From positions 431,724 through 495,723 of the forward strand of contig NZ_JAALFH010000067.1 of assembly GCF_011058255.1 (NCBI RefSeq): 64,000 nucleotides of DNA, read 5' to 3'. The notes beneath the pieces were generated by a model, which was given only the letters and a program-made list of their open reading frames with translations, did not search any database and was not told the origin of the DNA. The DNA is from Thioalkalivibrio sp. XN8. GTDB lineage: Bacteria > Pseudomonadota > Gammaproteobacteria > Steroidobacterales > XN24. The position numbers and the translations under genes are program-made. Of the stretch, positions 1 to 64,000 are shown piece after piece (the first letter of the stretch is position 1; every line of letters starts with the position of its first letter).

Positions 1-424
1 CGGTTCCTACATCACCTACCTTGGCGCCGAGGCGCTGGTGGGCTTGGGCCTGCAGGAATTCCCGGTGCTGCTGCTGATCGGCTTCGTCCTTACGACAGCC
101 TTGATCAACCTGTTCATCGGCGGGCTGACTTCGAAATGGATGCTGCTCGGCCCGATCTTCGTGCCCATGCTGTATTTCGTGAATCCGGCGATGACGCCGG
201 ACCTGGTCGCCGCAGCCTTCCGCGTTGCGGACTCGGCGACCAACATCATCACCCCCATGATGGTGTATTCGGGCGTCATCCTTTCTTTCATGCGCAAGTA
301 CCGGCCGGGACTGGGCTTCGGCGACATGCTGCTGATCATGCTGCCGTATTCCGTGGTGTTCCTGGTGGTGTGGACAGCGTTGCTGGTGGCCTTTTTCGTC
401 GTCGGCATTCCGCTGGGCTTCTGA
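1..424 (+). CDS. AbgT-family transporter, C-terminal part (5' end outside window)
   Basis: This is the last 140 or so residues of an inner-membrane AbgT-family carrier, a family known for p-aminobenzoyl-glutamate uptake and antimetabolite export. The reading frame is open from base 2 and ends with TGA at 422-424. The segments SKWMLLGPIFVPML, RVADSATNIITPMM and MLPYSVVFLVVWTALL line up closely with the C-terminus of the complete AbgT gene at 2530-4083, so the two are paralogues. Several hydrophobic membrane segments are visible. Its N-terminal half lies upstream of the window, so full length cannot be judged. The next gene begins 57 bases downstream and may share the transcript. The substrate is not predictable; no abgA/abgB hydrolase genes are seen here. 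Confidence 0.85.
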   Translation, partial: GSYITYLGAEALVGLGLQEFPVLLLIGFVLTTALINLFIGGLTSKWMLLGPIFVPMLYFVNPAMTPDLVAAAFRVADSATNIITPMMVYSGVILSFMRKYRPGLGFGDMLLIMLPYSVVFLVVWTALLVAFFVVGIPLGF

Positions 425-481
425 GCGGCCCGGCATACGCAGGAGCCAGATCCGATTCACTCTGCAAGGAGACTGTGAAAC

Positions 482-940
482 ATGCTTGGAGGACTGTCGC
501 GAACGGCCTCGTTCACGCTCGGGACCATCGCCGTGATCGTCGCCACGGCAGCCATCGCGCTGCTCGGCAAGTCGATGATCGACGGTTCCAATCCCGAGGA
601 ACTGGATTTCTGGCACGCCGGTTACTACCGGGACGCCTCCATGGATCGCGTGTTCACCATCGGCTTCAATCCCGCGATCGGCAAGGCAGAGGTCTACGAT
701 TACGCGGGGCAGCTGATGCATAGCGCGGGGCATGTGACGACGGCCTATTTCTACCCTGCCGACAGCCGCATCCCCACCGGTGTCCTGGCGGGCGCCACCA
801 GCATGGCGGAAGCGCGCCGGGCGATTGACCCCGCAACCGGGGCCAGCCCATGGCGTTACGCGGCGCGCAAGGACGAAAACCGGCAGCTGCGGGTGGTGGA
901 CTGCGAAGCGGAACCCGACGAGAGCCTGTGCGCCCCCTGA
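482..940 (+). CDS. Small membrane-anchored or secreted protein of unknown function
   Basis: A 152-residue protein that I do not recognise. Residues about 10-30 form one hydrophobic segment (FTLGTIAVIVATAAIALLG), which would be either an uncleaved membrane anchor or a signal sequence. The rest is soluble and would lie in the periplasm. It ends with two cysteines (VVDCEAEPDESLCAP) that could form a disulfide. The start is supported by an AAGGAG ribosome-binding site at 468-473, 8 bases before the ATG. It follows the AbgT gene in the same direction and converges on the YfcC gene. That it helps the neighbouring transporter is only a guess from position. Confidence 0.6.
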   Translation: MLGGLSRTASFTLGTIAVIVATAAIALLGKSMIDGSNPEELDFWHAGYYRDASMDRVFTIGFNPAIGKAEVYDYAGQLMHSAGHVTTAYFYPADSRIPTGVLAGATSMAEARRAIDPATGASPWRYAARKDENRQLRVVDCEAEPDESLCAP

Positions 941-979
941 GCCCGCCCTCAGGGATTTAGTGCATCCGCGGCAACCTGC

Positions 980-2359
980 CTACTGCCAGCCGATCATCAC
1001 GGCAACGACCAGCGTCACCGAGCCGGCCAGCATCAGCTTCAGCAGCAGCGGCAGGACGAACCGCAGCCAGCGGTCGTAGGGAATCCCGGCGATGCCGAGG
1101 ATGCCCATCAGGACCGGGTTGGTCGGCACGATCATGTTGGCGAAGCCGTCGCCGAACTGGAAAGCCAGCACCGCGGTTTGCCGCGTGACGCCGACCAGGT
1201 CGCCGATGGGCGCCATCAGCGGCATGGTCACATAGGCCTGGCCCGAGCCCGACGGGATGAAGACGTTGATCACCGTCTGGATCAGCAGCATGCCGATCGC
1301 GGCGAATTCGGCGCCGAGCAGCTGCAGAGGGGCGGCGAGGGCGTTGACGATGGTGTGCAGGACCTGCCCGTCCTCGAGGATCAGCGCGATCGAGCGGGCG
1401 AAGCCGATCAGCAGCGCGGTGCCGGCCAGCTCGGCTGCGCCCTCAGCGAAGCGGCGGGCGGTGCCGTCGGCACCGAGACCCCCGACCAGGCCCGCAACCA
1501 GGGCCAGGCCGAGGAAGATGGCACTCAGCTCGAGGATGTACCACTTGGGCACTGCAATGCCGTAGACCATGAGCGCAAGTGTCGCCAGCGTCAGGACCGC
1601 GACCAGCTTGTGCCGGGCATCCAGGCCCGCGGGCAGTTCGACCGCGGCGTGCTGGGCAGTCTCGATGTCGTGGACGAGACTGTTGGCCGGATCCGCCTGC
1701 ACCCGCCGTGCATAGGACCAGACATGGTGGACCCCGATTGCCAGGAAAGGCAGGAACAGCGCCAGGCGAAAGCCGAGCCCGGACGCGGGCGGCAGGCCGG
1801 CGACGTTCTGCGCCACCAGCACCGTAAAGGGGTTCAGCGCCGCCACGCCGTAGCCGATGCCATAACCGCAGACCATGATGCCGATCGCCGTGACCGTGTC
1901 CATGCGCATGGCGACGCACAGCGCGATCAGCACCAGCGTCAACGGGATGTACTCTTCCGCCACGCCGAGCGTTGCGGAGCCGGCGGCGAACACCGCCATG
2001 CCGGTCGCGATCAGCAGCCCGGGACGGCCGCCCACCCGGCGCAGCACGGCGCCCAGCAGGGCGTCGATGGTCCCGGTGGCGCGCAGCACGCTGATGGCGC
2101 CGCCGACGATGAGCACGAAGAAAATGATGTCCTGGGCGTCCGCGAGTGCACGCGGGACGACGGTGAGCAACTCCCAGGGCATCAGCGGACGCGCGTCGGG
2201 AATGACGGCAAAGGTCCCGGGGACCACGACTTCCCGCCCGGCCTCGTTAGTCGCGGTCTGGAACTGGCCGGCCGGCAGCAGCCAGGTTGCAACCAGGGCC
2301 AGCACCATCATGCCGAACAGCAGGACCAGGGTATGCGGAACGCGGATACTGCGCGGCAT
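980..2359 (-). CDS. YfcC/DcuC-like family carrier
   Basis: A 459-residue polytopic inner-membrane protein with about 12 hydrophobic segments. The N-terminus (HTLVLLFGMMVLALVATWLLPAGQF) and the stretches GVAEEYIPLTLVLIALCVAMRMD, GYGVAALNPFTVLVAQNVAGL and FIPSGSGQAYVTMPLMAPIGDLVGVTRQ (each cited here only by short pieces: GVAEEYIPL, NPFTVLVAQ, PSGSGQAYVTMPLMAP) match the YfcC/C4-dicarboxylate anaerobic carrier-like family. This family is in the same ion transporter superfamily as AbgT. The substrate is unknown; peptide, arginine/ornithine and dicarboxylate carriers are all related. The length is normal. It sits on the minus strand between two plus-strand AbgT genes and is transcribed away from the second one. 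Confidence 0.8.
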   Translation of the reverse strand: MPRSIRVPHTLVLLFGMMVLALVATWLLPAGQFQTATNEAGREVVVPGTFAVIPDARPLMPWELLTVVPRALADAQDIIFFVLIVGGAISVLRATGTIDALLGAVLRRVGGRPGLLIATGMAVFAAGSATLGVAEEYIPLTLVLIALCVAMRMDTVTAIGIMVCGYGIGYGVAALNPFTVLVAQNVAGLPPASGLGFRLALFLPFLAIGVHHVWSYARRVQADPANSLVHDIETAQHAAVELPAGLDARHKLVAVLTLATLALMVYGIAVPKWYILELSAIFLGLALVAGLVGGLGADGTARRFAEGAAELAGTALLIGFARSIALILEDGQVLHTIVNALAAPLQLLGAEFAAIGMLLIQTVINVFIPSGSGQAYVTMPLMAPIGDLVGVTRQTAVLAFQFGDGFANMIVPTNPVLMGILGIAGIPYDRWLRFVLPLLLKLMLAGSVTLVVAVMIGWQ

Positions 2360-2496
2360 CTGGTTTCCTCGGGGATCGCGTAATCGGCGGCAGATGCTGA
2401 CTTATTCGCGGTCCCAAGGCAACGCCGCCGGCGCGGCGACGGCGGCGGGGTCCCGGCTGACCCGCTGCGGGGGCCGCACGACGCGGCCGACGCGGC

Positions 2497-2502
2497 TATA
2501 CT
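2497..2502 (+). promoter_or_regulatory. Candidate -10 element for the second abgT gene
   Basis: The hexamer TATACT lies 27 bases before the ATG at 2530 and is followed by a strong Shine-Dalgarno sequence (AGAGGAGG, 2516-2523). No convincing -35 element is visible in the very GC-rich DNA upstream, so this is a weak prediction. The 170-base interval between the YfcC and AbgT starts must hold promoters for both divergent genes. Confidence 0.35.
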
Positions 2503-2529
2503 GCCGCCTTCGCGCAGAGGAGGCAGTTG

Positions 2530-4083
<1,554 letters not shown>

Positions 4084-4094
4084 TCGCGGCCAGG

Positions 4095-4117
4095 GCCCGG
4101 TGGCTGCGCCACCGGGC
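4095..4117. terminator. Hairpin between two convergent genes
   Basis: A perfect 9-base stem, GCCCGGTGG (4095-4103) and CCACCGGGC (4109-4117), with a 5-base loop fills the 34-base gap between the abgT stop and the stop of the convergent nuclease gene. It could act in both directions. There is no T-run on either side, so it is not a classical intrinsic terminator. Confidence 0.5.
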
Positions 4118-4915
4118 TCACTCGGCCGGGCACCAGGCCCGGTTGAGCAGGTAGGCACTGCGGACGCCGGCCTGGGCGAGGCGCATCGCCGTCAGCTGGC
4201 GGCCGGTCTCGGCATAGCGGCGCGAAATGCCCGGCACGGTGCGCCGGTGATCGAAGTCGTAGACCCAGGGTCGCAGGCGCCTGGACTCGTCGGCCCAGCC
4301 CTCCAGCGTGCCGGCAGCCCACTCAGCCTCGCCCAGCAGGGCGAGCGGCTCGAGGCTCCGGGCGTAGTCCTCCGTCCGGAGGCCCGCGCTGCGCAGCAGC
4401 CGCCCGTCCCAAAGCTGGTGCAGGTTGGTTTCGCGGCCGTCGAACTGGACCCGGATCTCGTTGCCGCCCCGGTCCGCGGCGCGGCCCACGTGCAGGGGCT
4501 GGTGCAGGTCGACGACCAGGTGCAGCACGAAGGCCAGGGCCTCACGTCGCTCCGTCGGCTCGACCTGGCCGGCCTCGAGCCGGCCCAACTGCTCCCGCAG
4601 CGCCGCCAGGATGCGGCCGCCCTCGACCGGCGCATCCGGCGTGACCGGCACGTCGTCGCCAATGTTCATGTAATGCCAGTCGCGCGTGTGGGCCCAGCGG
4701 TCTTCCCCGCGGATGCGGTCGGGCCACACGACCGCCGCCTCGAGGGTCCAATCGCCCAGTACCGCGCGCAGCTCGGCCTGCGCCGCCGGGCACAGCCGGT
4801 CCACCATCACCGCCGCCGCCGCCCGGTGCGCTTCCGGGCCCCAGGCCCTCGCGAGGCCGGGCAGCGCCAGCGCCATCAGCAGGGCCGCGGCCGCGAGGCC
4901 GTGGCCGCGCCTCAC
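4118..4915 (-). CDS. S1/P1-family secreted nuclease
   Basis: A 265-residue zinc-dependent, single-strand-preferring nuclease expected in the periplasm or outside the cell. A signal peptide (residues 1-24, ending GLARA) leaves Trp25 as the mature N-terminus. That is a hallmark, since the N-terminal Trp amine ligates zinc in this family, and His30 follows. Other ligand motifs are visible in order: RDWHYMNI, HLVVDLHQPLHVG, RGGNEI and NLHQLWD. The start is a GTG at 4915, overlapping the MlaC-like stop by four bases (GTGA), so the pair is cotranscribed. Such nucleases usually scavenge nucleic acid phosphate and nucleosides. The pairing with an MlaC-like gene is not one I recognise. Confidence 0.9.
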   Translation of the reverse strand: MRRGHGLAAAALLMALALPGLARAWGPEAHRAAAAVMVDRLCPAAQAELRAVLGDWTLEAAVVWPDRIRGEDRWAHTRDWHYMNIGDDVPVTPDAPVEGGRILAALREQLGRLEAGQVEPTERREALAFVLHLVVDLHQPLHVGRAADRGGNEIRVQFDGRETNLHQLWDGRLLRSAGLRTEDYARSLEPLALLGEAEWAAGTLEGWADESRRLRPWVYDFDHRRTVPGISRRYAETGRQLTAMRLAQAGVRSAYLLNRAWCPAE

Positions 4916-5574
4916 ACCGACTCCAGCGCCAGCAGGCAGCGTCCCGCCGCAGTCGCGCGGCGCTCAGGAGGGGGGAGCTTGCCCGGCGCCGTCGCCTCGA
5001 GCGACTCGATGACGCGCTCGAGCCCGCGGCGCGCGATCTGCTCGGCGTAAACCCGGCGCAGGCTCAGGAGAAAGGACTGGCCTTCCCAGCGGGCGTCGTG
5101 GACCACCCAGCGACCACCGCGGGCGCGCAGGTGCAGGAAGACCGGGAGCGGCCGGGCGAGCCCGGCATCGACCTCCAGTTGCACCGCGACCGTACCGTCA
5201 CGCTGGGTCTCGCTCCCCGGCAGGACACGGACGTTATCGGCCGTCAGCAACAACAGCCCGCTCGCGTAGCGGGCGACTAGGGTCCCGAACAGCGCTTCGG
5301 CGAAGCGCCGCCGCTGCACCGGCGAGGCGTCCTGCCAATGGCGGCCCAGCACCACCTGGGCCCCGTGGAGCACGTCGGCCTCGGGTCGCAACTCCCGCGC
5401 CACGAGGCTGCGCAGCGCCACGGCGTCGGCAGCCAGCGGCAGGCGACAGGCGGCGACGATGCCGGCCAGCCGCCCGAGCTGCGCGCGCACCGCGGTCTCC
5501 GCGTCGTCCGCCGGCTCGGCGGCGGCCCCGGCCGGCAACACAAGCAACGCCGTGAGCACTAGAATTCGCCTCAT
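4912..5574 (-). CDS. MlaC/Ttg2D-family periplasmic phospholipid-binding protein
   Basis: A 220-residue protein with a signal peptide (about residues 1-19, MRRILVLTALLVLPAGAAA). The body resembles the MlaC/toluene tolerance Ttg2 family, which shuttles phospholipids between outer and inner membranes. Recognisable pieces are the helical region ending in RHWQDASPVQRRRFAEALFGTLV and the strand segment WVVHDARWEGQSFLLSLRRVYAEQI. The partner genes mlaD, E, F, A and B are not in the window, so this is a stand-alone copy. It begins with ATG at 5574, 135 bases from the divergent glgP gene. Assignment to the family is good; its role in the Mla pathway proper is inference. Confidence 0.8.
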   Translation of the reverse strand: MRRILVLTALLVLPAGAAAEPADDAETAVRAQLGRLAGIVAACRLPLAADAVALRSLVARELRPEADVLHGAQVVLGRHWQDASPVQRRRFAEALFGTLVARYASGLLLLTADNVRVLPGSETQRDGTVAVQLEVDAGLARPLPVFLHLRARGGRWVVHDARWEGQSFLLSLRRVYAEQIARRGLERVIESLEATAPGKLPPPERRATAAGRCLLALESV

Positions 5575-5709
5575 GAAGCCAAGTATCGGGGCAGTCGCCG
5601 TTCCAGGCCAATCCCGCCGGTCCGGCCGTTCGGGTCCCGGCCGACGCCTCTGCTATGCTCGCCCGCGGCGCAGTCAGCGCTGTCATCCGGCCAGGAGGCC
5701 CGGCAGCCA

Positions 5710-8126
<2,417 letters not shown>

Positions 8127-8130
<4 letters not shown>

Positions 8131-10043
8131 CCGGACGCGCTCCCGGCGTGACCTTCAGCAACGCGCTGGCCGCCATGGCGGCCGGCGACCGGAACCGGCT
8201 GCACCTCCATTTCGGCGCCCGCGCGCTGCGGCTGCGCGACGATGCCGGCCGGGAGCACGACGGCGTGTGCTTCATCGTCCATGCCCCGCATGCCGGCCGC
8301 GTCAGCGTGGTGGGCGACTGGAACCAGTGGGACGGGCGCCAGGCGCCGATGCGGCGCGCGGATAGCGGGGAATGGCGGCTGTTCATCCCCGGGCTGGGCC
8401 CCGGCGCCCTGTACAAGTACGAGCTCGAGGGCCCGGACGGCCATCTGCTGCCGCTCAAGACCGATCCTTTCGCGCACTACTGCGAACAGGCGCCGGGCAA
8501 CGCCGCCATCGTCCCGGACCCGGCGGGGTTCGCCTGGACGGATGCCGAGTGGCTCGAGGCGCGGCGCAATGCAGGCTATCGCAATGACCAGCCGCTGGCG
8601 GTGTACGAGCTCCATGCCGGTTCCTGGCGCTACCGCGACGGGCGGCCGCTCAGCTACCGGGAGCTCGCCGATGAGCTGGTGCCGTACCTGGTCGAACTGG
8701 GCTTCACCCATGTCGAGTTCATGCCGCTCGCCGAGCATCCCTTCGCCGCGTCCTGGGGCTACCAGCCCACCGGGATGTTCGCCGTGACCAGCCGCTTCGG
8801 GCCGCCGGAAGACTTCTGCCTGCTGGTCGACCGGCTGCATGCCGCCGGCATCGGCGTAATCATGGACTGGGTGCCGGGGCATTTCCCGACCGACGCCCAC
8901 GGGCTCGCGCGCTTCGACGGCACGCCCCTGTATGAAGACCCCGACCCGCGCCGGGGCTGGCATCCGGACTGGCAGACACTGGTATACGACTACGGCAGCG
9001 AATGGGTGCGCGACTTTCTCATCTCGAGCGCCCTGTGCTGGATCGAGCAGTTCCACGTCGACGCGCTGCGGGTCGACGCCGTCGCCTCGATGCTGTATCT
9101 CGACTACTCGCGCGAGCCGGGTCAGTGGGCGCCCAACGTCTACGGCGGCCGCGAGAATCTCGAGGCGATCGGCTTTCTCAAGCGCTTCAACGAGGTCATC
9201 CACGGGGCGCATCCGGGCGTCATGACCATGGCCGAGGAGTCCACCGCCTGGCCCGGCGTGTCCCGTCCCACCTACGACGGCGGCCTCGGCTTCGGCTTCA
9301 AGTGGAACATGGGCTGGATGAACGACACCCTGCGCCACCTGGCCCGCGAGCCGGTGCATCGGCGCTACCACCAGGACGAGCTGACCTTCGGGCTGCTCTA
9401 CGCCTGGAACGAAAACTTCGTGCTGCCGCTGTCGCACGACGAAGTGGTGCACGGGAAGGGGTCGCTGCTCGGCAAGATGCCGGGCGACCGCTGGCAGCAA
9501 CTGGCGAACCTGCGTCTTTACCTGGCCTTCATGTATGCCCACCCGGGCAAAAAACTCTTGTTCATGGGCACGGAGCTGGCCCAGGAACGGGAGTGGAACC
9601 ACGACGCCGAGCTCGACTGGGGCCTGCTGGCGGAATCCGGGCACGCCGGGATGCAGCGCCTGCTGCAGGACCTCAACCGTTGCTACCGCGCCACCCCGGC
9701 GCTGTGGGAAGCGGACGCGAGCTCGAAGGGCTTCGAGTGGCTCGAATGCCGGGATCCCGCCCGCGGGGTGCTGGCCTTCGCGCGGCGCGACGGCGCCGGG
9801 CGGGTCGGGCTGCTGGCCATCATGAACTTCACGCCCGTGGTGCGCGCGGATTACCGGCTCGGCGTGCCGCAGCCGGGCGACTGGCGCGAGGTGCTGAACA
9901 CGGATGCGAAGCTTTACGGGGGGAGCAACGTCGGCAACCAGGGCCTGGTCCGCGGCTCGGGCCTGCCGAGCCACGGCCGGAACGACTCCGTGGCCGTGAC
10001 GCTGCCGCCGCTCGGCGCGGTCTACCTGGTGCCGGCGCCGTGA
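8127..10043 (+). CDS. glgB: 1,4-alpha-glucan branching enzyme
   Basis: A 638-residue GH13 enzyme that makes alpha-1,6 branches in glycogen. The start is the ATG at 8127 overlapping the glgP stop. An N-terminal CBM48 (about residues 45-140, including [10 protein letters not shown]) leads to the catalytic barrel with nucleophile Asp317 (ALRVDAV), acid/base Glu370 (MAEEST) and the third carboxylate in [16 protein letters not shown]-terminal all-beta domain ends the protein. It is a shorter form than E. coli GlgB, lacking the extra N-terminal N1 module, which is common. It is unusual only in that glgA and glgC are not adjacent. Confidence 0.95.
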
Positions 10044-10054
10044 AGGGGACGATC

Positions 10055-12143
<2,089 letters not shown>

Positions 12144-12151
<8 letters not shown>

Positions 12152-14258
12152 GTTTTCCCGCGAACTGGAGCGCCTGGCCGGGCTCGCCGGCATCGAGCCG
12201 GGCTTCACGGATTACCGCGGCCGTCGGCACGCGCTGGGTGAAGCTGAGCTCGCCGGCCTGCTCGAGGCCTGCGGCCACGACACGACGACCGCCGCCGCCG
12301 TGCGCGCCGCTGCCGACCGGCTCGAAGCCGAGGAATGGATCCGCGTGCTGCCGCCGGTCGTGGCGCTCCAGGCGGGTCGTCCCGCGGAGGCTGACACCGT
12401 CATGATCGCGCCCATGTTGCCGCTCGTGCACTGGGAGATCGCCTGCGAGGACGGCGGCCGGCTGGCGGGCAGTGGCGAACCTGGGGCCTGGCCGCTGGCG
12501 GGCGAGCGGGAGCTGGGCGGCCTCTGGTACCAGCGGCGGCGCCTCAGCCTGCCGGCGCTGCCCGCCGGGTATCACCGGCTCCGGCTGAGCCGGGCTGACG
12601 GCGGCGCGCTCGGTTCGACACTGCTGGTGGTAGCGCCCGAACGCTGTCACCTGCCGCCGTTCCTGGCCGCGGGCGAGCGCTGCTGGGGCCTCTCGGTGCA
12701 GCTCTACGGGCTGCGCTCCGGGCGCAACTGGGGCATCGGCGATTTCACGGACCTGGCGGGCCTCGCGGCGGCCGCCGCCGGCCTGGGCGCCGACCTGGTC
12801 GGCCTCAACCCGCTGCATGCCCTGTTCCCCGAGGAGCCCGGCCGCTGCTCGCCCTACAGCCCCTCGAGCCGCCTGTTCCTGAACCCCATGTACATCGACC
12901 CTGAGGCGGTGCCGGAATTCGCCACCGCGACCCCGGTCCGGCGAAGCGTCGCGGCCCCGGGCTTCCAGCGCCAGCTGCAGGCGCTGCGCGCCACGCCGCG
13001 GGTCGAGTACGCCGCGGTGGCGGCCGGCAAGTTCAGCATCCTGCGAGCGCTGTACGACTGGTTCCTGGCCGAGGCGTCGGCCGCAAGGCGGCAGGCCTTC
13101 GAGGACTTCCGGACGGAGGGCGGCGAGGCGCTGGAGCGCTTCGCCCGGCAACCCGGCAGCGGCAGCGCCCCGCCGCGCCCCGGGGAGGCCCGCTGGCACG
13201 CCTGGCTCCAGTGGGTGGCCCGCGACCAGCTCGCCGCGGCTGCAGCCGCGGCACGTGCCGCCGGCATGCGCATCGGGCTCTATCTCGACCTCGCCGTCGG
13301 GCCCGATCCCGGTGGCGCCGAAGTGCGCGCCGAGCCAGATGTATTCGTGACCGCGGCCGGCGTCGGGGCGCCGCCCGATCCGCTGGCGCCGCAGGGCCAG
13401 GACTGGGGTATTCCGCCCAGCCATCCGCGGCGGCTGCGCGAGCGGGAGTACGCCCCTTTCATCCGCCTGTTGCGCGCCAATATGCCGGCCGGCGGCGCGC
13501 TGCGTATCGATCACGTCATGGCCCTGCTGCGGCTGTGGTGGGTGCCGCGCGGCCGATCCTCCGGAGCGGGCGGTTACGTGCGCTACCGCCTCGACGAGCT
13601 GATGGCCATCGTCGCGCTCGAGAGTACCCGCCGGCAGTGCCTGGTCGTCGGCGAGGACCTGGGCACGGTGCCCGACGAGGTCCGGGCCGCCATGGCGAAG
13701 TTCGGCATGCTGAGCTACCGCGTGCTGATGTTCGAGCGCGAGGCCGACGGCAGCTTTCGCCCCCCGGCGGCGTATCCGTTCCAGAGCCTGGTGACGCCGA
13801 CCACCCACGACCTGCCGACGCTGGCCGGCTACTGGGAAGGCAAGGACCTGGCACTGCGGGCCGCGCTCGGACTGTATCCGGATTCGGCAGTGCCCCCCGA
13901 GGAACTGGCGGCACGGGAAGAGGCGCGACAGGCCCTGCTGCAAGCCATGGGCGAGGAAGGCCTGCTCGAAGCCGGCAGCCTCGCCCCGGAAGCCGTTCCG
14001 ACCGCGGCCTTCGCGGCATCCGCCCAGTTGTTCGCGGCCCGCAGCCACGCGGCGATTCTCATGCTCCAGGCCGAAGACTGGCTCGGCGAGACCACGCCGG
14101 TGAATGTGCCGGGCACCCACGCCAGTTACCCTAACTGGCGGCGGAAGCTGGGCGCGCCCTGGCCGGAATTCATGGCAGCGCCCGGGCTGCACACCCTGGC
14201 CGCCCGGGTCAACGCTGCCCGCGCCGGGAACGGGCCCGACGGGAACCTGGAAACGTAA
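12144..14258 (+). CDS. malQ: 4-alpha-glucanotransferase (amylomaltase)
   Basis: A 704-residue GH77 enzyme that moves glucan segments between maltodextrins. The N-terminal 170 residues carry the extra beta domain seen in enterobacterial-type MalQ. The GH77 core starts at RCWGLSVQLYGLRSGRNWGIG and shows the catalytic Asp456 (LRIDHV), Glu504 (GEDLG) and Asp556 (TTHDLPTLAGYW). The loop NPLHALFPEEPGRCSPYSPSS is a typical substrate-binding loop. The ATG at 12144 lies inside the glgX end. It is the last gene of the glycogen operon; a short AT-rich stretch follows before the next gene at 14303. Confidence 0.93.
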
Positions 14259-14302
14259 TCAACTAAGACTCATAGCCCATTGTTTTTATTAATTTAGTGC
14301 CC

Positions 14303-16954
14303 ATGGACCAACCGGAGATCAGTCGCGCGGAGTTGCCCGGGATGCTGGCCCGGGGCGCCTGGGTAGTCACGGCGACGCGCCGACTCGCCCGGGCGCTGCA
14401 CCTCGAATACGCCCGTCACTCCTCCCGGGAGAGCTGGCCGACCCCCCGCATCCTCCCGTGGTCAGCCTGGATCCAGCACCAGTACCGGGAACTGCGCGAC
14501 TTCGGGCGCCTTAGCGAGCCGCAACGCTGCCTCGACGAGACCCAGTCGGCCGCCTTGTGGGAACAGGTGCTCGCCCGGGACGAAACGGCAAGCCGCTTGC
14601 TGCTGTCCGCCGGTGTCGCCGAGGGCTTCAGGGACGCGTGGCGACTGGTACACGAGTGGCGGCTGCCCTGGGGCGAGCTGCACGCCCGGGCCCACGAGGA
14701 TTGCCGCGTGTTCCTGCGCGTCGCCCGGGCCTACCAGCGCGAACTGGACCAGCGCCAGGCACTCGATGGCGCCCAGCTGGCAGGGGTCGTCGCGGCCGGG
14801 CTGGCCGGCACGGCCGGAGACCCGGTCGTGCTCGCCGGCTTCGATCGTTTCACGCCGGCGCAGCAGGCAATGGTGAGCTCGCTCGGCGCGCGCGCGCACC
14901 GGCTGGCAGCGGCCGGGCACCGGCCGGTCCCGCAGGTGCTCGCGTTCGGCGACGCCCGCGCCGAACTGGCCGCCGCCGCGGCGTGGGCCCGGCAGCAACT
15001 GGAAGCCGATCCCGGCGCCCGGATCGGTATCGTGGTGCCCGAACTCGAGGCCCACGCGCCGGTGCTGGAACAGCTGCTCGACGATGCGGTCGCGCCGGCG
15101 CGGCTCTGGCCCGGGCACGGCGACGATCCCCGGCCGTGGAATATCTCGCTGGCCCGGCCGCTCGGGGCAACGCCGCTCGCTGCCGCCGCGCTGGAACTGC
15201 TGGCTTTTGCCCAGGGGCCGATGAGCCTGGCGACCGTGAGCCGCGCGCTGCGCACGCCCTTCACCGCGGCCGCGCTCACGGAGGGGCCGGACCGGGCGCG
15301 GCTCGAAGCATGGCTGCGCGAGCATAGCTCCGAGCCGATCATGCCGGACGCGCTGCTGCGCGGCCTGCGCGGCGAGGGGCGGGCGCCGGGCTGCCCGGTC
15401 CTGGCCGCAGCGCTCACCGAGGCCCTCGAGCTGCTGGCGGAGACTCCGCGCCGGCGCCCGGCCAGCCGCTGGGCGGCCGATTTCAGCCGGGCCCTGCGCG
15501 TGCTGGGCTGGCCCGGCGAGGCCACGCTCGACAGCGCCGAATGGCAGACGCTGCAGGCCTGGTCGGAGGCCCTCGACGCGCTGGCCGGGCTGGACGCGGT
15601 CGCCGGCGGACTCACGCTGGCCGAGGCACTGACGCGGCTGCGCCGGGTTCTCGCCGAGCGACGCTTCCAGCCGGAAAGCCCGGAGGTCCCCATCCAGGTC
15701 CTCGGGATGCCCGAGACCGCGGGGCTGGAATTCGATGCCCTGTGGGTGACCGGCCTGCACGACGGCATATTGCCGGCGGCGCTGCGGCCCTCGGCGCTGC
15801 TGCCGGCCGCGCTCCAGCGCGAGCGCGCCATGCCGCGCGCCTGCCCGGACACGGAGCGGGCGCTGGCCGGGCGGCTGGTGGCCCGCCTGGCAGCGTCAGC
15901 CGGCCAGGTCGGGTTCAGCTACCCGCTGCTGGAAGGCGATGAGCCGCTGCGGCCCAGCCCCGCGCTGGCGCCTCTGGGAGTGCCCGGGGCAGGAGCGTCG
16001 GGGCGCCCCGGCGTCGCGGAAATCCTGTTCGCGGCGCGGCGCCTAGAGGAGCTCACGGACCAGCACGCGCCCCCGCTCGGCGGCGCGGTGCGCGGCGGCA
16101 GCGCGCTGCTCGGCGACCAGTCCGCGTGCCCGTTCCGGGCCTTCGCACTGCACCGCCTGCGCGCGCATCCGCTCGAGTCGGCCCGCGCCGGGGTCGACCC
16201 GCGCCAGCGGGGTTCATTTCTCCACGATGCGCTGCGACGACTGTGGGAGACCTGGGGCAGCCAGGCGACAGCGGCCGGCCTCGAACCGCACGCCCGGACG
16301 GCCGCGGTTCGGGCCGCGGCGCGACCGGCCGCCGCGCAGCACCTGGCCGGCGTGCCGCGGGGGCTGGTCGAGATCGAGCTCGAGGCCGGAGTCCAGGTGA
16401 TCGAACAACTCGTGGCCGCGGACCTCGAGCGGCCGCCGTTCGCCATCGCCGGGTGTGAGCGCCCGTTCGAGCTGGAACTCGGGCTCCTGCGCATCCGCGG
16501 CCGCATGGACCGGATCGACCGCGTGGGCGAGGCGCTGGTCGTCATCGACTACAAGACCGGGGCGGCCGCGCCGGCAGACTGGGACGGCGAACGGCCGGGC
16601 CAGCCGCAGATGCCGCTGTATGCCCTCGCGCAGGCGGAGGCCGTGGCCGCACTGGCCTACGGCTCCCTGAAGCCCGGCGAGGTCGGTTACCGCGGCCGCC
16701 AGCGCGCGGGCGACGACGACCCGCTGCTGCTGCCAGGGAAGCAAACCGTGGCTGTCGCCGCGCCGGAGTGGGAAGAAATGCTGGCGCAGTGGCGCCGGGT
16801 GCTGGCGGGCCTGGCGCAGGATTTCGCCGCCGGGCGGGCGCCCGTCGACCCGCTTCGCCCGCAGCAGCGCGACGGGAGTTGCGCGCACTGCCCCTTGCCG
16901 GTGCTGTGCCGGCGCGACGAATTGCTGCGCGCGGGAGCCATCGGCGATGAGTGA
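14303..16954 (+). CDS. AddB-like protein: inactive helicase plus PD-(D/E)XK nuclease with Fe-S cysteines
   Basis: An 883-residue protein of the family often labelled probable DNA repair protein. The N-terminal part resembles a superfamily I helicase but has no Walker A P-loop. The C-terminal nuclease carries the motif VVIDYKTG and the later QMPLYALA. Four cysteines, Cys609 in DQSACPFRA and Cys860, Cys863 and Cys869 in CAHCPLPVLC, reproduce the C...CxxCx5C spacing of the AddB 4Fe-4S site that staples the nuclease domain. ATG 14303 is taken as start; a GTG six bases earlier is possible. It overlaps the UvrD-like gene by eight bases, so the two are a coupled pair. The likely role is processing of double-strand DNA ends. 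Confidence 0.85.
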   Translation: MDQPEISRAELPGMLARGAWVVTATRRLARALHLEYARHSSRESWPTPRILPWSAWIQHQYRELRDFGRLSEPQRCLDETQSAALWEQVLARDETASRLLLSAGVAEGFRDAWRLVHEWRLPWGELHARAHEDCRVFLRVARAYQRELDQRQALDGAQLAGVVAAGLAGTAGDPVVLAGFDRFTPAQQAMVSSLGARAHRLAAAGHRPVPQVLAFGDARAELAAAAAWARQQLEADPGARIGIVVPELEAHAPVLEQLLDDAVAPARLWPGHGDDPRPWNISLARPLGATPLAAAALELLAFAQGPMSLATVSRALRTPFTAAALTEGPDRARLEAWLREHSSEPIMPDALLRGLRGEGRAPGCPVLAAALTEALELLAETPRRRPASRWAADFSRALRVLGWPGEATLDSAEWQTLQAWSEALDALAGLDAVAGGLTLAEALTRLRRVLAERRFQPESPEVPIQVLGMPETAGLEFDALWVTGLHDGILPAALRPSALLPAALQRERAMPRACPDTERALAGRLVARLAASAGQVGFSYPLLEGDEPLRPSPALAPLGVPGAGASGRPGVAEILFAARRLEELTDQHAPPLGGAVRGGSALLGDQSACPFRAFALHRLRAHPLESARAGVDPRQRGSFLHDALRRLWETWGSQATAAGLEPHARTAAVRAAARPAAAQHLAGVPRGLVEIELEAGVQVIEQLVAADLERPPFAIAGCERPFELELGLLRIRGRMDRIDRVGEALVVIDYKTGAAAPADWDGERPGQPQMPLYALAQAEAVAALAYGSLKPGEVGYRGRQRAGDDDPLLLPGKQTVAVAAPEWEEMLAQWRRVLAGLAQDFAAGRAPVDPLRPQQRDGSCAHCPLPVLCRRDELLRAGAIGDE

Positions 16955-19900
16955 GCGACGGCCGGCGGACCAGCCCGCGCGCGATGCCGCCCTCGATCCC
17001 GGGCGCAGCTTCATCGTGCAAGCGCCCGCCGGCTCCGGCAAGACCGAGCTGCTGACCCAGCGTTTCCTGCGATTGCTCGCCGTAGTCGACCGGCCCGAGG
17101 AAATCGTGGCGATCACCTTCACGCGCAAGGCCGCCGGCGAGATGCGCAACCGCATTCTCGGGGCGCTGGAGCGCGGCGCCGATCCGACACCGCCCGCCGG
17201 CGCCTACGAGCGAAGGGCCTGGACGCTGGCCCGCGATGCGCTGGCCCGCGATACGGCGCTGGACTGGGGCCTGCGGGACAATCCGCGGCGCCTGCGCATC
17301 GAGACCATCGACGCCCTCAACGCGTGGCTCGCGCGCCAGCTGCCGGTGTCCTCGCGCCTGGGCGCCGCACCGGTCATCAGCGACGATCCCGAGCCCGCCT
17401 GCCGGCAGGCAGCCCGCGACGTCCTGCTCGCGGCGGGCACCACCGAGCCGCACGGCTCGCATGCCGCCGCTTTGCTGCAACACCTGGGCGGGCGCTTCGG
17501 CCAGGCGGAAAACCTGCTGGTCGCCTTGCTGCGGTCGCGTGATCACTGGCTGGGGCGGATCGTCGGCCCGGGCCGGATGGAACCCGGGGCGCTCCGCGCC
17601 AGGCTCGATCGCGCCCTGCGTCATTTCGTCGAAGACGAGCTGCAGCGGGCCCGCGCCAGCCTCCCGGAGGAACTGCTCGAGGAGCTCGCCGCAATCCTGG
17701 CCGGCGCAGCTGAACACTCGCCGGAGCTCGACTGGCTCGCCCCCTGGCGCGGCCGGGCCGACGTGCCTGCGGCGCTCGCTGCGGACCTGCCGCGGTGGCG
17801 TGCACTGGCACGGGTGCTGCTGACCGGCGAGCGCGCCTGGCGCAAGCAGCTCACCAAGCGCGAAGGCTTCCCGACCACCGACCGGGACAACAAAGCCCGC
17901 ATGCAGGACCTGCTCGAGCAGCTGTCGGCCACCGGTGAACCGGCAGCGGTGCAGCGGCTGCCGGACCTGCCGGACCCGGCCTATGACGATGCGCGCTGGC
18001 GCATCCTGGCGCACCTGCTGGCGCTGTTGCCGATCGCCGCGGCCATGCTCGAAGTCGAATTCGCCGCGCGGGGCGAGAGCGACTACGTCGGCGTGGCCCG
18101 GGCCGCCCTCGATGCGCTCGGCGCGCAGGAAGAGCCCACGGACCTGGCCATGGCCCTCGACGCGCGCATCAGGCACTTGCTGGTGGACGAGTTCCAGGAC
18201 ACCTCCCAGGCGCAGGTCGAGCTGCTCGAGCGGCTGACCGCGGGCTGGGTGCCGGGAGACGGCCACAGCCTGTTCTGCGTCGGCGACCCGATGCAGTCGA
18301 TCTACCGCTTCCGCGAAGCCGACGTCGGCCGCTTCATCCGCGCCCGCCGTCATGGCATCGGCAGCCTGCCGCTCGAGCCGCTGCAGCTGAGCGTGAATTT
18401 CCGCAGCCAGGCCGCCCTGGTCGACTGGGTGTCGCAGGTCTTTCCGGCGATCTTCCCGCGCCAGGACGACATGGCGCTCGGCGCCGTCACGTTCGCCCCG
18501 TCCACTGCCTGGCAACCGGCGCTGGGGGTGCCGCCGGTCTGCTGCCACGCGGTACCCGCCCGGGACTTCGAGGCCGAGGCGGCGACGGTCTGCCGCATCG
18601 TCCAATCCTTGCGCGCAGCCGGGGACGCGGGACGCATCGCCGTGCTGGTCCGCAGCCGGCGCCACCTGGCGCAGGTCTATCCGGCGCTCCGCGCCGCCGG
18701 CATCCCCTGTCGCGCCATCGAGATCGAGCCGCTCGCCGGCTCCCCGGCCATCCGTGACCTCGAGGCGCTCACCCGCGCCCTGTGCCACCGGGCCGACCGC
18801 ACCGCCTGGCTCGCCGCGCTGCGCGCCCCGTGGTGCGGGCTCGGGCTCACCGACTTATTACAGCTGGCGGGGGACAAGGAAGACGACGTCTGGCTGCGCC
18901 TGCAGGATCCGGCGGTCCTCGAGAGCCTGTCGCCCGGGGGACGCAACCGCGCCCTCCGGGTCGCGGCCGCGCTCCGGCCCGCATTGCGCGAGCGCGGCCG
19001 GCGTTCCCTGCGCCGGGCAGTGCAGGGCGCCTGGCTCGCCCTCGGCGGACCCGCCACCGTGGAGCGCGCCTCGGAGCTGACCGATGCCCAGAATTTTTTC
19101 GACTTCCTCGAGCGGGCAGCCCGCCACGGCGACCTGGACGACCCCCTGGAACTGGGCGCACAGCTGGCGGACCTGTACGCCGCGCCCGAGACAGCGGCCG
19201 ACGACGCCGTCGAGCTGCTGACCATCCACAAGGCCAAGGGCCTGGAGTTCGATCACGTCGTGCTCCCGGCGCTCGACCGGACTACCGGGGCCAACGAGAA
19301 GCAACTGTTGCGCTGGCTCGAGCAGACGCGGGAGGAAGGGCCCGAACTCATTCTCGCTCCCATCGAGGCGCTCGGAGACGAGCGGGACGACCTGCACCGG
19401 GCCCTGCAGCAACTGGAGTCGCGACGCGAGCAGCTGGAGCTCGACCGCCTGCTGTACGTGGCGGCCACGCGCCCCATCCGCCAGCTCCACCTCGTCGCAG
19501 GCATTGGTTCCGACGAGCCGGACGGCGGGAAAGTCTTCAGACCGCAGGCCGGGAGCCTCCTGGCCCGCCTGTGGCCGGCCTGCGGCGAGGCTTTCCGTGT
19601 TGCTTTGGCTGCGGCCCGCCCACCGGCCGCAGCGCCCGGCGCGGCCGCACCAGCAGTGCTGCGCCGACTGGCAGACGGCTGGGCCGCCCCGGCGCCGCCG
19701 CCTGCCGTGGGGTGGACCATGGTCGAGGAACCGCCGGCGGAGCGGACCGCCGGCATCGAGTACGACTGGTCCGGTCGCCAGGCGCGGGCCGTCGGCGTGG
19801 CAGTGCACCGCCTGCTGCAGGTCATCGCGGAGGAAGGGCCTGGCCAGTGGCCCGAGCCGCGACTGGCGGCCCGGCGCGCGCTGCTGGCCGCGCTGCTGCA

Positions 19901-20309
19901 GGAGGCGGGCCTGGGACCGCAGGAGCTGCCCACGGCCCTCGAACAGTGCCTGGCGGCATTGCGCGGCACGCTCGCAGATGAGCGGGGACGCTGGCTGCTC
20001 GATCCGGGCCACGCGCAGGCCCGCAGCGAGCTGGCCGTCAGCGGCTGGCTGGAGGGCCGGCTGGTCAGCGGCATCGTGGACCGCAGTTTCATCGACGAGG
20101 CGGGCGTGCTCTGGATCGTGGATTACAAGGCGGGGCGCCACGAGGGTGGGAACCTGGAGGCGTTCCTCGACCGCGAACAGGAACGCTACCGGGCACAGCT
20201 GGAGCGCTACGCCCGCCTGCTGGCGCCGTGGCGCGAGGGGCCGATCCGGCTCGGGCTCTACTTCCCGCAACACGCCGGGTGGCGCAGTTGGGCGCCCGGC
20301 GCGGGCTAG
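16947..20309 (+). CDS. AddA/RecB-like UvrD helicase-nuclease
   Basis: An 1120-residue protein with an active superfamily I helicase and a RecB-type nuclease. Near the N-terminus it has the P-loop QAPAGSGKTELL and motif Ia TFTRKAAGEM. LLVDEFQDTSQAQ is the Walker B motif, GDPMQSIYRFREADV motif III and LLTIHKAKGLEFDHV motif V, and RLLYVAATRP motif VI. The C-terminal nuclease shows GVAVHRLLQ, GIVDRS, WIVDYKAG and YRAQLERYA, in the order of RecB/AddA. Together with the AddB-like partner it should resect DNA ends for RecA. No recB, C or D genes are in the window. It ends three bases from the convergent gspN. Confidence 0.9.
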   Translation: MSERRPADQPARDAALDPGRSFIVQAPAGSGKTELLTQRFLRLLAVVDRPEEIVAITFTRKAAGEMRNRILGALERGADPTPPAGAYERRAWTLARDALARDTALDWGLRDNPRRLRIETIDALNAWLARQLPVSSRLGAAPVISDDPEPACRQAARDVLLAAGTTEPHGSHAAALLQHLGGRFGQAENLLVALLRSRDHWLGRIVGPGRMEPGALRARLDRALRHFVEDELQRARASLPEELLEELAAILAGAAEHSPELDWLAPWRGRADVPAALAADLPRWRALARVLLTGERAWRKQLTKREGFPTTDRDNKARMQDLLEQLSATGEPAAVQRLPDLPDPAYDDARWRILAHLLALLPIAAAMLEVEFAARGESDYVGVARAALDALGAQEEPTDLAMALDARIRHLLVDEFQDTSQAQVELLERLTAGWVPGDGHSLFCVGDPMQSIYRFREADVGRFIRARRHGIGSLPLEPLQLSVNFRSQAALVDWVSQVFPAIFPRQDDMALGAVTFAPSTAWQPALGVPPVCCHAVPARDFEAEAATVCRIVQSLRAAGDAGRIAVLVRSRRHLAQVYPALRAAGIPCRAIEIEPLAGSPAIRDLEALTRALCHRADRTAWLAALRAPWCGLGLTDLLQLAGDKEDDVWLRLQDPAVLESLSPGGRNRALRVAAALRPALRERGRRSLRRAVQGAWLALGGPATVERASELTDAQNFFDFLERAARHGDLDDPLELGAQLADLYAAPETAADDAVELLTIHKAKGLEFDHVVLPALDRTTGANEKQLLRWLEQTREEGPELILAPIEALGDERDDLHRALQQLESRREQLELDRLLYVAATRPIRQLHLVAGIGSDEPDGGKVFRPQAGSLLARLWPACGEAFRVALAAARPPAAAPGAAAPAVLRRLADGWAAPAPPPAVGWTMVEEPPAERTAGIEYDWSGRQARAVGVAVHRLLQVIAEEGPGQWPEPRLAARRALLAALLQEAGLGPQELPTALEQCLAALRGTLADERGRWLLDPGHAQARSELAVSGWLEGRLVSGIVDRSFIDEAGVLWIVDYKAGRHEGGNLEAFLDREQERYRAQLERYARLLAPWREGPIRLGLYFPQHAGWRSWAPGAG

Positions 20310-20312
20310 GCC

Positions 20313-21062
20313 TTACTGGGGCTCGCTGCCGAGCTCGAGCCGCCGGCGTCCGTCGCCGAGGTCCTCGCCGACGAACTTGAGCCCGTCGATGAGCTCCCGG
20401 GGCGGATCCTCGCCCGGCGCCAGCTCGGCGCTGAAACGCCACTGGCGGGGCGCGGGCAACTCGATCCGCCCATCGACGGCCAGGGGCCCGCCGAGGGACG
20501 TGATCCGGCCGACCGGCGGGCCTTCCTGCGGCTCGAAACGGAACTCGAACGGCCCCAGCGCCAGGATCACGCCCGGCAACTCCAGCTCGCTCACGGTGGC
20601 CCAGCCGACGACTTCCACGGGCCAGCCGTCACGGAGCGCGAGGCGCTCGAGCTCGATACGCGCCTGGCCGGCAGTGCCCTCGGGCACCACCATGCGGGGG
20701 AGGGTGCCCAGCTCCAGCGCCGCGCGGAAATCTTCCAGGCCGAGACGGCCGCCGAGCAGGCCCACCTGGATGCGCCCCTCGGCGAAGCCATCCGGGCGCC
20801 GGAGCCCGAAGTCCCAGGCCGGTTGCAGCGCCAGCGCCGACAGCAGGCTGGCGTCCCAGCTGAGAGCGCCGAGTTCCTGGCCCTGCAGCACGAGGCCGGC
20901 GGCGCGCCCGGACCAGATGCTGCCCTCGATGCCCCAGGGCTTGACTGCCGGGGGTGCGAACCAGGCCGCAGCCACGCGGGCAGGAAAATGCGCCGCGGCG
21001 GCAATGAGCGCAGCCAGCAGGCCCGCGGCCACGAGCAGCACAAGGCGACGGCGGACAATCAT
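20313..21062 (-). CDS. gspN: Type II secretion system protein N
   Basis: A 249-residue GspN-family protein, an accessory of the type II secretion machine. One N-terminal membrane anchor (residues about 5-25) is followed by a periplasmic region with the family-type segments WGIEGSIWSGRAAGL and GALSWD near the start. It is the last gene of the minus-strand gspGHIJKLMN operon and overlaps gspM by four bases. GspN is present in only some systems and its exact role is not settled; GspC, which it may partly stand in for, is not seen here. Confidence 0.8.
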   Translation of the reverse strand: MIVRRRLVLLVAAGLLAALIAAAAHFPARVAAAWFAPPAVKPWGIEGSIWSGRAAGLVLQGQELGALSWDASLLSALALQPAWDFGLRRPDGFAEGRIQVGLLGGRLGLEDFRAALELGTLPRMVVPEGTAGQARIELERLALRDGWPVEVVGWATVSELELPGVILALGPFEFRFEPQEGPPVGRITSLGGPLAVDGRIELPAPRQWRFSAELAPGEDPPRELIDGLKFVGEDLGDGRRRLELGSEPQ

Positions 21063-21547
21063 TGCAGTCCCTGGCGCAGCACGAGAGAGGCGTTGACCCG
21101 GCCCTCGGCGGGCGTGCGGTCGAAACTCGCCGCTTCGATGCTCAAGCCGGCCGTGGCGCCCAGCGTCGCGAGCCAGCGCGCCACCGCGTCAAAGGACGCC
21201 TCGTCGAGCCGCACGCGAATGCCGTCCTCGCCCACCGGCTGGTTGCGCGTGAGCGCCGTCCCGAGGCCTGCCGCCCGGGCGGTACGATCCACGACCACGA
21301 CCAGCGGCTGGCCGGCCAGCTCGGGCCCGGCGGCCGGCATGTTGCCGGCACCGGCCAGCTCCGCCGCGGCCGCTCGCAGGAAGGCCAGTGTTTCGAGCTT
21401 CGTCTCCACGCGTTCCGCCGTCGCGGCGCGGGACGCCTGCAGCGGGTTGATGACGAGGGCCCAGAGCAGCAACAGCAACACCGCCACGGCCCCGCCGCCG
21501 ACGAAGACCCGCTCTCGCGGTTCGAGGCCGAGGAACCAGTCCTTCAT
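21059..21547 (-). CDS. gspM: Type II secretion system protein M
   Basis: A 162-residue inner-membrane protein of the secretion platform. It has a short cytoplasmic N-terminus (MKDWFLGLEPRERVFVGGG), one membrane segment at residues about 16-37 and a periplasmic ferredoxin-like domain. GspM partners GspL and recruits it to the pole or pore. The start overlaps the gspL stop by four bases. The length and the N-terminal pattern L..REr.....g are family-typical; identification also leans on its place between gspL and gspN. Confidence 0.85.
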   Translation of the reverse strand: MKDWFLGLEPRERVFVGGGAVAVLLLLLWALVINPLQASRAATAERVETKLETLAFLRAAAAELAGAGNMPAAGPELAGQPLVVVVDRTARAAGLGTALTRNQPVGEDGIRVRLDEASFDAVARWLATLGATAGLSIEAASFDRTPAEGRVNASLVLRQGLQ

Positions 21548-22785
21548 GCGCCTTCCCCGGTCAACTGGATCCGGCCCTCGACGCCGTCGCCGCGCGGATC
21601 GGCCTGCTGGATGGTCGCGGCGTAGCGGCCGTCTCGGATCATTGCCTGGCGAAAAGCTTCCAGCGCCTCCACGCTCGGCGCCACAAGTTTCAGGTCCAGC
21701 ACGCCGCTGCGATAGCTGACCGACTCGATGCTCAGGCCCTGGTTCCCGGCCAGCGCGCCGCCCACCGTTTCGATCGCCTCAAGGAAACCGGCGTCACCGG
21801 CACCGGCCGTCCCCCGCAGGGCCGCCAGCCGGCGCTCGACCTGGAAGCGCGGGTCCTCCATGCGCGCCCCTGGCAGCGCTTGCTGGAAGGCGGCGGCAAT
21901 CGCCGCATCCAGGCGCGCTTCCTCGCGCTGCAGCTGCATGAGCTCCAGGCCCTGGCGCGCCAGCACCACCACGGCCAGCACGGCCAACAGTGCCGCTGCG
22001 GCCTGCCAGGGTCGCCACAGCCGATCGACCTGGGTCCGGGGTGCGAACGGGCCCTGCAGCAGGTTGATGGGCGCGCGGGCCACGATGCCCGCCGCCAGGT
22101 GCGGCAGGACCCCGTCCGGCAGCAAGCGAATCTCCACGGTCGCGACCTGCTCGCGCAGGGCCTCGAGGGCCGCGCCATGGCGCTCCATGGCGGCCGGAGT
22201 GACGTAGACCGACAGGTGGCGGGCTTGCTCCGCATCGCCCGGGAATCCGGGACCGTAACGCAACGCGTCCTCGACCGCCGCCACCTCGACCAGCAGCGGG
22301 ATGCCGTCGCCGCTACGGGCCAGGCAGCGATGCTCGTCGAGCAGCCAGTTCAGGTGATTGGGAGCTGCCGGGCAACCCTCGGCCTCCGAGCACACGAGCT
22401 GGGGCTCCAGCCCCGCCGCTTGCACCGCCGCCAGCCAGCCCTCGAGCTGCTCCCGGTCGACTGCTGCGGCCGGCACTGTGCGGCCCTGCAGCCGCCCCGC
22501 CGCGAAATGCAGGGCCTCGATGTCCTCGGCGATCTGCTCCTCCAGCGCGAATGGCAGGGCCTTGAGAATCTTGCCGGCGCCGCGCACCGGCAACTCCGCG
22601 CGCGTGAGGAGCACGTCCTCGGCGGGCACCAGCACCGCGACGCGACGGCCCGCAGCCGCCGCGGCGGCGTCGGCCAGGGCCCCGGCGCCGGGCGCCCCGA
22701 TGCGGCGCCCCTCGGCATCCACCGCCACCCAGGAGCCACGCTCCTGGTCGGCGGGATCGAGGCGTATGACTAGGGTCTCGGTCAT
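21544..22785 (-). CDS. gspL: Type II secretion system protein L
   Basis: A 413-residue bitopic protein linking the GspE ATPase to the inner membrane. The N-terminal cytoplasmic part has the actin-like fold (TETLVIRLD at the start, LTRAELPVRGAGKILKALPF as the conserved block). A membrane segment lies near residues 255-275 (AAAALLAVLAVVVLARQG) and the C-terminal periplasmic part is ferredoxin-like. It starts at ATG 22785, 13 bases after gspK ends, the largest gap in the operon. Its usual partner GspE must be encoded elsewhere. Confidence 0.88.
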   Translation of the reverse strand: MTETLVIRLDPADQERGSWVAVDAEGRRIGAPGAGALADAAAAAAGRRVAVLVPAEDVLLTRAELPVRGAGKILKALPFALEEQIAEDIEALHFAAGRLQGRTVPAAAVDREQLEGWLAAVQAAGLEPQLVCSEAEGCPAAPNHLNWLLDEHRCLARSGDGIPLLVEVAAVEDALRYGPGFPGDAEQARHLSVYVTPAAMERHGAALEALREQVATVEIRLLPDGVLPHLAAGIVARAPINLLQGPFAPRTQVDRLWRPWQAAAALLAVLAVVVLARQGLELMQLQREEARLDAAIAAAFQQALPGARMEDPRFQVERRLAALRGTAGAGDAGFLEAIETVGGALAGNQGLSIESVSYRSGVLDLKLVAPSVEALEAFRQAMIRDGRYAATIQQADPRGDGVEGRIQLTGEGA

Positions 22786-22798
22786 GGCGCTGGGGCCT

Positions 22799-23722
22799 TC
22801 ATTCGTCGGCGAAGCTGCGGAGCACGGTGGTCACGCTGCCGCCCGGATTTCGGTGCAGCAGACTGTACATGGTGAACCGCTGGGTGCCAACATCGACGCG
22901 CACCGACAGGCGGAACCATTGACTGGCGACGTCCAGCGCGGCGCGTGCGTCCTCGGGAATCATCTCGCCCAGTTGCTCCAGGTCCTGCCAGCCGTCCTCG
23001 GGCTGATCCAGGAAAATCCGCTCGGCTTCCGTGAAGCCGAAACTCTCGGAAGTGGCCATCAGCACCTCCGGCAGGGCGGTGTTGATGTTGATCAGCGTGC
23101 CCCGCGGCAGTGCGGTGATGTAAGGCCGCAGGCGGGCATACCCCCCGGCGCCCAGCTCGGGGAATACCAGCAGGACCTCCGAGGGGCTGGTGACGGGACG
23201 GTTGGCGGCCCGGAAGGGCGGCTGCCGGGACAGGTACTCCCCGTCCTCGGCGCCGTCCGGGAAATTCGGCTCCAGGTCGCGGTCGATCCAGTCCGCCATG
23301 CGGTCGGCGAGGCGCACGTCGAGCTCGAGGGCCTGCAACAGGCGCCGGAAGGCATCCAGGGCCACGGGATCCGTCGCGCCTTGCGCATCGACCAGGTTGT
23401 TCAGGTTGAAGCGCCCGTTCAAATCCTCGATCCGGCCCTGGATCTGGCCGCCTTCGATCGGCAGCGGCGTGATCTGCAGGCCCCAGGGCTCGCGCGGGTG
23501 ATCCACCTGGTTGTCCTCGGCGTCGTCCTGCAGCACCTGGCTGGCCCAGGCCTCGGCGCCCAGGCTGTACATCAGGCCCTGGTCCACGGTGATGCGGCCC
23601 TGGGCGCGGCGCTGGTCGAGGAACAGGTCCCAGGTCAGCGACGTGGCAATGGCGGTCGCCAGCGCCACGACCAGCACGGCCGTGATCAGGGCCACCCCCC
23701 GCTGTCGCGCGACCGGCCTCAT
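22799..23722 (-). CDS. gspK: Type II secretion minor pseudopilin K
   Basis: A 307-residue minor pseudopilin that caps the pseudopilus tip with GspI and GspJ. The prepilin cleavage site is expected after Gly9 in MRPVARQRG/VALITA. As usual for GspK, position 5 of the mature protein is not glutamate (here Thr). The large alpha domain includes DLNGRFNLNNLVD and INTALPEVL, which are family hallmarks. ATG 23722 overlaps the gspJ stop by four bases; an upstream in-frame extension would overlap gspJ heavily and is rejected. Confidence 0.9.
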   Translation of the reverse strand: MRPVARQRGVALITAVLVVALATAIATSLTWDLFLDQRRAQGRITVDQGLMYSLGAEAWASQVLQDDAEDNQVDHPREPWGLQITPLPIEGGQIQGRIEDLNGRFNLNNLVDAQGATDPVALDAFRRLLQALELDVRLADRMADWIDRDLEPNFPDGAEDGEYLSRQPPFRAANRPVTSPSEVLLVFPELGAGGYARLRPYITALPRGTLININTALPEVLMATSESFGFTEAERIFLDQPEDGWQDLEQLGEMIPEDARAALDVASQWFRLSVRVDVGTQRFTMYSLLHRNPGGSVTTVLRSFADE

Positions 23723-24315
23723 TGCGGCACCTCGACCAGCCGCCGAATCTCGCCCCAGTCCTCGAGCTCCAGCACCACTTCGACCGCCAGGGGACGATTC
23801 GCCGGATCGCCGCCGGCCTGGCTCGGCCATTGCTCGAGCCATCCGCCCGGGCCGTAGAACCGCAGGCGCACGTCGCGCACGCCGGTGAGCAGCTCGCGCT
23901 CCACCGGGTCCTCGCCGAGAGTCTGGTCGGGGACGAACCAGTGGCGGCGCAGCAGCCGGTCCTCCTCGAGCTCGTAGGCGACCCGCTGGACGGCCGCGCG
24001 CGGCTGGCCGAGGGGATTGGTCCAGCCGCCGCGCGTAAACTCGAGCAGGACCTCGGCGCGCGGATCGGAGTAGATCGCGGAGCGGTAACCGTCGCCCAGC
24101 GGCTCGCGCACCGGCCGCGGATTGAGCTGGGCCAGATCGCGAGTCAGCTGCTGCACGGCGAACTGCAGCTCGCGGAAGCGGTCGGCATTCTCGCGGGCGA
24201 TGACCCGTTGCGCCATCACCGCCTGCAAGCCGCCGTAGGCGCCCATGCCGACGATGGCAAAGACCGCCACGGCGACCAGGACTTCCAGCAGGGTGAAGCC
24301 GGCGACGCGCTTCAT
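23719..24315 (-). CDS. gspJ: Type II secretion minor pseudopilin J
   Basis: A 198-residue minor pseudopilin. The leader MKRVAG is cut before FTLLEVLVAVAVFAIVG, with the conserved Glu5. The globular domain contains RDLAQLNPRPVRE and the segment on aromatic residues GGWTNP and VAYELEEDRLLRRHW typical of GspJ. It overlaps gspI by four bases and gspK by four. It is assembled at the pilus tip by the platform proteins. Confidence 0.9.
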   Translation of the reverse strand: MKRVAGFTLLEVLVAVAVFAIVGMGAYGGLQAVMAQRVIARENADRFRELQFAVQQLTRDLAQLNPRPVREPLGDGYRSAIYSDPRAEVLLEFTRGGWTNPLGQPRAAVQRVAYELEEDRLLRRHWFVPDQTLGEDPVERELLTGVRDVRLRFYGPGGWLEQWPSQAGGDPANRPLAVEVVLELEDWGEIRRLVEVPQ

Positions 24316-24836
24316 CCGTCCTCCCCGGGCGGCTCCGGCTCGGGCTCGGGCTCGATCGTCGGCTCGGCCGGGGCTTCATCGTCCGCCGGCTCTTCGTCCT
24401 CGTCCGGCGTCTCGTCCGGCGGCCCGGCATCGGCGCCCCACCAGTCGACCGGCGGGGGCGCGGGCTGGCCGGCCGCGCGGCCGATAAAGCCGGTCATCAG
24501 GGTCACGGGCCGGTCCGGTGAATCGAGGTAAGCGACGGCGATCTCCACGCGGCGCAGGCCGTCGACGCCCGTCTCCGCCACCGCGGCATCCCAGCGCCAC
24601 TCGCGCCCGGCAAATTCCACGTCGCCGTCAAAGCGGCCGACCTCGGGAAACTCGCCGCCGACGCGCAGCTCGGCGAGCTGGTTCATGGCGATCCAGTCGG
24701 CGAAGGCCCGCTCCCGCAGCGTGGTCGTGGAGTGGGCCATCTGGATCACGCCGTTGTACGCCGCGATCAGCCCGATGGCCACGATGAACATTGCCACCAT
24801 GACCTCCAGCAGCGTGAACCCGCGGGCGCGTCTCAC
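24312..24836 (-). CDS. gspI: Type II secretion minor pseudopilin I with acidic C-terminal tail
   Basis: A 174-residue minor pseudopilin. The leader MRRARG precedes FTLLEVMVAMFIVAIGLIA with Glu5; the GTG at 24836 overlaps the gspH stop by four bases. The core (AYNGVIQMAH, QLAELRVGG, REWRWDAAV, LRRVEIAVA) ends near residue 125. GspI proteins usually end about there, but this one runs on for about 40 residues rich in Asp, Glu and Pro (DETPDEDEEPADDEAP, then EPEPEPEPPGEDG). The tail is low complexity and likely disordered. Confidence 0.88.
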   Translation of the reverse strand: MRRARGFTLLEVMVAMFIVAIGLIAAYNGVIQMAHSTTTLRERAFADWIAMNQLAELRVGGEFPEVGRFDGDVEFAGREWRWDAAVAETGVDGLRRVEIAVAYLDSPDRPVTLMTGFIGRAAGQPAPPPVDWWGADAGPPDETPDEDEEPADDEAPAEPTIEPEPEPEPPGEDG

Positions 24837-25405
24837 CGGCCCCTCCCCGGGCCGGCCAGCTCCACTTCGCCGTTGACCAGGCCGCGGATTTGCCAGGCAT
24901 CGGCGACGTAGTCGCCGACCACGAACAGCTCGAAAGGGGTCAGCTCACCGCTGGAAAAGATCGCCACCTGCGGCACGAGCTCGTCCGCCGGGCGATCGCG
25001 CCGCTGCTGTTCCAGCACGACCTCGCGGCCGTCGATGGCGAGCGCGAACTCGAGGTCGGCCGGGAGCTCGCGCGCCCGCAACGCGGCCTCGTCGTCGATC
25101 ACCGACCACAGGCGCGTGTCGGGGTCCCAGGACAGGAAGCGATAAGTGCCGGGAGCAAATTCCACGCCGAAATCCCGGCCCTGGATCAGGGCCTCCTCCG
25201 CGATGAAGCGCATCAGCGCCACCAGCCGGCGCGCCTCGGTCTCGACCGGGTCGTCGGCGCGCAGCGTGCCGGTGGAGAGCACCACGCTGGCAGCGGCGAT
25301 CGCCAGCACGACGATCACCACCAGCAGCTCGATCAGCGAGAAGCCCGCTTCGCGGCGGGCCGCAGGCCCGGGCTCAGTAGACAGACCAGTTCCCGATTTC
25401 CGCAT
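24833..25405 (-). CDS. gspH: Type II secretion minor pseudopilin H
   Basis: A 190-residue pseudopilin with prepilin signature REAG/FSLIELLVVIVVLAIAAA (Glu5 present). The start is ATG 25405: GAAGG lies five bases before it, and there is no later ATG, GTG or TTG before the cleavage site. This makes it overlap the gspG end by 32 bases and gives an unusually long leader of about 21 residues. The globular domain shows EARRLVALMRFIAEEAL and DFGVEF, as in GspH. It overlaps gspI by four bases. Confidence 0.87.
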   Translation of the reverse strand: MRKSGTGLSTEPGPAARREAGFSLIELLVVIVVLAIAAASVVLSTGTLRADDPVETEARRLVALMRFIAEEALIQGRDFGVEFAPGTYRFLSWDPDTRLWSVIDDEAALRARELPADLEFALAIDGREVVLEQQRRDRPADELVPQVAIFSSGELTPFELFVVGDYVADAWQIRGLVNGEVELAGPGRGR

Positions 25406-25838
25406 TGATGCCTTCGCCGCCCGGCTCCCCGTCGGCCCCGTACGTAAAGACATCGAATTCACTGTTGCGGCCCGGGTAGAGGTACCGGTAGGTGTTGTTC
25501 CAGGGATCGCGCGGGAGCTTGTCGAGATACGGCCCGCGCCAGTTGCGGAGCGAGGGGTCGTTCGGCCGCGTCGTCAGGGCCTCCAGGCCCTGGTCGGTGG
25601 TCGGATAGCGCGAATTGTCCATGTAATAGAGCTTCAGGGCGCTCTCGATGCCCCGGATATCCTGCTTGGCACGATTGATCGACGCGTCGTCGATACGGCT
25701 GATGACGTTGGGCGCGACGATTGCGGCGAGGATCCCGAGGATCACCACGACCACCATGATCTCGATGAGGGTGAAACCGGACTGGCGCAGGGGCGCGGGC
25801 CCCGTGTGCACCATGGCGACGATTCGGTTGCGAAACAT
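25374..25838 (-). CDS. gspG: Type II secretion major pseudopilin G
   Basis: A 154-residue major pseudopilin forming the pseudopilus shaft. Cleavage is expected in RQSG/FTLIEIMVVVVILGILAA. The conserved block PNVISRIDDASINRAKQDI and the calcium-site region YPTTDQGLEAL and PWNNTYRY are clear. ATG 25838 has GAGG upstream at proper spacing; the in-frame ATG at 25814 has none. The leader before the cleavage site is about 20 residues. It is the first gene of the operon; the 162-base gap to fabD must hold both promoters. Confidence 0.93.
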   Translation of the reverse strand: MFRNRIVAMVHTGPAPLRQSGFTLIEIMVVVVILGILAAIVAPNVISRIDDASINRAKQDIRGIESALKLYYMDNSRYPTTDQGLEALTTRPNDPSLRNWRGPYLDKLPRDPWNNTYRYLYPGRNSEFDVFTYGADGEPGGEGINAEIGNWSVY

Positions 25839-25964
25839 GTCTTGGCCTCGACTCAGTGGCGCCCGTGGCACGGGCCCGGGCGCAGAATATTAGCTGGTGC
25901 GATGATATCAGATGGCTGCCGCGGGCTCCCCCGTGGCAGGCCGCATGCCGGCGCCGGCTCTGAC

Positions 25965-25970
25965 TATAAT
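25965..25970 (+). promoter_or_regulatory. -10 element for fabD
   Basis: A perfect TATAAT hexamer lies 30 bases before the fabD ATG and is followed by GGAGAGGAG (25983-25991) as ribosome-binding site. A good -35 is not visible, so activator help or an upstream-element promoter is possible. It would start the fabD-fabG unit. Confidence 0.55.
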
Positions 25971-26000
25971 GACCGCCCCGGGGGAGAGGAGTTGCAACCG

Positions 26001-26942
26001 ATGGCCATTGCCGCCGTGTTCCCAGGCCAGGGCTCGCAGTCCGTGGGCATGCTGGCCGAACTGCTGGCGGCCGAGCCGGCCGCCGCCGCTGCGTTCGAGG
26101 AAGCCGGCGAGGCCCTCGGCTATGACCTGGCTGCGCTGGTGCAGGATGGCCCGGCCGAGCGCCTGAACCTGACCGAAGTCACCCAGCCGGCCATGCTGGC
26201 GGCCGGCGTCGCGGCCTGGCGGGCCTGGGAGGCGCACGGCGGCCCGCGGCCGGCGGCGCTGGCAGGCCACAGCCTCGGCGAGTACACGGCCCTGGTCTGC
26301 GCGGGCAGCCTGGAGTTCGCCGCTGCGGTGCGCGTCGTGCGCCTGCGCGGGCAATGGATGCAACAGGCCGTGCCGGCAGGCGCAGGCGCGGTCGCCGCCG
26401 TGCTCGGACTGGACGACGCGGCCGTCGAGGCCGCTTGTGCCGCGGCGGCGGCCGAGGGCGGCGTGGTCGAGGCAGTGAATTTCAATGCGCCGGGCCAGGT
26501 CGTGATTGCCGGCGACCGGGCTGCCGTCGAGCGCGCCATCGAACTGGCCCGCGCGGCGGGGGCTCGCCGGGCAATGCCGCTGCCGGTCAGCGCGCCGGTG
26601 CATTGCGCCCTGATGAACCCCGTGGGCGCCCAGCTGGCGGCGGCCCTGGCCGAGCTGAAAATCACCGCGCCGGTCGCGCCCGTCTACCACAACATCGACG
26701 CCGCGCCCCGCGGCACCCCCGACGAGATCCGGGCGGCCCTGGCGCGCCAGGTGCACAGCCCGGTCCGCTGGGTCGGTTGCGTGCAGGCGATGCAGCAGGC
26801 CGGGGTCAGCCGGCTGTTCGAGTTCGGTCCGGGACGCGTCCTCTGCGGCCTGGCGAAGCGTATCGACCGGGGCCTCGCTGCGCTGCCGGTGGACGATCCC
26901 CAGACACTGGAGGCCGCGCTCGCCGCGGCGAAGGAGGCCTAG
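26001..26942 (+). CDS. fabD: Malonyl-CoA:ACP transacylase
   Basis: A 313-residue cytoplasmic enzyme that loads malonate onto acyl carrier protein. It opens with the classic AVFPGQGSQSVGML; the nucleophile is Ser91 in GHSLGEY and the catalytic His201 lies in APVHC, the same positions as in the E. coli enzyme to within one residue. ATG 26001 is chosen for its ribosome-binding site; the longer upstream frame overlaps gspG. It is one base from fabG. Unlike the usual order, no rpmF, plsX or fabH precedes it. Confidence 0.96.
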   Translation: MAIAAVFPGQGSQSVGMLAELLAAEPAAAAAFEEAGEALGYDLAALVQDGPAERLNLTEVTQPAMLAAGVAAWRAWEAHGGPRPAALAGHSLGEYTALVCAGSLEFAAAVRVVRLRGQWMQQAVPAGAGAVAAVLGLDDAAVEAACAAAAAEGGVVEAVNFNAPGQVVIAGDRAAVERAIELARAAGARRAMPLPVSAPVHCALMNPVGAQLAAALAELKITAPVAPVYHNIDAAPRGTPDEIRAALARQVHSPVRWVGCVQAMQQAGVSRLFEFGPGRVLCGLAKRIDRGLAALPVDDPQTLEAALAAAKEA

Positions 26943-26943
26943 C

Positions 26944-27690
26944 ATGCAGCAGCTGAATGACGAGATCGCGCTGGTCACCGGCGCCTCGCGGGGTATCGGG
27001 CGCGCGATCGCCGAGACGCTCGGCCGGGCCGGCGCCACCGTCGTCGGCACCGCGACCAGCGACGCCGGCGCCGCGAGCATCACGGAGGCGCTGGCCGCTG
27101 CCGGCGTCCGCGGTCGCGGCATCCGGCTCGACGTGAGCAGTGATGCCGGCGTCGAGCAGGCCATCGCCGGGATCGCAGCGAACGAAGGGGCCGTCACGCT
27201 GCTGGTCAACAATGCGGGCATCACCCGCGACGGGCTCCTGCTGCGCATGAAGATTGAGGACTGGCAGCAGGTCATCGACACCGACCTGACCTCGCTCTAT
27301 CGCACCAGCCGTGCCTGCCTGCGCGGCATGATGAAGGCGCGCCGCGGGCGGATTGTGAACATCGGCTCCGTGGTCGGGCTGATGGGCAACCCGGGCCAGG
27401 CGAACTATTGCGCCGCCAAGGCCGGGCTGGTCGGCTTCACCCGCTCGCTGGCACGCGAGGTCGGTTCGCGCGGCATCACCGTCAACGCCGTGGCCCCGGG
27501 CTTCATCGAGACGGACATGACGGCCGCGCTGTCGGCGGAGCAGCGCAGCGCGCTGGTGCAGCAGATCCCGCTGGAGCGGCTGGGCGCGGTAGAGGACATC
27601 GCCCAGGCCGTGCTGTTCCTGTGCTCGCCGGCCGCCGGCTACATCACGGGCGAGGTGCTGAATATCAATGGCGGCATGTACATGGCTTGA
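26944..27690 (+). CDS. fabG: 3-oxoacyl-ACP reductase
   Basis: A 248-residue short-chain dehydrogenase that performs the NADPH-dependent keto reduction of fatty acid elongation. The cofactor motif TGASRGIGRAI and NNAGITRDGLL are visible, with catalytic Ser142, Tyr155 and Lys159 (YCAAK). The C-terminal GEVLNINGGMYM is typical of FabG. The ribosome-binding site GGAGG (26934-26938) overlaps the fabD end. It follows fabD directly and precedes acpP. Confidence 0.95.
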   Translation: MQQLNDEIALVTGASRGIGRAIAETLGRAGATVVGTATSDAGAASITEALAAAGVRGRGIRLDVSSDAGVEQAIAGIAANEGAVTLLVNNAGITRDGLLLRMKIEDWQQVIDTDLTSLYRTSRACLRGMMKARRGRIVNIGSVVGLMGNPGQANYCAAKAGLVGFTRSLAREVGSRGITVNAVAPGFIETDMTAALSAEQRSALVQQIPLERLGAVEDIAQAVLFLCSPAAGYITGEVLNINGGMYMA

Positions 27691-27709
27691 GGGGCAGGCC
27701 GGCTCCGTG

Positions 27710-27738
27710 TAGAACGACCCGATACATTCCCCTACAAT
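27710..27738 (+). promoter_or_regulatory. Promoter for acpP
   Basis: TACAAT at 27733-27738 serves as -10, with TAGAAC at 27710-27715 as a poor -35 at 17-base spacing. It lies in the 121-base gap between fabG and acpP. A separate acpP promoter fits the need for abundant carrier protein. Confidence 0.5.
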
Positions 27739-27811
27739 ACGGCGCGCGGTGCAGTCCGGGTCATGGGGACGCCGGAATGGTCTCGCCGCCAGCAACGAGG
27801 ATCATGACGAG

Positions 27812-28048
27812 ATGAGCAGCATCGAGGAACAGGTAAAGAACATCGTCGCCGAGCAGCTTGGCGTCAAAGAAGAAGAAGTGACGAACGACGCCTCGTTCGT
27901 GGACGACCTGGGCGCGGACTCGCTGGATACCGTCGAACTCGTGATGGCGCTCGAAGAGGCCTTCGAGTGCGAGATTCCGGACGAGGAAGCCGAGAAGATC
28001 ACGACCGTCCAGCAGGCCATCGACTACATCAAGGCCCGCTCGAACTGA
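27812..28048 (+). CDS. acpP: Acyl carrier protein
   Basis: A 78-residue acidic four-helix carrier that holds growing fatty acids on phosphopantetheine. The attachment site is Ser37 in [19 protein letters not shown] 27812 gives the usual length and start ([16 protein letters not shown]); the longer frame upstream is not conserved-looking. It has its own candidate promoter and is followed by a GC hairpin before fabF. Confidence 0.97.
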
Positions 28049-28061
28049 GCCGGGCGGGCAG

Positions 28062-28080
28062 GCGCCCCGTGACGGGGCGC
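28062..28080 (+). terminator. GC hairpin between acpP and fabF
   Basis: A perfect 8-base stem, GCGCCCCG and CGGGGCGC, with loop TGA starts 14 bases after the acpP stop. It lacks a T-run, so it is more likely a partial terminator or an RNA-stabilising structure that lets acpP mRNA exceed fabF mRNA. Confidence 0.5.
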
Positions 28081-28120
28081 GGAATCCCTGTGGCCGTGCA
28101 GCAGCGCCGGAGTTGAGCCC

Positions 28121-29368
28121 ATGAGCAGGCGTCGCGTCGTCGTCACCGGCCTGGGGGTCGTTTCGCCCGTGGGGAGCACCGTGGCCGCCGCCTGGGAAAA
28201 CGTCCTGGCCGGCCGCAGCGGCATCGCCCCGATCACTCGCTTCGACGCCAGTCGCTTCACCACCCGCTTCGGCGGCGCCGTGGCGGATTTCGACGTGGAG
28301 GCCTACCTGCCGCCCAAAGAGGCGCGCAAGATGGACGCCTTCATGCACTACGGCTTCGCCGCGTCGCGCCAGGCGATCGAAGACGCCGGCCTCGAGGTGA
28401 CGGCGGACAACGCGCACCGGATCGGCGTCGCCGTCGGCGCCGGCATCGGCGGCATCGAGACCATCGAGCGCAATTTCCGGGCCTTTCTCGACGCCGGCGA
28501 ATCGCCCCGCAAGATCTCCCCCTTCTTCATCCCCGGCAGCATCATCAACATGATCTCCGGGCACGTCTCCATCCAGTACGGGATGACCGGCCCGAACCTG
28601 TCGCTGGTGACCGCCTGTACCACCGCCACGCACAGCATCGGCATGGCCGGGCGCTGCATCCAGTACGGCGACGCGGACGTGATGGTCGCCGGCGGCGCCG
28701 AGATGGCGACCACGGCGCTCGGGCTCGGCGGGTTTTGCGCCGCGCGCGCGCTGTCCACCCGCAACGACGAGCCCGAGCGCGCCAGCCGGCCCTGGGACCG
28801 CGAGCGCGACGGCTTCGTCCTCGGCGACGGGGCAGGGTGCGTGGTGCTCGAGGAACACGAGCACGCTCGGCGGCGCGGCGCGACCATCTACGGCGAGCTG
28901 GTCGGTTTCGGCATGAGCGCCGACGCCCATCACATCACGGCGCCGCCGGAAGACGGCGACGGCGCCCGGCGCTGCATGCTGAATGCGCTGCAGGATGCCG
29001 GCGTGAATCCGGACCAGGTCGACTATATCAACGCGCACGGCACCTCGACCCCGCTGGGCGACAAGGCCGAGACCACTGCCATCAAGCGGGCCTTCGGCGA
29101 GCACGCCCATCGCCTCGCCGTGAGCTCCACCAAGTCCATGACCGGCCACCTGCTGGGCGCCGCCGGCGGCGTCGAGGCGGTGTTCTGCCTGCTCGCGCTT
29201 CGCGACGGGGTGCTCCCGCCGACCATCAACCTCGAGCATCCGGACCCGGAGTGCGATCTCGACTATGTGCCGAACACGGCGCGCGAGCTGCCGTTGAAGC
29301 TGGCGCTGTCGAACTCCTTCGGGTTCGGCGGCACCAACGGCAGCCTCCTGTTCCGGGCGCTCGACTAG
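28121..29368 (+). CDS. fabF: 3-oxoacyl-ACP synthase II
   Basis: A 415-residue condensing enzyme that extends acyl-ACP with malonyl-ACP. The nucleophile is Cys166 in [10 protein letters not shown]; the two catalytic histidines are in NAHGTSTP and MTGHLLGA, with the C-terminal gatekeeper loop [10 protein letters not shown]. The N-terminal [14 protein letters not shown] is typical. It is followed closely by pabB, the standard gammaproteobacterial order. Confidence 0.96.
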
Positions 29369-29404
29369 GCCTGTGGGCAGGCCCTAGCCGCACCCGGAAG
29401 CCCC

Positions 29405-30754
29405 ATGTTCCCACTCGCGGACGACCGGCCGCAGGCCACGATAAGGCTGCCGGCGGATGCCGACCTGCTGAGCCTGCACCGGGTCGATCCCGGGCGTTAT
29501 CCGTTCCTGCTGGAGAGCGCTGCCAGCGGCACGCCCCAGGGCGCCGACGACTTGTTGCTCGGCTGGCCGGGCGCGACCCTGCTGCTCGACCGTGACGGCG
29601 TACTGCGGGGACCAGGGAGCGGGCCAGGCAACGATTTCCTGCACGCGCTCGACCGGTGGTGGGGCGATGCGCGCACTACGGCGCCGGGCGGCTGGTTTCT
29701 CTACCTGGGCTATGAACTCGCGGGCCAGGTGGAGCCGACGCTCAGGCTGGACCCGCCCGTGCAGCTGCCCATCGCCTTCGCCACGCAGTGCGCCGTGGTC
29801 TTGCGGCGGAATCGCGCTGCCGGCAGCGTCACGGTAAGCGCGCCCGACGAGGCCACGCTGGCTGCCGTGCTGGCCGACTTCGAGCGCGCCGCCGGCCTGC
29901 CGGCGCCGGCCTGGAACGGCCGGATCGGCGCGGCGCAGGAAGAAGCGGCGGAGTATTTCATCGAGGCCGTCGAGCGCGCCCGCCGCCACATCATCCGCGG
30001 CGACATTTTCCAGGCCAACCTGTCGCGGGCCTGGCGGGTGCCGCTGCCGGCGCCGGTCGACCCGGCCGCCCTCTATGCCCGCCTGCGGCGCGCCAATCCC
30101 GGCTCCTTCGCGGGGCTGGTGCGGTGGGGCGACCAGGCAGTAATCAGTTCCTCGCCGGAACGCCTGCTGCAACTCTGCGACGGCTGGGCCCAGACCCGCC
30201 CGATCGCCGGCACGCGCCCGCGGGGCGAGAGCCCGGACCAGGACCTGGCGCTGGAGCGCGAGCTGCTCGCGCATCCCAAGGAACGCGCAGAGCACGTGAT
30301 GCTCATCGACCTGGAACGCAACGACCTCGGCCGGATCTGCGTCCCCGGCACGGTGGAGGTCAACGAGATGATGGTGCTGGAGAGCTACGCCCACGTGCAT
30401 CACATCGTCTCCAACGTGCGCGGCCGGCTCGAAGCCGGCATCGGCCCGGGCGCGGCCATTCGCGCGGTGTTTCCCGGCGGCACCATTACCGGCTGCCCCA
30501 AGGTCCGCTGCATGGAAATCATCCAGGCACTGGAGGCCGGGCCGCGCGGCGCCTACACGGGCTCGATCGGCTGGCTCGCGCCGGACGGCGCGCTGGACCT
30601 GAACATCCTCATCCGCACCATGGAGCTTGGCCCTGCCGAGCTGCGCTTCCGGGCCGGCGCCGGTATCGTCTACGACTCCGTGCCGGAACTCGAGCTGGCG
30701 GAGACCCGCGCCAAGGCCAAGGGACTGCTGCTCGCGCTGGAGGCCGAGGCGTGA
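29405..30754 (+). CDS. pabB: Aminodeoxychorismate synthase component I
   Basis: A 449-residue chorismate-using enzyme that makes 4-amino-4-deoxychorismate for folate. Motifs that place it with PabB rather than anthranilate synthase are TITGCPKVRCMEII and TGSIGWL with NILIRTM. The active-site motif reads RPIAGTRPRGES: E. coli PabB has PIKGT, where the Lys attacks chorismate, while TrpE has Ala. So the key Lys is replaced here. The adjacent pabC supports the folate role. No pabA is in the window; the amidotransferase must come from elsewhere. Confidence 0.88.
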   Translation: MFPLADDRPQATIRLPADADLLSLHRVDPGRYPFLLESAASGTPQGADDLLLGWPGATLLLDRDGVLRGPGSGPGNDFLHALDRWWGDARTTAPGGWFLYLGYELAGQVEPTLRLDPPVQLPIAFATQCAVVLRRNRAAGSVTVSAPDEATLAAVLADFERAAGLPAPAWNGRIGAAQEEAAEYFIEAVERARRHIIRGDIFQANLSRAWRVPLPAPVDPAALYARLRRANPGSFAGLVRWGDQAVISSSPERLLQLCDGWAQTRPIAGTRPRGESPDQDLALERELLAHPKERAEHVMLIDLERNDLGRICVPGTVEVNEMMVLESYAHVHHIVSNVRGRLEAGIGPGAAIRAVFPGGTITGCPKVRCMEIIQALEAGPRGAYTGSIGWLAPDGALDLNILIRTMELGPAELRFRAGAGIVYDSVPELELAETRAKAKGLLLALEAEA

Positions 30755-31566
30755 TGCTGGTGGACGGCCGGCCGGCCGGCAGCGTGCCGTTGACCGACCG
30801 CGGGCTGAATTACGGTGACGGACTGTTCGAGACCCTGCGCTTGCACCGGGGCGCCGCGCCGCTGCTGGACCGGCACCTGGCCCGGCTCCAGGCCGGTTGC
30901 GAACGGCTCGGCCTGGGATGGCCGGGCCGGGCGCTGCTCGAGCCGGAAGCCCTGGCGGTGGCCGCGGCCGCGCCAGGCGAGGCGGTCCTGAAGATCGTGC
31001 TGACCCGCGGCGACGGTGGCCGCGGGTATGCGCCGGGCCCGGTTGCCCCGGCCCGCCGGATCATCTCGGCGCATCCCTTGCCGCCCGGGCTCGGGACGCC
31101 CCTGGAAGTGGGCGTGTGCCGGACCCGGCTCGGCAGCTCGCCGGCGCTGCAGGGCCTGAAGCACCTCGGCCGCCTGGAACAGGTCCTGGCGGCCAGCGAG
31201 ACCGCCGCAGCGGGCTGGGACGAGGGGCTGATGCTGGACGCCGCCGGCCGCGTGATCGAAGGCACGCGCCACCACGTGTTTTTCCTCCGCGGGGACCGCC
31301 TGTTCACCCCGCCGCTGGCCGGGCTGGCGGTGGCCGGCATCATGCGGGCCATGCTCCTCGAGGCCCTGCCGGCGCTCGGCCTGGACGGCGGGGAGGCCGA
31401 GCTCCGCTATGATGCCCTCCATGAAGTGGATGCCATGTATCTCGGTAACGCGGTGGCGGGCGTGCGCGCGGTGAGCCGGCTGGATGGCCGTCCGCTGCCG
31501 GAACCGGGCCTGCTCGACCGCCTGCACCGGGCATTGTCGTCGCTGGGGGTGACGTGGCTCGCCTGA
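30754..31566 (+). CDS. pabC: Aminodeoxychorismate lyase
   Basis: A 270-residue fold-type IV pyridoxal-phosphate enzyme that releases p-aminobenzoate and pyruvate. The cofactor lysine is Lys136 in GLKHLGRLEQ. DRGLNYGDGLFETLRL at residues about 15-30 and YLGNAVAGVRAV near the end are family marks. ATG 30754 shares its first base with the pabB stop (TGATG). The gene end overlaps mltG by 13 bases. Confidence 0.92.
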   Translation: MLVDGRPAGSVPLTDRGLNYGDGLFETLRLHRGAAPLLDRHLARLQAGCERLGLGWPGRALLEPEALAVAAAAPGEAVLKIVLTRGDGGRGYAPGPVAPARRIISAHPLPPGLGTPLEVGVCRTRLGSSPALQGLKHLGRLEQVLAASETAAAGWDEGLMLDAAGRVIEGTRHHVFFLRGDRLFTPPLAGLAVAGIMRAMLLEALPALGLDGGEAELRYDALHEVDAMYLGNAVAGVRAVSRLDGRPLPEPGLLDRLHRALSSLGVTWLA

Positions 31567-32582
31567 TCGCTCTGTGCGGCGCGCTGGTCCTGGCGGCCGG
31601 GCTGGCCGTCGCCGGCGCGGCCTGGTGGGCCTGGCGTGCGCTGGACGCTCCCGGGCCGGCACCCGCGCCAGTGGTCGTGGAGGTCCCGGCCGGCGCGCCG
31701 CTGGCGCGCATTGCCGCGCGGCTGGAGGACGCCGGCGTAGTGGAACACGCCGCGCTGCTCGAGTGGTACGGCCGGCTGACCGGGCTGGCCGGCCAGGTGC
31801 GCGCCGGCGAGTACCGCTTCCCGGCCGGGAGCACCCCGCGGCAAGTCATGTCCCGGCTGGTTTCCGGCGAGGTCGTACTGCATGCGCTCACCATCGTCGA
31901 GGGCTGGACCTTCAGGCAGCTGCGGGAGGCCATCGAGACCCATCCCGCGATCGGCGACAAGCTCCCGGCGGCGCCGGACGAGGCGCTGATGAGCAGGCTG
32001 GGCATGCCTGACATGGCGCCGGAGGGCTGGTTCCTGCCGGAGACGTACCGGTTCCCGCGCGGCACGACCGAACTGGAGCTCCTGGCGATGGCCCACCGGG
32101 CGATGGTGGCGGCACTCGACGAGGCCTGGGCCGGCCGCGCCGAGGGCATCCCGCTGGAAACGGCGTACGAGGCGCTGATTCTCGCCTCGATCATCGAGAA
32201 GGAGACCGGCGTGGCCGACGAGCGGCGCGAGATCGCGGGCGTCTTCGCCCGCCGCCTGGAGCGCGGCATGCGGCTGCAGACCGACCCCACGGTGATCTAC
32301 GGCCTCGGCGAAGCCTTCGACGGCAACCTGCGCCGGGCCGACCTGCGGACCGACACGCCCTATAACACCTATACGCGCAGCGGCCTGCCGCCCACGCCGA
32401 TCGCCCTGCCGGGCCGCGCGGCACTCGAGGCAGCAGTGGATCCCGCGCCGGGCAAGGCGTTGTATTTCGTCGCCACCGGGAACCCAGACGGCACGCACTA
32501 CTTCTCCGAGACGCTGGCCGAGCACAACCGGGCCGTGGCACGGTATCTTGCCACCCTGCGGGAACGGCGGCAGGCGCAATGA
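31554..32582 (+). CDS. mltG: Endolytic murein transglycosylase
   Basis: A 342-residue YceG-like protein that cuts nascent peptidoglycan and sets strand length. One N-terminal membrane segment (residues about 3-22) anchors a periplasmic LysM-like region and the catalytic domain. The conserved SIIEKETGV has Glu215 and Glu217, at the place of the catalytic Glu218 in E. coli. RLQTDPTVIYGLG and YNTYTRSGLPPTPIA follow as expected. The start is GTG 31554, overlapping pabC. Confidence 0.94.
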   Translation: MARLIALCGALVLAAGLAVAGAAWWAWRALDAPGPAPAPVVVEVPAGAPLARIAARLEDAGVVEHAALLEWYGRLTGLAGQVRAGEYRFPAGSTPRQVMSRLVSGEVVLHALTIVEGWTFRQLREAIETHPAIGDKLPAAPDEALMSRLGMPDMAPEGWFLPETYRFPRGTTELELLAMAHRAMVAALDEAWAGRAEGIPLETAYEALILASIIEKETGVADERREIAGVFARRLERGMRLQTDPTVIYGLGEAFDGNLRRADLRTDTPYNTYTRSGLPPTPIALPGRAALEAAVDPAPGKALYFVATGNPDGTHYFSETLAEHNRAVARYLATLRERRQAQ

Positions 32583-33238
32583 AGCAGCCTGTCGCGGACC
32601 ACGCCCGGGGCCGTTTCATCACGCTGGAAGGCGGCGAGGGCGTCGGCAAGAGCACGAATCTCGGCTTCGTTGCCGGGCTGCTGACAGCGGCCGGCCTGGA
32701 CGTCCAGCTGACCCGCGAACCGGGCGGCACGCCGCTGGCGGAGCGGGTCAGGCAGCTTATCGTCGCGCCCTCCGGCGAGCAGGTCCCGCCGATCGCCGAG
32801 CTGCTGTTGATCTTCGCCGCCCGGTCACTGCATCTCGAGGGCCTGATCCGGCCGGCGCTCGCCGCCGGGCGGTGGGTCCTGTGCGACCGCTTCACCGACG
32901 CCAGCTATGCCTACCAGGGCAGGGCGCGCGGGCTCGGTGACGAGACGGTGGCCTGGCTCGAGGCCCGCGTCCAGGGCGAGCTGCGCCCGGACCTCACCCT
33001 GCTGCTCGACGCCGATCCGGCCGTGGGGCTGGCCCGCGCCGGTGCCCGCGGCGCCGCAGACCGCTTCGAGCAGGAGCGGCTGGAATTCTTCACCCGGGTG
33101 CGTGAAGGCTACCTGGCCCGGGCGGCTGCCGAGCCGGCGCGCTTTCGCCTCGTGGATGCCTCGCGCCCGCTCGAGGACGTGCAACAGCAATTGAGAAATC
33201 ACATTCAAGAGTTCCTTCAAGTTAATGGAAAAATTTAG
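32579..33238 (+). CDS. tmk: Thymidylate kinase
   Basis: A 219-residue enzyme that phosphorylates dTMP to dTDP. The P-loop GGEGVGKST is at residues about 18-26, followed by the DR(E)-type motif TREPGGTPLAERVR and CDRFTDASYAYQG. The start overlaps mltG by four bases (ATGA) and the end overlaps holB by 14 bases. The lid region includes GAADRFEQERLEFF, as in the bacterial enzymes. Confidence 0.95.
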   Translation: MKQPVADHARGRFITLEGGEGVGKSTNLGFVAGLLTAAGLDVQLTREPGGTPLAERVRQLIVAPSGEQVPPIAELLLIFAARSLHLEGLIRPALAAGRWVLCDRFTDASYAYQGRARGLGDETVAWLEARVQGELRPDLTLLLDADPAVGLARAGARGAADRFEQERLEFFTRVREGYLARAAAEPARFRLVDASRPLEDVQQQLRNHIQEFLQVNGKI

Positions 33239-34229
33239 TTTTCCTTGGCATGAAACCGCCTGGCGTGAATTCGAGGCGGCGCTCGAGCGCGACCGCCTGT
33301 CGCACGCCTACCTGGTCGAGGGCCCGCAGGGCCTGGGCAAGCTGCACCTGGCCTTCCGCAAGGCCGCCCGCCTGCTGGACGCGCCCTGGCCGGCGGCGGA
33401 CCCGCCGATCCCGCTGCCGCATCCCGACCTCTTGTGGCTCACGCTGGAGGTCGATGACGAGGGCAAGCAGAAGAAGCAGATCGGGATCCAGCAAGTCAGG
33501 GACGCCTGCGCCGGACTGGCCATGACCAGCCACGCCGGCGGCTGGAAGGTCGCCGTCATCTGGCCGGCGGAGCAACTCAACCCGCATTCCGCCAATGCGC
33601 TGCTGAAGACGCTGGAGGAGCCGGCGCCGCGTACGCTGCTGCTGCTGGTGCGGAGCCGGCTGGATACGCTCCCGGCGACCATCGCGAGCCGTTGCCAGCG
33701 CATCCGTATCGCGCCGCCGCCGCTGCCCGAGGCATTGCGCTGGCTCGAAGCCCGTGGCGGCCGGGCCGACTGGGAACGGCTGTTGTCGCTGGCGGGCGGG
33801 GCGCCGCTGATGGCGCTCCTGCTGCACGAGGAGGGCGCCCTCGAGTTCGATGCCGAGTGCCGGGAGGACCTGCTCGGCATCCTCGGCGGCGGCCGCGAAC
33901 CGGTGGAAGTCGCCGCGACGTGGGCCCGGCGCCCGCTGCCCGTGAGCCTGCGCTGGCTGGACATCTGGACCGCCGAGCTGGTGCGCTGCAAGGCCGCCGG
34001 CGCGCCGCCGCCGGTGGCTGCCGCCGGGCGCCGGACTTTGCAAACCGCGCTCGAGCGAATACCCTTGCAACGCCTGTTCCGCTATCGAGACGAGCTCAGG
34101 TCGGCCATGGTGCGCAGCGACGGGGCGTTCAGCCCGCAACACGTGATGGAGCAACTGCTCCTGCCCTGGGCCGACAATCTGGCGACGATCCACGGCGACG
34201 CAGCGCAGGGCTTCCTGGGCGACCGGTGA
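33225..34229 (+). CDS. holB: DNA polymerase III delta-prime subunit, zinc site absent
   Basis: A 334-residue clamp-loader subunit. It shows GPQGLGKLHLAF (P-loop-like), HPDLLWLTLE, IQQVRDAC, NALLKTLEEP and SRCQRIRI, all at the expected places. In most delta-prime proteins four cysteines before the HPD motif bind zinc; here that stretch (LLDAPWPAADPPIPLP) has none. Position after tmk and before pilZ is standard. It should still load the sliding clamp; the zinc module may just have been lost. Confidence 0.9.
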   Translation: MEKFSFPWHETAWREFEAALERDRLSHAYLVEGPQGLGKLHLAFRKAARLLDAPWPAADPPIPLPHPDLLWLTLEVDDEGKQKKQIGIQQVRDACAGLAMTSHAGGWKVAVIWPAEQLNPHSANALLKTLEEPAPRTLLLLVRSRLDTLPATIASRCQRIRIAPPPLPEALRWLEARGGRADWERLLSLAGGAPLMALLLHEEGALEFDAECREDLLGILGGGREPVEVAATWARRPLPVSLRWLDIWTAELVRCKAAGAPPPVAAAGRRTLQTALERIPLQRLFRYRDELRSAMVRSDGAFSPQHVMEQLLLPWADNLATIHGDAAQGFLGDR

Positions 34230-34239
34230 CAAATAACTG

Positions 34240-34584
34240 ATGACGACGAGCAAACCCGGACTGCTGACGCTGACGATCAAGGACAAGAGCGCCTTGTACC
34301 TGGCGTACATGCCCTATGTGAAGAACGGCGGGCTGTTCATTCCCACCGGCAGCAGCTACCGGCTCGGCGACGAGGTCTTCATGCTGCTGAACCTGATGGG
34401 CGAAGACGAGAAGATCCCCGTCGCGGGCCGCGTCATCTGGGTCACGCCCAAGGGCGCCCAGGGCAAGCGGACCGCCGGGATCGGCGTGCAGTTCAGCGAA
34501 CAGGATCGCGGCAGCACCCAGCGCCGCATCGAAACCTATCTCGCCGGGGCACTCGGCGGGGACAAGCCCACGCACACCATGTAG
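34240..34584 (+). CDS. pilZ: PilZ-type protein
   Basis: A 114-residue single-domain protein of the type IV pilus PilZ kind, known in Pseudomonas and Xanthomonas from the same place after holB. NGGLFIPTG, YRLGDEVFMLLNLM, VAGRVIWVTP and GIGVQF form the beta-barrel. The c-di-GMP motifs RxxxR and (D/N)xSxxG are missing, as in true PilZ, which acts by binding partners such as PilB or FimX. It starts 10 bases after holB. Confidence 0.88.
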   Translation: MTTSKPGLLTLTIKDKSALYLAYMPYVKNGGLFIPTGSSYRLGDEVFMLLNLMGEDEKIPVAGRVIWVTPKGAQGKRTAGIGVQFSEQDRGSTQRRIETYLAGALGGDKPTHTM

Positions 34585-34599
34585 GCCGGCCTGGCCGGC
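34585..34599. terminator. Short hairpin between convergent genes
   Basis: GCCGGC, loop CTG, GCCGGC fills the gap between the pilZ stop and the stop of the oxygenase gene. It has no T-run and could slow transcription in either direction. Confidence 0.35.
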
Positions 34600-34601
34600 G
34601 C

Positions 34602-35279
34602 CTATCCCAGCGGCTCGTCGGCCGGCTTCGCCCCGGCGAGCTTGAAGCGGGCGTTGAAGGCCACCGTGATGCGGATATCGTCGCCGTCGTAGGGCATGAC
34701 CTCGTGCAGCAGCCACGACGGGAAAATGATCAGCTGTCCTGCCTGGAGACGGATCTTGCGGTGACCGCCGCCGAAGGGGGGCTTCATCTTCGCTGTCGCC
34801 ATGTCGATGTACATGGTGTTGGTGGCGAAGGGGTTGATGAACGTCAGCTTGCCGCTGTCGCTCTCGGGGTCATCCCCGTCGTGGCAGACGCAGTACACGC
34901 CCGACCAGCTGTGCAACGGATGGTTGTGGGCGCCAAAGAACCCGCCGCGCCGGGTGAGGTGGTACCAGGCCTCGTGCGCGACCTGCAGCCGGGCCAGGAA
35001 CGCCTGGTCGTAGCCGTTGAGTTCCCCGATGGTCCGGTAGAGCGCGCCCATGCAGAAATCGCGCAGCTTGCGGATGCAGTCGTGCGGCCAGTCGAACAGG
35101 CGGAAATTGCTCTCGAACAGGGCCTCGTTGCGATCGACGAAGGGCGTCGTGTTGCGGTACTTCTCGCCTTCGGCCGCGCGCGCGACGAAGAGCTCGCGCA
35201 GCTCGCGGTTCAGCGCCTCGCAGTCTTGCATCTGGGCGGAAATCAGGGGTGCCGCAAAGGCGGGGATCATCTGGATCAC
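34602..35279 (-). CDS. Putative 2-oxoglutarate/Fe(II)-dependent oxygenase (TIGR02466-like)
   Basis: A 225-residue cupin-like protein. The pattern AHNHPLHSWSGVYCV, GKLTFINPFA, LQAGQLIIFPSWLLHEVMPY and IRITVAFNARF fits the TIGR02466 group of putative Fe(II) oxygenases: a first His region, a distal His in LLHEV and an Arg in IRITVAFN for 2-oxoglutarate. The substrate is unknown. It lies 28 bases after the cyclic-nucleotide/rhodanese gene and is probably cotranscribed. Related proteins are common near phage or photosynthesis genes but nothing like that is seen here. Confidence 0.72.
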   Translation of the reverse strand: MIQMIPAFAAPLISAQMQDCEALNRELRELFVARAAEGEKYRNTTPFVDRNEALFESNFRLFDWPHDCIRKLRDFCMGALYRTIGELNGYDQAFLARLQVAHEAWYHLTRRGGFFGAHNHPLHSWSGVYCVCHDGDDPESDSGKLTFINPFATNTMYIDMATAKMKPPFGGGHRKIRLQAGQLIIFPSWLLHEVMPYDGDDIRITVAFNARFKLAGAKPADEPLG

Positions 35280-35307
35280 GGGCGCGCTTCCAGGCGGTCG
35301 ATTCGGG

Positions 35308-36363
35308 TCAGCGGCTCTCGATGTCCGCCATCGTGAGGCCGCCCCGCAGGACGTGGGCGTCGAAGCCGCGCTCGCTCAGGATGTAGGCGGCAGCACTGCT
35401 GCGGCGGCCGGTGTCGCAGCAGACCACATAGGGCTTGGCGGGATCGAGCGTCTTCAGCTTCAGGCGGATGAAGTACAGCGGGATGTTGATCGCGCCTTCC
35501 TGGTGAAAGCTCTCGAACTCCGAAGGGAGGCGCACGTCGATCCACTGGCCGCCGCTGGCCACGATGCGGGACGCCTGTTCGAAATCCACCCACTGCAGCA
35601 TGGGCTCGTTCATCAGGGTGTTGAAATCTTCCTGCCCCAGCCGCATCAGGGAGCCGTCGCTCACCATGGTCACCGTGGCGTTGCGCTTGGCGTGGGAAAT
35701 CAGCGCCTCCTCGCCGAACGTGTCGCCCGGGCCGAGGTCGGCCAGCTTGATACCTTCCTTGTTCAGGGGCGTCTCGCGGGTGACGGCGCAGCGGCCGTCG
35801 GTGATGACGTAGAAATAGTCGCCCTCGTCACCCTGCTTGATGACCACGTCGCCGGCCTTGAAGTTGACCTGCTGCATGCGCATGAAGATGGCCTGGATGT
35901 TGGCCGCCGGAATGCGATGGAACGCCTTCGTCTGCAGCAGGGTAGTCATCCAGTCGTCGCTCTCCGGCAGGTTGCCGGCGCGCAGCTCGCTCACCTCGTA
36001 GGTGCCGGTCTGGTCCCAGGTGAGCATCACGTCCAAAAGGTCGGAATCGATCGCGACGAACTCGACCCGGCTCCGCGCCCGGGCACTGGCCCGGCGGGGC
36101 AGGCCCGGCGACAGCGGGCTGCGGGCGTCCGGCGTGCCGCCTTCGATCACCGACAACAGCCGGTCGCCGTCGCGCAGTTCGACCTCGCCGGAGACCAGGT
36201 AGATGGTGCGCCGGTCCGTGTCGCCCTTGCGGAAGAGGAAGCGCCCGCCGGGAATCTCCTGCACCGAGGTCTTCTCGGACAGGGCACGCAGGTTTTCCGC
36301 CTTCAGGCCGTTGAGGGGCGAGAAAGCCTTGAGTGCTTCGATGTCGAGGGACTTGCCGGGCAT
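35308..36363 (-). CDS. Two cyclic-nucleotide-binding domains fused to a rhodanese
   Basis: A 351-residue soluble protein. Residues about 10-130 form a first, degenerate cNMP-binding-like barrel (FLFRKGDTDRRTIYLVSGEVEL). Residues about 140-260 form a clearer one (IKQGDEGDYFYVITDGRCAV, then GPGDTFGEEALISHAKRNATV); the Arg in that last stretch takes the place of the usual phosphate-binding RxA arginine. Residues about 265-351 are a rhodanese with WIDVRLPSEF and the active-site loop CCDTGRRSSAAA. It suggests a sulfur-transfer or redox activity gated by a small ligand. A CATAAT (36398-36393) could be its -10. Confidence 0.85.
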   Translation of the reverse strand: MPGKSLDIEALKAFSPLNGLKAENLRALSEKTSVQEIPGGRFLFRKGDTDRRTIYLVSGEVELRDGDRLLSVIEGGTPDARSPLSPGLPRRASARARSRVEFVAIDSDLLDVMLTWDQTGTYEVSELRAGNLPESDDWMTTLLQTKAFHRIPAANIQAIFMRMQQVNFKAGDVVIKQGDEGDYFYVITDGRCAVTRETPLNKEGIKLADLGPGDTFGEEALISHAKRNATVTMVSDGSLMRLGQEDFNTLMNEPMLQWVDFEQASRIVASGGQWIDVRLPSEFESFHQEGAINIPLYFIRLKLKTLDPAKPYVVCCDTGRRSSAAAYILSERGFDAHVLRGGLTMADIESR

Positions 36364-36512
36364 AGCGGGTTGGGCGCTCCCTGTTGTTCTGGATTATGCT
36401 CCTGCGCGACCCGGGCCACGCGAGGAGTGCGGCGCGGCCGGAACCGCGCCGAAGGCAAGAATATCACACCAGTCGGCTCCCAAACGGGGTCCGGTCCGCA
36501 GTCCCCCCGGCG

Positions 36513-38543
36513 CTAGCGGGGCAGCTCCTCCCAGCCCGGATCGGGGGCGAAGCGCTCGCCGTAGCGGTCCTGGAGACGCTGCAGCGACTCGACCACGTCG
36601 GCCACGCCCCGGGCGCGGGCGAAGTGAATCGGCCCGCCCCGGAAGGGCGCGAAGCCGGTGCCGAAAATCACCCCCGCGTCGAGCAGGTCGAGGTCGGTAA
36701 CAACCCGGTCCCGCCAGACCGCCACCGCCTCGTTGACCATCGGCAACACGAGCCGGTCGGCCAGGTCCTGGGGCGGCGTCGCGTCCTTGACCTCGGGCTT
36801 GACGGGCTTGCCGTCTTTCCACTCGTAGAAACCGCGCCCGGTCTTCCGCCCGAGGCGCTTTTTCTCGACCATCTCGACCAGCCGGTCGGGCACGGGCACC
36901 CCGTAGGCGGCACCGAGGATCCGCGCCACGTGCAACGCCACGTCGAGGCCCACGGTGTCGGCGAGCTCGACCGGGCCCATGGGCATGCCGAAGCGCTTGG
37001 CCGCCGAATCGATGAGAGGCATCGGCACGCCGTCCTCGCCGGCCAGGAGCGCTTCCATCATGTAGGGCATCAGGACGCGGTTGACCACGAAGCCCGGCGA
37101 ACTGAGGCAGGGCAGGGGCAGCTTGTCGATCTTGCGGGTGAAAGCGACCCCCTTGTCGATCTCGGCCTGCGGTGTGTCTTCGGTATGGATGACCTCGACC
37201 AGCGGCATCATCGCCACCGGGTTGAAGAAGTGCAGGCCGATCAGCCGCTCCGGCTTCGCCAGCACGTCACGCAGGTCTTCGAGCCGGATGCTCGAGGTAT
37301 TGGTTGCCAGGATCGCGTCGGGCTTCATCCGCGGCTCGAGTTCGCGGAACAGCTTCTGCTTGGCCTCCGCGTCCTCGAAGATCGCCTCGATCACGACGTC
37401 CGCCTGCTCCACGCCCCGGCCTTCGACGTCCGGCATGAGCCGGTCCAGGGCGGCCTGGACCAGGCGCGGGTCCCGCAGTTTCTTCTGGTACAGCTTGGCG
37501 GCGCGCTTGACCACCGGGGCGATGTACTTCGGCTCCCGGTCCTGGAGCGTCACGTTCAGGCCGCGCAGCGCGCACCAGGCGGCGATATCGCCCCCCATGA
37601 CGCCGGCGCCGACCACGTGGACGTGGCGAAACTCGTAGCGCTGCTTGCCACCAAGGGCCTTCAGCTTGTCCTGCAGCAGGAACACCCGCACCAGGTTGCG
37701 CGAGGTGTCGGTGCAGAACAGCCGGGCGATGGAACGCGCCTCTTTCTCCATCATCAGCGCCGGCTTGTCGCCGTAACGCTGCCACAGGTCGATGATCGCG
37801 TACGGCGCCGGGTAATGGTCCCGCCGCGCCTTCTTGGCCACCTGCTTCTCCAGCACGCCGGCCAGCACCTTGCGCGCCGGACCGACGTTCATCAGGCGGT
37901 CCTGCAGCGGCAGCTGGCGGGGCTTCGGCGGCTTCAGCGCCAGCATCCGGGCCGCCCGCTCCAGGTGGCGCGCGGGCACGACCTGGTCCACCAGTCCCAT
38001 CGCCTTGGCCTGCTTGGGACGGATGTTCTTGCCCGTCAGCATCATGTCCATGGCCTTCAGGGGGCCGGCCAGCCGGACCGAGCGCACCGTGCCGCCGAAA
38101 CCGGGATGGATCCCCAGCTTGACCTCGGGCAGGCCAATGACGGTCTTGGGGTCGTCGTTGATGATGCGGTAGCGGCAGGCCAGCGCCAGCTCCAGGCCGC
38201 CGCCCAGGGCAAAGCCGTTGAGCAGGGCGATGGTCGGGCACTTGAGTCCCTCGAGCCGGTCCAGCACCTGCTGGCCGGCCCGCACCATTTCATAGGCCTG
38301 CTCGGCGTCCTCGAGGCCGGTGAACTCCTTGATATCGGCCCCGGCAATGAAGCCGGACTTCTTGCCGGAGGTGACCACCAGCGCCTTCGGCAGGTCCTTC
38401 TCGACCTGTTCCAGCACGGTGTTCAGTTCGGTCATCACGTCCCGCGACAGGACGTTGGTGGAGGCGTCGGCCTTGTCGAAGCAGAGCCAGGCGATGCCGT
38501 CGTCGTCCCGCTTGAGGGACCAGTGCTTGAGCGTATCGTTCAT
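36513..38543 (-). CDS. fadJ: Enoyl-CoA hydratase/3-hydroxyacyl-CoA dehydrogenase (FadJ-like)
   Basis: A 676-residue bifunctional alpha subunit of the beta-oxidation complex. The N-terminal crotonase part has SGFIAGADIKEF (oxyanion and Glu), GGGLELALACRYRI and GLPEVKLGIHPG. The dehydrogenase starts near residue 300 with HVVGAGVMGGDIAAW and includes GLHFFNPVAMMPLVEV. A C-terminal HAD domain follows. It is the last gene of an operon with the thiolase and the TetR gene, 4 bases after the thiolase. FadJ and FadB are hard to tell apart here; the split thiolase of FadI type favours FadJ. Confidence 0.9.
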   Translation of the reverse strand: MNDTLKHWSLKRDDDGIAWLCFDKADASTNVLSRDVMTELNTVLEQVEKDLPKALVVTSGKKSGFIAGADIKEFTGLEDAEQAYEMVRAGQQVLDRLEGLKCPTIALLNGFALGGGLELALACRYRIINDDPKTVIGLPEVKLGIHPGFGGTVRSVRLAGPLKAMDMMLTGKNIRPKQAKAMGLVDQVVPARHLERAARMLALKPPKPRQLPLQDRLMNVGPARKVLAGVLEKQVAKKARRDHYPAPYAIIDLWQRYGDKPALMMEKEARSIARLFCTDTSRNLVRVFLLQDKLKALGGKQRYEFRHVHVVGAGVMGGDIAAWCALRGLNVTLQDREPKYIAPVVKRAAKLYQKKLRDPRLVQAALDRLMPDVEGRGVEQADVVIEAIFEDAEAKQKLFRELEPRMKPDAILATNTSSIRLEDLRDVLAKPERLIGLHFFNPVAMMPLVEVIHTEDTPQAEIDKGVAFTRKIDKLPLPCLSSPGFVVNRVLMPYMMEALLAGEDGVPMPLIDSAAKRFGMPMGPVELADTVGLDVALHVARILGAAYGVPVPDRLVEMVEKKRLGRKTGRGFYEWKDGKPVKPEVKDATPPQDLADRLVLPMVNEAVAVWRDRVVTDLDLLDAGVIFGTGFAPFRGGPIHFARARGVADVVESLQRLQDRYGERFAPDPGWEELPR

Positions 38544-38547
38544 GGGG

Positions 38548-39858
38548 CTACTCCGGCTTGCTCTGCAGCAGCATGGCGCCGCCCTGGCCGCCGCCGATGC
38601 AAAGGGTGGCGACGGCAGTGCCGCCGCCCTGGCGCTCCAGCACTTTCAGGGCATGAAGCACGATGCGGGCGCCGCTGGCGCCCACGGGATGGCCGGTAGC
38701 GATAGCGCCCCCGTCCAGGTTGAGCTTGTCCTCGTCGATCCGGCCGACGGCGCCTTCGAGGCCCAGCACGTTGCGGCAGTAGTCCTCGTCATCCAGCGCC
38801 GCGAGACAGGCGAGCACCTGGCCCGCGAAGGCCTCGTTGATCTCCCAGTAGTCGATGTCGTCGAGGCCGAGCCCGTGGCGCGCCAGCAGGGGCGCCGAGG
38901 CGTGCGCCGGGCCCAGGCCCATCTCGGCCGGGTCCAGCGCGGCCCACTCGCAATCCTCGATCACGCCGAGCACCTCGAGCTTGTGCGCCTTCACGGCGGC
39001 CTCGCTGGCGAGCAGCAGCACGGCCGCGCCGTCGGTGATCTGGGAACTGTTGCCGGCGGTGACCTGGCCGACCTTGCGATCGAAGAAAGGCTTCAGCGTC
39101 GCCAGCTTCTCCTCGGTGGAGTCGCGGCGCAGGCCGTCGTCCTCCTCGTGGGCCCGGCCCGCGTCGTCATAGACCGCGACGACCTCGTCCATGCGGCCCT
39201 CGTCGAAAGCCGCTGCCAGGCGCCGGTGACTGCGCGCGGCGAAGCGGTCCATTTCCTTGCGGCTGATGCCGAAGCGATGCGCGATCACCTCGCAGGTCTG
39301 GCCCATGTTCATGCCCACGATGGGGTCGGTCAGCCCCTTGATGAGCGCGATCACCGGGGAGAAATGCCTGGGCCGCAGGCGGCTGACCTGGACGGCCTTG
39401 TCGAGCGGCGACTTGGCCCGCGCGAGGTCGGCCAGCCAGTTGACCATGTCCTCGTTGAACAGCACGGGCGCCCGGCTCATCGCCTCGGTGCCGCCGGCGA
39501 GGACGAGGTCGGCACGCCCCAGCCAGATATTGCGCGCGGCGGTATCGAGCGCCTGCATCGCCGAGGCGCAGTTCCGCATTACGGTGAAGCCGGGAACCTT
39601 GTTGCCGCAGCCGAGCCGCAGCGCGGCAATCCGCCCGATGTTGGGCTCGTCCGGGCTCGGCATGGCGCAACCCAGGATGACTTCGTCGAGTGCCTCCGGC
39701 GCGACCGGCTGGCGGGCGAGCAGGGCCCGGCCCGCCGCCACGACGAGATCCGAGGCGCTGAACGGCCCGGGGCGGCCGCGAGCCTTGAGAAAGGGCGTCC
39801 GGGCGCCGTCCACCACGTAGGCGCGGCTCGCGTGGGACGCGGATCGGGTCTTGGCCAT
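38548..39858 (-). CDS. fadI: Acetyl-CoA C-acyltransferase (FadI-like thiolase)
   Basis: A 436-residue thiolase that cleaves 3-ketoacyl-CoA. The nucleophile is Cys97 (MRNCASAMQAL); GGAIATGHPVGASGAR holds the catalytic His and LCIGGGQGGAM the second Cys. NEAFAGQVLA is also present. The length is closer to FadI (about 436) than FadA (about 390). It lies 3 bases after the TetR gene and 4 before fadJ, so all three are one transcript. Confidence 0.9.
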   Translation of the reverse strand: MAKTRSASHASRAYVVDGARTPFLKARGRPGPFSASDLVVAAGRALLARQPVAPEALDEVILGCAMPSPDEPNIGRIAALRLGCGNKVPGFTVMRNCASAMQALDTAARNIWLGRADLVLAGGTEAMSRAPVLFNEDMVNWLADLARAKSPLDKAVQVSRLRPRHFSPVIALIKGLTDPIVGMNMGQTCEVIAHRFGISRKEMDRFAARSHRRLAAAFDEGRMDEVVAVYDDAGRAHEEDDGLRRDSTEEKLATLKPFFDRKVGQVTAGNSSQITDGAAVLLLASEAAVKAHKLEVLGVIEDCEWAALDPAEMGLGPAHASAPLLARHGLGLDDIDYWEINEAFAGQVLACLAALDDEDYCRNVLGLEGAVGRIDEDKLNLDGGAIATGHPVGASGARIVLHALKVLERQGGGTAVATLCIGGGQGGAMLLQSKPE

Positions 39859-39861
39859 GTT

Positions 39862-40560
39862 CTACTCCTGGCGTTTCCTGGGGGTTGTCGCGCGCGCCGG
39901 CGGCCGGCGCCGACGCGGCTTGGCATGGGAGACGGGGGCGCGGAAGCCCGCCGTGACGAAAGGCAGCAGCCGATGGACCACCTGGCTGACGTTGTCCGGG
40001 CTCATGGACTCGCCCGAAACGAGTTCCACCAGCTGGCGCTCGGCCACGGGATAGGTCAGGGCACCCACCAGGAACTGGAGCCGCCAGCGGACGTCTGCCG
40101 GAGGAATCTCCGGCAGCACGCGGCACAGCGCGGCGTGGTAGCGATCCAGCACCCGCTTGTATTCGCCGGCGAAGTACGACTTGTAGGGCGCCTCGGCCTC
40201 CGCGTGGGTCTGGCCCAGCAGGCGCATCACCGTCGGCCCGCCCTGGGCCGGATCCCGCGCCAGGCTGGCCACGGGGCTCATGAATGCCTCGAGGATCTCT
40301 TCCAGGCTGGGTTTGCGGCGGCGGCGCTGGAGCTGCTCGAGATTGGCCAGGCGGGCGCGATTGAGCGGCTCCAGCCGCCGCCGGTACACCTCTTCGACCA
40401 GGCCTTCCTTGGAGCCGAAGTGGTAATTGACCGCTGCCAGGTTGACCCGGGCCAGGGCCGTGATGGCCCGCAGCGAAGTGCGCGCCACGCCGGTGCGGGC
40501 GAAGAGCTCTTCGGCAGCTGCCAGGATGCGGTCCTTGGTGGAGTCGATGAGGCTGGTCAC
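39862..40560 (-). CDS. PsrA-like TetR-family fatty acid regulator
   Basis: A 232-residue repressor. The N-terminal helix-turn-helix reads RILAAAEELFARTG, TSLRAITALARVNLAAVNYHFGSK (shown in pieces: TSLRAITALA, VNLAAVNYHFGSK), very like PsrA of Pseudomonas. The ligand domain has MRLLGQTHAE and RWRLQFLVGALTYPV at positions matching PsrA. A basic tail (AKPRRRRPPARATTPRKRQE) closes it. The start is GTG 40560 with no clear ribosome-binding site. It heads the thiolase-fadJ operon, with a PsrA-type palindrome 19 bases upstream. PsrA releases DNA when it binds long-chain acyl groups; the same is inferred here. Confidence 0.8.
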   Translation of the reverse strand: MTSLIDSTKDRILAAAEELFARTGVARTSLRAITALARVNLAAVNYHFGSKEGLVEEVYRRRLEPLNRARLANLEQLQRRRRKPSLEEILEAFMSPVASLARDPAQGGPTVMRLLGQTHAEAEAPYKSYFAGEYKRVLDRYHAALCRVLPEIPPADVRWRLQFLVGALTYPVAERQLVELVSGESMSPDNVSQVVHRLLPFVTAGFRAPVSHAKPRRRRPPARATTPRKRQE

Positions 40561-40579
40561 GCGAGGGGCCCCGGGATTA

Positions 40580-40591
40580 AAACAATCGTTT
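40580..40591. promoter_or_regulatory. PsrA-type operator
   Basis: AAAC-AATC-GTTT, flanked by TTAA on the left and AA on the right, matches the published PsrA pattern of AAAC and GTTT separated by 2-4 bases. It is in an AT-rich spot just upstream of the regulator's start, so autorepression of the whole fad operon is likely. Confidence 0.65.
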
Positions 40592-40656
40592 AATGGTAGG
40601 CGCAGCCCCGGATGACCGCAACACGACGCGCCGGTACCGGGCCGCCTGGACCCGGC

Positions 40657-41391
40657 TCAGCGCGGCTCGAATTCACAGATCAGCGGCAGGTGATCGGAAT
40701 AGCGGACCGCCGGAATGTCGAAGCCGCGCGGGCGGAGGCCGGGGCCGTAAAGGATGAAATCGAGTTCCTTGCGGGGCGCGTGGCTCGGGTAGGACGGGCG
40801 GCGCTCCTCGTTGGCGCTCTGCAGGCCGGCCGCCTGCATGAACAGGTACATCTCGTTCTCGCCCCAGAAGGTGTTGAAGTCGCCCGCGACGATCACCGGC
40901 TTGGTGGCCGCTTTCACCAGGTCGTGCAGGTGCCGCAGCTGCCAGGCGCGGTGGCGGTACTTGAGGGAGAGGTGGACCAGGAAGATGGCCACGTCTTCCA
41001 GTTCCAGCTCGATGATCAGGCGCTTGATGCCGGTGTCGAAGTAGTGAAACCGCTCCCCGTGCACCCGGGGCGCCGCCAGGAAAGCGTTGGCCTGCTTGCG
41101 GACGATCGGCAGGCGGGTGTTCAGCGAGCTTTCGCCGTACTTGCACTGGTAGGTGCTGTAGTGGCCCAGTTGCTGCGCGATGGCCTCCGCCTGGTTGACC
41201 ATCCCGGTCCGGATGGAACCCGTGTCGACCTCGACCAGCCCGATCACGTCCGGGTTGTGTTCCTTGATGAACTCGATGATCGCCTGGAGGTTGCCCTGGT
41301 TGCCGCGGAGGTAGCCCGCCCCGGGCAGGGGCAGGTGGAAACCGGCCCCGGTCCCGGCGGCGTAACGGATGTTGTAAAGGAGGAATTTCAC
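40657..41391 (-). CDS. Endonuclease/exonuclease/phosphatase-fold protein
   Basis: A 244-residue EEP-superfamily hydrolase. Motifs in order: LLYNIRYA (metal-site Asn), VIGLVEVDTGS (Glu), FLVHLSLKYRHR (His), VAGDFNTFW (Asp/Asn), ELDFILYGPG and YSDHLPLICEFE (the final Asp-His pair). All catalytic positions look intact, so it is likely active on a phosphodiester or phosphomonoester. There is no signal peptide. It could be a nuclease or a phosphatase; the family does not decide. It is divergent from the TIR-like gene. Confidence 0.82.
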   Translation of the reverse strand: MKFLLYNIRYAAGTGAGFHLPLPGAGYLRGNQGNLQAIIEFIKEHNPDVIGLVEVDTGSIRTGMVNQAEAIAQQLGHYSTYQCKYGESSLNTRLPIVRKQANAFLAAPRVHGERFHYFDTGIKRLIIELELEDVAIFLVHLSLKYRHRAWQLRHLHDLVKAATKPVIVAGDFNTFWGENEMYLFMQAAGLQSANEERRPSYPSHAPRKELDFILYGPGLRPRGFDIPAVRYSDHLPLICEFEPR

Positions 41392-41427
41392 GCGGGGGAT
41401 GCAGTTCGCGTCGGCATTGACCCGCCG

Positions 41428-41433
41428 ATTCTA
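41428..41433 (-). promoter_or_regulatory. Candidate -10 for the EEP-fold gene
   Basis: On the minus strand this reads TAGAAT in the context CTAGAATCGGC, 37 bases before the start at 41391. The divergent promoter at 41493-41498 has the same TAGAATCG core. No strong -35 is visible. Confidence 0.4.
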
Positions 41434-41492
41434 GCCAACCCCGGCGCGCGGCGCTCGGCCGGCCAGGCTCCGCGCAGCCGGGCGCCCTGGGT

Positions 41493-41498
41493 TAGAAT
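41493..41498 (+). promoter_or_regulatory. Candidate -10 for the TIR-like gene
   Basis: TAGAAT in the context TTAGAATCGC, 33 bases before the ATG at 41531, and followed by the very strong ribosome-binding site AGAGGAGG at 41517-41524. No clear -35. Confidence 0.45.
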
Positions 41499-41530
41499 CG
41501 CAGCGTGAGCCGCCAGCAGAGGAGGGCGCC

Positions 41531-41983
41531 ATGTCAGAACAGGATCCCATCAGGCTCTATGCCGTGCACGGCTGGACGCGTGACGAGGACTATGCGCGGC
41601 TGTTCGAGTTCATCCAGAGCGCCGAGAACTTCTATTACCGTGCCGTTTCCGACCCGGATTCGCATCCGGACCAGGGCGACGGCGTGGCCGCCCGGCGCAC
41701 GGCGATCGGCGAAGCGCTGAAGGAAGCCGAGTGCGTGGTGTGCGCTGCCGGCACCTGGGAGCGATTCAACGACTGGGCGCGCTATACCATCGAGTCGGCC
41801 CGCGCCCTGGACCTGCCGGTCGTGGCGGTCGAACATTTCGGCCCGAAAAACATGGATCCCCGGCTGAAAGGTTACGCGTCGGAGGTCGTCGGGTGGGATT
41901 CCCGCAGCATCGTCGATGCCGTCCGGCGGCAGGCCCGGCACGAGGACACCACGCGGTTCGACACGATCGAGTTCGACCTGTAG
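41531..41983 (+). CDS. TIR-like (DUF1863/MTH538-type) domain protein
   Basis: A 150-residue protein made of one Rossmann-like domain. It opens with IRLYAVHGWTRDEDYARLFE, continues with EALKEAECVVCAAGTWERF and YTIESARALDLPVVAVE, and ends with SEVVGWDSRSIVDAVRRQAR. This is the layout of the DUF1863 TIR-like family, to which the Thoeris protein ThsB belongs. Glu88 in TIESA sits where catalytic TIRs keep a Glu. No partner with a SLOG or other effector domain is adjacent, so it may be a housekeeping member rather than antiviral. It has its own promoter and a strong ribosome-binding site. Confidence 0.7.
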   Translation: MSEQDPIRLYAVHGWTRDEDYARLFEFIQSAENFYYRAVSDPDSHPDQGDGVAARRTAIGEALKEAECVVCAAGTWERFNDWARYTIESARALDLPVVAVEHFGPKNMDPRLKGYASEVVGWDSRSIVDAVRRQARHEDTTRFDTIEFDL

Positions 41984-41994
41984 CGACCGGCGGC

Positions 41995-43515
41995 CTACCA
42001 GGACTTCAGCGCCCGCAGGCGCGGGGTCTTCTTTTCCAGGTGCTCGCCCATCCGGACGAACAACCCGTCGAGGCACCGCAGCGCCTCGACCACGTGCGGG
42101 CCCTTGTTCAGCATCACGCACTCCGCCCGGGCCGACATGGCAGCATCCGTCATTTCTCCGCGGCTGGCCTGGCCGTCCTTGATCAGCCCGTGCAGCACCC
42201 CCGTGGCCCAGATCACCGGCACGTGCGCTGCTTCGCACAGCCACAGGATCTCTTCCTGGATCTCGGCCAGCCGCGCGAAGCCGATTTCCACCCCGAGGTC
42301 GCCGCGCGCGATCATGACGGCGAAGGGCTGCCGGCCCGCGCCCTGGACGATGATCTCGGGCAGGTTGCGGACCGCGCGGGCCGTCTCGATCTTGGCGACG
42401 ATGCCGATCCGCTGCGCGCGGACAGCGCCCACGCGCGCGTCGAGCTCGTCCTGCAGCCGGGCGATGTCAGCGGCGTCCTGGACGAAGGAATAGCCGACCA
42501 GGTCGGCCTCGCGGGCGACAAAGTCGAGGTCGGCCAGGTCTTTCTCCGTCAGGGCGGGCACGCCGAGGTCGGTGCCGGGAAAATTGAGCCCCTTGTCCGG
42601 CTTCAGCCGCAACCCGCGGGGCGGGGCGGTTTCCACCTGGACCAGCGCGCCTTCCTCCAGCACGGCCGTCACGCTGCCGCCGACCCGGCCTTCGTCGAGC
42701 CAGACCGGGGCGCCGCAGCCCAGGCTCTCGAAGACGCTCGGCAGCGTGCACTGCGCCTGCGCCGGAAACTGCTCCGCGGGGGCAAAGCCGGACTTCAGGA
42801 GCAGGAGCTCGTCGCCCACGCGGAGCCGCTTATGGCCCTTGGCGACGCGGACCGCGCTGGTACGGCATTTCGGCCCGGCCAGGTCCATGAGAATTCGCAC
42901 GTCACGTTGCGCCTCGCGCGCGGCGCGACGCACGTTGCCGATCATCGCCAGCCACAACTCCGGTTCGCCGTGGGCACAGTTGATCCGCACCAGGTCCGCG
43001 CCGCTGTCGAGCAGCTCAGCCGCCAGCGTCGCACTGTCCGCCACCTCGAGGGGCAAGGTGACCATCAGCCGGACGCGACGCGGACCCGCGGCCGGGCCGA
43101 GCGCGATCTCGGCATTGATGCGGGTCAGCTCCCGCCCCTGGATCATCTCGGTCGCCGGGGGGAAAGGCTCCGGGTGAGGATCCCGCACGATGGCGGCCAG
43201 TGCCGCCGTCACCGCGTCGAGGCTCGGCAACACGCGCCCCTCGAGCCGTCCCATGGAGGACAGGCCGAGCAACATCAGCTCTTCCTGCAGCGGCCGGAGC
43301 TCACGCCGGCGCAGCACGATGTAGTGGGCGAGGTTGAGCGCGCGCTCGCGGAAACCGCTGCGGCGGATGCGGGTTTCCCAGCCGGCCAGGATGCCGGCGC
43401 CCTCCGCCTGAACTTCGGCCCTGAGCTCACGGAGCTGGGCCAGGACCTGCACCTGCCTCGCAGCAGGCGGCGTTTCCCGGGCGGTCGTCTCGGCGGCATC
43501 GGGGAAAGGGATCAT
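41995..43515 (-). CDS. Pyruvate kinase-like protein with extra N-terminal region and no C-terminal domain
   Basis: A 506-residue relative of pyruvate kinase. Residues about 1-145 are a helical, Arg-rich extension not found in ordinary pyruvate kinase. The barrel then follows: RVRLMVTLPLEVA, LVRINCAHGEPELW (normally NFSHG), ILMDLAGPKCRTS, a B domain, then IGIVAKIETARAV with the catalytic Lys and VMIARGDLGVEI with the metal site. The canonical ATQMLESM is altered to WATGVLHGLI. The usual allosteric C domain is missing. Whether it makes ATP and pyruvate is open. A tandem repeat lies in its promoter region. Confidence 0.78.
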   Translation of the reverse strand: MIPFPDAAETTARETPPAARQVQVLAQLRELRAEVQAEGAGILAGWETRIRRSGFRERALNLAHYIVLRRRELRPLQEELMLLGLSSMGRLEGRVLPSLDAVTAALAAIVRDPHPEPFPPATEMIQGRELTRINAEIALGPAAGPRRVRLMVTLPLEVADSATLAAELLDSGADLVRINCAHGEPELWLAMIGNVRRAAREAQRDVRILMDLAGPKCRTSAVRVAKGHKRLRVGDELLLLKSGFAPAEQFPAQAQCTLPSVFESLGCGAPVWLDEGRVGGSVTAVLEEGALVQVETAPPRGLRLKPDKGLNFPGTDLGVPALTEKDLADLDFVAREADLVGYSFVQDAADIARLQDELDARVGAVRAQRIGIVAKIETARAVRNLPEIIVQGAGRQPFAVMIARGDLGVEIGFARLAEIQEEILWLCEAAHVPVIWATGVLHGLIKDGQASRGEMTDAAMSARAECVMLNKGPHVVEALRCLDGLFVRMGEHLEKKTPRLRALKSW

Positions 43516-43536
43516 GCGCGCATGCTCGGACCAGAA

Positions 43537-43558
43537 TATTGCAGCTGTATTGCAGCTG
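43537..43558. repeat. Perfect tandem 11-base repeat in a divergent promoter region
   Basis: TATTGCAGCTG occurs twice end to end between the pyruvate-kinase-like gene (start 43515) and the FMN reductase gene (start 43621). Two copies spaced one helical turn apart suggest a protein-binding site. The -10 candidates TATTCT (minus strand, beside the repeat) and TATGAT (43589-43594, plus strand) flank it. Confidence 0.6.
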
Positions 43559-43620
43559 GGTAACTACGACGCAGCGCAGCAGGCCATGTATGATCTCGGC
43601 TTCTCTAGGGAGGAGCCGAC

Positions 43621-44172
43621 ATGGGGCGATTACTGGCAATCTCGGGCAGCCTGCGCGCCCGCTCGTTCAACACCGCCCTGGCGCATGCCGCCCAGGCACT
43701 CGTAGCGCCGGGGATCGAAATCGAGGTCGCGACGCTGCACGGCATTCCGCTGTACGACGGCGACCTGGAGGAGGGCGAGGGCATTCCCCCGGCCGTGGAG
43801 GCGCTCAAGGACCGTATTCGCAGCTCTGCCGGCCTGATCCTGGTCACACCCGAGTACAACAGCAGCATCCCGGGCGTGTTCAAGAACGCCGTGGACTGGC
43901 TGTCCCGGCCCGGCTCGGGCATCAAGGAACTGTTCGGGGACAAACCCTGCGTGGTCATCGGCGCCACGCCCGGCGGCTTCGGCACCATCATGTCACAGGC
44001 GGCCTGGCTCCCCGTGCTTCGGGCCCTCGGGGTCCGCTACTGGAGCGGCGGCCGGCTGCTGGTGTCGCGCGCATCCAGCGCCTTTGACGAACAAGGCGGC
44101 CTGGCCGACGAAATGACTCGTCAGCTGCTCGAGGATTTCATCCGCGGGTTCCACGCCTTCTCGCTGCGCTGA
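43621..44172 (+). CDS. NADPH-dependent FMN reductase family protein
   Basis: A 183-residue flavodoxin-like oxidoreductase. LLAISGSLRARSFNTALA is the FMN phosphate loop; TPEYNSSIPGVFKNAVDWLSR is the hallmark of the family, and GATPGGFGTI binds the isoalloxazine. Such enzymes reduce quinones, chromate or azo dyes, or supply FMNH2. The ribosome-binding site is AGGGAGGAG right before the ATG. It may share regulation with the divergent pyruvate-kinase-like gene. Confidence 0.88.
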   Translation: MGRLLAISGSLRARSFNTALAHAAQALVAPGIEIEVATLHGIPLYDGDLEEGEGIPPAVEALKDRIRSSAGLILVTPEYNSSIPGVFKNAVDWLSRPGSGIKELFGDKPCVVIGATPGGFGTIMSQAAWLPVLRALGVRYWSGGRLLVSRASSAFDEQGGLADEMTRQLLEDFIRGFHAFSLR

Positions 44173-44307
44173 TTCTGGCAATCACCGGCTCGTCTGCTAT
44201 ACCCAAGCTAGGGCCCGGTTGAGACCGGCTGCCTTCTTCGACGACTCCCGCCGTCCAGGCACTGGTTAACGCCGGCCTGCGCTGCATCCACAGCCGGGAG
44301 ATGAGCC

Positions 44308-45963
44308 ATGAACCCCCCCCGCGCGCTCGCGCTCGCTTTCTTCCTTCTCGCGGTTGCGGCCGCCGGCGCCCACCAGGCCCAGGTGACCACGCCCGAACCG
44401 GGCTTTCGGCCCGGGAGCCCGGCTGGCGCCCAGTTCGTCGCCGACCTGGGCTCAGCGACGTTCGCGGTTTATCCCACGATAATCCGACGCGCCGAGCGGA
44501 CGGCGCACTCCTTCGTGTCCCAGGAACAACTGATCACGTTCCTGCACGAGGCGGGGATCGGCCAGGCGATCGCCGCGCCCAAGCGGATCGACCGGGGGCG
44601 CATGATGCCGGATTCCCAGTGGAACATTTTCCGAGGCGGCCTGGCAGCTGTTGCCGATGCGTTCGCGCAATCGCCGGTCGCGGCGGATTACGCTGTCGTG
44701 CTCGAAATCCTGGTCCCGGACGAGGACCTGGTGTTCGGCATCCAGTGCTACATCGTGAACGCGGCCGGGGAGAACGCTTTTTCGTTCCTGCTCAACGAGC
44801 ACCACCAGCTATTCGCCGAGGCCGGGCTGGTCGCCGACGAGTCGCAGGCGGCCAGGGATGCGATGATCCGGCACGCCACGCACGTGGCCCTGCAGGCACT
44901 CGAGCAGCAAGTCGCGAAGGCGCGACCGTGTGCCGCAGCGGAGGCGGGCAAGGCGCCGATCCCGCCCGCCTCGGACCTGGTGGATGGTTTCGAGACGCGA
45001 CTTCCCGGCGGCGCCGACCCCAACGGCATCCCGCTCGGCTTCTCCACGTTCAACGGCGAGCGCAGCATGGCGCGCATCGGCATCACCACGGATCATCCTC
45101 CCGTGCCCGGCGAGACGCCGGGCAACGCCGTGTTGCAGCTCGAGCTGGGCGTCGACACCTGGGCGGGCGTACTGCACCGCTTTGCCGATGAATCAGGCGA
45201 TCAATGGCGCGGCTATGACTGGACCGGGGCACAGGAGCTCAGTTTCTGGCTGTACGGCCGCAACAGCGGCACGACGCTCGTCGTCGACGTGCTCGACAAC
45301 CGGCACCCTTGCTCGGTCACGGACGACGCTGAGCGCTACTCATACCAGTTCACGGACAATTTCTCAGGCTGGAGACTGTTCTCGATCCCGTTCGAGGTCA
45401 TGGTCCGCAAGGAGGTCTGGAACGGGGCGCCCAATGACGGGCTGGGCCTCGCTCCGGTCCATGGCTGGGCCCTGGCGTCGCTGCGTACTGACGGCAAGGT
45501 CATTTACTACGTCGACGAGGTACGCCTGCGGCGCGAACCGCTGATGCAGAACGTGCCGGCGGGCCTGTCCCGCGAGACCGATATCTGGGTCCCGGTCAAT
45601 GAACTGCCGATGTTCGGCGGGTACGCGCCGACGGCATGGCAGGAAAAGGCGAACCAGGCGTTCCTGGCAACGGCGCTGGCCGGGTTCCCGGGCGACCGGG
45701 AGGCGGCAGCCGAGAATTTTGCCCGCGCCGGCTGGAATTTCTATTACCAGGGCAACAAATCAACCGCGATCAAGCGCTTCAACCAGGCCTGGCTGCTCGA
45801 TGCCGACAATCAACATGCCTTGTGGGGCTTCGCCGTGATTTCACGGGAGCGCGGGAAGGCCGACGCAGCGCTCCATTTCTACCGGAAGGCGCTGGAGGCG
45901 GGGCCAGCCGATCCGCGGCTGACACAGGAGTATGAAAGACTGAAGCGTACGGCGCCGCACTGA
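44308..45963 (+). CDS. Secreted protein: unknown N-domain, CBM11-like domain, TPR tail
   Basis: A 551-residue protein with a signal peptide (about residues 1-22, ending AAAGAHQA). Residues about 30-205 form a domain I cannot name, with a long amphipathic helix at its end. Residues about 225-410 look like a CBM11/CIA30-type jelly roll: LVDGFETRLPGG, LQLELGVDTWAGVLH, SFWLYGRNSGTTLVVDVLD, FSGWRLFSIPF, then VIYYVDEVRLRR. Residues about 455-545 hold TPR-like helices (GWNFYYQGNKSTAIKRFNQA, FAVISRERGKADAALHFYRK). Sugar binding is possible but unproven. No enzyme motif is seen. Confidence 0.7.
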   Translation: MNPPRALALAFFLLAVAAAGAHQAQVTTPEPGFRPGSPAGAQFVADLGSATFAVYPTIIRRAERTAHSFVSQEQLITFLHEAGIGQAIAAPKRIDRGRMMPDSQWNIFRGGLAAVADAFAQSPVAADYAVVLEILVPDEDLVFGIQCYIVNAAGENAFSFLLNEHHQLFAEAGLVADESQAARDAMIRHATHVALQALEQQVAKARPCAAAEAGKAPIPPASDLVDGFETRLPGGADPNGIPLGFSTFNGERSMARIGITTDHPPVPGETPGNAVLQLELGVDTWAGVLHRFADESGDQWRGYDWTGAQELSFWLYGRNSGTTLVVDVLDNRHPCSVTDDAERYSYQFTDNFSGWRLFSIPFEVMVRKEVWNGAPNDGLGLAPVHGWALASLRTDGKVIYYVDEVRLRREPLMQNVPAGLSRETDIWVPVNELPMFGGYAPTAWQEKANQAFLATALAGFPGDREAAAENFARAGWNFYYQGNKSTAIKRFNQAWLLDADNQHALWGFAVISRERGKADAALHFYRKALEAGPADPRLTQEYERLKRTAPH

Positions 45964-45964
45964 T

Positions 45965-46345
45965 TCAGCGCGGGCCGCCGTCGGTCCGCCGCCGCCCGCG
46001 GATGTCAGGGGTGCGTCGATCCCGCTGTTCCTGCTCGATTTCCAGCTTCGCGCCCTGCAGTCCGCCGGAACGGCGCGACCCTGCGCGCCGGTCGCGATGG
46101 CGCCGGTAGCCGCACTCGCAATGCGGCTTGTCGCAATCGGGCAATGGCAGCTTGGGCAGTTCCCGGCTCAGGAAGCGCTTGCCGGCGATAGCCAGCACGG
46201 CCGGGCATGCGCCATAAGCCGCAGGGACGACTTCCACCGCGTCGTAGCGCGGCACGGGCTTCGGCTTGGCTGCAACGGTGTTGCTCCAAGACGTGTTCTG
46301 CTTGTTCTTGGACCTTCTAAACGGCCACACGGATCTTCCCCCCAT
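45965..46345 (-). CDS. Small conserved-looking protein with CxC...HxDRR motif
   Basis: A 126-residue protein. The start MGGRSVWPFRRSK, the middle segment ACPAVLAIAGKRFLSRELPKLPLPDC and the cysteine/histidine block HCECGYRRHRDRRAGSRR resemble a family of short uncharacterised proteobacterial proteins in which Cys-x-Cys, Tyr, His and Asp-Arg-Arg recur. It may bind a metal through Cys and His, but that is inference. ATG 46345 is chosen as the first start consistent with the WPF pattern; no ribosome-binding site is obvious. It converges on the CBM11-like gene with one base between stops. Confidence 0.55.
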   Translation of the reverse strand: MGGRSVWPFRRSKNKQNTSWSNTVAAKPKPVPRYDAVEVVPAAYGACPAVLAIAGKRFLSRELPKLPLPDCDKPHCECGYRRHRDRRAGSRRSGGLQGAKLEIEQEQRDRRTPDIRGRRRTDGGPR

Positions 46346-46584
46346 ATTCGACGCGCCAAGCCTAACCAGTGAGCCCGCGGGGGAAAGTGTGCGGAGTCGC
46401 ATTTTTGGCGCCAATTCCATGGCACCGGGGCGAATGTAGCCCCGGACCCGGCCCTGACTGCGCCTGCTGGATAGCAAGGGCTAGTGCCGCGGAGCACTTC
46501 CGATTCATAATATCAATAACTTAGCACTAGGCAGAGTAGTGACAATAGTCGGTGACGACCCAGCCTCCGTAGGAGATCCGAGCA

Positions 46585-47328
46585 ATGTTCCGGGAAAGAC
46601 GTCGACAACGTCGCAGACCAGTGACTCCACCCAAGGAAACCATCTTAAGCAACGTTCTGGGTGAGTTCCTTGAGCCGATCGATGCGCTCTTCACGATTTT
46701 CTACAGCGTTTTGTTTGCGCTGATCTTCACGCTTTCCTATAGCGTCTTGATCTATCACGGTGTCATCTCGTCCTCATTTGCAGGCGGATACGGACAGGAG
46801 TTGTTTGTGGCCATCCTGGGCGCTGTCACGGCCTGGGGGATCATCGATGGGGTGGTGTATGTTCTGGGGGAACATCTCCCACGGCGTGAGCGCTATCGGT
46901 TGCTCCGTTACGTTCAGAGCACAGCCAGTGAAGAAGAGGCCGCTGCCGCCATTGCCTATGAGCTGGATTTCATCCTTGCGCCGATAACCAGCGACGAGCA
47001 GCGACGTTCTCTTTATCACGAAATCAATGGCTATCTGAGCCAGGCTGAACCGCAGGCAATTGGAATACAACGTCAAGACCTGGTTGGCGCAGCGGCGACA
47101 GCGCTGCTATCCGTCGTGGCCGTGTTGCCGTCGCTGCTGCCGTTGCTGCTGCTGCCTGATGACACCGCGCTGGCAATACGCATCTCGAACGTTGTGTCGT
47201 TCGCCGTTATGTTCGCTGCGGGCTACGGTTGGGGACTCCACACCGATACGAATCCGTGGAAGATCGGCTTGCTGCTCTCATCTGTTGGCCTGGCCATGGT
47301 TCTGGTGGCTATGCTGTTAGGAGGCTAG
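46585..47328 (+). CDS. VIT1/CCC1-like membrane protein
   Basis: A 247-residue protein with five likely membrane segments, at about residues 36-60, 72-95, 165-182, 192-210 and 220-245. The region LEPIDALFTIFYSVLFAL, AWGIIDGVVYVLGE, AIRISNVVSFAVMFAAGYGWG and NPWKIGLLL matches the pattern of small VIT1/CCC1-type proteins, related to vacuolar iron/manganese carriers. The N-terminal 18 residues are very basic (RERRRQRRR). AGGAG at 46571-46575 supports the start. Its codon use and base composition are less GC-rich than the rest of the window. Confidence 0.6.
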   Translation: MFRERRRQRRRPVTPPKETILSNVLGEFLEPIDALFTIFYSVLFALIFTLSYSVLIYHGVISSSFAGGYGQELFVAILGAVTAWGIIDGVVYVLGEHLPRRERYRLLRYVQSTASEEEAAAAIAYELDFILAPITSDEQRRSLYHEINGYLSQAEPQAIGIQRQDLVGAAATALLSVVAVLPSLLPLLLLPDDTALAIRISNVVSFAVMFAAGYGWGLHTDTNPWKIGLLLSSVGLAMVLVAMLLGG

Positions 47329-47652
47329 CGCGCTCATGTTGCCGCGACTCAGTGGCGTAGCGGGCTCGCTCGATGATCTGCGAACGCCGCCGGGAGTTTG
47401 ACTCCACGCGTTGGCGGATGATGGAAAGGCCACCATCGATTTCGACCCTTGATCAGCTCCGAGGTGATCTCAGAGGCGATCTCACCAACTGCGCATAATG
47501 TATATTATGTTAACTATGATGTGGGCCACGGGATGGGGTGCCTCGCCATGCGCGCCCAGGGAGCTCCGCCTTCTCCTTATGCCATTCAGAGGGTTATGGT
47601 GCTTAATTAAGGCCCGCTCTCGCCGTGGAACACGCCAGGCCCGGGAGCGCTC
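47329..47652. other. Gene-free interval, less GC-rich
   Basis: A stretch of 324 bases between the VIT1-like gene and the fumarate reductase B gene. It holds a near-perfect tandem 12-base repeat at 47461-47484 (GAGGTGATCTCA then GAGGCGATCTCA), a perfect AT-rich palindrome at 47494-47509 and no convincing gene. A short open frame on the minus strand (47349-47490) has no start codon and may be a remnant. Confidence 0.6.
47494..47509. repeat. Perfect AT-rich inverted repeat
   Basis: CATAAT-GTAT-ATTATG is a 6-4-6 palindrome. It could be a regulator-binding site; it stands 144 bases downstream of the end of frdB and 165 bases after the VIT1-like gene, so no target start is clear. Confidence 0.45.
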
Positions 47653-48411
47653 TCAGGTGGCCGGCTTCGCCCTCCTGCTGAGGATGCCGGTAAGAGACTT
47701 GCGCCGCAGGTAGGCATACACCTCGCGCAGCGGCAACTCTTTCGGGCAGACGTCCTGGCAGGCCATCAGTCCCAGGCAACCGAACACGCCTTCGTCGCTG
47801 GCAAAGACCTCGAACCAGTCGCCCGTCTTGCGCCGGTCCCGCGGGTCCATCATGAAGCGCGCGATCCGGTTCAGCCCCGCCGGGGCCACGAACGCCGGCC
47901 GCGTGTTCGCGACCGCGCAGGACGCCACGCAGCAGCCGCACTCGATACACCGCTCGCGCTCGTAGATGGCCCGCGCGACCTCGTCGTCCATCCGTTCCTC
48001 GACCGCATCGGGGTCGAATGGCGCCTTGGCCTCGATCCAGCCCTGGACGCGCTCGGTCATGCCCCTGAACCAGCTGCCGGTATCGACCGCCAGGTCCCCG
48101 ACCAGGCGAAACGCCGGCAAGGGATGCAGCCGAATCGTCCGCTCGAGCTGCGAGGTCAGCGTCTTGCACGCCAGCGCCGGGCGGCCGTTCACCATCATGC
48201 CGCAGGAGCCGCAGACAGCGGAGCGGCAAACGAAGTCAAACTGGAGGGTTGGGTCTTGTTCTTCACGTAACTTATTAAGTGCGATGAAGAGCGACATGAA
48301 AGGGGTTTCCTGCAGCTCGAAGGCCTGCATGTGCGGCTTCGAGGCAGGATCTTCCGGGTTGTAGCGAAAGATTTCGAATTTCAGGGTCCGCTGCGCAGCC
48401 TGGGACATCAC
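47653..48411 (-). CDS. frdB: Fumarate reductase/succinate dehydrogenase iron-sulfur subunit (Wolinella type)
   Basis: A 252-residue electron-transfer subunit. The plant-type ferredoxin part binds 2Fe-2S through Cys62, Cys67, Cys70 and Cys82. Cys155, Cys158, Cys161 and Cys222 suit the 4Fe-4S cluster, and Cys165, Cys212 and Cys218 the 3Fe-4S cluster. All are shifted by the same few residues from the Wolinella succinogenes FrdB numbering. The start FEIFRYNPEDPASKPHMQ and SLFIALNKLREEQDPTLQFD are characteristic of that lineage rather than of E. coli SdhB. It is the last gene of a C-A-B operon, 9 bases after frdA. Confidence 0.9.
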   Translation of the reverse strand: MMSQAAQRTLKFEIFRYNPEDPASKPHMQAFELQETPFMSLFIALNKLREEQDPTLQFDFVCRSAVCGSCGMMVNGRPALACKTLTSQLERTIRLHPLPAFRLVGDLAVDTGSWFRGMTERVQGWIEAKAPFDPDAVEERMDDEVARAIYERERCIECGCCVASCAVANTRPAFVAPAGLNRIARFMMDPRDRRKTGDWFEVFASDEGVFGCLGLMACQDVCPKELPLREVYAYLRRKSLTGILSRRAKPAT

Positions 48412-48420
48412 CCCTCCTCC

Positions 48421-50364
48421 TCAGTTCGGGGCGCTGAAGGCGCCGCGCCAGGCGCCGGGGCGCAGGCTGGAGCCGACGGGCTCGGCCGTCTCCAGGCAGC
48501 CCTCGGCCGATTGCGCCGCCGCGACGCGCTGGTTGTAGGCCTCGAGGCTCACATCGAGGTCGACGTAGCCCGAGGCGCCGTAGCCGCGGTGGCCGGGCGG
48601 CAGGTCGAGCAGGCCCACGGGCTCGTAGCTGAGCCGGGGTCCCTCGGCGCCGGGCAGCCAGCGGGCCAGCGTCCGGTTCAGCCATTCGGCGTCGTTGCGC
48701 TGCGGGTAGTCGATCCGGTGATGGGCCCCGCGGCTTTCCCGGCGCGCCAGCGCGCCCTCCGCCGTCACCAGCGCCAGCCGGAGCATGCCGGGCAGGCGCA
48801 GCGCATAAGTCAGCTCGGGATTTGGCCCCGGCGCCGTGGCGCGCAGGCCGATGCTGCCGGCCTCCTGCAGCAGGCGTTTAAGGTCTCGTACGGCGGCCTC
48901 GATCTCCTCCCCGGTCCGGAATACGCCGAGACGGTTCATCATGATCTCGCCCATCTCGTCGCGCAGCTGGTAGAGGCTGCGCCCGCCCGCAGGCCGCTGC
49001 GCCAGGTCGCGGAGCCGTTGCTCCTGCGCCTTCAGCTCGGCGGAACCCAGCGCGGCGTCGGGCCCAGGTCCGGCTCGCGTGACGAAGTCCGCGATCCGCG
49101 CGCCGACTATCCGGCCCGCGACGATAGTCTCGGCCAGGCTGTTGCCGCCGAGGCGGTTGAAGCCGTGCATGTCCCAGCATGCCGCCTCGCCGACGGCGAA
49201 CAGGCCGGCGAGGCCGTAGGCCTGCCCGTCCTTGTTCACCCGGACGCCGCCCATGGAGTAATGCTGCGTCGGGCGGACCGGGACCAGGTCTTCCCAGGGC
49301 TTGATGCCGAGGAAGTCGTGGCAGATCTCGTAGATCTCGCGCAGGCGCGTGGTCAGGTGTTCCTCGCCCAGATGACGCAGGTCGAGCCACAGGTGCGGCC
49401 CGTTGGGGCTGTCCACGCCGCGCCCGGCCAGGATCTCGTTCATCATGTGGCGCGACACCACGTCCCGGCTCGCCAGCTCCTGCTTTTCGGGCTCGAGCGC
49501 GACCAGGAACCGTTCCCCGGCGGCGTTCAGCAGGTAGCCGCCGTCGCCCCGGCAGCCCTCGGTGACCAGGATGCCGGCCGGCCACAGGCCGGTGGGATGG
49601 AACTGCACCGCCTCCATGTTGCCCAGCGGCACGATGCCCGTGTCCAGCGCCAGCACCGCCCCCATGCCCTCGTTGATGACGGCGTTACTGGTGTAGCCGC
49701 CGTAAATCCGGCCGTAGCCGCCGGTGGCGATGACCGTGGCCCGGGCGAGGATGGTCTCCAGCCGCCCGGTGCGCAGGCAGCGGACGACCGCGCCGTGGCA
49801 GCGCTCCCCGTCGTGCACCAGGGCGATCGCCTCCATGCGGTCGAGCACGTCGATACCGAGTCGCACGACCTGGCTGTCGACGGCATAGAGCGTCGCGTGG
49901 CCGGTGCCGGCAGCCGCGTAGCACGCGCGCCACTTGGCGGTGCCGCCGAAATCGCGATGCATGATGAGCCCGGCCTTGTCCGTCGGCTCGTCGACGTCCA
50001 CCTGCTCACCCTTGATGTGGTAGCGATTGATGCCGGGGCGGAGTCGCGTCCAGGGCACGCCGAAATGCGCCAGCTCGCGGACCGCGAGCGGCGCAGTGTC
50101 GGCGAAAATCCGCGCGACCTCCTGGTCGGCGCCCCAGTCGGAGCCGCGCACGGTGTCCAGGAAATGGACGTCGGGGCTGTCGCCCTCGGCCTTGGCGCAA
50201 TTGCCCAGGGCCGCCTGCATGCCGCCCTGGGCGGCGCAACTGTGGCTGCGCCGCGGCGGCACCAGCGACAGGATCAGCACCGAGTGCCCGGCGGCGGCAG
50301 CCTCGATGGCGCAACGCTCGCCCGCCAGCCCGGCGCCTATCACGAGTACATCGGTGATCTTCAA
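48421..50364 (-). CDS. frdA: Fumarate reductase/succinate dehydrogenase flavoprotein subunit (Wolinella type)
   Basis: A 647-residue FAD-binding catalytic subunit. DVLVIGAGLAGERCAIEAA binds FAD; RRSHSCAAQGGMQAALGN is the covalent-flavin histidine region. HRDFGGTAKWRACY, GNMEAVQFHPTGLWPAGIL, TEGCRGDGGYLLN, LASRDVVSRHM and ACWDMHGFNRLGGNSL reproduce the Wolinella FrdA sequence almost motif for motif. The active-site His/Arg residues lie in these blocks. Direction (succinate oxidation or fumarate reduction) cannot be read from sequence. It is 1 base after frdC. Confidence 0.93.
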   Translation of the reverse strand: MKITDVLVIGAGLAGERCAIEAAAAGHSVLILSLVPPRRSHSCAAQGGMQAALGNCAKAEGDSPDVHFLDTVRGSDWGADQEVARIFADTAPLAVRELAHFGVPWTRLRPGINRYHIKGEQVDVDEPTDKAGLIMHRDFGGTAKWRACYAAAGTGHATLYAVDSQVVRLGIDVLDRMEAIALVHDGERCHGAVVRCLRTGRLETILARATVIATGGYGRIYGGYTSNAVINEGMGAVLALDTGIVPLGNMEAVQFHPTGLWPAGILVTEGCRGDGGYLLNAAGERFLVALEPEKQELASRDVVSRHMMNEILAGRGVDSPNGPHLWLDLRHLGEEHLTTRLREIYEICHDFLGIKPWEDLVPVRPTQHYSMGGVRVNKDGQAYGLAGLFAVGEAACWDMHGFNRLGGNSLAETIVAGRIVGARIADFVTRAGPGPDAALGSAELKAQEQRLRDLAQRPAGGRSLYQLRDEMGEIMMNRLGVFRTGEEIEAAVRDLKRLLQEAGSIGLRATAPGPNPELTYALRLPGMLRLALVTAEGALARRESRGAHHRIDYPQRNDAEWLNRTLARWLPGAEGPRLSYEPVGLLDLPPGHRGYGASGYVDLDVSLEAYNQRVAAAQSAEGCLETAEPVGSSLRPGAWRGAFSAPN

Positions 50365-50365
50365 C

Positions 50366-51154
50366 TCAGGACCCCAGCAGGAAGGCGAACGGCGGCGGCA
50401 GCCAGCCGGCCATGACGGCCAGCACGAAAATCCCGGCGGCGAGGAACGCGATCCCGAAGATCCGGGCGAAGCGCTTCAGGGCCGGGCGCGAGCGGCCGGC
50501 GGCCACCCCCCACTTGAGCGCCAGGCGGTACACGCCGACCGAGGCATGAATGGCCAGCAGCACCAGCAGGACCAGGTAGAACCAGGACAGCCCGGCCGCG
50601 ACCCGCTCCATGGTGGTGGCCGCCTCCATGCCATGGCGCTCGCCCCACACGGCGGTAAACGTGTCGATGATCATCAGCCCGACATGGAAGCTGCCCAGCA
50701 CCAGGATCAGCATGCCGGTCCGCAGCTGCCAGACCCAGAGACGGGAGTCCTCGTGCGGCCGCTCCGCCCCCTCCCCGGCGCGCCAGCGCTGGTCCGCGCC
50801 GGCCAGCTCGCGCGCCAGGCGGTTGAAGCGGCGCCGCTCGCGCGCGCGGGCGGGAATCTTGCGCGCGGCGGCCACGGCATGCGCCAGGAACAGCAGCGTC
50901 ACCAGGATCACTACGGGCTGGGCGATGTAGAAACCCTCGAGGAACTCGGCCAGCCGGTCGAAGCCTTCGGGCCCGAACAGCAGCGAGCCGACGTCGAAGA
51001 CATGGACCCAGATATAGACCGTGAGCAGGAAGCCGCTGCCGCCGCTGAGGATCTCCCAGTAGAGCTCGCGGCGGGCCGCAGCCCGGTCCGCGGGGCCCGC
51101 GGGAGTCCCGCAGGCGACGCGCTCGGCGTCGATGACGTCAAGTGGCTGGCGCAT
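50366..51154 (-). CDS. frdC: Fumarate reductase/succinate dehydrogenase dihaem cytochrome b subunit (Wolinella type)
   Basis: A 262-residue membrane anchor with five membrane segments. The four haem-ligand histidines are His51, His92, His157 and His203, matching His44, His93, His143 and His182 of Wolinella FrdC. The quinol-site glutamate (Glu66) is matched by Glu73 in EFLEGF. The E-pathway glutamate (Glu180, two residues before the last haem His) is replaced by Ala201. SVGVYRLALKWG is family-typical. It opens the operon; the 206-base gap to divergent pckA holds both promoters. Confidence 0.88.
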   Translation of the reverse strand: MRQPLDVIDAERVACGTPAGPADRAAARRELYWEILSGGSGFLLTVYIWVHVFDVGSLLFGPEGFDRLAEFLEGFYIAQPVVILVTLLFLAHAVAAARKIPARARERRRFNRLARELAGADQRWRAGEGAERPHEDSRLWVWQLRTGMLILVLGSFHVGLMIIDTFTAVWGERHGMEAATTMERVAAGLSWFYLVLLVLLAIHASVGVYRLALKWGVAAGRSRPALKRFARIFGIAFLAAGIFVLAVMAGWLPPPFAFLLGS

Positions 51155-51200
51155 GGCGCTCCTCGTTCACTCTCGCCGCGGAGTCTATGTGCAGCACAGG

Positions 51201-51228
51201 CTTGCGGCGTACTGTGGATTGCCGCAAG
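51201..51228. promoter_or_regulatory. Inverted repeat in the frdC-pckA divergent region
   Basis: CTTGCGGC (51201-51208) and GCCGCAAG (51221-51228) form a perfect 8-base inverted repeat with a 12-base spacer. It lies 46 bases from the frdC start and 25 bases before the pckA -10, well placed for an operator shared by both transcripts. It could also form a hairpin in RNA. Confidence 0.5.
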
Positions 51229-51252
51229 CGTGGGTTTTCCGTCGCCGCGGTA

Positions 51253-51258
51253 TATACT
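51253..51258 (+). promoter_or_regulatory. -10 element for pckA
   Basis: TATACT in the context GGTATATACTTAC, 102 bases before the pckA ATG. No good -35, which fits an activator-dependent promoter. The leader would be about 95 bases. Confidence 0.5.
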
Positions 51259-51360
51259 TACGCGCCTGTGCGACGGTATCGGCGCCGCGGCGTCCCGGTA
51301 CCCGGTTTTCTGGCGGGCAGTCACCCTCCCCGCCCGCAATTTCTGACGGAGGCCAAACGG

Positions 51361-52956
<1,596 letters not shown>

Positions 52957-52993
52957 GGATCACCGGCCGGGCTGAGCGGCCGCCAGGCGCGGC

Positions 52994-54427
52994 ATGAGAG
53001 ACACCCGCCGTGCCGCGCGGCGCTTCCTCGAGGCCGTCGAGTTCGACGACCTGGGCGCCCTGCTGCGGGTTCTCGGCTCCCTGGCCGTCGCGGCGCTGCT
53101 GGCCTTCCTGCCGGACTGGCAGGGCCTGGATCCTGCGTCGCGCCGGGCGCTGTTCATCCTCGTGTTTGCTGCGGGACTCTGGGCCACCGAAGCGATCCCC
53201 GCCTTCGCGGTCTCGCTGCTGATCATCGGGCTGTGCATCCTGCTGCTGGGGCGGCCCGACGGCGTGTTCGTCGCTGCGGACGAGCCGGAGCGCTGGCAGA
53301 TTTTCATTGCCCCCATGGCGAGCCCGCTGATCTGGCTGTTCCTCGCAGGCTTCATCCTGGCCGAAGCGGCAGCGCGGACGGGACTCGACCGGACCCTGGC
53401 CGGGCTGGTGTTCCGGGCCGCAGGCGACCGCGCCTCCATGGTGCTGCTGGCGGCCATGCTAGCCACCTTCGTGTTCTCCATGTTCATGTCGAACACCGCC
53501 ACCGCGGCCATGATGATTGCGGTCGTCATGCCCCTGTTGCGGACGCTGCCGGCGGGCCACGGCTTCCGCCCCGCCCTGCCGCTGGGAATCGCGGTGGCCG
53601 CCAATCTCGGCGGCATGGGGACGCTGGTGGGGACGCCGCCCAACGCCATCGCTGCCGGCTTTCTCCGCAGCGCAGGGCACGAGCTGTCCTTTCTCGAGTG
53701 GATGCTGCTCGGCCTGCCGCCGGCCATGCTGATGGCGACCGGCCTGTTCGCCTTCCTGCTGTACCGCTACCGGCCGGCCGGCCTGCAGCTCGATCGCTCG
53801 GCCCTGGCCGCAGTCCACGACAGCGGGCCGCGTGCGCCGCGCTGGCAGCGCGCCGTGGTCGTGCTGGTGTTCACCGTCACGCTGACGCTGTGGATGTTCG
53901 GCCCGGCGCCGGCCGCCGTGGTGGCCTTCGTGCCCATCACCGTTCTGTCGGTCACCGGCGTGATCGGCGTCCAGGAGATCCGGCAGCTGCGCTGGGACGT
54001 GCTGATCCTGATGGCCGGCGGGCTGGTGCTCGGCGTGGCGGTGACCGAAACGGGCCTGGCCGCCTGGCTCGTCGGAGGCCTGCCCGGTTCGGACTCCGGC
54101 CTCCTGGGCGCCGCGCTGGCCTTCGCCCTGCTCACCACGGTGCTCTCCAATTTCATGAGCAACACGGCGACGGCCAATATCCTGGTGCCGCTGGGCGCGG
54201 CCGTGGGCATGAGCTTTTCCGGCGACGCCGGCATCCTCCCGGTGGTGATCGCGCTCTCGGCATCGACGGCCATGTGCCTGCCGATCGCAACCCCGCCGAA
54301 CGCCATCGCCTTCTCCACCGGGGAGCTGCACACCCGCTCGTTCCTGGCCCCGGGCCTGGCGCTGGCCGTGGCCACCCCGCTGGTGACGGTGGCGTGGGTG
54401 AGCTGGCTGCTGCCGCGGCTCGGCTGA
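52994..54427 (+). CDS. SLC13/DASS-family anion symporter
   Basis: A 477-residue inner-membrane carrier with about 11 membrane segments. Two SNT signatures, FMSNTATAAMMI and FMSNTATANILV, and two TPPNAIA loops (GTPPNAIAAG, ATPPNAIAFS) mark the paired substrate/sodium sites of this family. Substrates are typically succinate, malate, fumarate, citrate or sulfate. Next to pckA and across from frdCAB, a C4-dicarboxylate is the best guess. It converges on the MaoC-like gene. Confidence 0.88.
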   Translation: MRDTRRAARRFLEAVEFDDLGALLRVLGSLAVAALLAFLPDWQGLDPASRRALFILVFAAGLWATEAIPAFAVSLLIIGLCILLLGRPDGVFVAADEPERWQIFIAPMASPLIWLFLAGFILAEAAARTGLDRTLAGLVFRAAGDRASMVLLAAMLATFVFSMFMSNTATAAMMIAVVMPLLRTLPAGHGFRPALPLGIAVAANLGGMGTLVGTPPNAIAAGFLRSAGHELSFLEWMLLGLPPAMLMATGLFAFLLYRYRPAGLQLDRSALAAVHDSGPRAPRWQRAVVVLVFTVTLTLWMFGPAPAAVVAFVPITVLSVTGVIGVQEIRQLRWDVLILMAGGLVLGVAVTETGLAAWLVGGLPGSDSGLLGAALAFALLTTVLSNFMSNTATANILVPLGAAVGMSFSGDAGILPVVIALSASTAMCLPIATPPNAIAFSTGELHTRSFLAPGLALAVATPLVTVAWVSWLLPRLG

Positions 54428-54445
54428 GGGAATGCCGGGGGCGGC

Positions 54446-55312
54446 TCAGTGACCGCCGGGCCGCCAGCTGCCCTTCAGGTGCGGACTCCCGTCGACCGCC
54501 GAAACCAGCCAGTACTCCCGCGCCCCCGCCGCGTCCTCTTCCGCCACGCGCAACTCGACCCGCCCGGGCAACAGCAGCGGCTTGAGAAACCGGGCCTCGA
54601 GCCGCGTGCCCGGCCCCGGCGGCGCAGGCGCCAGCCCGCCGAGGCAGCGCGCCAGCGACCACATGCCGTGCGCGATCGCCCGGGGAAAGCCGAACGGCCG
54701 GGCCGCGAGCCCCGCCAGGTGTATGGGGTTCCAGTCGCCGGAGACGCGCGCATAGCGCCGCCCCGTGTCGGCGGGCACGTCCCAGGCAGCCGCCACCGGC
54801 GGCAGGTCCGGCGCTTCCGGCTGCCGGCGCCGGCCCTTGCGCGGGGCCGGCACGAGAAAGCGCATGGTCTCTCGCCACGCCAGCGCGCCCTGGTGGCGCG
54901 CCTCGGTGACGAGCTGGAACTCGTCGCCGCGCGCCTTGCTGCGCCCGCTCGCCAGGCGGCAGTCGAGCGCGAGCTCGGCCTCCACCGGCAGGACATCGAA
55001 CAGCTCGATGTCGTTGGCCAGGTGCACCAGGCCGAGGAGCCGCACCGGGAACGCCGGCTCCAGCAGCATGGCCATGTGCACGCCGCCGGCCATGATGTGT
55101 GGATAGGTGAGCGGCAGGCCGGACGCGTCCGGCAGGCCGCAGACTCGCCGGTAAGCCGCCAGGGCGGCAGGATCCGCCTGGAGCCCGCTGATCTCGGCCT
55201 CGATGGCTACGGCGTCGCCGGCAGGCAGGCGCCGCGGGCGCCGGTCCAATGCGGCCCGCAGGTAGCAGCCCGCGATCGAGGGCGGCGCGTCGAAGCGGAG
55301 CCGGGCGCCCAA
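54446..55312 (-). CDS. MaoC-like hydratase protein
   Basis: About 288 residues in a double hot-dog arrangement. The C-terminal half has VSGDWNPIHLAGLAARPFGFPRAIAHGMWSLA (pieces: SGDWNPIH, AIAHGMWSLA), the hydratase-2 motif with the catalytic Asp and His. The N-terminal half has LPLTYPHIMAGGVHMAMLL, a degenerate copy. The start is uncertain: TTG 55312 directly follows the ACBP gene; the longer frame runs antisense-free but overlaps ACBP coding. It may act on enoyl-acyl chains, consistent with the ACBP neighbour. Confidence 0.7.
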   Translation of the reverse strand: MGARLRFDAPPSIAGCYLRAALDRRPRRLPAGDAVAIEAEISGLQADPAALAAYRRVCGLPDASGLPLTYPHIMAGGVHMAMLLEPAFPVRLLGLVHLANDIELFDVLPVEAELALDCRLASGRSKARGDEFQLVTEARHQGALAWRETMRFLVPAPRKGRRRQPEAPDLPPVAAAWDVPADTGRRYARVSGDWNPIHLAGLAARPFGFPRAIAHGMWSLARCLGGLAPAPPGPGTRLEARFLKPLLLPGRVELRVAEEDAAGAREYWLVSAVDGSPHLKGSWRPGGH

Positions 55313-55316
55313 GCGT

Positions 55317-55577
55317 TCAGGCGCCGAGCGCGCGCACCTTGTCGATGTAGCGCTGCATGGCGTCCTTGGCGGAGGTGCCCTGCAGTCCCTCCCAGGCCTC
55401 GTACTTGGCCCGCGCCACGAAATTGAACATGCCGGGCTTGTCGCCGCTCGCGTCGCCTTCCGTCGCCTGCTTGTACAGGGCATAGAGATCCAGCAGGTCA
55501 TTGTCGCTGGGTCGCTGCTCGAGGCTCTTTACGTCCACCACGGCCTGCTCGAAGCGGGCCTTGAGATCATCCGCCAT
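55317..55577 (-). CDS. Acyl-CoA-binding protein
   Basis: An 86-residue four-helix ACBP. LKARFEQAVVDVKSLEQRPSD starts it, LLDLYALYKQATEGD is the signature, followed by KPGMFNFVARAKYEAWEGLQG and the C-terminal helix MQRYIDKVRAL. The conserved Tyr and Lys that contact CoA (YALYKQAT, ARAKYEAW) are there. Bacterial ACBPs are less common than eukaryotic ones. It lies between the MaoC-like gene and ccmI on the same strand. Confidence 0.92.
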   Translation of the reverse strand: MADDLKARFEQAVVDVKSLEQRPSDNDLLDLYALYKQATEGDASGDKPGMFNFVARAKYEAWEGLQGTSAKDAMQRYIDKVRALGA

Positions 55578-55594
55578 GCCGTTCCCTCCGTGCC

Positions 55595-56707
55595 TTAATC
55601 GGCCACGCGGTCGATCCGGAGGTTTACCGGACCGCCGTCACCGCCCGAGTACTTTACCGCACCGTAGAGGTCGCCGGGGGCCTCGGCGGGGCCGCCGGAA
55701 AGGGACACGCGCGCCACCAGGTCGAGTTCGGGCTGGTCGAGGATAGTCACGCCCTCCATCATGGCGTTTGCATCGGTCAAGGTGACCGAGACCGGCAGCT
55801 CGGTGGAACGGGCGCGCACCACGGCCAGCGGCGGGCCGCCGGCGGGCAGGCGCGCGATGATGAACACCGGGGCCGACCGGTTGATGCGCGCCGCCAGGGC
55901 CGGGTCGATCGACACCTCGAGCCGGATGCCCTCGCCGGCCGCAACCGCCGGAGCTGCGGCCGGGGCCGCCGCCTCAGGCGCCGGGTTCGGGGGCGCCGTC
56001 TCCGCAGCCGGCCCCGCCGCCGCCGCCATGGGGCCGCCGCCGGCGCCATGGGACCTGGCGGAAGCGATGCGCTCCTCGATCAGGGGCACCAGGGTCTCCG
56101 GCGGATTCAGCGTCATCAGCTTTTCGAGACGCTCGATGGCGAGCTCCCAGTTGGCGTTCTCGTAGGCGTTCAGGCCCCCGTACCAGAGCGCTTTCGGACT
56201 GGCCGGCTGGACCATCAGCACGCGCTCGAAGATCGCGCCTGCCTCGCCCTGCAGGCCTTCGGGCTGCGAGAGCGCGAGCGCCTCCCCGAGATCGGCCAGG
56301 ATATTGGGGGACTGGTTGCCGTCGAGGCTGGCCGCTCGGCGGAAGGCGCTGGCGGCATCCTCGAAGCGCCGCAGCGACATGTAGGTGCGGCCGAGCAACT
56401 GCCAGCTCTCGAGCTCGTCGGGATTCTGCACGAGCCTCTGTTCCAGCGCCCGCAAGGCCTGGTCCATCTCGTGCATCTCGTCGCCGCCCTGGGCCATGTT
56501 CGGGCTCTGGCCCCAGTTCCAGGTGGACCAGTGCGAATACATGATGATGCCGACGACCGGGACGGCAAACGCCACGAGGATCCCGGTGCCGAGCGTGGCG
56601 GAGCTGCGCCCCTCGCCTTCCTGCACCCAGGCGCGAATCACGGGCACGAGCACCATCGCCGCGGCCACCAGCCCGAGGGCCAGGGCCGCGATCCAGAATT
56701 GAGTCAT
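55595..56707 (-). CDS. ccmI: Cytochrome c biogenesis protein CcmI
   Basis: A 370-residue apocytochrome c chaperone of the inner membrane. Two N-terminal membrane segments (about 5-25 and 41-58) flank a cytoplasmic loop. TPR-like helices (ALEQRLVQNPDELESWQLLG, SLRRFEDAASAFRRA) follow in the periplasm. An Ala/Pro-rich linker at about 220-255 leads to a C-terminal beta domain as in CycH. It overlaps ccmH by four bases. It presents apocytochrome to CcmF/CcmH. Confidence 0.88.
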   Translation of the reverse strand: MTQFWIAALALGLVAAAMVLVPVIRAWVQEGEGRSSATLGTGILVAFAVPVVGIIMYSHWSTWNWGQSPNMAQGGDEMHEMDQALRALEQRLVQNPDELESWQLLGRTYMSLRRFEDAASAFRRAASLDGNQSPNILADLGEALALSQPEGLQGEAGAIFERVLMVQPASPKALWYGGLNAYENANWELAIERLEKLMTLNPPETLVPLIEERIASARSHGAGGGPMAAAAGPAAETAPPNPAPEAAAPAAAPAVAAGEGIRLEVSIDPALAARINRSAPVFIIARLPAGGPPLAVVRARSTELPVSVTLTDANAMMEGVTILDQPELDLVARVSLSGGPAEAPGDLYGAVKYSGGDGGPVNLRIDRVAD

Positions 56708-57159
56708 GTGTTCTCTCCCATCCCGTCGGGCTCCTCACCCGACTCGTGCGAGCGCCGGCCGACGACGGTCACCATCACGGCGGCGCCGACCAGCAGGAGG
56801 ATGACCGGAGCGCCCCACAGCAGGTAGGTGATCGGCTTGAGAGGCGGGTCGTACAACACGAAGTCGCCATAGCGATCCGTCATGAACGCCTTGATCTCCT
56901 CGTCAGTCTTCCCTTCGAGGATCATGTCGCGGGTGATTCGGCGCAGGTCGCGCGCCAGGTCGACGTTGGACTCGGCGACGCTCTGGTTCTGGCACACCAC
57001 GCAACGGAATTCGTTGATCAGACGCTCATAGCGCACCAGCTGCTCAGGCGTGGCGAAGGTGTCCTCCGGATTCATCGCCAGCACGCCCTCCTCCGCGAAC
57101 ACCGGCGACGAGGCCAGCACGACGGCCGCCGCCAGCGCCAGCCACAGGCCGCGCCTCAC
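56704..57159 (-). CDS. ccmH: Cytochrome c-type biogenesis thioredoxin-like protein CcmH
   Basis: A 151-residue protein with signal peptide (about residues 1-23), the redox motif FRCVVCQNQSV (Cys53, Cys56) and one C-terminal membrane anchor. It reduces the apocytochrome CxxCH motif. Start is GTG 57159, overlapping the ccmG stop by four bases (GTGA). Confidence 0.92.
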   Translation of the reverse strand: MRRGLWLALAAAVVLASSPVFAEEGVLAMNPEDTFATPEQLVRYERLINEFRCVVCQNQSVAESNVDLARDLRRITRDMILEGKTDEEIKAFMTDRYGDFVLYDPPLKPITYLLWGAPVILLLVGAAVMVTVVGRRSHESGEEPDGMGENT

Positions 57160-57695
57160 GGCCGTGCTCCCTGCATCTGGGCGATGCGCGGCAGGAACTC
57201 CTCCTGCCATACCCCCGGGGTCATCGGGCCCAGGTGCTTGTAGACAATCGTCCCGGCCGGATCGATCAGGAAGGTCTCCGGGGAACCGTAGACGCCCCAG
57301 TCGAGGCTGACCATGCCGTCCGGATCGAAGGCCACGCGCTCATAGGGATCCCCCAGGCGCCGCAGCCAGTCGAGGGCCTTGTCGCGCTCGTCCCGGTAGT
57401 TCATGCCGTACAGGGGGACGCCGCTGGACCGCGCCAGCTGCATCAGGAAGGGATGCTCCTGGCGGCAGCCCGAGCACCAGGTCGCCCAGACATTGAGCAC
57501 GGCCGGCCGGCCGAGCATGTCCGACTGTGCGAACGTCGCCTCCGGCTGGCGCAGGTCCTGGAGCTGGAACTGGGGCGCCGGCTTGCCGATCAGCGGCGAG
57601 GGCACCGTGCGCGGATCGAGGAACAGGCCCTTGTAGAAGAACCCGGCCAGTACCACGAAGGCGATGACCGGCAACAGGTACTTGAGCGTCTTCAT
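57156..57695 (-). CDS. ccmG: Thiol:disulfide interchange protein CcmG/DsbE
   Basis: A 179-residue membrane-anchored periplasmic thioredoxin. N-terminal anchor at 5-23; active site ATWCSGCRQE with Cys74 and Cys77; the cis-Pro loop is YGSPETFLIDPAG. It keeps CcmH or apocytochrome reduced. Its ATG shares a base with the ccmF stop. Confidence 0.93.
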   Translation of the reverse strand: MKTLKYLLPVIAFVVLAGFFYKGLFLDPRTVPSPLIGKPAPQFQLQDLRQPEATFAQSDMLGRPAVLNVWATWCSGCRQEHPFLMQLARSSGVPLYGMNYRDERDKALDWLRRLGDPYERVAFDPDGMVSLDWGVYGSPETFLIDPAGTIVYKHLGPMTPGVWQEEFLPRIAQMQGARP

Positions 57696-59674
57696 CAGGC
57701 CATGCCCTCCTGGAGCTTGCCGGACGCCTGCTTGCCGGCCGGCGCGGTCTCGCTCTGCCGGGCCGTACGGTAGCGCTTGTCGGTGACGCCGAAGAACGCT
57801 GCCAGCGCCATGATCAGGGCGGCGAGCCAGATGAAGCGGATATAGGGCTTGTACTGGATGCGCATGCTCCAGGCGCCCTGCCCCAGCGGCTCGCCCATGG
57901 CGACGAAGATGTCGCGATGGAGGCGCGGATGAATGTCCGCCTCGGTCATGGGGTTCTGCTGCACCAGGTAAGTGCGCTTCTCCGGATAGAGCACCGTCAC
58001 CTGCTCGCCGTTCTTCTCGACGATCACCTCGCCGCGGACGGCAGTGTAATTCGGGCCCTGCACGTTGCGGGTGCCGGCCAGGGTGAAGGAATAGTCGTCG
58101 ACCTGCACGGTGTCGCCCGGCTTCATGCCGATGTCACGGGCGATGCCGTAGGTCTCGACCATGGTGACGCCGATCACGAACATGCCGACCGCGAAGTGCG
58201 ACACCGCCATGGAGATCATGGTGCGCGAATAGCCCCGGAACGAGCGCTTGCGCAGCAGGTACCTGATCGGGTCGATCAGCGCTACCGACATCACCCATAC
58301 CCCGAGCACGATGCCGACGAACTTCATCACGCTCAGCTGCCCGTAGACGATCAACGGGACGATGATCGAAAACAGCACGGTGAACAGGGCGAAGGGCCAC
58401 AGCTTGCCCTTCAGCTGGGACCAGTCCGTCTTCTTCCAGGCCATGTGCATGCCGATGCCCATCAAGAGCACGGCCGGGATGGCCGGGATGATGAACACCG
58501 TATTGAAGTACGGCGGCCCGACCGAGATCTTGCCCAGCCCGAGCCCGTCGAGGAACAGCGGGTAGAGGGTGCCGAACAGGATCAACAGGGTCGCGACCAC
58601 GAACAGCATGTTGTTGGCGAGCAGGAAGGTCTCGCGCGAGAACGGCGCGAAGCCGCCCTTCTGCGCCAGCTGCGGCGCGCGCCAGGCGTAGAGCGCCAGC
58701 GCCCCGCCAATGAAGAACACCAGCATCGCCAGGATGAACATGCCGCGACCGGGGTCGGTGGCGAACGCGTGCACCGACACCAGCACGCCCGAACGCACCA
58801 GGAAGGTGCCGAGCAGGCTGAGTGAGAACGCGGAGACGGCCAGCAGCAGGGTCCAGCCCTTGAACAGGCCCCGCCGCTCGGTCACGGCCAGCGAGTGCAG
58901 CAGCGCAGTGCCGACCAGCCACGGCATGAAGGAGGCGTTTTCCACCGGGTCCCAGAACCACCAGCCGCCCCAGCCCAGCTCGTAGTAGGCCCACCAGCTG
59001 CCGAGCGCAATGCCGATGGTGAGGAAGGCCCAGGCCGCTGCCGTCCAGGGACGGATCCAGCGGGCCCACTGCTGGTCGAGCTTGCCCTCGATCATCGCGG
59101 CGATGGCGAAGGCGAAGGCGACCGCGAAGCCGACGTAGCCCATGTAGAGCATCGGCGGGTGGATCGCCAGGCCGGGGTCCTGCAGCAGCGGGTTGAGATC
59201 GCGGCCGTCCAGCGGGGCCGGGATCATGCGGTCGAAGGGATTCGACGTTGCCAGCATGAAGAGCAGGAAAGCGGAACTGACCAGGCCCATGATGGCCAGC
59301 ACCTTGGCCAGCGTCGGCGTGGGGATGCTGCGCGAGAACACGCCGACCAGGGCGCCCCAGGCGGCGAGCATCAGCGCCCACAACAGCATCGATCCCTCGT
59401 GGCCGCCCCAGACGCCCGAGACCTTGTAGAGCATGGGCAGCTGGGAGTTCGAGTGGTTGGCCACGTAGGCCACCGAGAAGTCGCTCACCACGTGAGCGTA
59501 AGTCAGGGCCGCGTACGCGATGGCGACGAACACGAAATGCCCCAGGGTGATCGACTTGGTGGCCGCACTCCAGGAGGGCTTGTTGAAGATCGGGCCCGCG
59601 AGGCCGAAGAAGGCCTGCGCGAGAGTGAGGCAAAGCGCCAGCGCCAGCGCTACGTGGCCGAGTTCAGGAATCAC
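57695..59674 (-). CDS. ccmF: Cytochrome c haem lyase subunit CcmF
   Basis: A 659-residue polytopic protein that attaches haem to apocytochrome. The WWD domain GWGGWWFWDPVENASFMPWL lies near residues 233-252. Other hallmarks are GVWGGHEGSMLLW, the haem-contact histidines before and after it and LDGRDLNPLLQDPGLAIHPP. About 14 membrane segments. The start is GTG 59674, directly abutting the ccmE stop. Confidence 0.95.
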   Translation of the reverse strand: MIPELGHVALALALCLTLAQAFFGLAGPIFNKPSWSAATKSITLGHFVFVAIAYAALTYAHVVSDFSVAYVANHSNSQLPMLYKVSGVWGGHEGSMLLWALMLAAWGALVGVFSRSIPTPTLAKVLAIMGLVSSAFLLFMLATSNPFDRMIPAPLDGRDLNPLLQDPGLAIHPPMLYMGYVGFAVAFAFAIAAMIEGKLDQQWARWIRPWTAAAWAFLTIGIALGSWWAYYELGWGGWWFWDPVENASFMPWLVGTALLHSLAVTERRGLFKGWTLLLAVSAFSLSLLGTFLVRSGVLVSVHAFATDPGRGMFILAMLVFFIGGALALYAWRAPQLAQKGGFAPFSRETFLLANNMLFVVATLLILFGTLYPLFLDGLGLGKISVGPPYFNTVFIIPAIPAVLLMGIGMHMAWKKTDWSQLKGKLWPFALFTVLFSIIVPLIVYGQLSVMKFVGIVLGVWVMSVALIDPIRYLLRKRSFRGYSRTMISMAVSHFAVGMFVIGVTMVETYGIARDIGMKPGDTVQVDDYSFTLAGTRNVQGPNYTAVRGEVIVEKNGEQVTVLYPEKRTYLVQQNPMTEADIHPRLHRDIFVAMGEPLGQGAWSMRIQYKPYIRFIWLAALIMALAAFFGVTDKRYRTARQSETAPAGKQASGKLQEGMA

Positions 59675-60130
59675 TTAGTAGCCTCCGGTCGTCTGCTGCT
59701 GGCCGGTGCGCTTGTGCGTCTCTTCCAGCGAGGCCGCGACTTCCGGCGGCATGTAGTTCTCGTCATGCTTGGCGAGGATCTCGTCGGCCACGAACTGCCC
59801 GCCGTCGAGCCGGCCGTGGGCGATGATCCCCTGCCCCTCGCGGAACAGGTCGGGCAGGATGCCGGTGTAGAGGACCGGCAGGACATGGGCCTCGTCGGTC
59901 AGCGTGAAGCGCACCTCCATGGTGCCTTCCTTGCGGACGATCGAGTCCTCGACCACCAGGCCGCCGACCCGGAAACGACGATCCTCCGGCGCTTCGCCCG
60001 CTTCCATCTGCGTGGGGCTGTAGTAATAGAGGATGTTCTGGTTCATTGCCTTCAGCAGGAAGGTCGCGCCCAGGCCCACGCCTGCGATGACCAGACCCAC
60101 GGCAAGAAGACGCTGGTTACGAGCTTTCAT
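59675..60130 (-). CDS. ccmE: Cytochrome c-type biogenesis haem chaperone CcmE
   Basis: A 151-residue membrane-anchored haem carrier. N-terminal anchor at 8-26; the covalent haem-binding His122 and Tyr126 are in LAKHDENYMPPE. The OB-fold contains FRVGGLVVEDSIVRKEG. It passes haem from CcmC to CcmF. Confidence 0.95.
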   Translation of the reverse strand: MKARNQRLLAVGLVIAGVGLGATFLLKAMNQNILYYYSPTQMEAGEAPEDRRFRVGGLVVEDSIVRKEGTMEVRFTLTDEAHVLPVLYTGILPDLFREGQGIIAHGRLDGGQFVADEILAKHDENYMPPEVAASLEETHKRTGQQQTTGGY

Positions 60131-60286
60131 TCAGACCTCCTCTGCGGCCAGCCGACGGCGGGCCGTTTCCATGCGCGAACGGAGCAGACGCCGGGCCATC
60201 CAGACGTTGGCGCCGAGCACTACAAAAGACAGGATGACGCTGGACCAGACGTACCATGTGTATTTTCCGAAGGTCAGGAATTCCAT
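60131..60286 (-). CDS. ccmD: Haem exporter protein CcmD
   Basis: A 51-residue small membrane protein read directly from the sequence. It begins MEFLTFGKYTWYVWSS, has one membrane segment (VILSFVVLGANVW) and ends with the basic stretch ARRLLRSRMETARRRL. The place between ccmC and ccmE, the size and the aromatic start are those of CcmD, which helps release holo-CcmE. The stop touches the ccmE start and it begins 2 bases after ccmC ends. Confidence 0.9.
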   Translation of the reverse strand: MEFLTFGKYTWYVWSSVILSFVVLGANVWMARRLLRSRMETARRRLAAEEV

Positions 60287-60288
60287 TG

Positions 60289-61026
60289 TCAACCTCTACC
60301 GATGACCTCGCGAAGCCACTTTTTGTTCCGCTCCCGGGCGATCAGCTCCGCCCGGGTGCGCACCATCAGCACCGCGAAAAAGAAGAAAGTGAAGCCCAGC
60401 CACATCACCAGGAGCGGCACCAGCATTTCCGGATCCATCGACGGCTTGCCGATCTTGGAGATGGTGGCGGGCTGGTGCAGGGTGTTCCACCACTCCACCG
60501 AGTACTTGATGATCGGGATGTTGATCACGCCGATGATCGCCAGGAGCGCGCTGGCACGGTCGGCGCGGTTCTCGTCGTCGATTGCCGCCCGCAGGGCCAT
60601 GTAGCCGAAGTACAGGAACAGCAGCACCAGCGTCGAGGTCAGGCGCGCGTCCCAGACCCACCAGGTGCCCCACATCGGCTTGCCCCAGATCGACCCGGTG
60701 GCCAGCGCCACCACGGTGAACGAAGCCCCGATCGGCGCGCACGCGGCCGCGACCGCATGTGCCAGCTTGATGCGCCAGATCAGCCCGACCGCCGCCGCCG
60801 CCGCCATCACGACGTAGCCGAACTGGGACAGCCAGGCGCTCGGCACGTGGAAATAGATGATGCGGAACGCGTCGAGCTGCTGGTAGTCGGGCGGCGCTAC
60901 CCAGAGGCCGCCGACGGTACCGACGGCAATGAGCACGACGGCGAACCAGCTGAACCACGGCACCATGGTGCCGGACAAGCGCCAGAAATGCGGTGGCGAA
61001 CCGAGCTTATGAATGAATGCAAACAT
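60289..61026 (-). CDS. ccmC: Haem exporter protein CcmC
   Basis: A 245-residue protein with six membrane segments that loads haem onto CcmE. WWD domain WGTWWVWDARLTS lies at about 119-131, with the flanking haem ligands His60 (IIYFHVPSAW) and His184 (WWNTLHQP). It starts a second transcript with a strong promoter immediately in front and no ribosome-binding site, so the mRNA may be leaderless. Confidence 0.94.
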   Translation of the reverse strand: MFAFIHKLGSPPHFWRLSGTMVPWFSWFAVVLIAVGTVGGLWVAPPDYQQLDAFRIIYFHVPSAWLSQFGYVVMAAAAAVGLIWRIKLAHAVAAACAPIGASFTVVALATGSIWGKPMWGTWWVWDARLTSTLVLLFLYFGYMALRAAIDDENRADRASALLAIIGVINIPIIKYSVEWWNTLHQPATISKIGKPSMDPEMLVPLLVMWLGFTFFFFAVLMVRTRAELIARERNKKWLREVIGRG

Positions 61027-61034
61027 GGGCGGCT

Positions 61035-61063
61035 ATTTAACAACCAAGTAGAACGAGTCTCAA
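61035..61063 (-). promoter_or_regulatory. Promoter for ccmC-ccmI
   Basis: Minus strand: -35 TTGAGA (61063-61058), 17-base spacer, -10 TTAAAT (61040-61035). The expected start of transcription, near 61028, is only 1-2 bases before the ccmC ATG at 61026. Confidence 0.65.
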
Positions 61064-61176
61064 TTGCGAGCAATACGAATGCGGACCGGGGAACTTTTTC
61101 GTCGGGGCCCGCTACACGCGACCAATGATCGCTTGATTATCGATGATTACGCCGGCCGCCGCGAGTCCCGCGGTGG

Positions 61177-61863
61177 TCAGTCGAGGCTGATCCGCATGGC
61201 CGCCGCCATGCCGGCCGGAGCCAGGCTGACGGCCAGCAACAGGATTGCCGCGAGCAAATACATCACGCCGCCCACGTCGAGCCCCTGCATTGCCATGTCC
61301 GTCGCGCGCGCCCCGAAGATCAGCACCGGCATCACGATCGGCAGGATCAGCAGGGAGAGCAGTCCCCCGCCCCGCCGCAGGCCCACTGTGAGCGCGGCCA
61401 TGACCGCGCCGGCCAGGCTGAGCACCGGAGTGGCCAGCAGCAGCGCCAGCATCGTTTCCGGCACGGCGTCGCCGGGCAGGAACAGGGCGTGGCCCACGAT
61501 GGGCGCCATCAGCACCAGCGGTAATCCCGTCATCAGCCAGTGGGCCGTGGTCTTGGCGAGCAGCAGCAGGGACAGCGGCTGGGGCGACAGCGCCAGCTGC
61601 TCCATGGTGCCGTCCTCCACGTCCTGGCGGAACAGGCTCTCCGCGGCCAGCAGCGAGGCCAGCAGCGCCGAGACCCAGATCACCCCCGGGGCGATGGCCT
61701 GCAGCAACTCCGGCGCCGGGCTGAGCGCCAGCGGGAACAGCGTGGTGACCATGACGAAGAACATCAGCGGATTCGCCGCCTGGCCGATGTGGCGGAAAGC
61801 CAGCCGGAGGTCGCGCGTCAGCTGCAGCCAGAAAGCGGTGCCGAGTCCGGGCCATTCATTCAT
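61177..61863 (-). CDS. ccmB: Haem exporter protein CcmB
   Basis: A 228-residue ABC permease with six membrane segments. The motif FRQDVEDGTMEQLALSPQPL is the CcmB signature. It pairs with CcmA in releasing holo-CcmE. ATG 61863 shares one base with the ccmA stop (TGATG). A 150-base gap separates it from ccmC, in contrast to the overlaps elsewhere. Confidence 0.93.
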   Translation of the reverse strand: MNEWPGLGTAFWLQLTRDLRLAFRHIGQAANPLMFFVMVTTLFPLALSPAPELLQAIAPGVIWVSALLASLLAAESLFRQDVEDGTMEQLALSPQPLSLLLLAKTTAHWLMTGLPLVLMAPIVGHALFLPGDAVPETMLALLLATPVLSLAGAVMAALTVGLRRGGGLLSLLILPIVMPVLIFGARATDMAMQGLDVGGVMYLLAAILLLAVSLAPAGMAAAMRISLD

Positions 61864-62501
61864 CAGCCCAGCTCCAGTCGTCGGGTCACGCCGGCGGCCA
61901 CGCCATGGGCCTGGTGCGCAACCAGCAGCACCAGGCCGTCCCGGGCAAGATGCTCGCTCATCATCTGGTCGACCAGCTCCCGCCCGGCCACGTCCAGGTT
62001 GGTATAGGGCTCGTCCAGGACCCAGAGCCTGGCCCCGCTGGCGAGCGCCTTGGCCAGCGACACCCGGCGTTTCTGGCCGGCCGAGAGGCTGCGCGCCGGC
62101 ACGTGCCGGCGCTTGGTGAGCCCGACCTTGTCGAGCGCCGCGTGGAGGTCCGCCTTGCTCAGCCAGGCCCGCAGGCCCAGCTGGAAGACCAGGTTCTCCT
62201 CGGCGGTCAGGTCGGCCTTCAGGCTCTCCCGGTGGCCGAGGTAGCAGAGGCTGGCGTGAAAATCGGCCCGGTTGCGGGAGATCTTGCGCTCGCGCCAGTA
62301 CACGTCGCCCGTCTCGGGCAGCGTCAGTCCGCACAGCACGCGCAACAGGCTGGTCTTGCCGCAGCCATTGGGCCCGACGATGTGGAGCAGCTCGCCGGCG
62401 CGCAACTCGAAGGAGACTTTAGTGAACAGGCGCGTCTCGCCCCGCCACAGCTCGAGGTCGCGACCCTCCAGCAATACCGGGCCTGCGGCGGTGGCCGTCA
62501 T
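61863..62501 (-). CDS. ccmA: Haem exporter ATP-binding protein CcmA
   Basis: A 212-residue ABC ATPase. Walker A GPNGCGKTSLL at 43-53, signature LSAGQKRRVSLAKAL, Walker B LWVLDEPYTNLDV, and switch His in VAHQAH. ATG 62501 is preceded by GGGAGAGGG; the longer upstream frame is not conserved-looking. First gene of the ccmAB transcript. Confidence 0.94.
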   Translation of the reverse strand: MTATAAGPVLLEGRDLELWRGETRLFTKVSFELRAGELLHIVGPNGCGKTSLLRVLCGLTLPETGDVYWRERKISRNRADFHASLCYLGHRESLKADLTAEENLVFQLGLRAWLSKADLHAALDKVGLTKRRHVPARSLSAGQKRRVSLAKALASGARLWVLDEPYTNLDVAGRELVDQMMSEHLARDGLVLLVAHQAHGVAAGVTRRLELG

Positions 62502-62717
62502 GGCCGCCCTCTCCCAGCGCCGGCGGGCGCTGCGCTGATCCTGCGTGGCAAGGCACTCCCCTCTGTCTTTTCTCGGCCGCCCGTCCTGCATCGCAGCACC
62601 GTTCCGCGCAGGCGACCGGCGGGCGCCGCGCAGTATACACTCCCCGGAAACCGACAAGGCATCAGTGGCGTCCGCAACCAGGCGGCGTCGCTCGGGCCGG
62701 CAGCAAGGGGGACGACC

Positions 62718-64000
62718 ATGGGATATGCGGAGACTTACCGGCGCTCGATCGAATCACCGGAGGATTTCTGGGCCGAAGCGGCCGCGGCCATCGACTGGGA
62801 CAGCGCCTGGGAACGCGTGCTGGACGACAGCCAGGCCCCGCTCTACCGCTGGTTTTCCGGGGCCCGGCTCAATACCTGCTACAACGCTCTGGACCGCCAT
62901 ATCGAACAGGGCCGCGGCGACCAGCCGGCGCTGATTTACGACAGTCCCGTGACCGCGACCAAGGCCGAGCTCAGCTACAGCGAGCTCCGCGACCGCGTGG
63001 CGCGCCTCGCCGGCGGGCTCAAGGCGCTCGGCGTGGCGCAAGGCGACCGCGTGATCCTGTACATGCCCATGATCCCCGAAGCGGTGATCGGCATGCTGGC
63101 CTGCGCGCGCATCGGCGCGATCCACTCGGTGGTGTTCGGCGGCTTCGCCGCGCGCGAGCTCGCCACCCGCATCGACGACGCCCGGCCCAAGGTCATTCTC
63201 TCCGCCTCCTGCGGCATCGAGGTCAATCGCGTCATTCCTTACAAGCCGCTGCTCGACGAGGCGATTCGCAGCGCGGCCTTCCCGCCGGCCCACTGCGTCA
63301 TCCTCGCGCGGCCCGAGGCGGCATCCGACCTGAAGGACGGGCGGGACCTCGACTGGCTGGAGCTGGAGGCCGAAAGCGAACCGGCGGACTGCGTCCCGGT
63401 CGCCGCGACCGACCCGCTGTACATCCTCTATACCTCCGGCACTACCGGCATGCCCAAGGGCGTGGTGCGCGACCACGGCGGCCACGCCGTCGCGCTGGCG
63501 TGGAGCATGAAGCACGTGTACGGGGTCGAGCCGGGCGAGGTCTTCTGGGCCGCCTCCGACGTCGGCTGGGTGGTCGGGCACAGCTATATCGTTTACGGCC
63601 CGCTGATCCATGGCTGCACCACGGTGCTGTACGAGGGCAAGCCGGTCGGCACGCCGGACGCCGGCGCCTTCTGGCGCGTGATCGCCGAATACGGCGTGAG
63701 CGTGATGTTCACCGCGCCGACGGCTTTCCGCGCCATCAAGCGCGACGACCCGCGCGGCGAGTTCATCGGCCGCTACGACCTGTCGCAGCTCCGCGCCCTG
63801 TTCCTGGCCGGTGAGCGCTGTGATCCCGACACCCTCAACTGGGCCAGCGAGAAGCTGCAGATTCCGGTCATCGACCACTGGTGGCAAACCGAGACCGGCT
63901 GGCCGATCGCGGCGAACTGCCTCGGCATCGAGCAGCTGCCCGTCAAGCCCGGCTCGCCGACGCGGGCCGTGCCCGGCTACGACGTCAGGGTGCTCGCCGA
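62718..64000 (+). CDS. prpE: Propionyl-CoA synthetase-like enzyme (3' end outside window)
   Basis: The first 427 residues of an AMP-forming acyl-CoA synthetase. The start YAETYRRSIESPEDFWAEAA and LYRWFSGARLNTCYNALDRH are typical of the PrpE group. The P-loop YTSGTTGMPKGVVRDHGGHAVAL carries the GGHAVAL mark of PrpE (pieces: SGTTGMPKG, GGHAVALAW). DHWWQTETGWPI is the A5 motif. The C-terminal domain with the catalytic Lys is past the window end. ATG 62718 follows AAGGGGGAC. It activates propionate or acetate with CoA. Confidence 0.88.
   Translation, partial: MGYAETYRRSIESPEDFWAEAAAAIDWDSAWERVLDDSQAPLYRWFSGARLNTCYNALDRHIEQGRGDQPALIYDSPVTATKAELSYSELRDRVARLAGGLKALGVAQGDRVILYMPMIPEAVIGMLACARIGAIHSVVFGGFAARELATRIDDARPKVILSASCGIEVNRVIPYKPLLDEAIRSAAFPPAHCVILARPEAASDLKDGRDLDWLELEAESEPADCVPVAATDPLYILYTSGTTGMPKGVVRDHGGHAVALAWSMKHVYGVEPGEVFWAASDVGWVVGHSYIVYGPLIHGCTTVLYEGKPVGTPDAGAFWRVIAEYGVSVMFTAPTAFRAIKRDDPRGEFIGRYDLSQLRALFLAGERCDPDTLNWASEKLQIPVIDHWWQTETGWPIAANCLGIEQLPVKPGSPTRAVPGYDVRVLA

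Follow-up and report, generated by a model that had tools for sequence, protein, structure and literature searches.

The regulator gene and its neighbors

The window is the whole stretch of DNA that was analyzed (64,000 nucleotides). It contains a TetR-type regulator gene followed by a thiolase gene and a fadJ-type gene. The features at the locus are as follows.

36513-38543, minus strand: FadJ/FadB-type enoyl-CoA hydratase/3-hydroxyacyl-CoA dehydrogenase (676 aa), with hydratase and dehydrogenase domains; best matches are FadJ models, below their cut-offs
38548-39858, minus strand: thiolase, acetyl-CoA C-acyltransferase (NCBIfam PRK08170, over the cut-off)
39862-40560, minus strand: PsrA-type TetR regulator, 232 aa, GTG start (Pfam, NCBIfam, and solved-structure search)
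40577-40594, minus-strand sequence ATTAAACGATTGTTTTAA: predicted PsrA-type operator, with the core AAAC-N4-GTTT at 40580-40591
40593-40621, minus strand: possible sigma-70 promoter TTGCGG-N17-TACCAT (TTGCGG at 40616-40621, TACCAT at 40593-40598), picked by eye, a weak match
40657-41391, minus strand: endonuclease/exonuclease/phosphatase-family gene, 96 bp upstream of the regulator

The three genes lie on the same strand throughout. The regulator and thiolase are separated by 3 bp, and the thiolase and fadJ by 4 bp. The first-pass annotation had described them as one autoregulated transcript. The short gaps and the regulator's own box ahead of them agree with this, and the single transcript is a prediction from the spacing and the position of the box. 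A promoter scan of 36300-40700 found no promoter over the threshold (0.3 expected). A terminator scan of the same region found two terminators against 2.1 expected, which is chance level. The order regulator-thiolase-fadJ is retained in six other genomes (G001, G002, G003, G019, G032, and G044). The start codon at the equivalent position is TTG, TTG, and ATG in three relatives, compared with GTG in the window.

The regulator contains a TetR_N domain (2.9e-13) and a TetR_C_30 domain (6.3e-28) by Pfam. It shows TetR domains only, which rules out a FadR of the GntR family. As to a FadR of the TetR family (Bacillus, Thermus), none of the 38 solved chains that it matched carries the name FadR. The best solved relative is 2fbq (E=2.8e-34; the next chain, 3e-12), which we take to be P. 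aeruginosa PA3006/PsrA and whose printed name is just "probable transcriptional regulator." The two proteins are about 39% identical. They have in common the domain pair, an identical DNA-reading stretch (VNLAAVNYHFGSK), MRLLG, and the W-R-x-x-F block, so the earlier description of the protein as PsrA-like in these parts was borne out. The domain pair is not specific for the PsrA type, because a sister-group protein (L009) carries both domains too.

In a reciprocal search with the 2fbq stretch, the regulator was the first match in the window's genome (G000), with 120.8 bits against 46.5 for the next. Its counterparts ranked first in G001, G002, and G003. The top NCBIfam match of the regulator is the PsrA model NF053516, at 154.6 bits against an equivalog cut-off of 300 bits; the model is named for Vibrio PsrA. 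The 2fbq stretch itself, at 228.6 bits, also falls short of this cut-off, which thus cannot serve to delimit the wider family. The searches, the DNA-reading helix, and the box together give good support for a regulator of the PsrA type, a term used here for something short of strict orthology.

A tree was built from 56 rows, of which 54 were different. Twenty-five of the best 80 homologous loci were selected for it manually, with duplicates omitted. A broad open group (81/62) contains the window's clade, Lysobacteraceae rows, betaproteobacterial rows with 2fbq, and the L008-L015 group with NicR. The Lysobacteraceae rows group in a clade of their own, separate from that of the window. Locus L031, titled as an uncultured gammaproteobacterium, falls within the window's clade; as its gene order is also that of the window, this points to Gammaproteobacteria. 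The tree does not settle orthology with Pseudomonas psrA. No close homologue of the regulator was found in the same-family genomes G004 to G006, and four of the seven family-f1 genomes have one.

The regulator could belong to a different TetR subfamily, such as betaproteobacterial FadP, that converged on a PsrA-like role. FadP, known here by description, is a predicted regulator of fatty acid degradation in Burkholderia, Ralstonia, and Comamonadaceae (PMC5343134), and most of the 80 record titles are betaproteobacterial. However, 2fbq itself joins the betaproteobacterial rows (85/85), on a long branch of a kind that the program warns of, and both the box and the DNA-reading stretch agree with those of PsrA. 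We consider convergence from such a subfamily improbable.

The regulators of the sister group L008-L015 are PsrA-like, and L009 to L013 come from genomes of the same taxonomic order. The site TTCAAC-N4-GTTGAA is exact within 250 bases upstream in 5/8 of these loci; it was picked because it fitted the PsrA pattern best, a possible source of bias. The DNA-reading stretch of L009 is altered (VDVALVNYHCGRK). These observations hint at an operator switch in this group.

The operator in front of the regulator

The operator sits within the 96 bp that separate the regulator from the gene upstream. Its core is about 20 bp ahead of the regulator start codon. The 3.11-Mb genome has 7 occurrences of the exact 12-mer AAAC-N4-GTTT (1 for the reversed control), and a chance match in a given 96-bp gap is expected about 2 times in 10,000. 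With a matrix built solely from other genomes, using the boxes of the best 80 homologous loci alone (42 distinct), the operator scores 28.4 bits.

The 80 homologous loci are the best 80 of 545 relatives from a separate genome collection, and many are mutually close. The search seeds were taken from the query, and one of them, NYHFGSKE, comes from its DNA-reading region. Within 250 bases before the regulator, all 8 core bases were found in 49/80 loci and at least 7 of 8 in 79/80; one locus (L106) has just 106 bases upstream. Five control patterns gave 0 to 1 and 2 to 18 loci at these two levels, and shuffles averaged 0.22 and 4.7. The box is also ahead of the regulator in all four of G000 to G003, at nearly equal distance. 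The operator is not a chance match, because its core occurs only 7 times in 3.11 Mb and 79/80 loci retain at least 7 of 8 core bases. The AAAC-N4-GTTT box that had been noted just upstream of the gene is present and conserved.

The operator abuts the presumed -10 hexamer, TACCAT. The possible promoter is partly conserved in relatives. From this arrangement, the operator would cover the transcription start.

Candidate boxes elsewhere in the genome

A pattern was drawn from the sites in G000, with several positions left free. It occurs at six places in that genome: the regulator, four further promoters, and an unexplained place (C33:132274). The genes at the further boxes were identified by Pfam, some also by NCBIfam. 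The four candidate boxes in G000 are as follows.

C45:36685-36700 (L146:1686-1701): fadE
C62:42150: second fadE
C30:138692: thiolase-fadB cluster
C48:36718-36733 (L154:719-734): phasin-patatin pair next to fadD; exact core, between a FFLEELY-motif gene and the pair

The boxes at the two fadE genes and C30 are weaker, with 14.9, 16.3, and 12.6 bits compared with 28.4 at the regulator's own site. The C48 box has the second-best score among the stretches scanned. Pattern places fall at orthologous promoters in 4/5 cases in both G001 and G002, which are of the same genus, and in 2/3 cases in G003, which is of another genus (the regulator and phasin). The C48 phasin box is retained in G000 to G003, that is, in four species and two genera. 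The reversed pattern also matches (forward/reverse counts of 0/1 in G000, 2/0 in G001, 2/2 in G002, and 1/0 in G003).

Across the five sites in G000 to G002, 59/60 half-site columns are identical, a figure that is partly ascertained since the pattern found the sites. The ungapped flanking columns are identical in 168/400 cases, which understates flank conservation. Site-specific variants are kept across species: CCCAAC at one fadE, and CATAC at the other fadE and at C30.

The first-pass annotation had proposed a scan for the same box before fadE, etfBA, or fadBA genes. Weaker, conserved boxes were found at two fadE genes and at the thiolase-fadB cluster. Around etfBA (L168 and L169), the matrix scan found no site of at least 6 bits. 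In the fadD stretch (L154), it found none of at least 6 bits besides the C48 box. With the phasin-patatin promoter, related boxes are present at four promoters besides the regulator's own, and the absence of further boxes, named at the outset as evidence against a PsrA-like regulator, was not what we found.

Scores of 11.8 to 16.8 bits also occur at places other than lipid-gene promoters (C32, 16.8; C33:350329, 15.8; C14, 12.7; C27:144268, 11.8). One random 3.11-Mb sequence, a single simulation, gave one site of at least 12 bits. The boxes at the two fadE genes and at C30 are assigned by promoter conservation and not by score, because similar scores occur at nonpromoter places. The C14 and C27:144268 boxes are inside genes. 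At C33:350329-350346 (L170:2530-2547), the box lies between converging genes, named by eye as pnp and a PhaR-like PHA regulator. At C32:148998-149015 (L155:2499-2516), it is about 30 bp upstream of the matched part of another TetR gene, and a gene nearby resembles an RND efflux pump by eye.

The palindrome TTCAAAC-N4-GTTTGAA with up to 3 mismatches occurs at 19 places in G000 (10 for the reversed control). Eight of the 19 were inspected: the five lipid-gene promoters, C32 (TetR gene), C33:350329 (converging genes), and C27:144268 (inside a gene). The remaining 11 score 9.0 bits or less. Only C48 was retained of the six other places with an exact core. By eye from open frames, C14:51288 was set aside as overlapping the start of a reading frame, and C38:32323, C38:128875, C63:71743, and C33:132276 have no recognizable lipid-related gene. 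Three additional pattern matches, one each in G001 (L159), G002 (L163), and G003 (L166), were set aside as well. Each is covered by an open frame longer than 150 codons; the first two have no mutual blastn match, and the last, the third site in G003, is near a contig end. In G019, G032, and G044, the box search is close to the reversed control (50/53, 75/65, and 54/50) and is uninformative there.

The regulator may instead act locally, on its own operon only, with the other boxes due to chance or to another TetR protein. The boxes other than C48 are weak, equal scores occur at nonpromoter places, and a comparable box (16.8 bits) precedes the C32 TetR gene itself. Against this, three species retain the four sites at the same lipid-gene promoters despite drifted flanks, and the C32 protein matches PsrA solely in its N-terminal part. 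A purely local regulator is, in our judgment, quite unlikely, and a PsrA-type regulator with several promoters remains the preferred reading.

By eye, four of the five boxes lie at a -10-like hexamer or shortly downstream of one, although the hexamer of the phasin promoter is weak. The fadE_C45 box differs from these four in being upstream of a conserved GTGGGTTATAAGCG block, which is TTATAA-like, so simple blocking of the polymerase may not fit there.

Proposed mechanism, known systems, and meaning

As judged from the sequence, we propose a PsrA-type repressor, responsive to long-chain acyl groups, that acts on its own operon, two fadE genes, the thiolase-fadB cluster, and the phasin-patatin pair, with a probability of roughly 0.83. 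This is the best explanation because of the homology, the operator and its conservation, the gene spacing, and the further conserved sites; from these we infer regulator binding, repression, the ligand, and the single transcript. The ligand of the regulator would be a long-chain fatty acid or acyl-CoA. In the unliganded state, the dimer would occupy the operator at 40577-40594, adjoining the presumed -10 and over the presumed transcription start, and would repress the regulator-thiolase-fadJ transcript. The same regulator would control the two fadE genes, the second thiolase-fadB cluster, and the phasin-patatin pair elsewhere in the genome. Once its C-terminal pocket takes up a long-chain acyl group, the regulator would leave the operator. 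Beta-oxidation and synthesis of the regulator itself would then be induced together.

The parallel for this release is Smlt2053 of Stenotrophomonas maltophilia. It is 39% identical to PsrA and heads an operon with a dehydrogenase and a thiolase (PMC10304680). It is reported to bind its own promoter, repress its own operon, and sense long-chain fatty acids (PMC10304680), which release it (PMC10304680, PMC13104628). By analogy, long-chain fatty acids may release the regulator in the window. The ligand or the sign may differ, with release by medium-chain, branched, or DSF-like acyl groups or with activation at some sites. DSF is a further signal to which Smlt2053 responds (PMC10304680), the first role found for PsrA was activation of rpoS (PMC13104628), and the fadE_C45 box is upstream of its presumed promoter; the other four boxes, in contrast, have the position of a repressor site. 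We hold such a difference to be doubtful, a minor possibility beside repression with release by long-chain acyl groups.

The Smlt2053-Smlt2051 operon and XAC2014-XAC2012 of Xanthomonas citri resemble the window in combining a PsrA-type TetR gene, a 3-hydroxyacyl-CoA dehydrogenase gene, and a thiolase gene, with an AAAC-type palindrome in their own promoter (PMC10304680, PMC6637906). XAC2014 has the gene organization described for Smlt2053 (PMC10304680), and autorepression was shown for Smlt2053. They differ from the window in gene order, which is regulator-dehydrogenase-thiolase in Stenotrophomonas and Xanthomonas and regulator-thiolase-fadJ here (PMC10304680, PMC6637906). Pseudomonas PsrA has the same domain pair, DNA-reading stretch, and AAAC-N4-GTTT box as the window's regulator. 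In P. putida, psrA has an operator in its own promoter and is repressed by PsrA (PMC13104628). It had been noted that psrA stands apart from fad genes in Pseudomonas, which is correct for P. aeruginosa, where it is a single gene (PMC10304680).

The regulators in the best 80 loci are 39 to 47% identical to the window's. Of these loci, 61 have at least 4.6 kb downstream. A thiolase is on the same strand in 48/61, with fadJ also in 47/48. These clusters (Achromobacter, Azonexus, Accumulibacter, and others, mostly betaproteobacterial by title) contain a homologous regulator, box, thiolase, and fadJ, as in the window, in the presumed order regulator-fadE-thiolase-fadJ. They differ in the distance from regulator to thiolase, which is 2.4 to 2.8 kb in 47/48 loci compared with 3 bp in the window. 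The gap in L061, the one locus annotated by Pfam, holds a 782-aa FadE. In L031, regulator and thiolase are adjacent, as in the window; this locus is possibly the same record as G044. No thiolase was found at the score used in 13/61 loci. One of these, L081 (Stenotrophomonas sp.), has a dehydrogenase/hydratase and another thiolase instead, which is the gene order published for Smlt2053. Its second gene is an open frame of up to 815 aa in which the dehydrogenase domains come first.

The contrast with Pseudomonas is not novel, because a self-controlled PsrA operon is published for Stenotrophomonas (PMC10304680) and such clusters are frequent in the loci found. Both the mechanism and the layout have published precedent. 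The window's case differs by its gene order, its clade, and the predicted phasin-patatin target.

The PsrA-type regulon probably, by a slight balance in favor, extends beyond beta-oxidation to the phasin and patatin-type lipase pair by fadD, whose box is shared with the divergent FFLEELY-motif gene. The genome contains a PHA cluster with a PHB_acc regulator, a phasin, a thiolase, and the N terminus of PhaC. In P. putida, deletion of psrA lowers PHA (PMC9049629), so a general link between PsrA and PHA is known, and the new part would be the direct phasin-patatin target. No link of PsrA to a phasin-patatin pair appears in the titles and abstract openings among the matches listed for PsrA with phasin, fadE, or patatin.

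If the extension is true, a single fatty acid sensor would link the burning of fat with storage granules and with the mobilization of lipids. The five promoters are a small, testable candidate PsrA-type regulon in an uncharacterized lineage. The loci compared here suggest that PsrA-type genes frequently share a locus with their own beta-oxidation genes, downstream of a conserved box; the solitary psrA of P. aeruginosa may be one variant.
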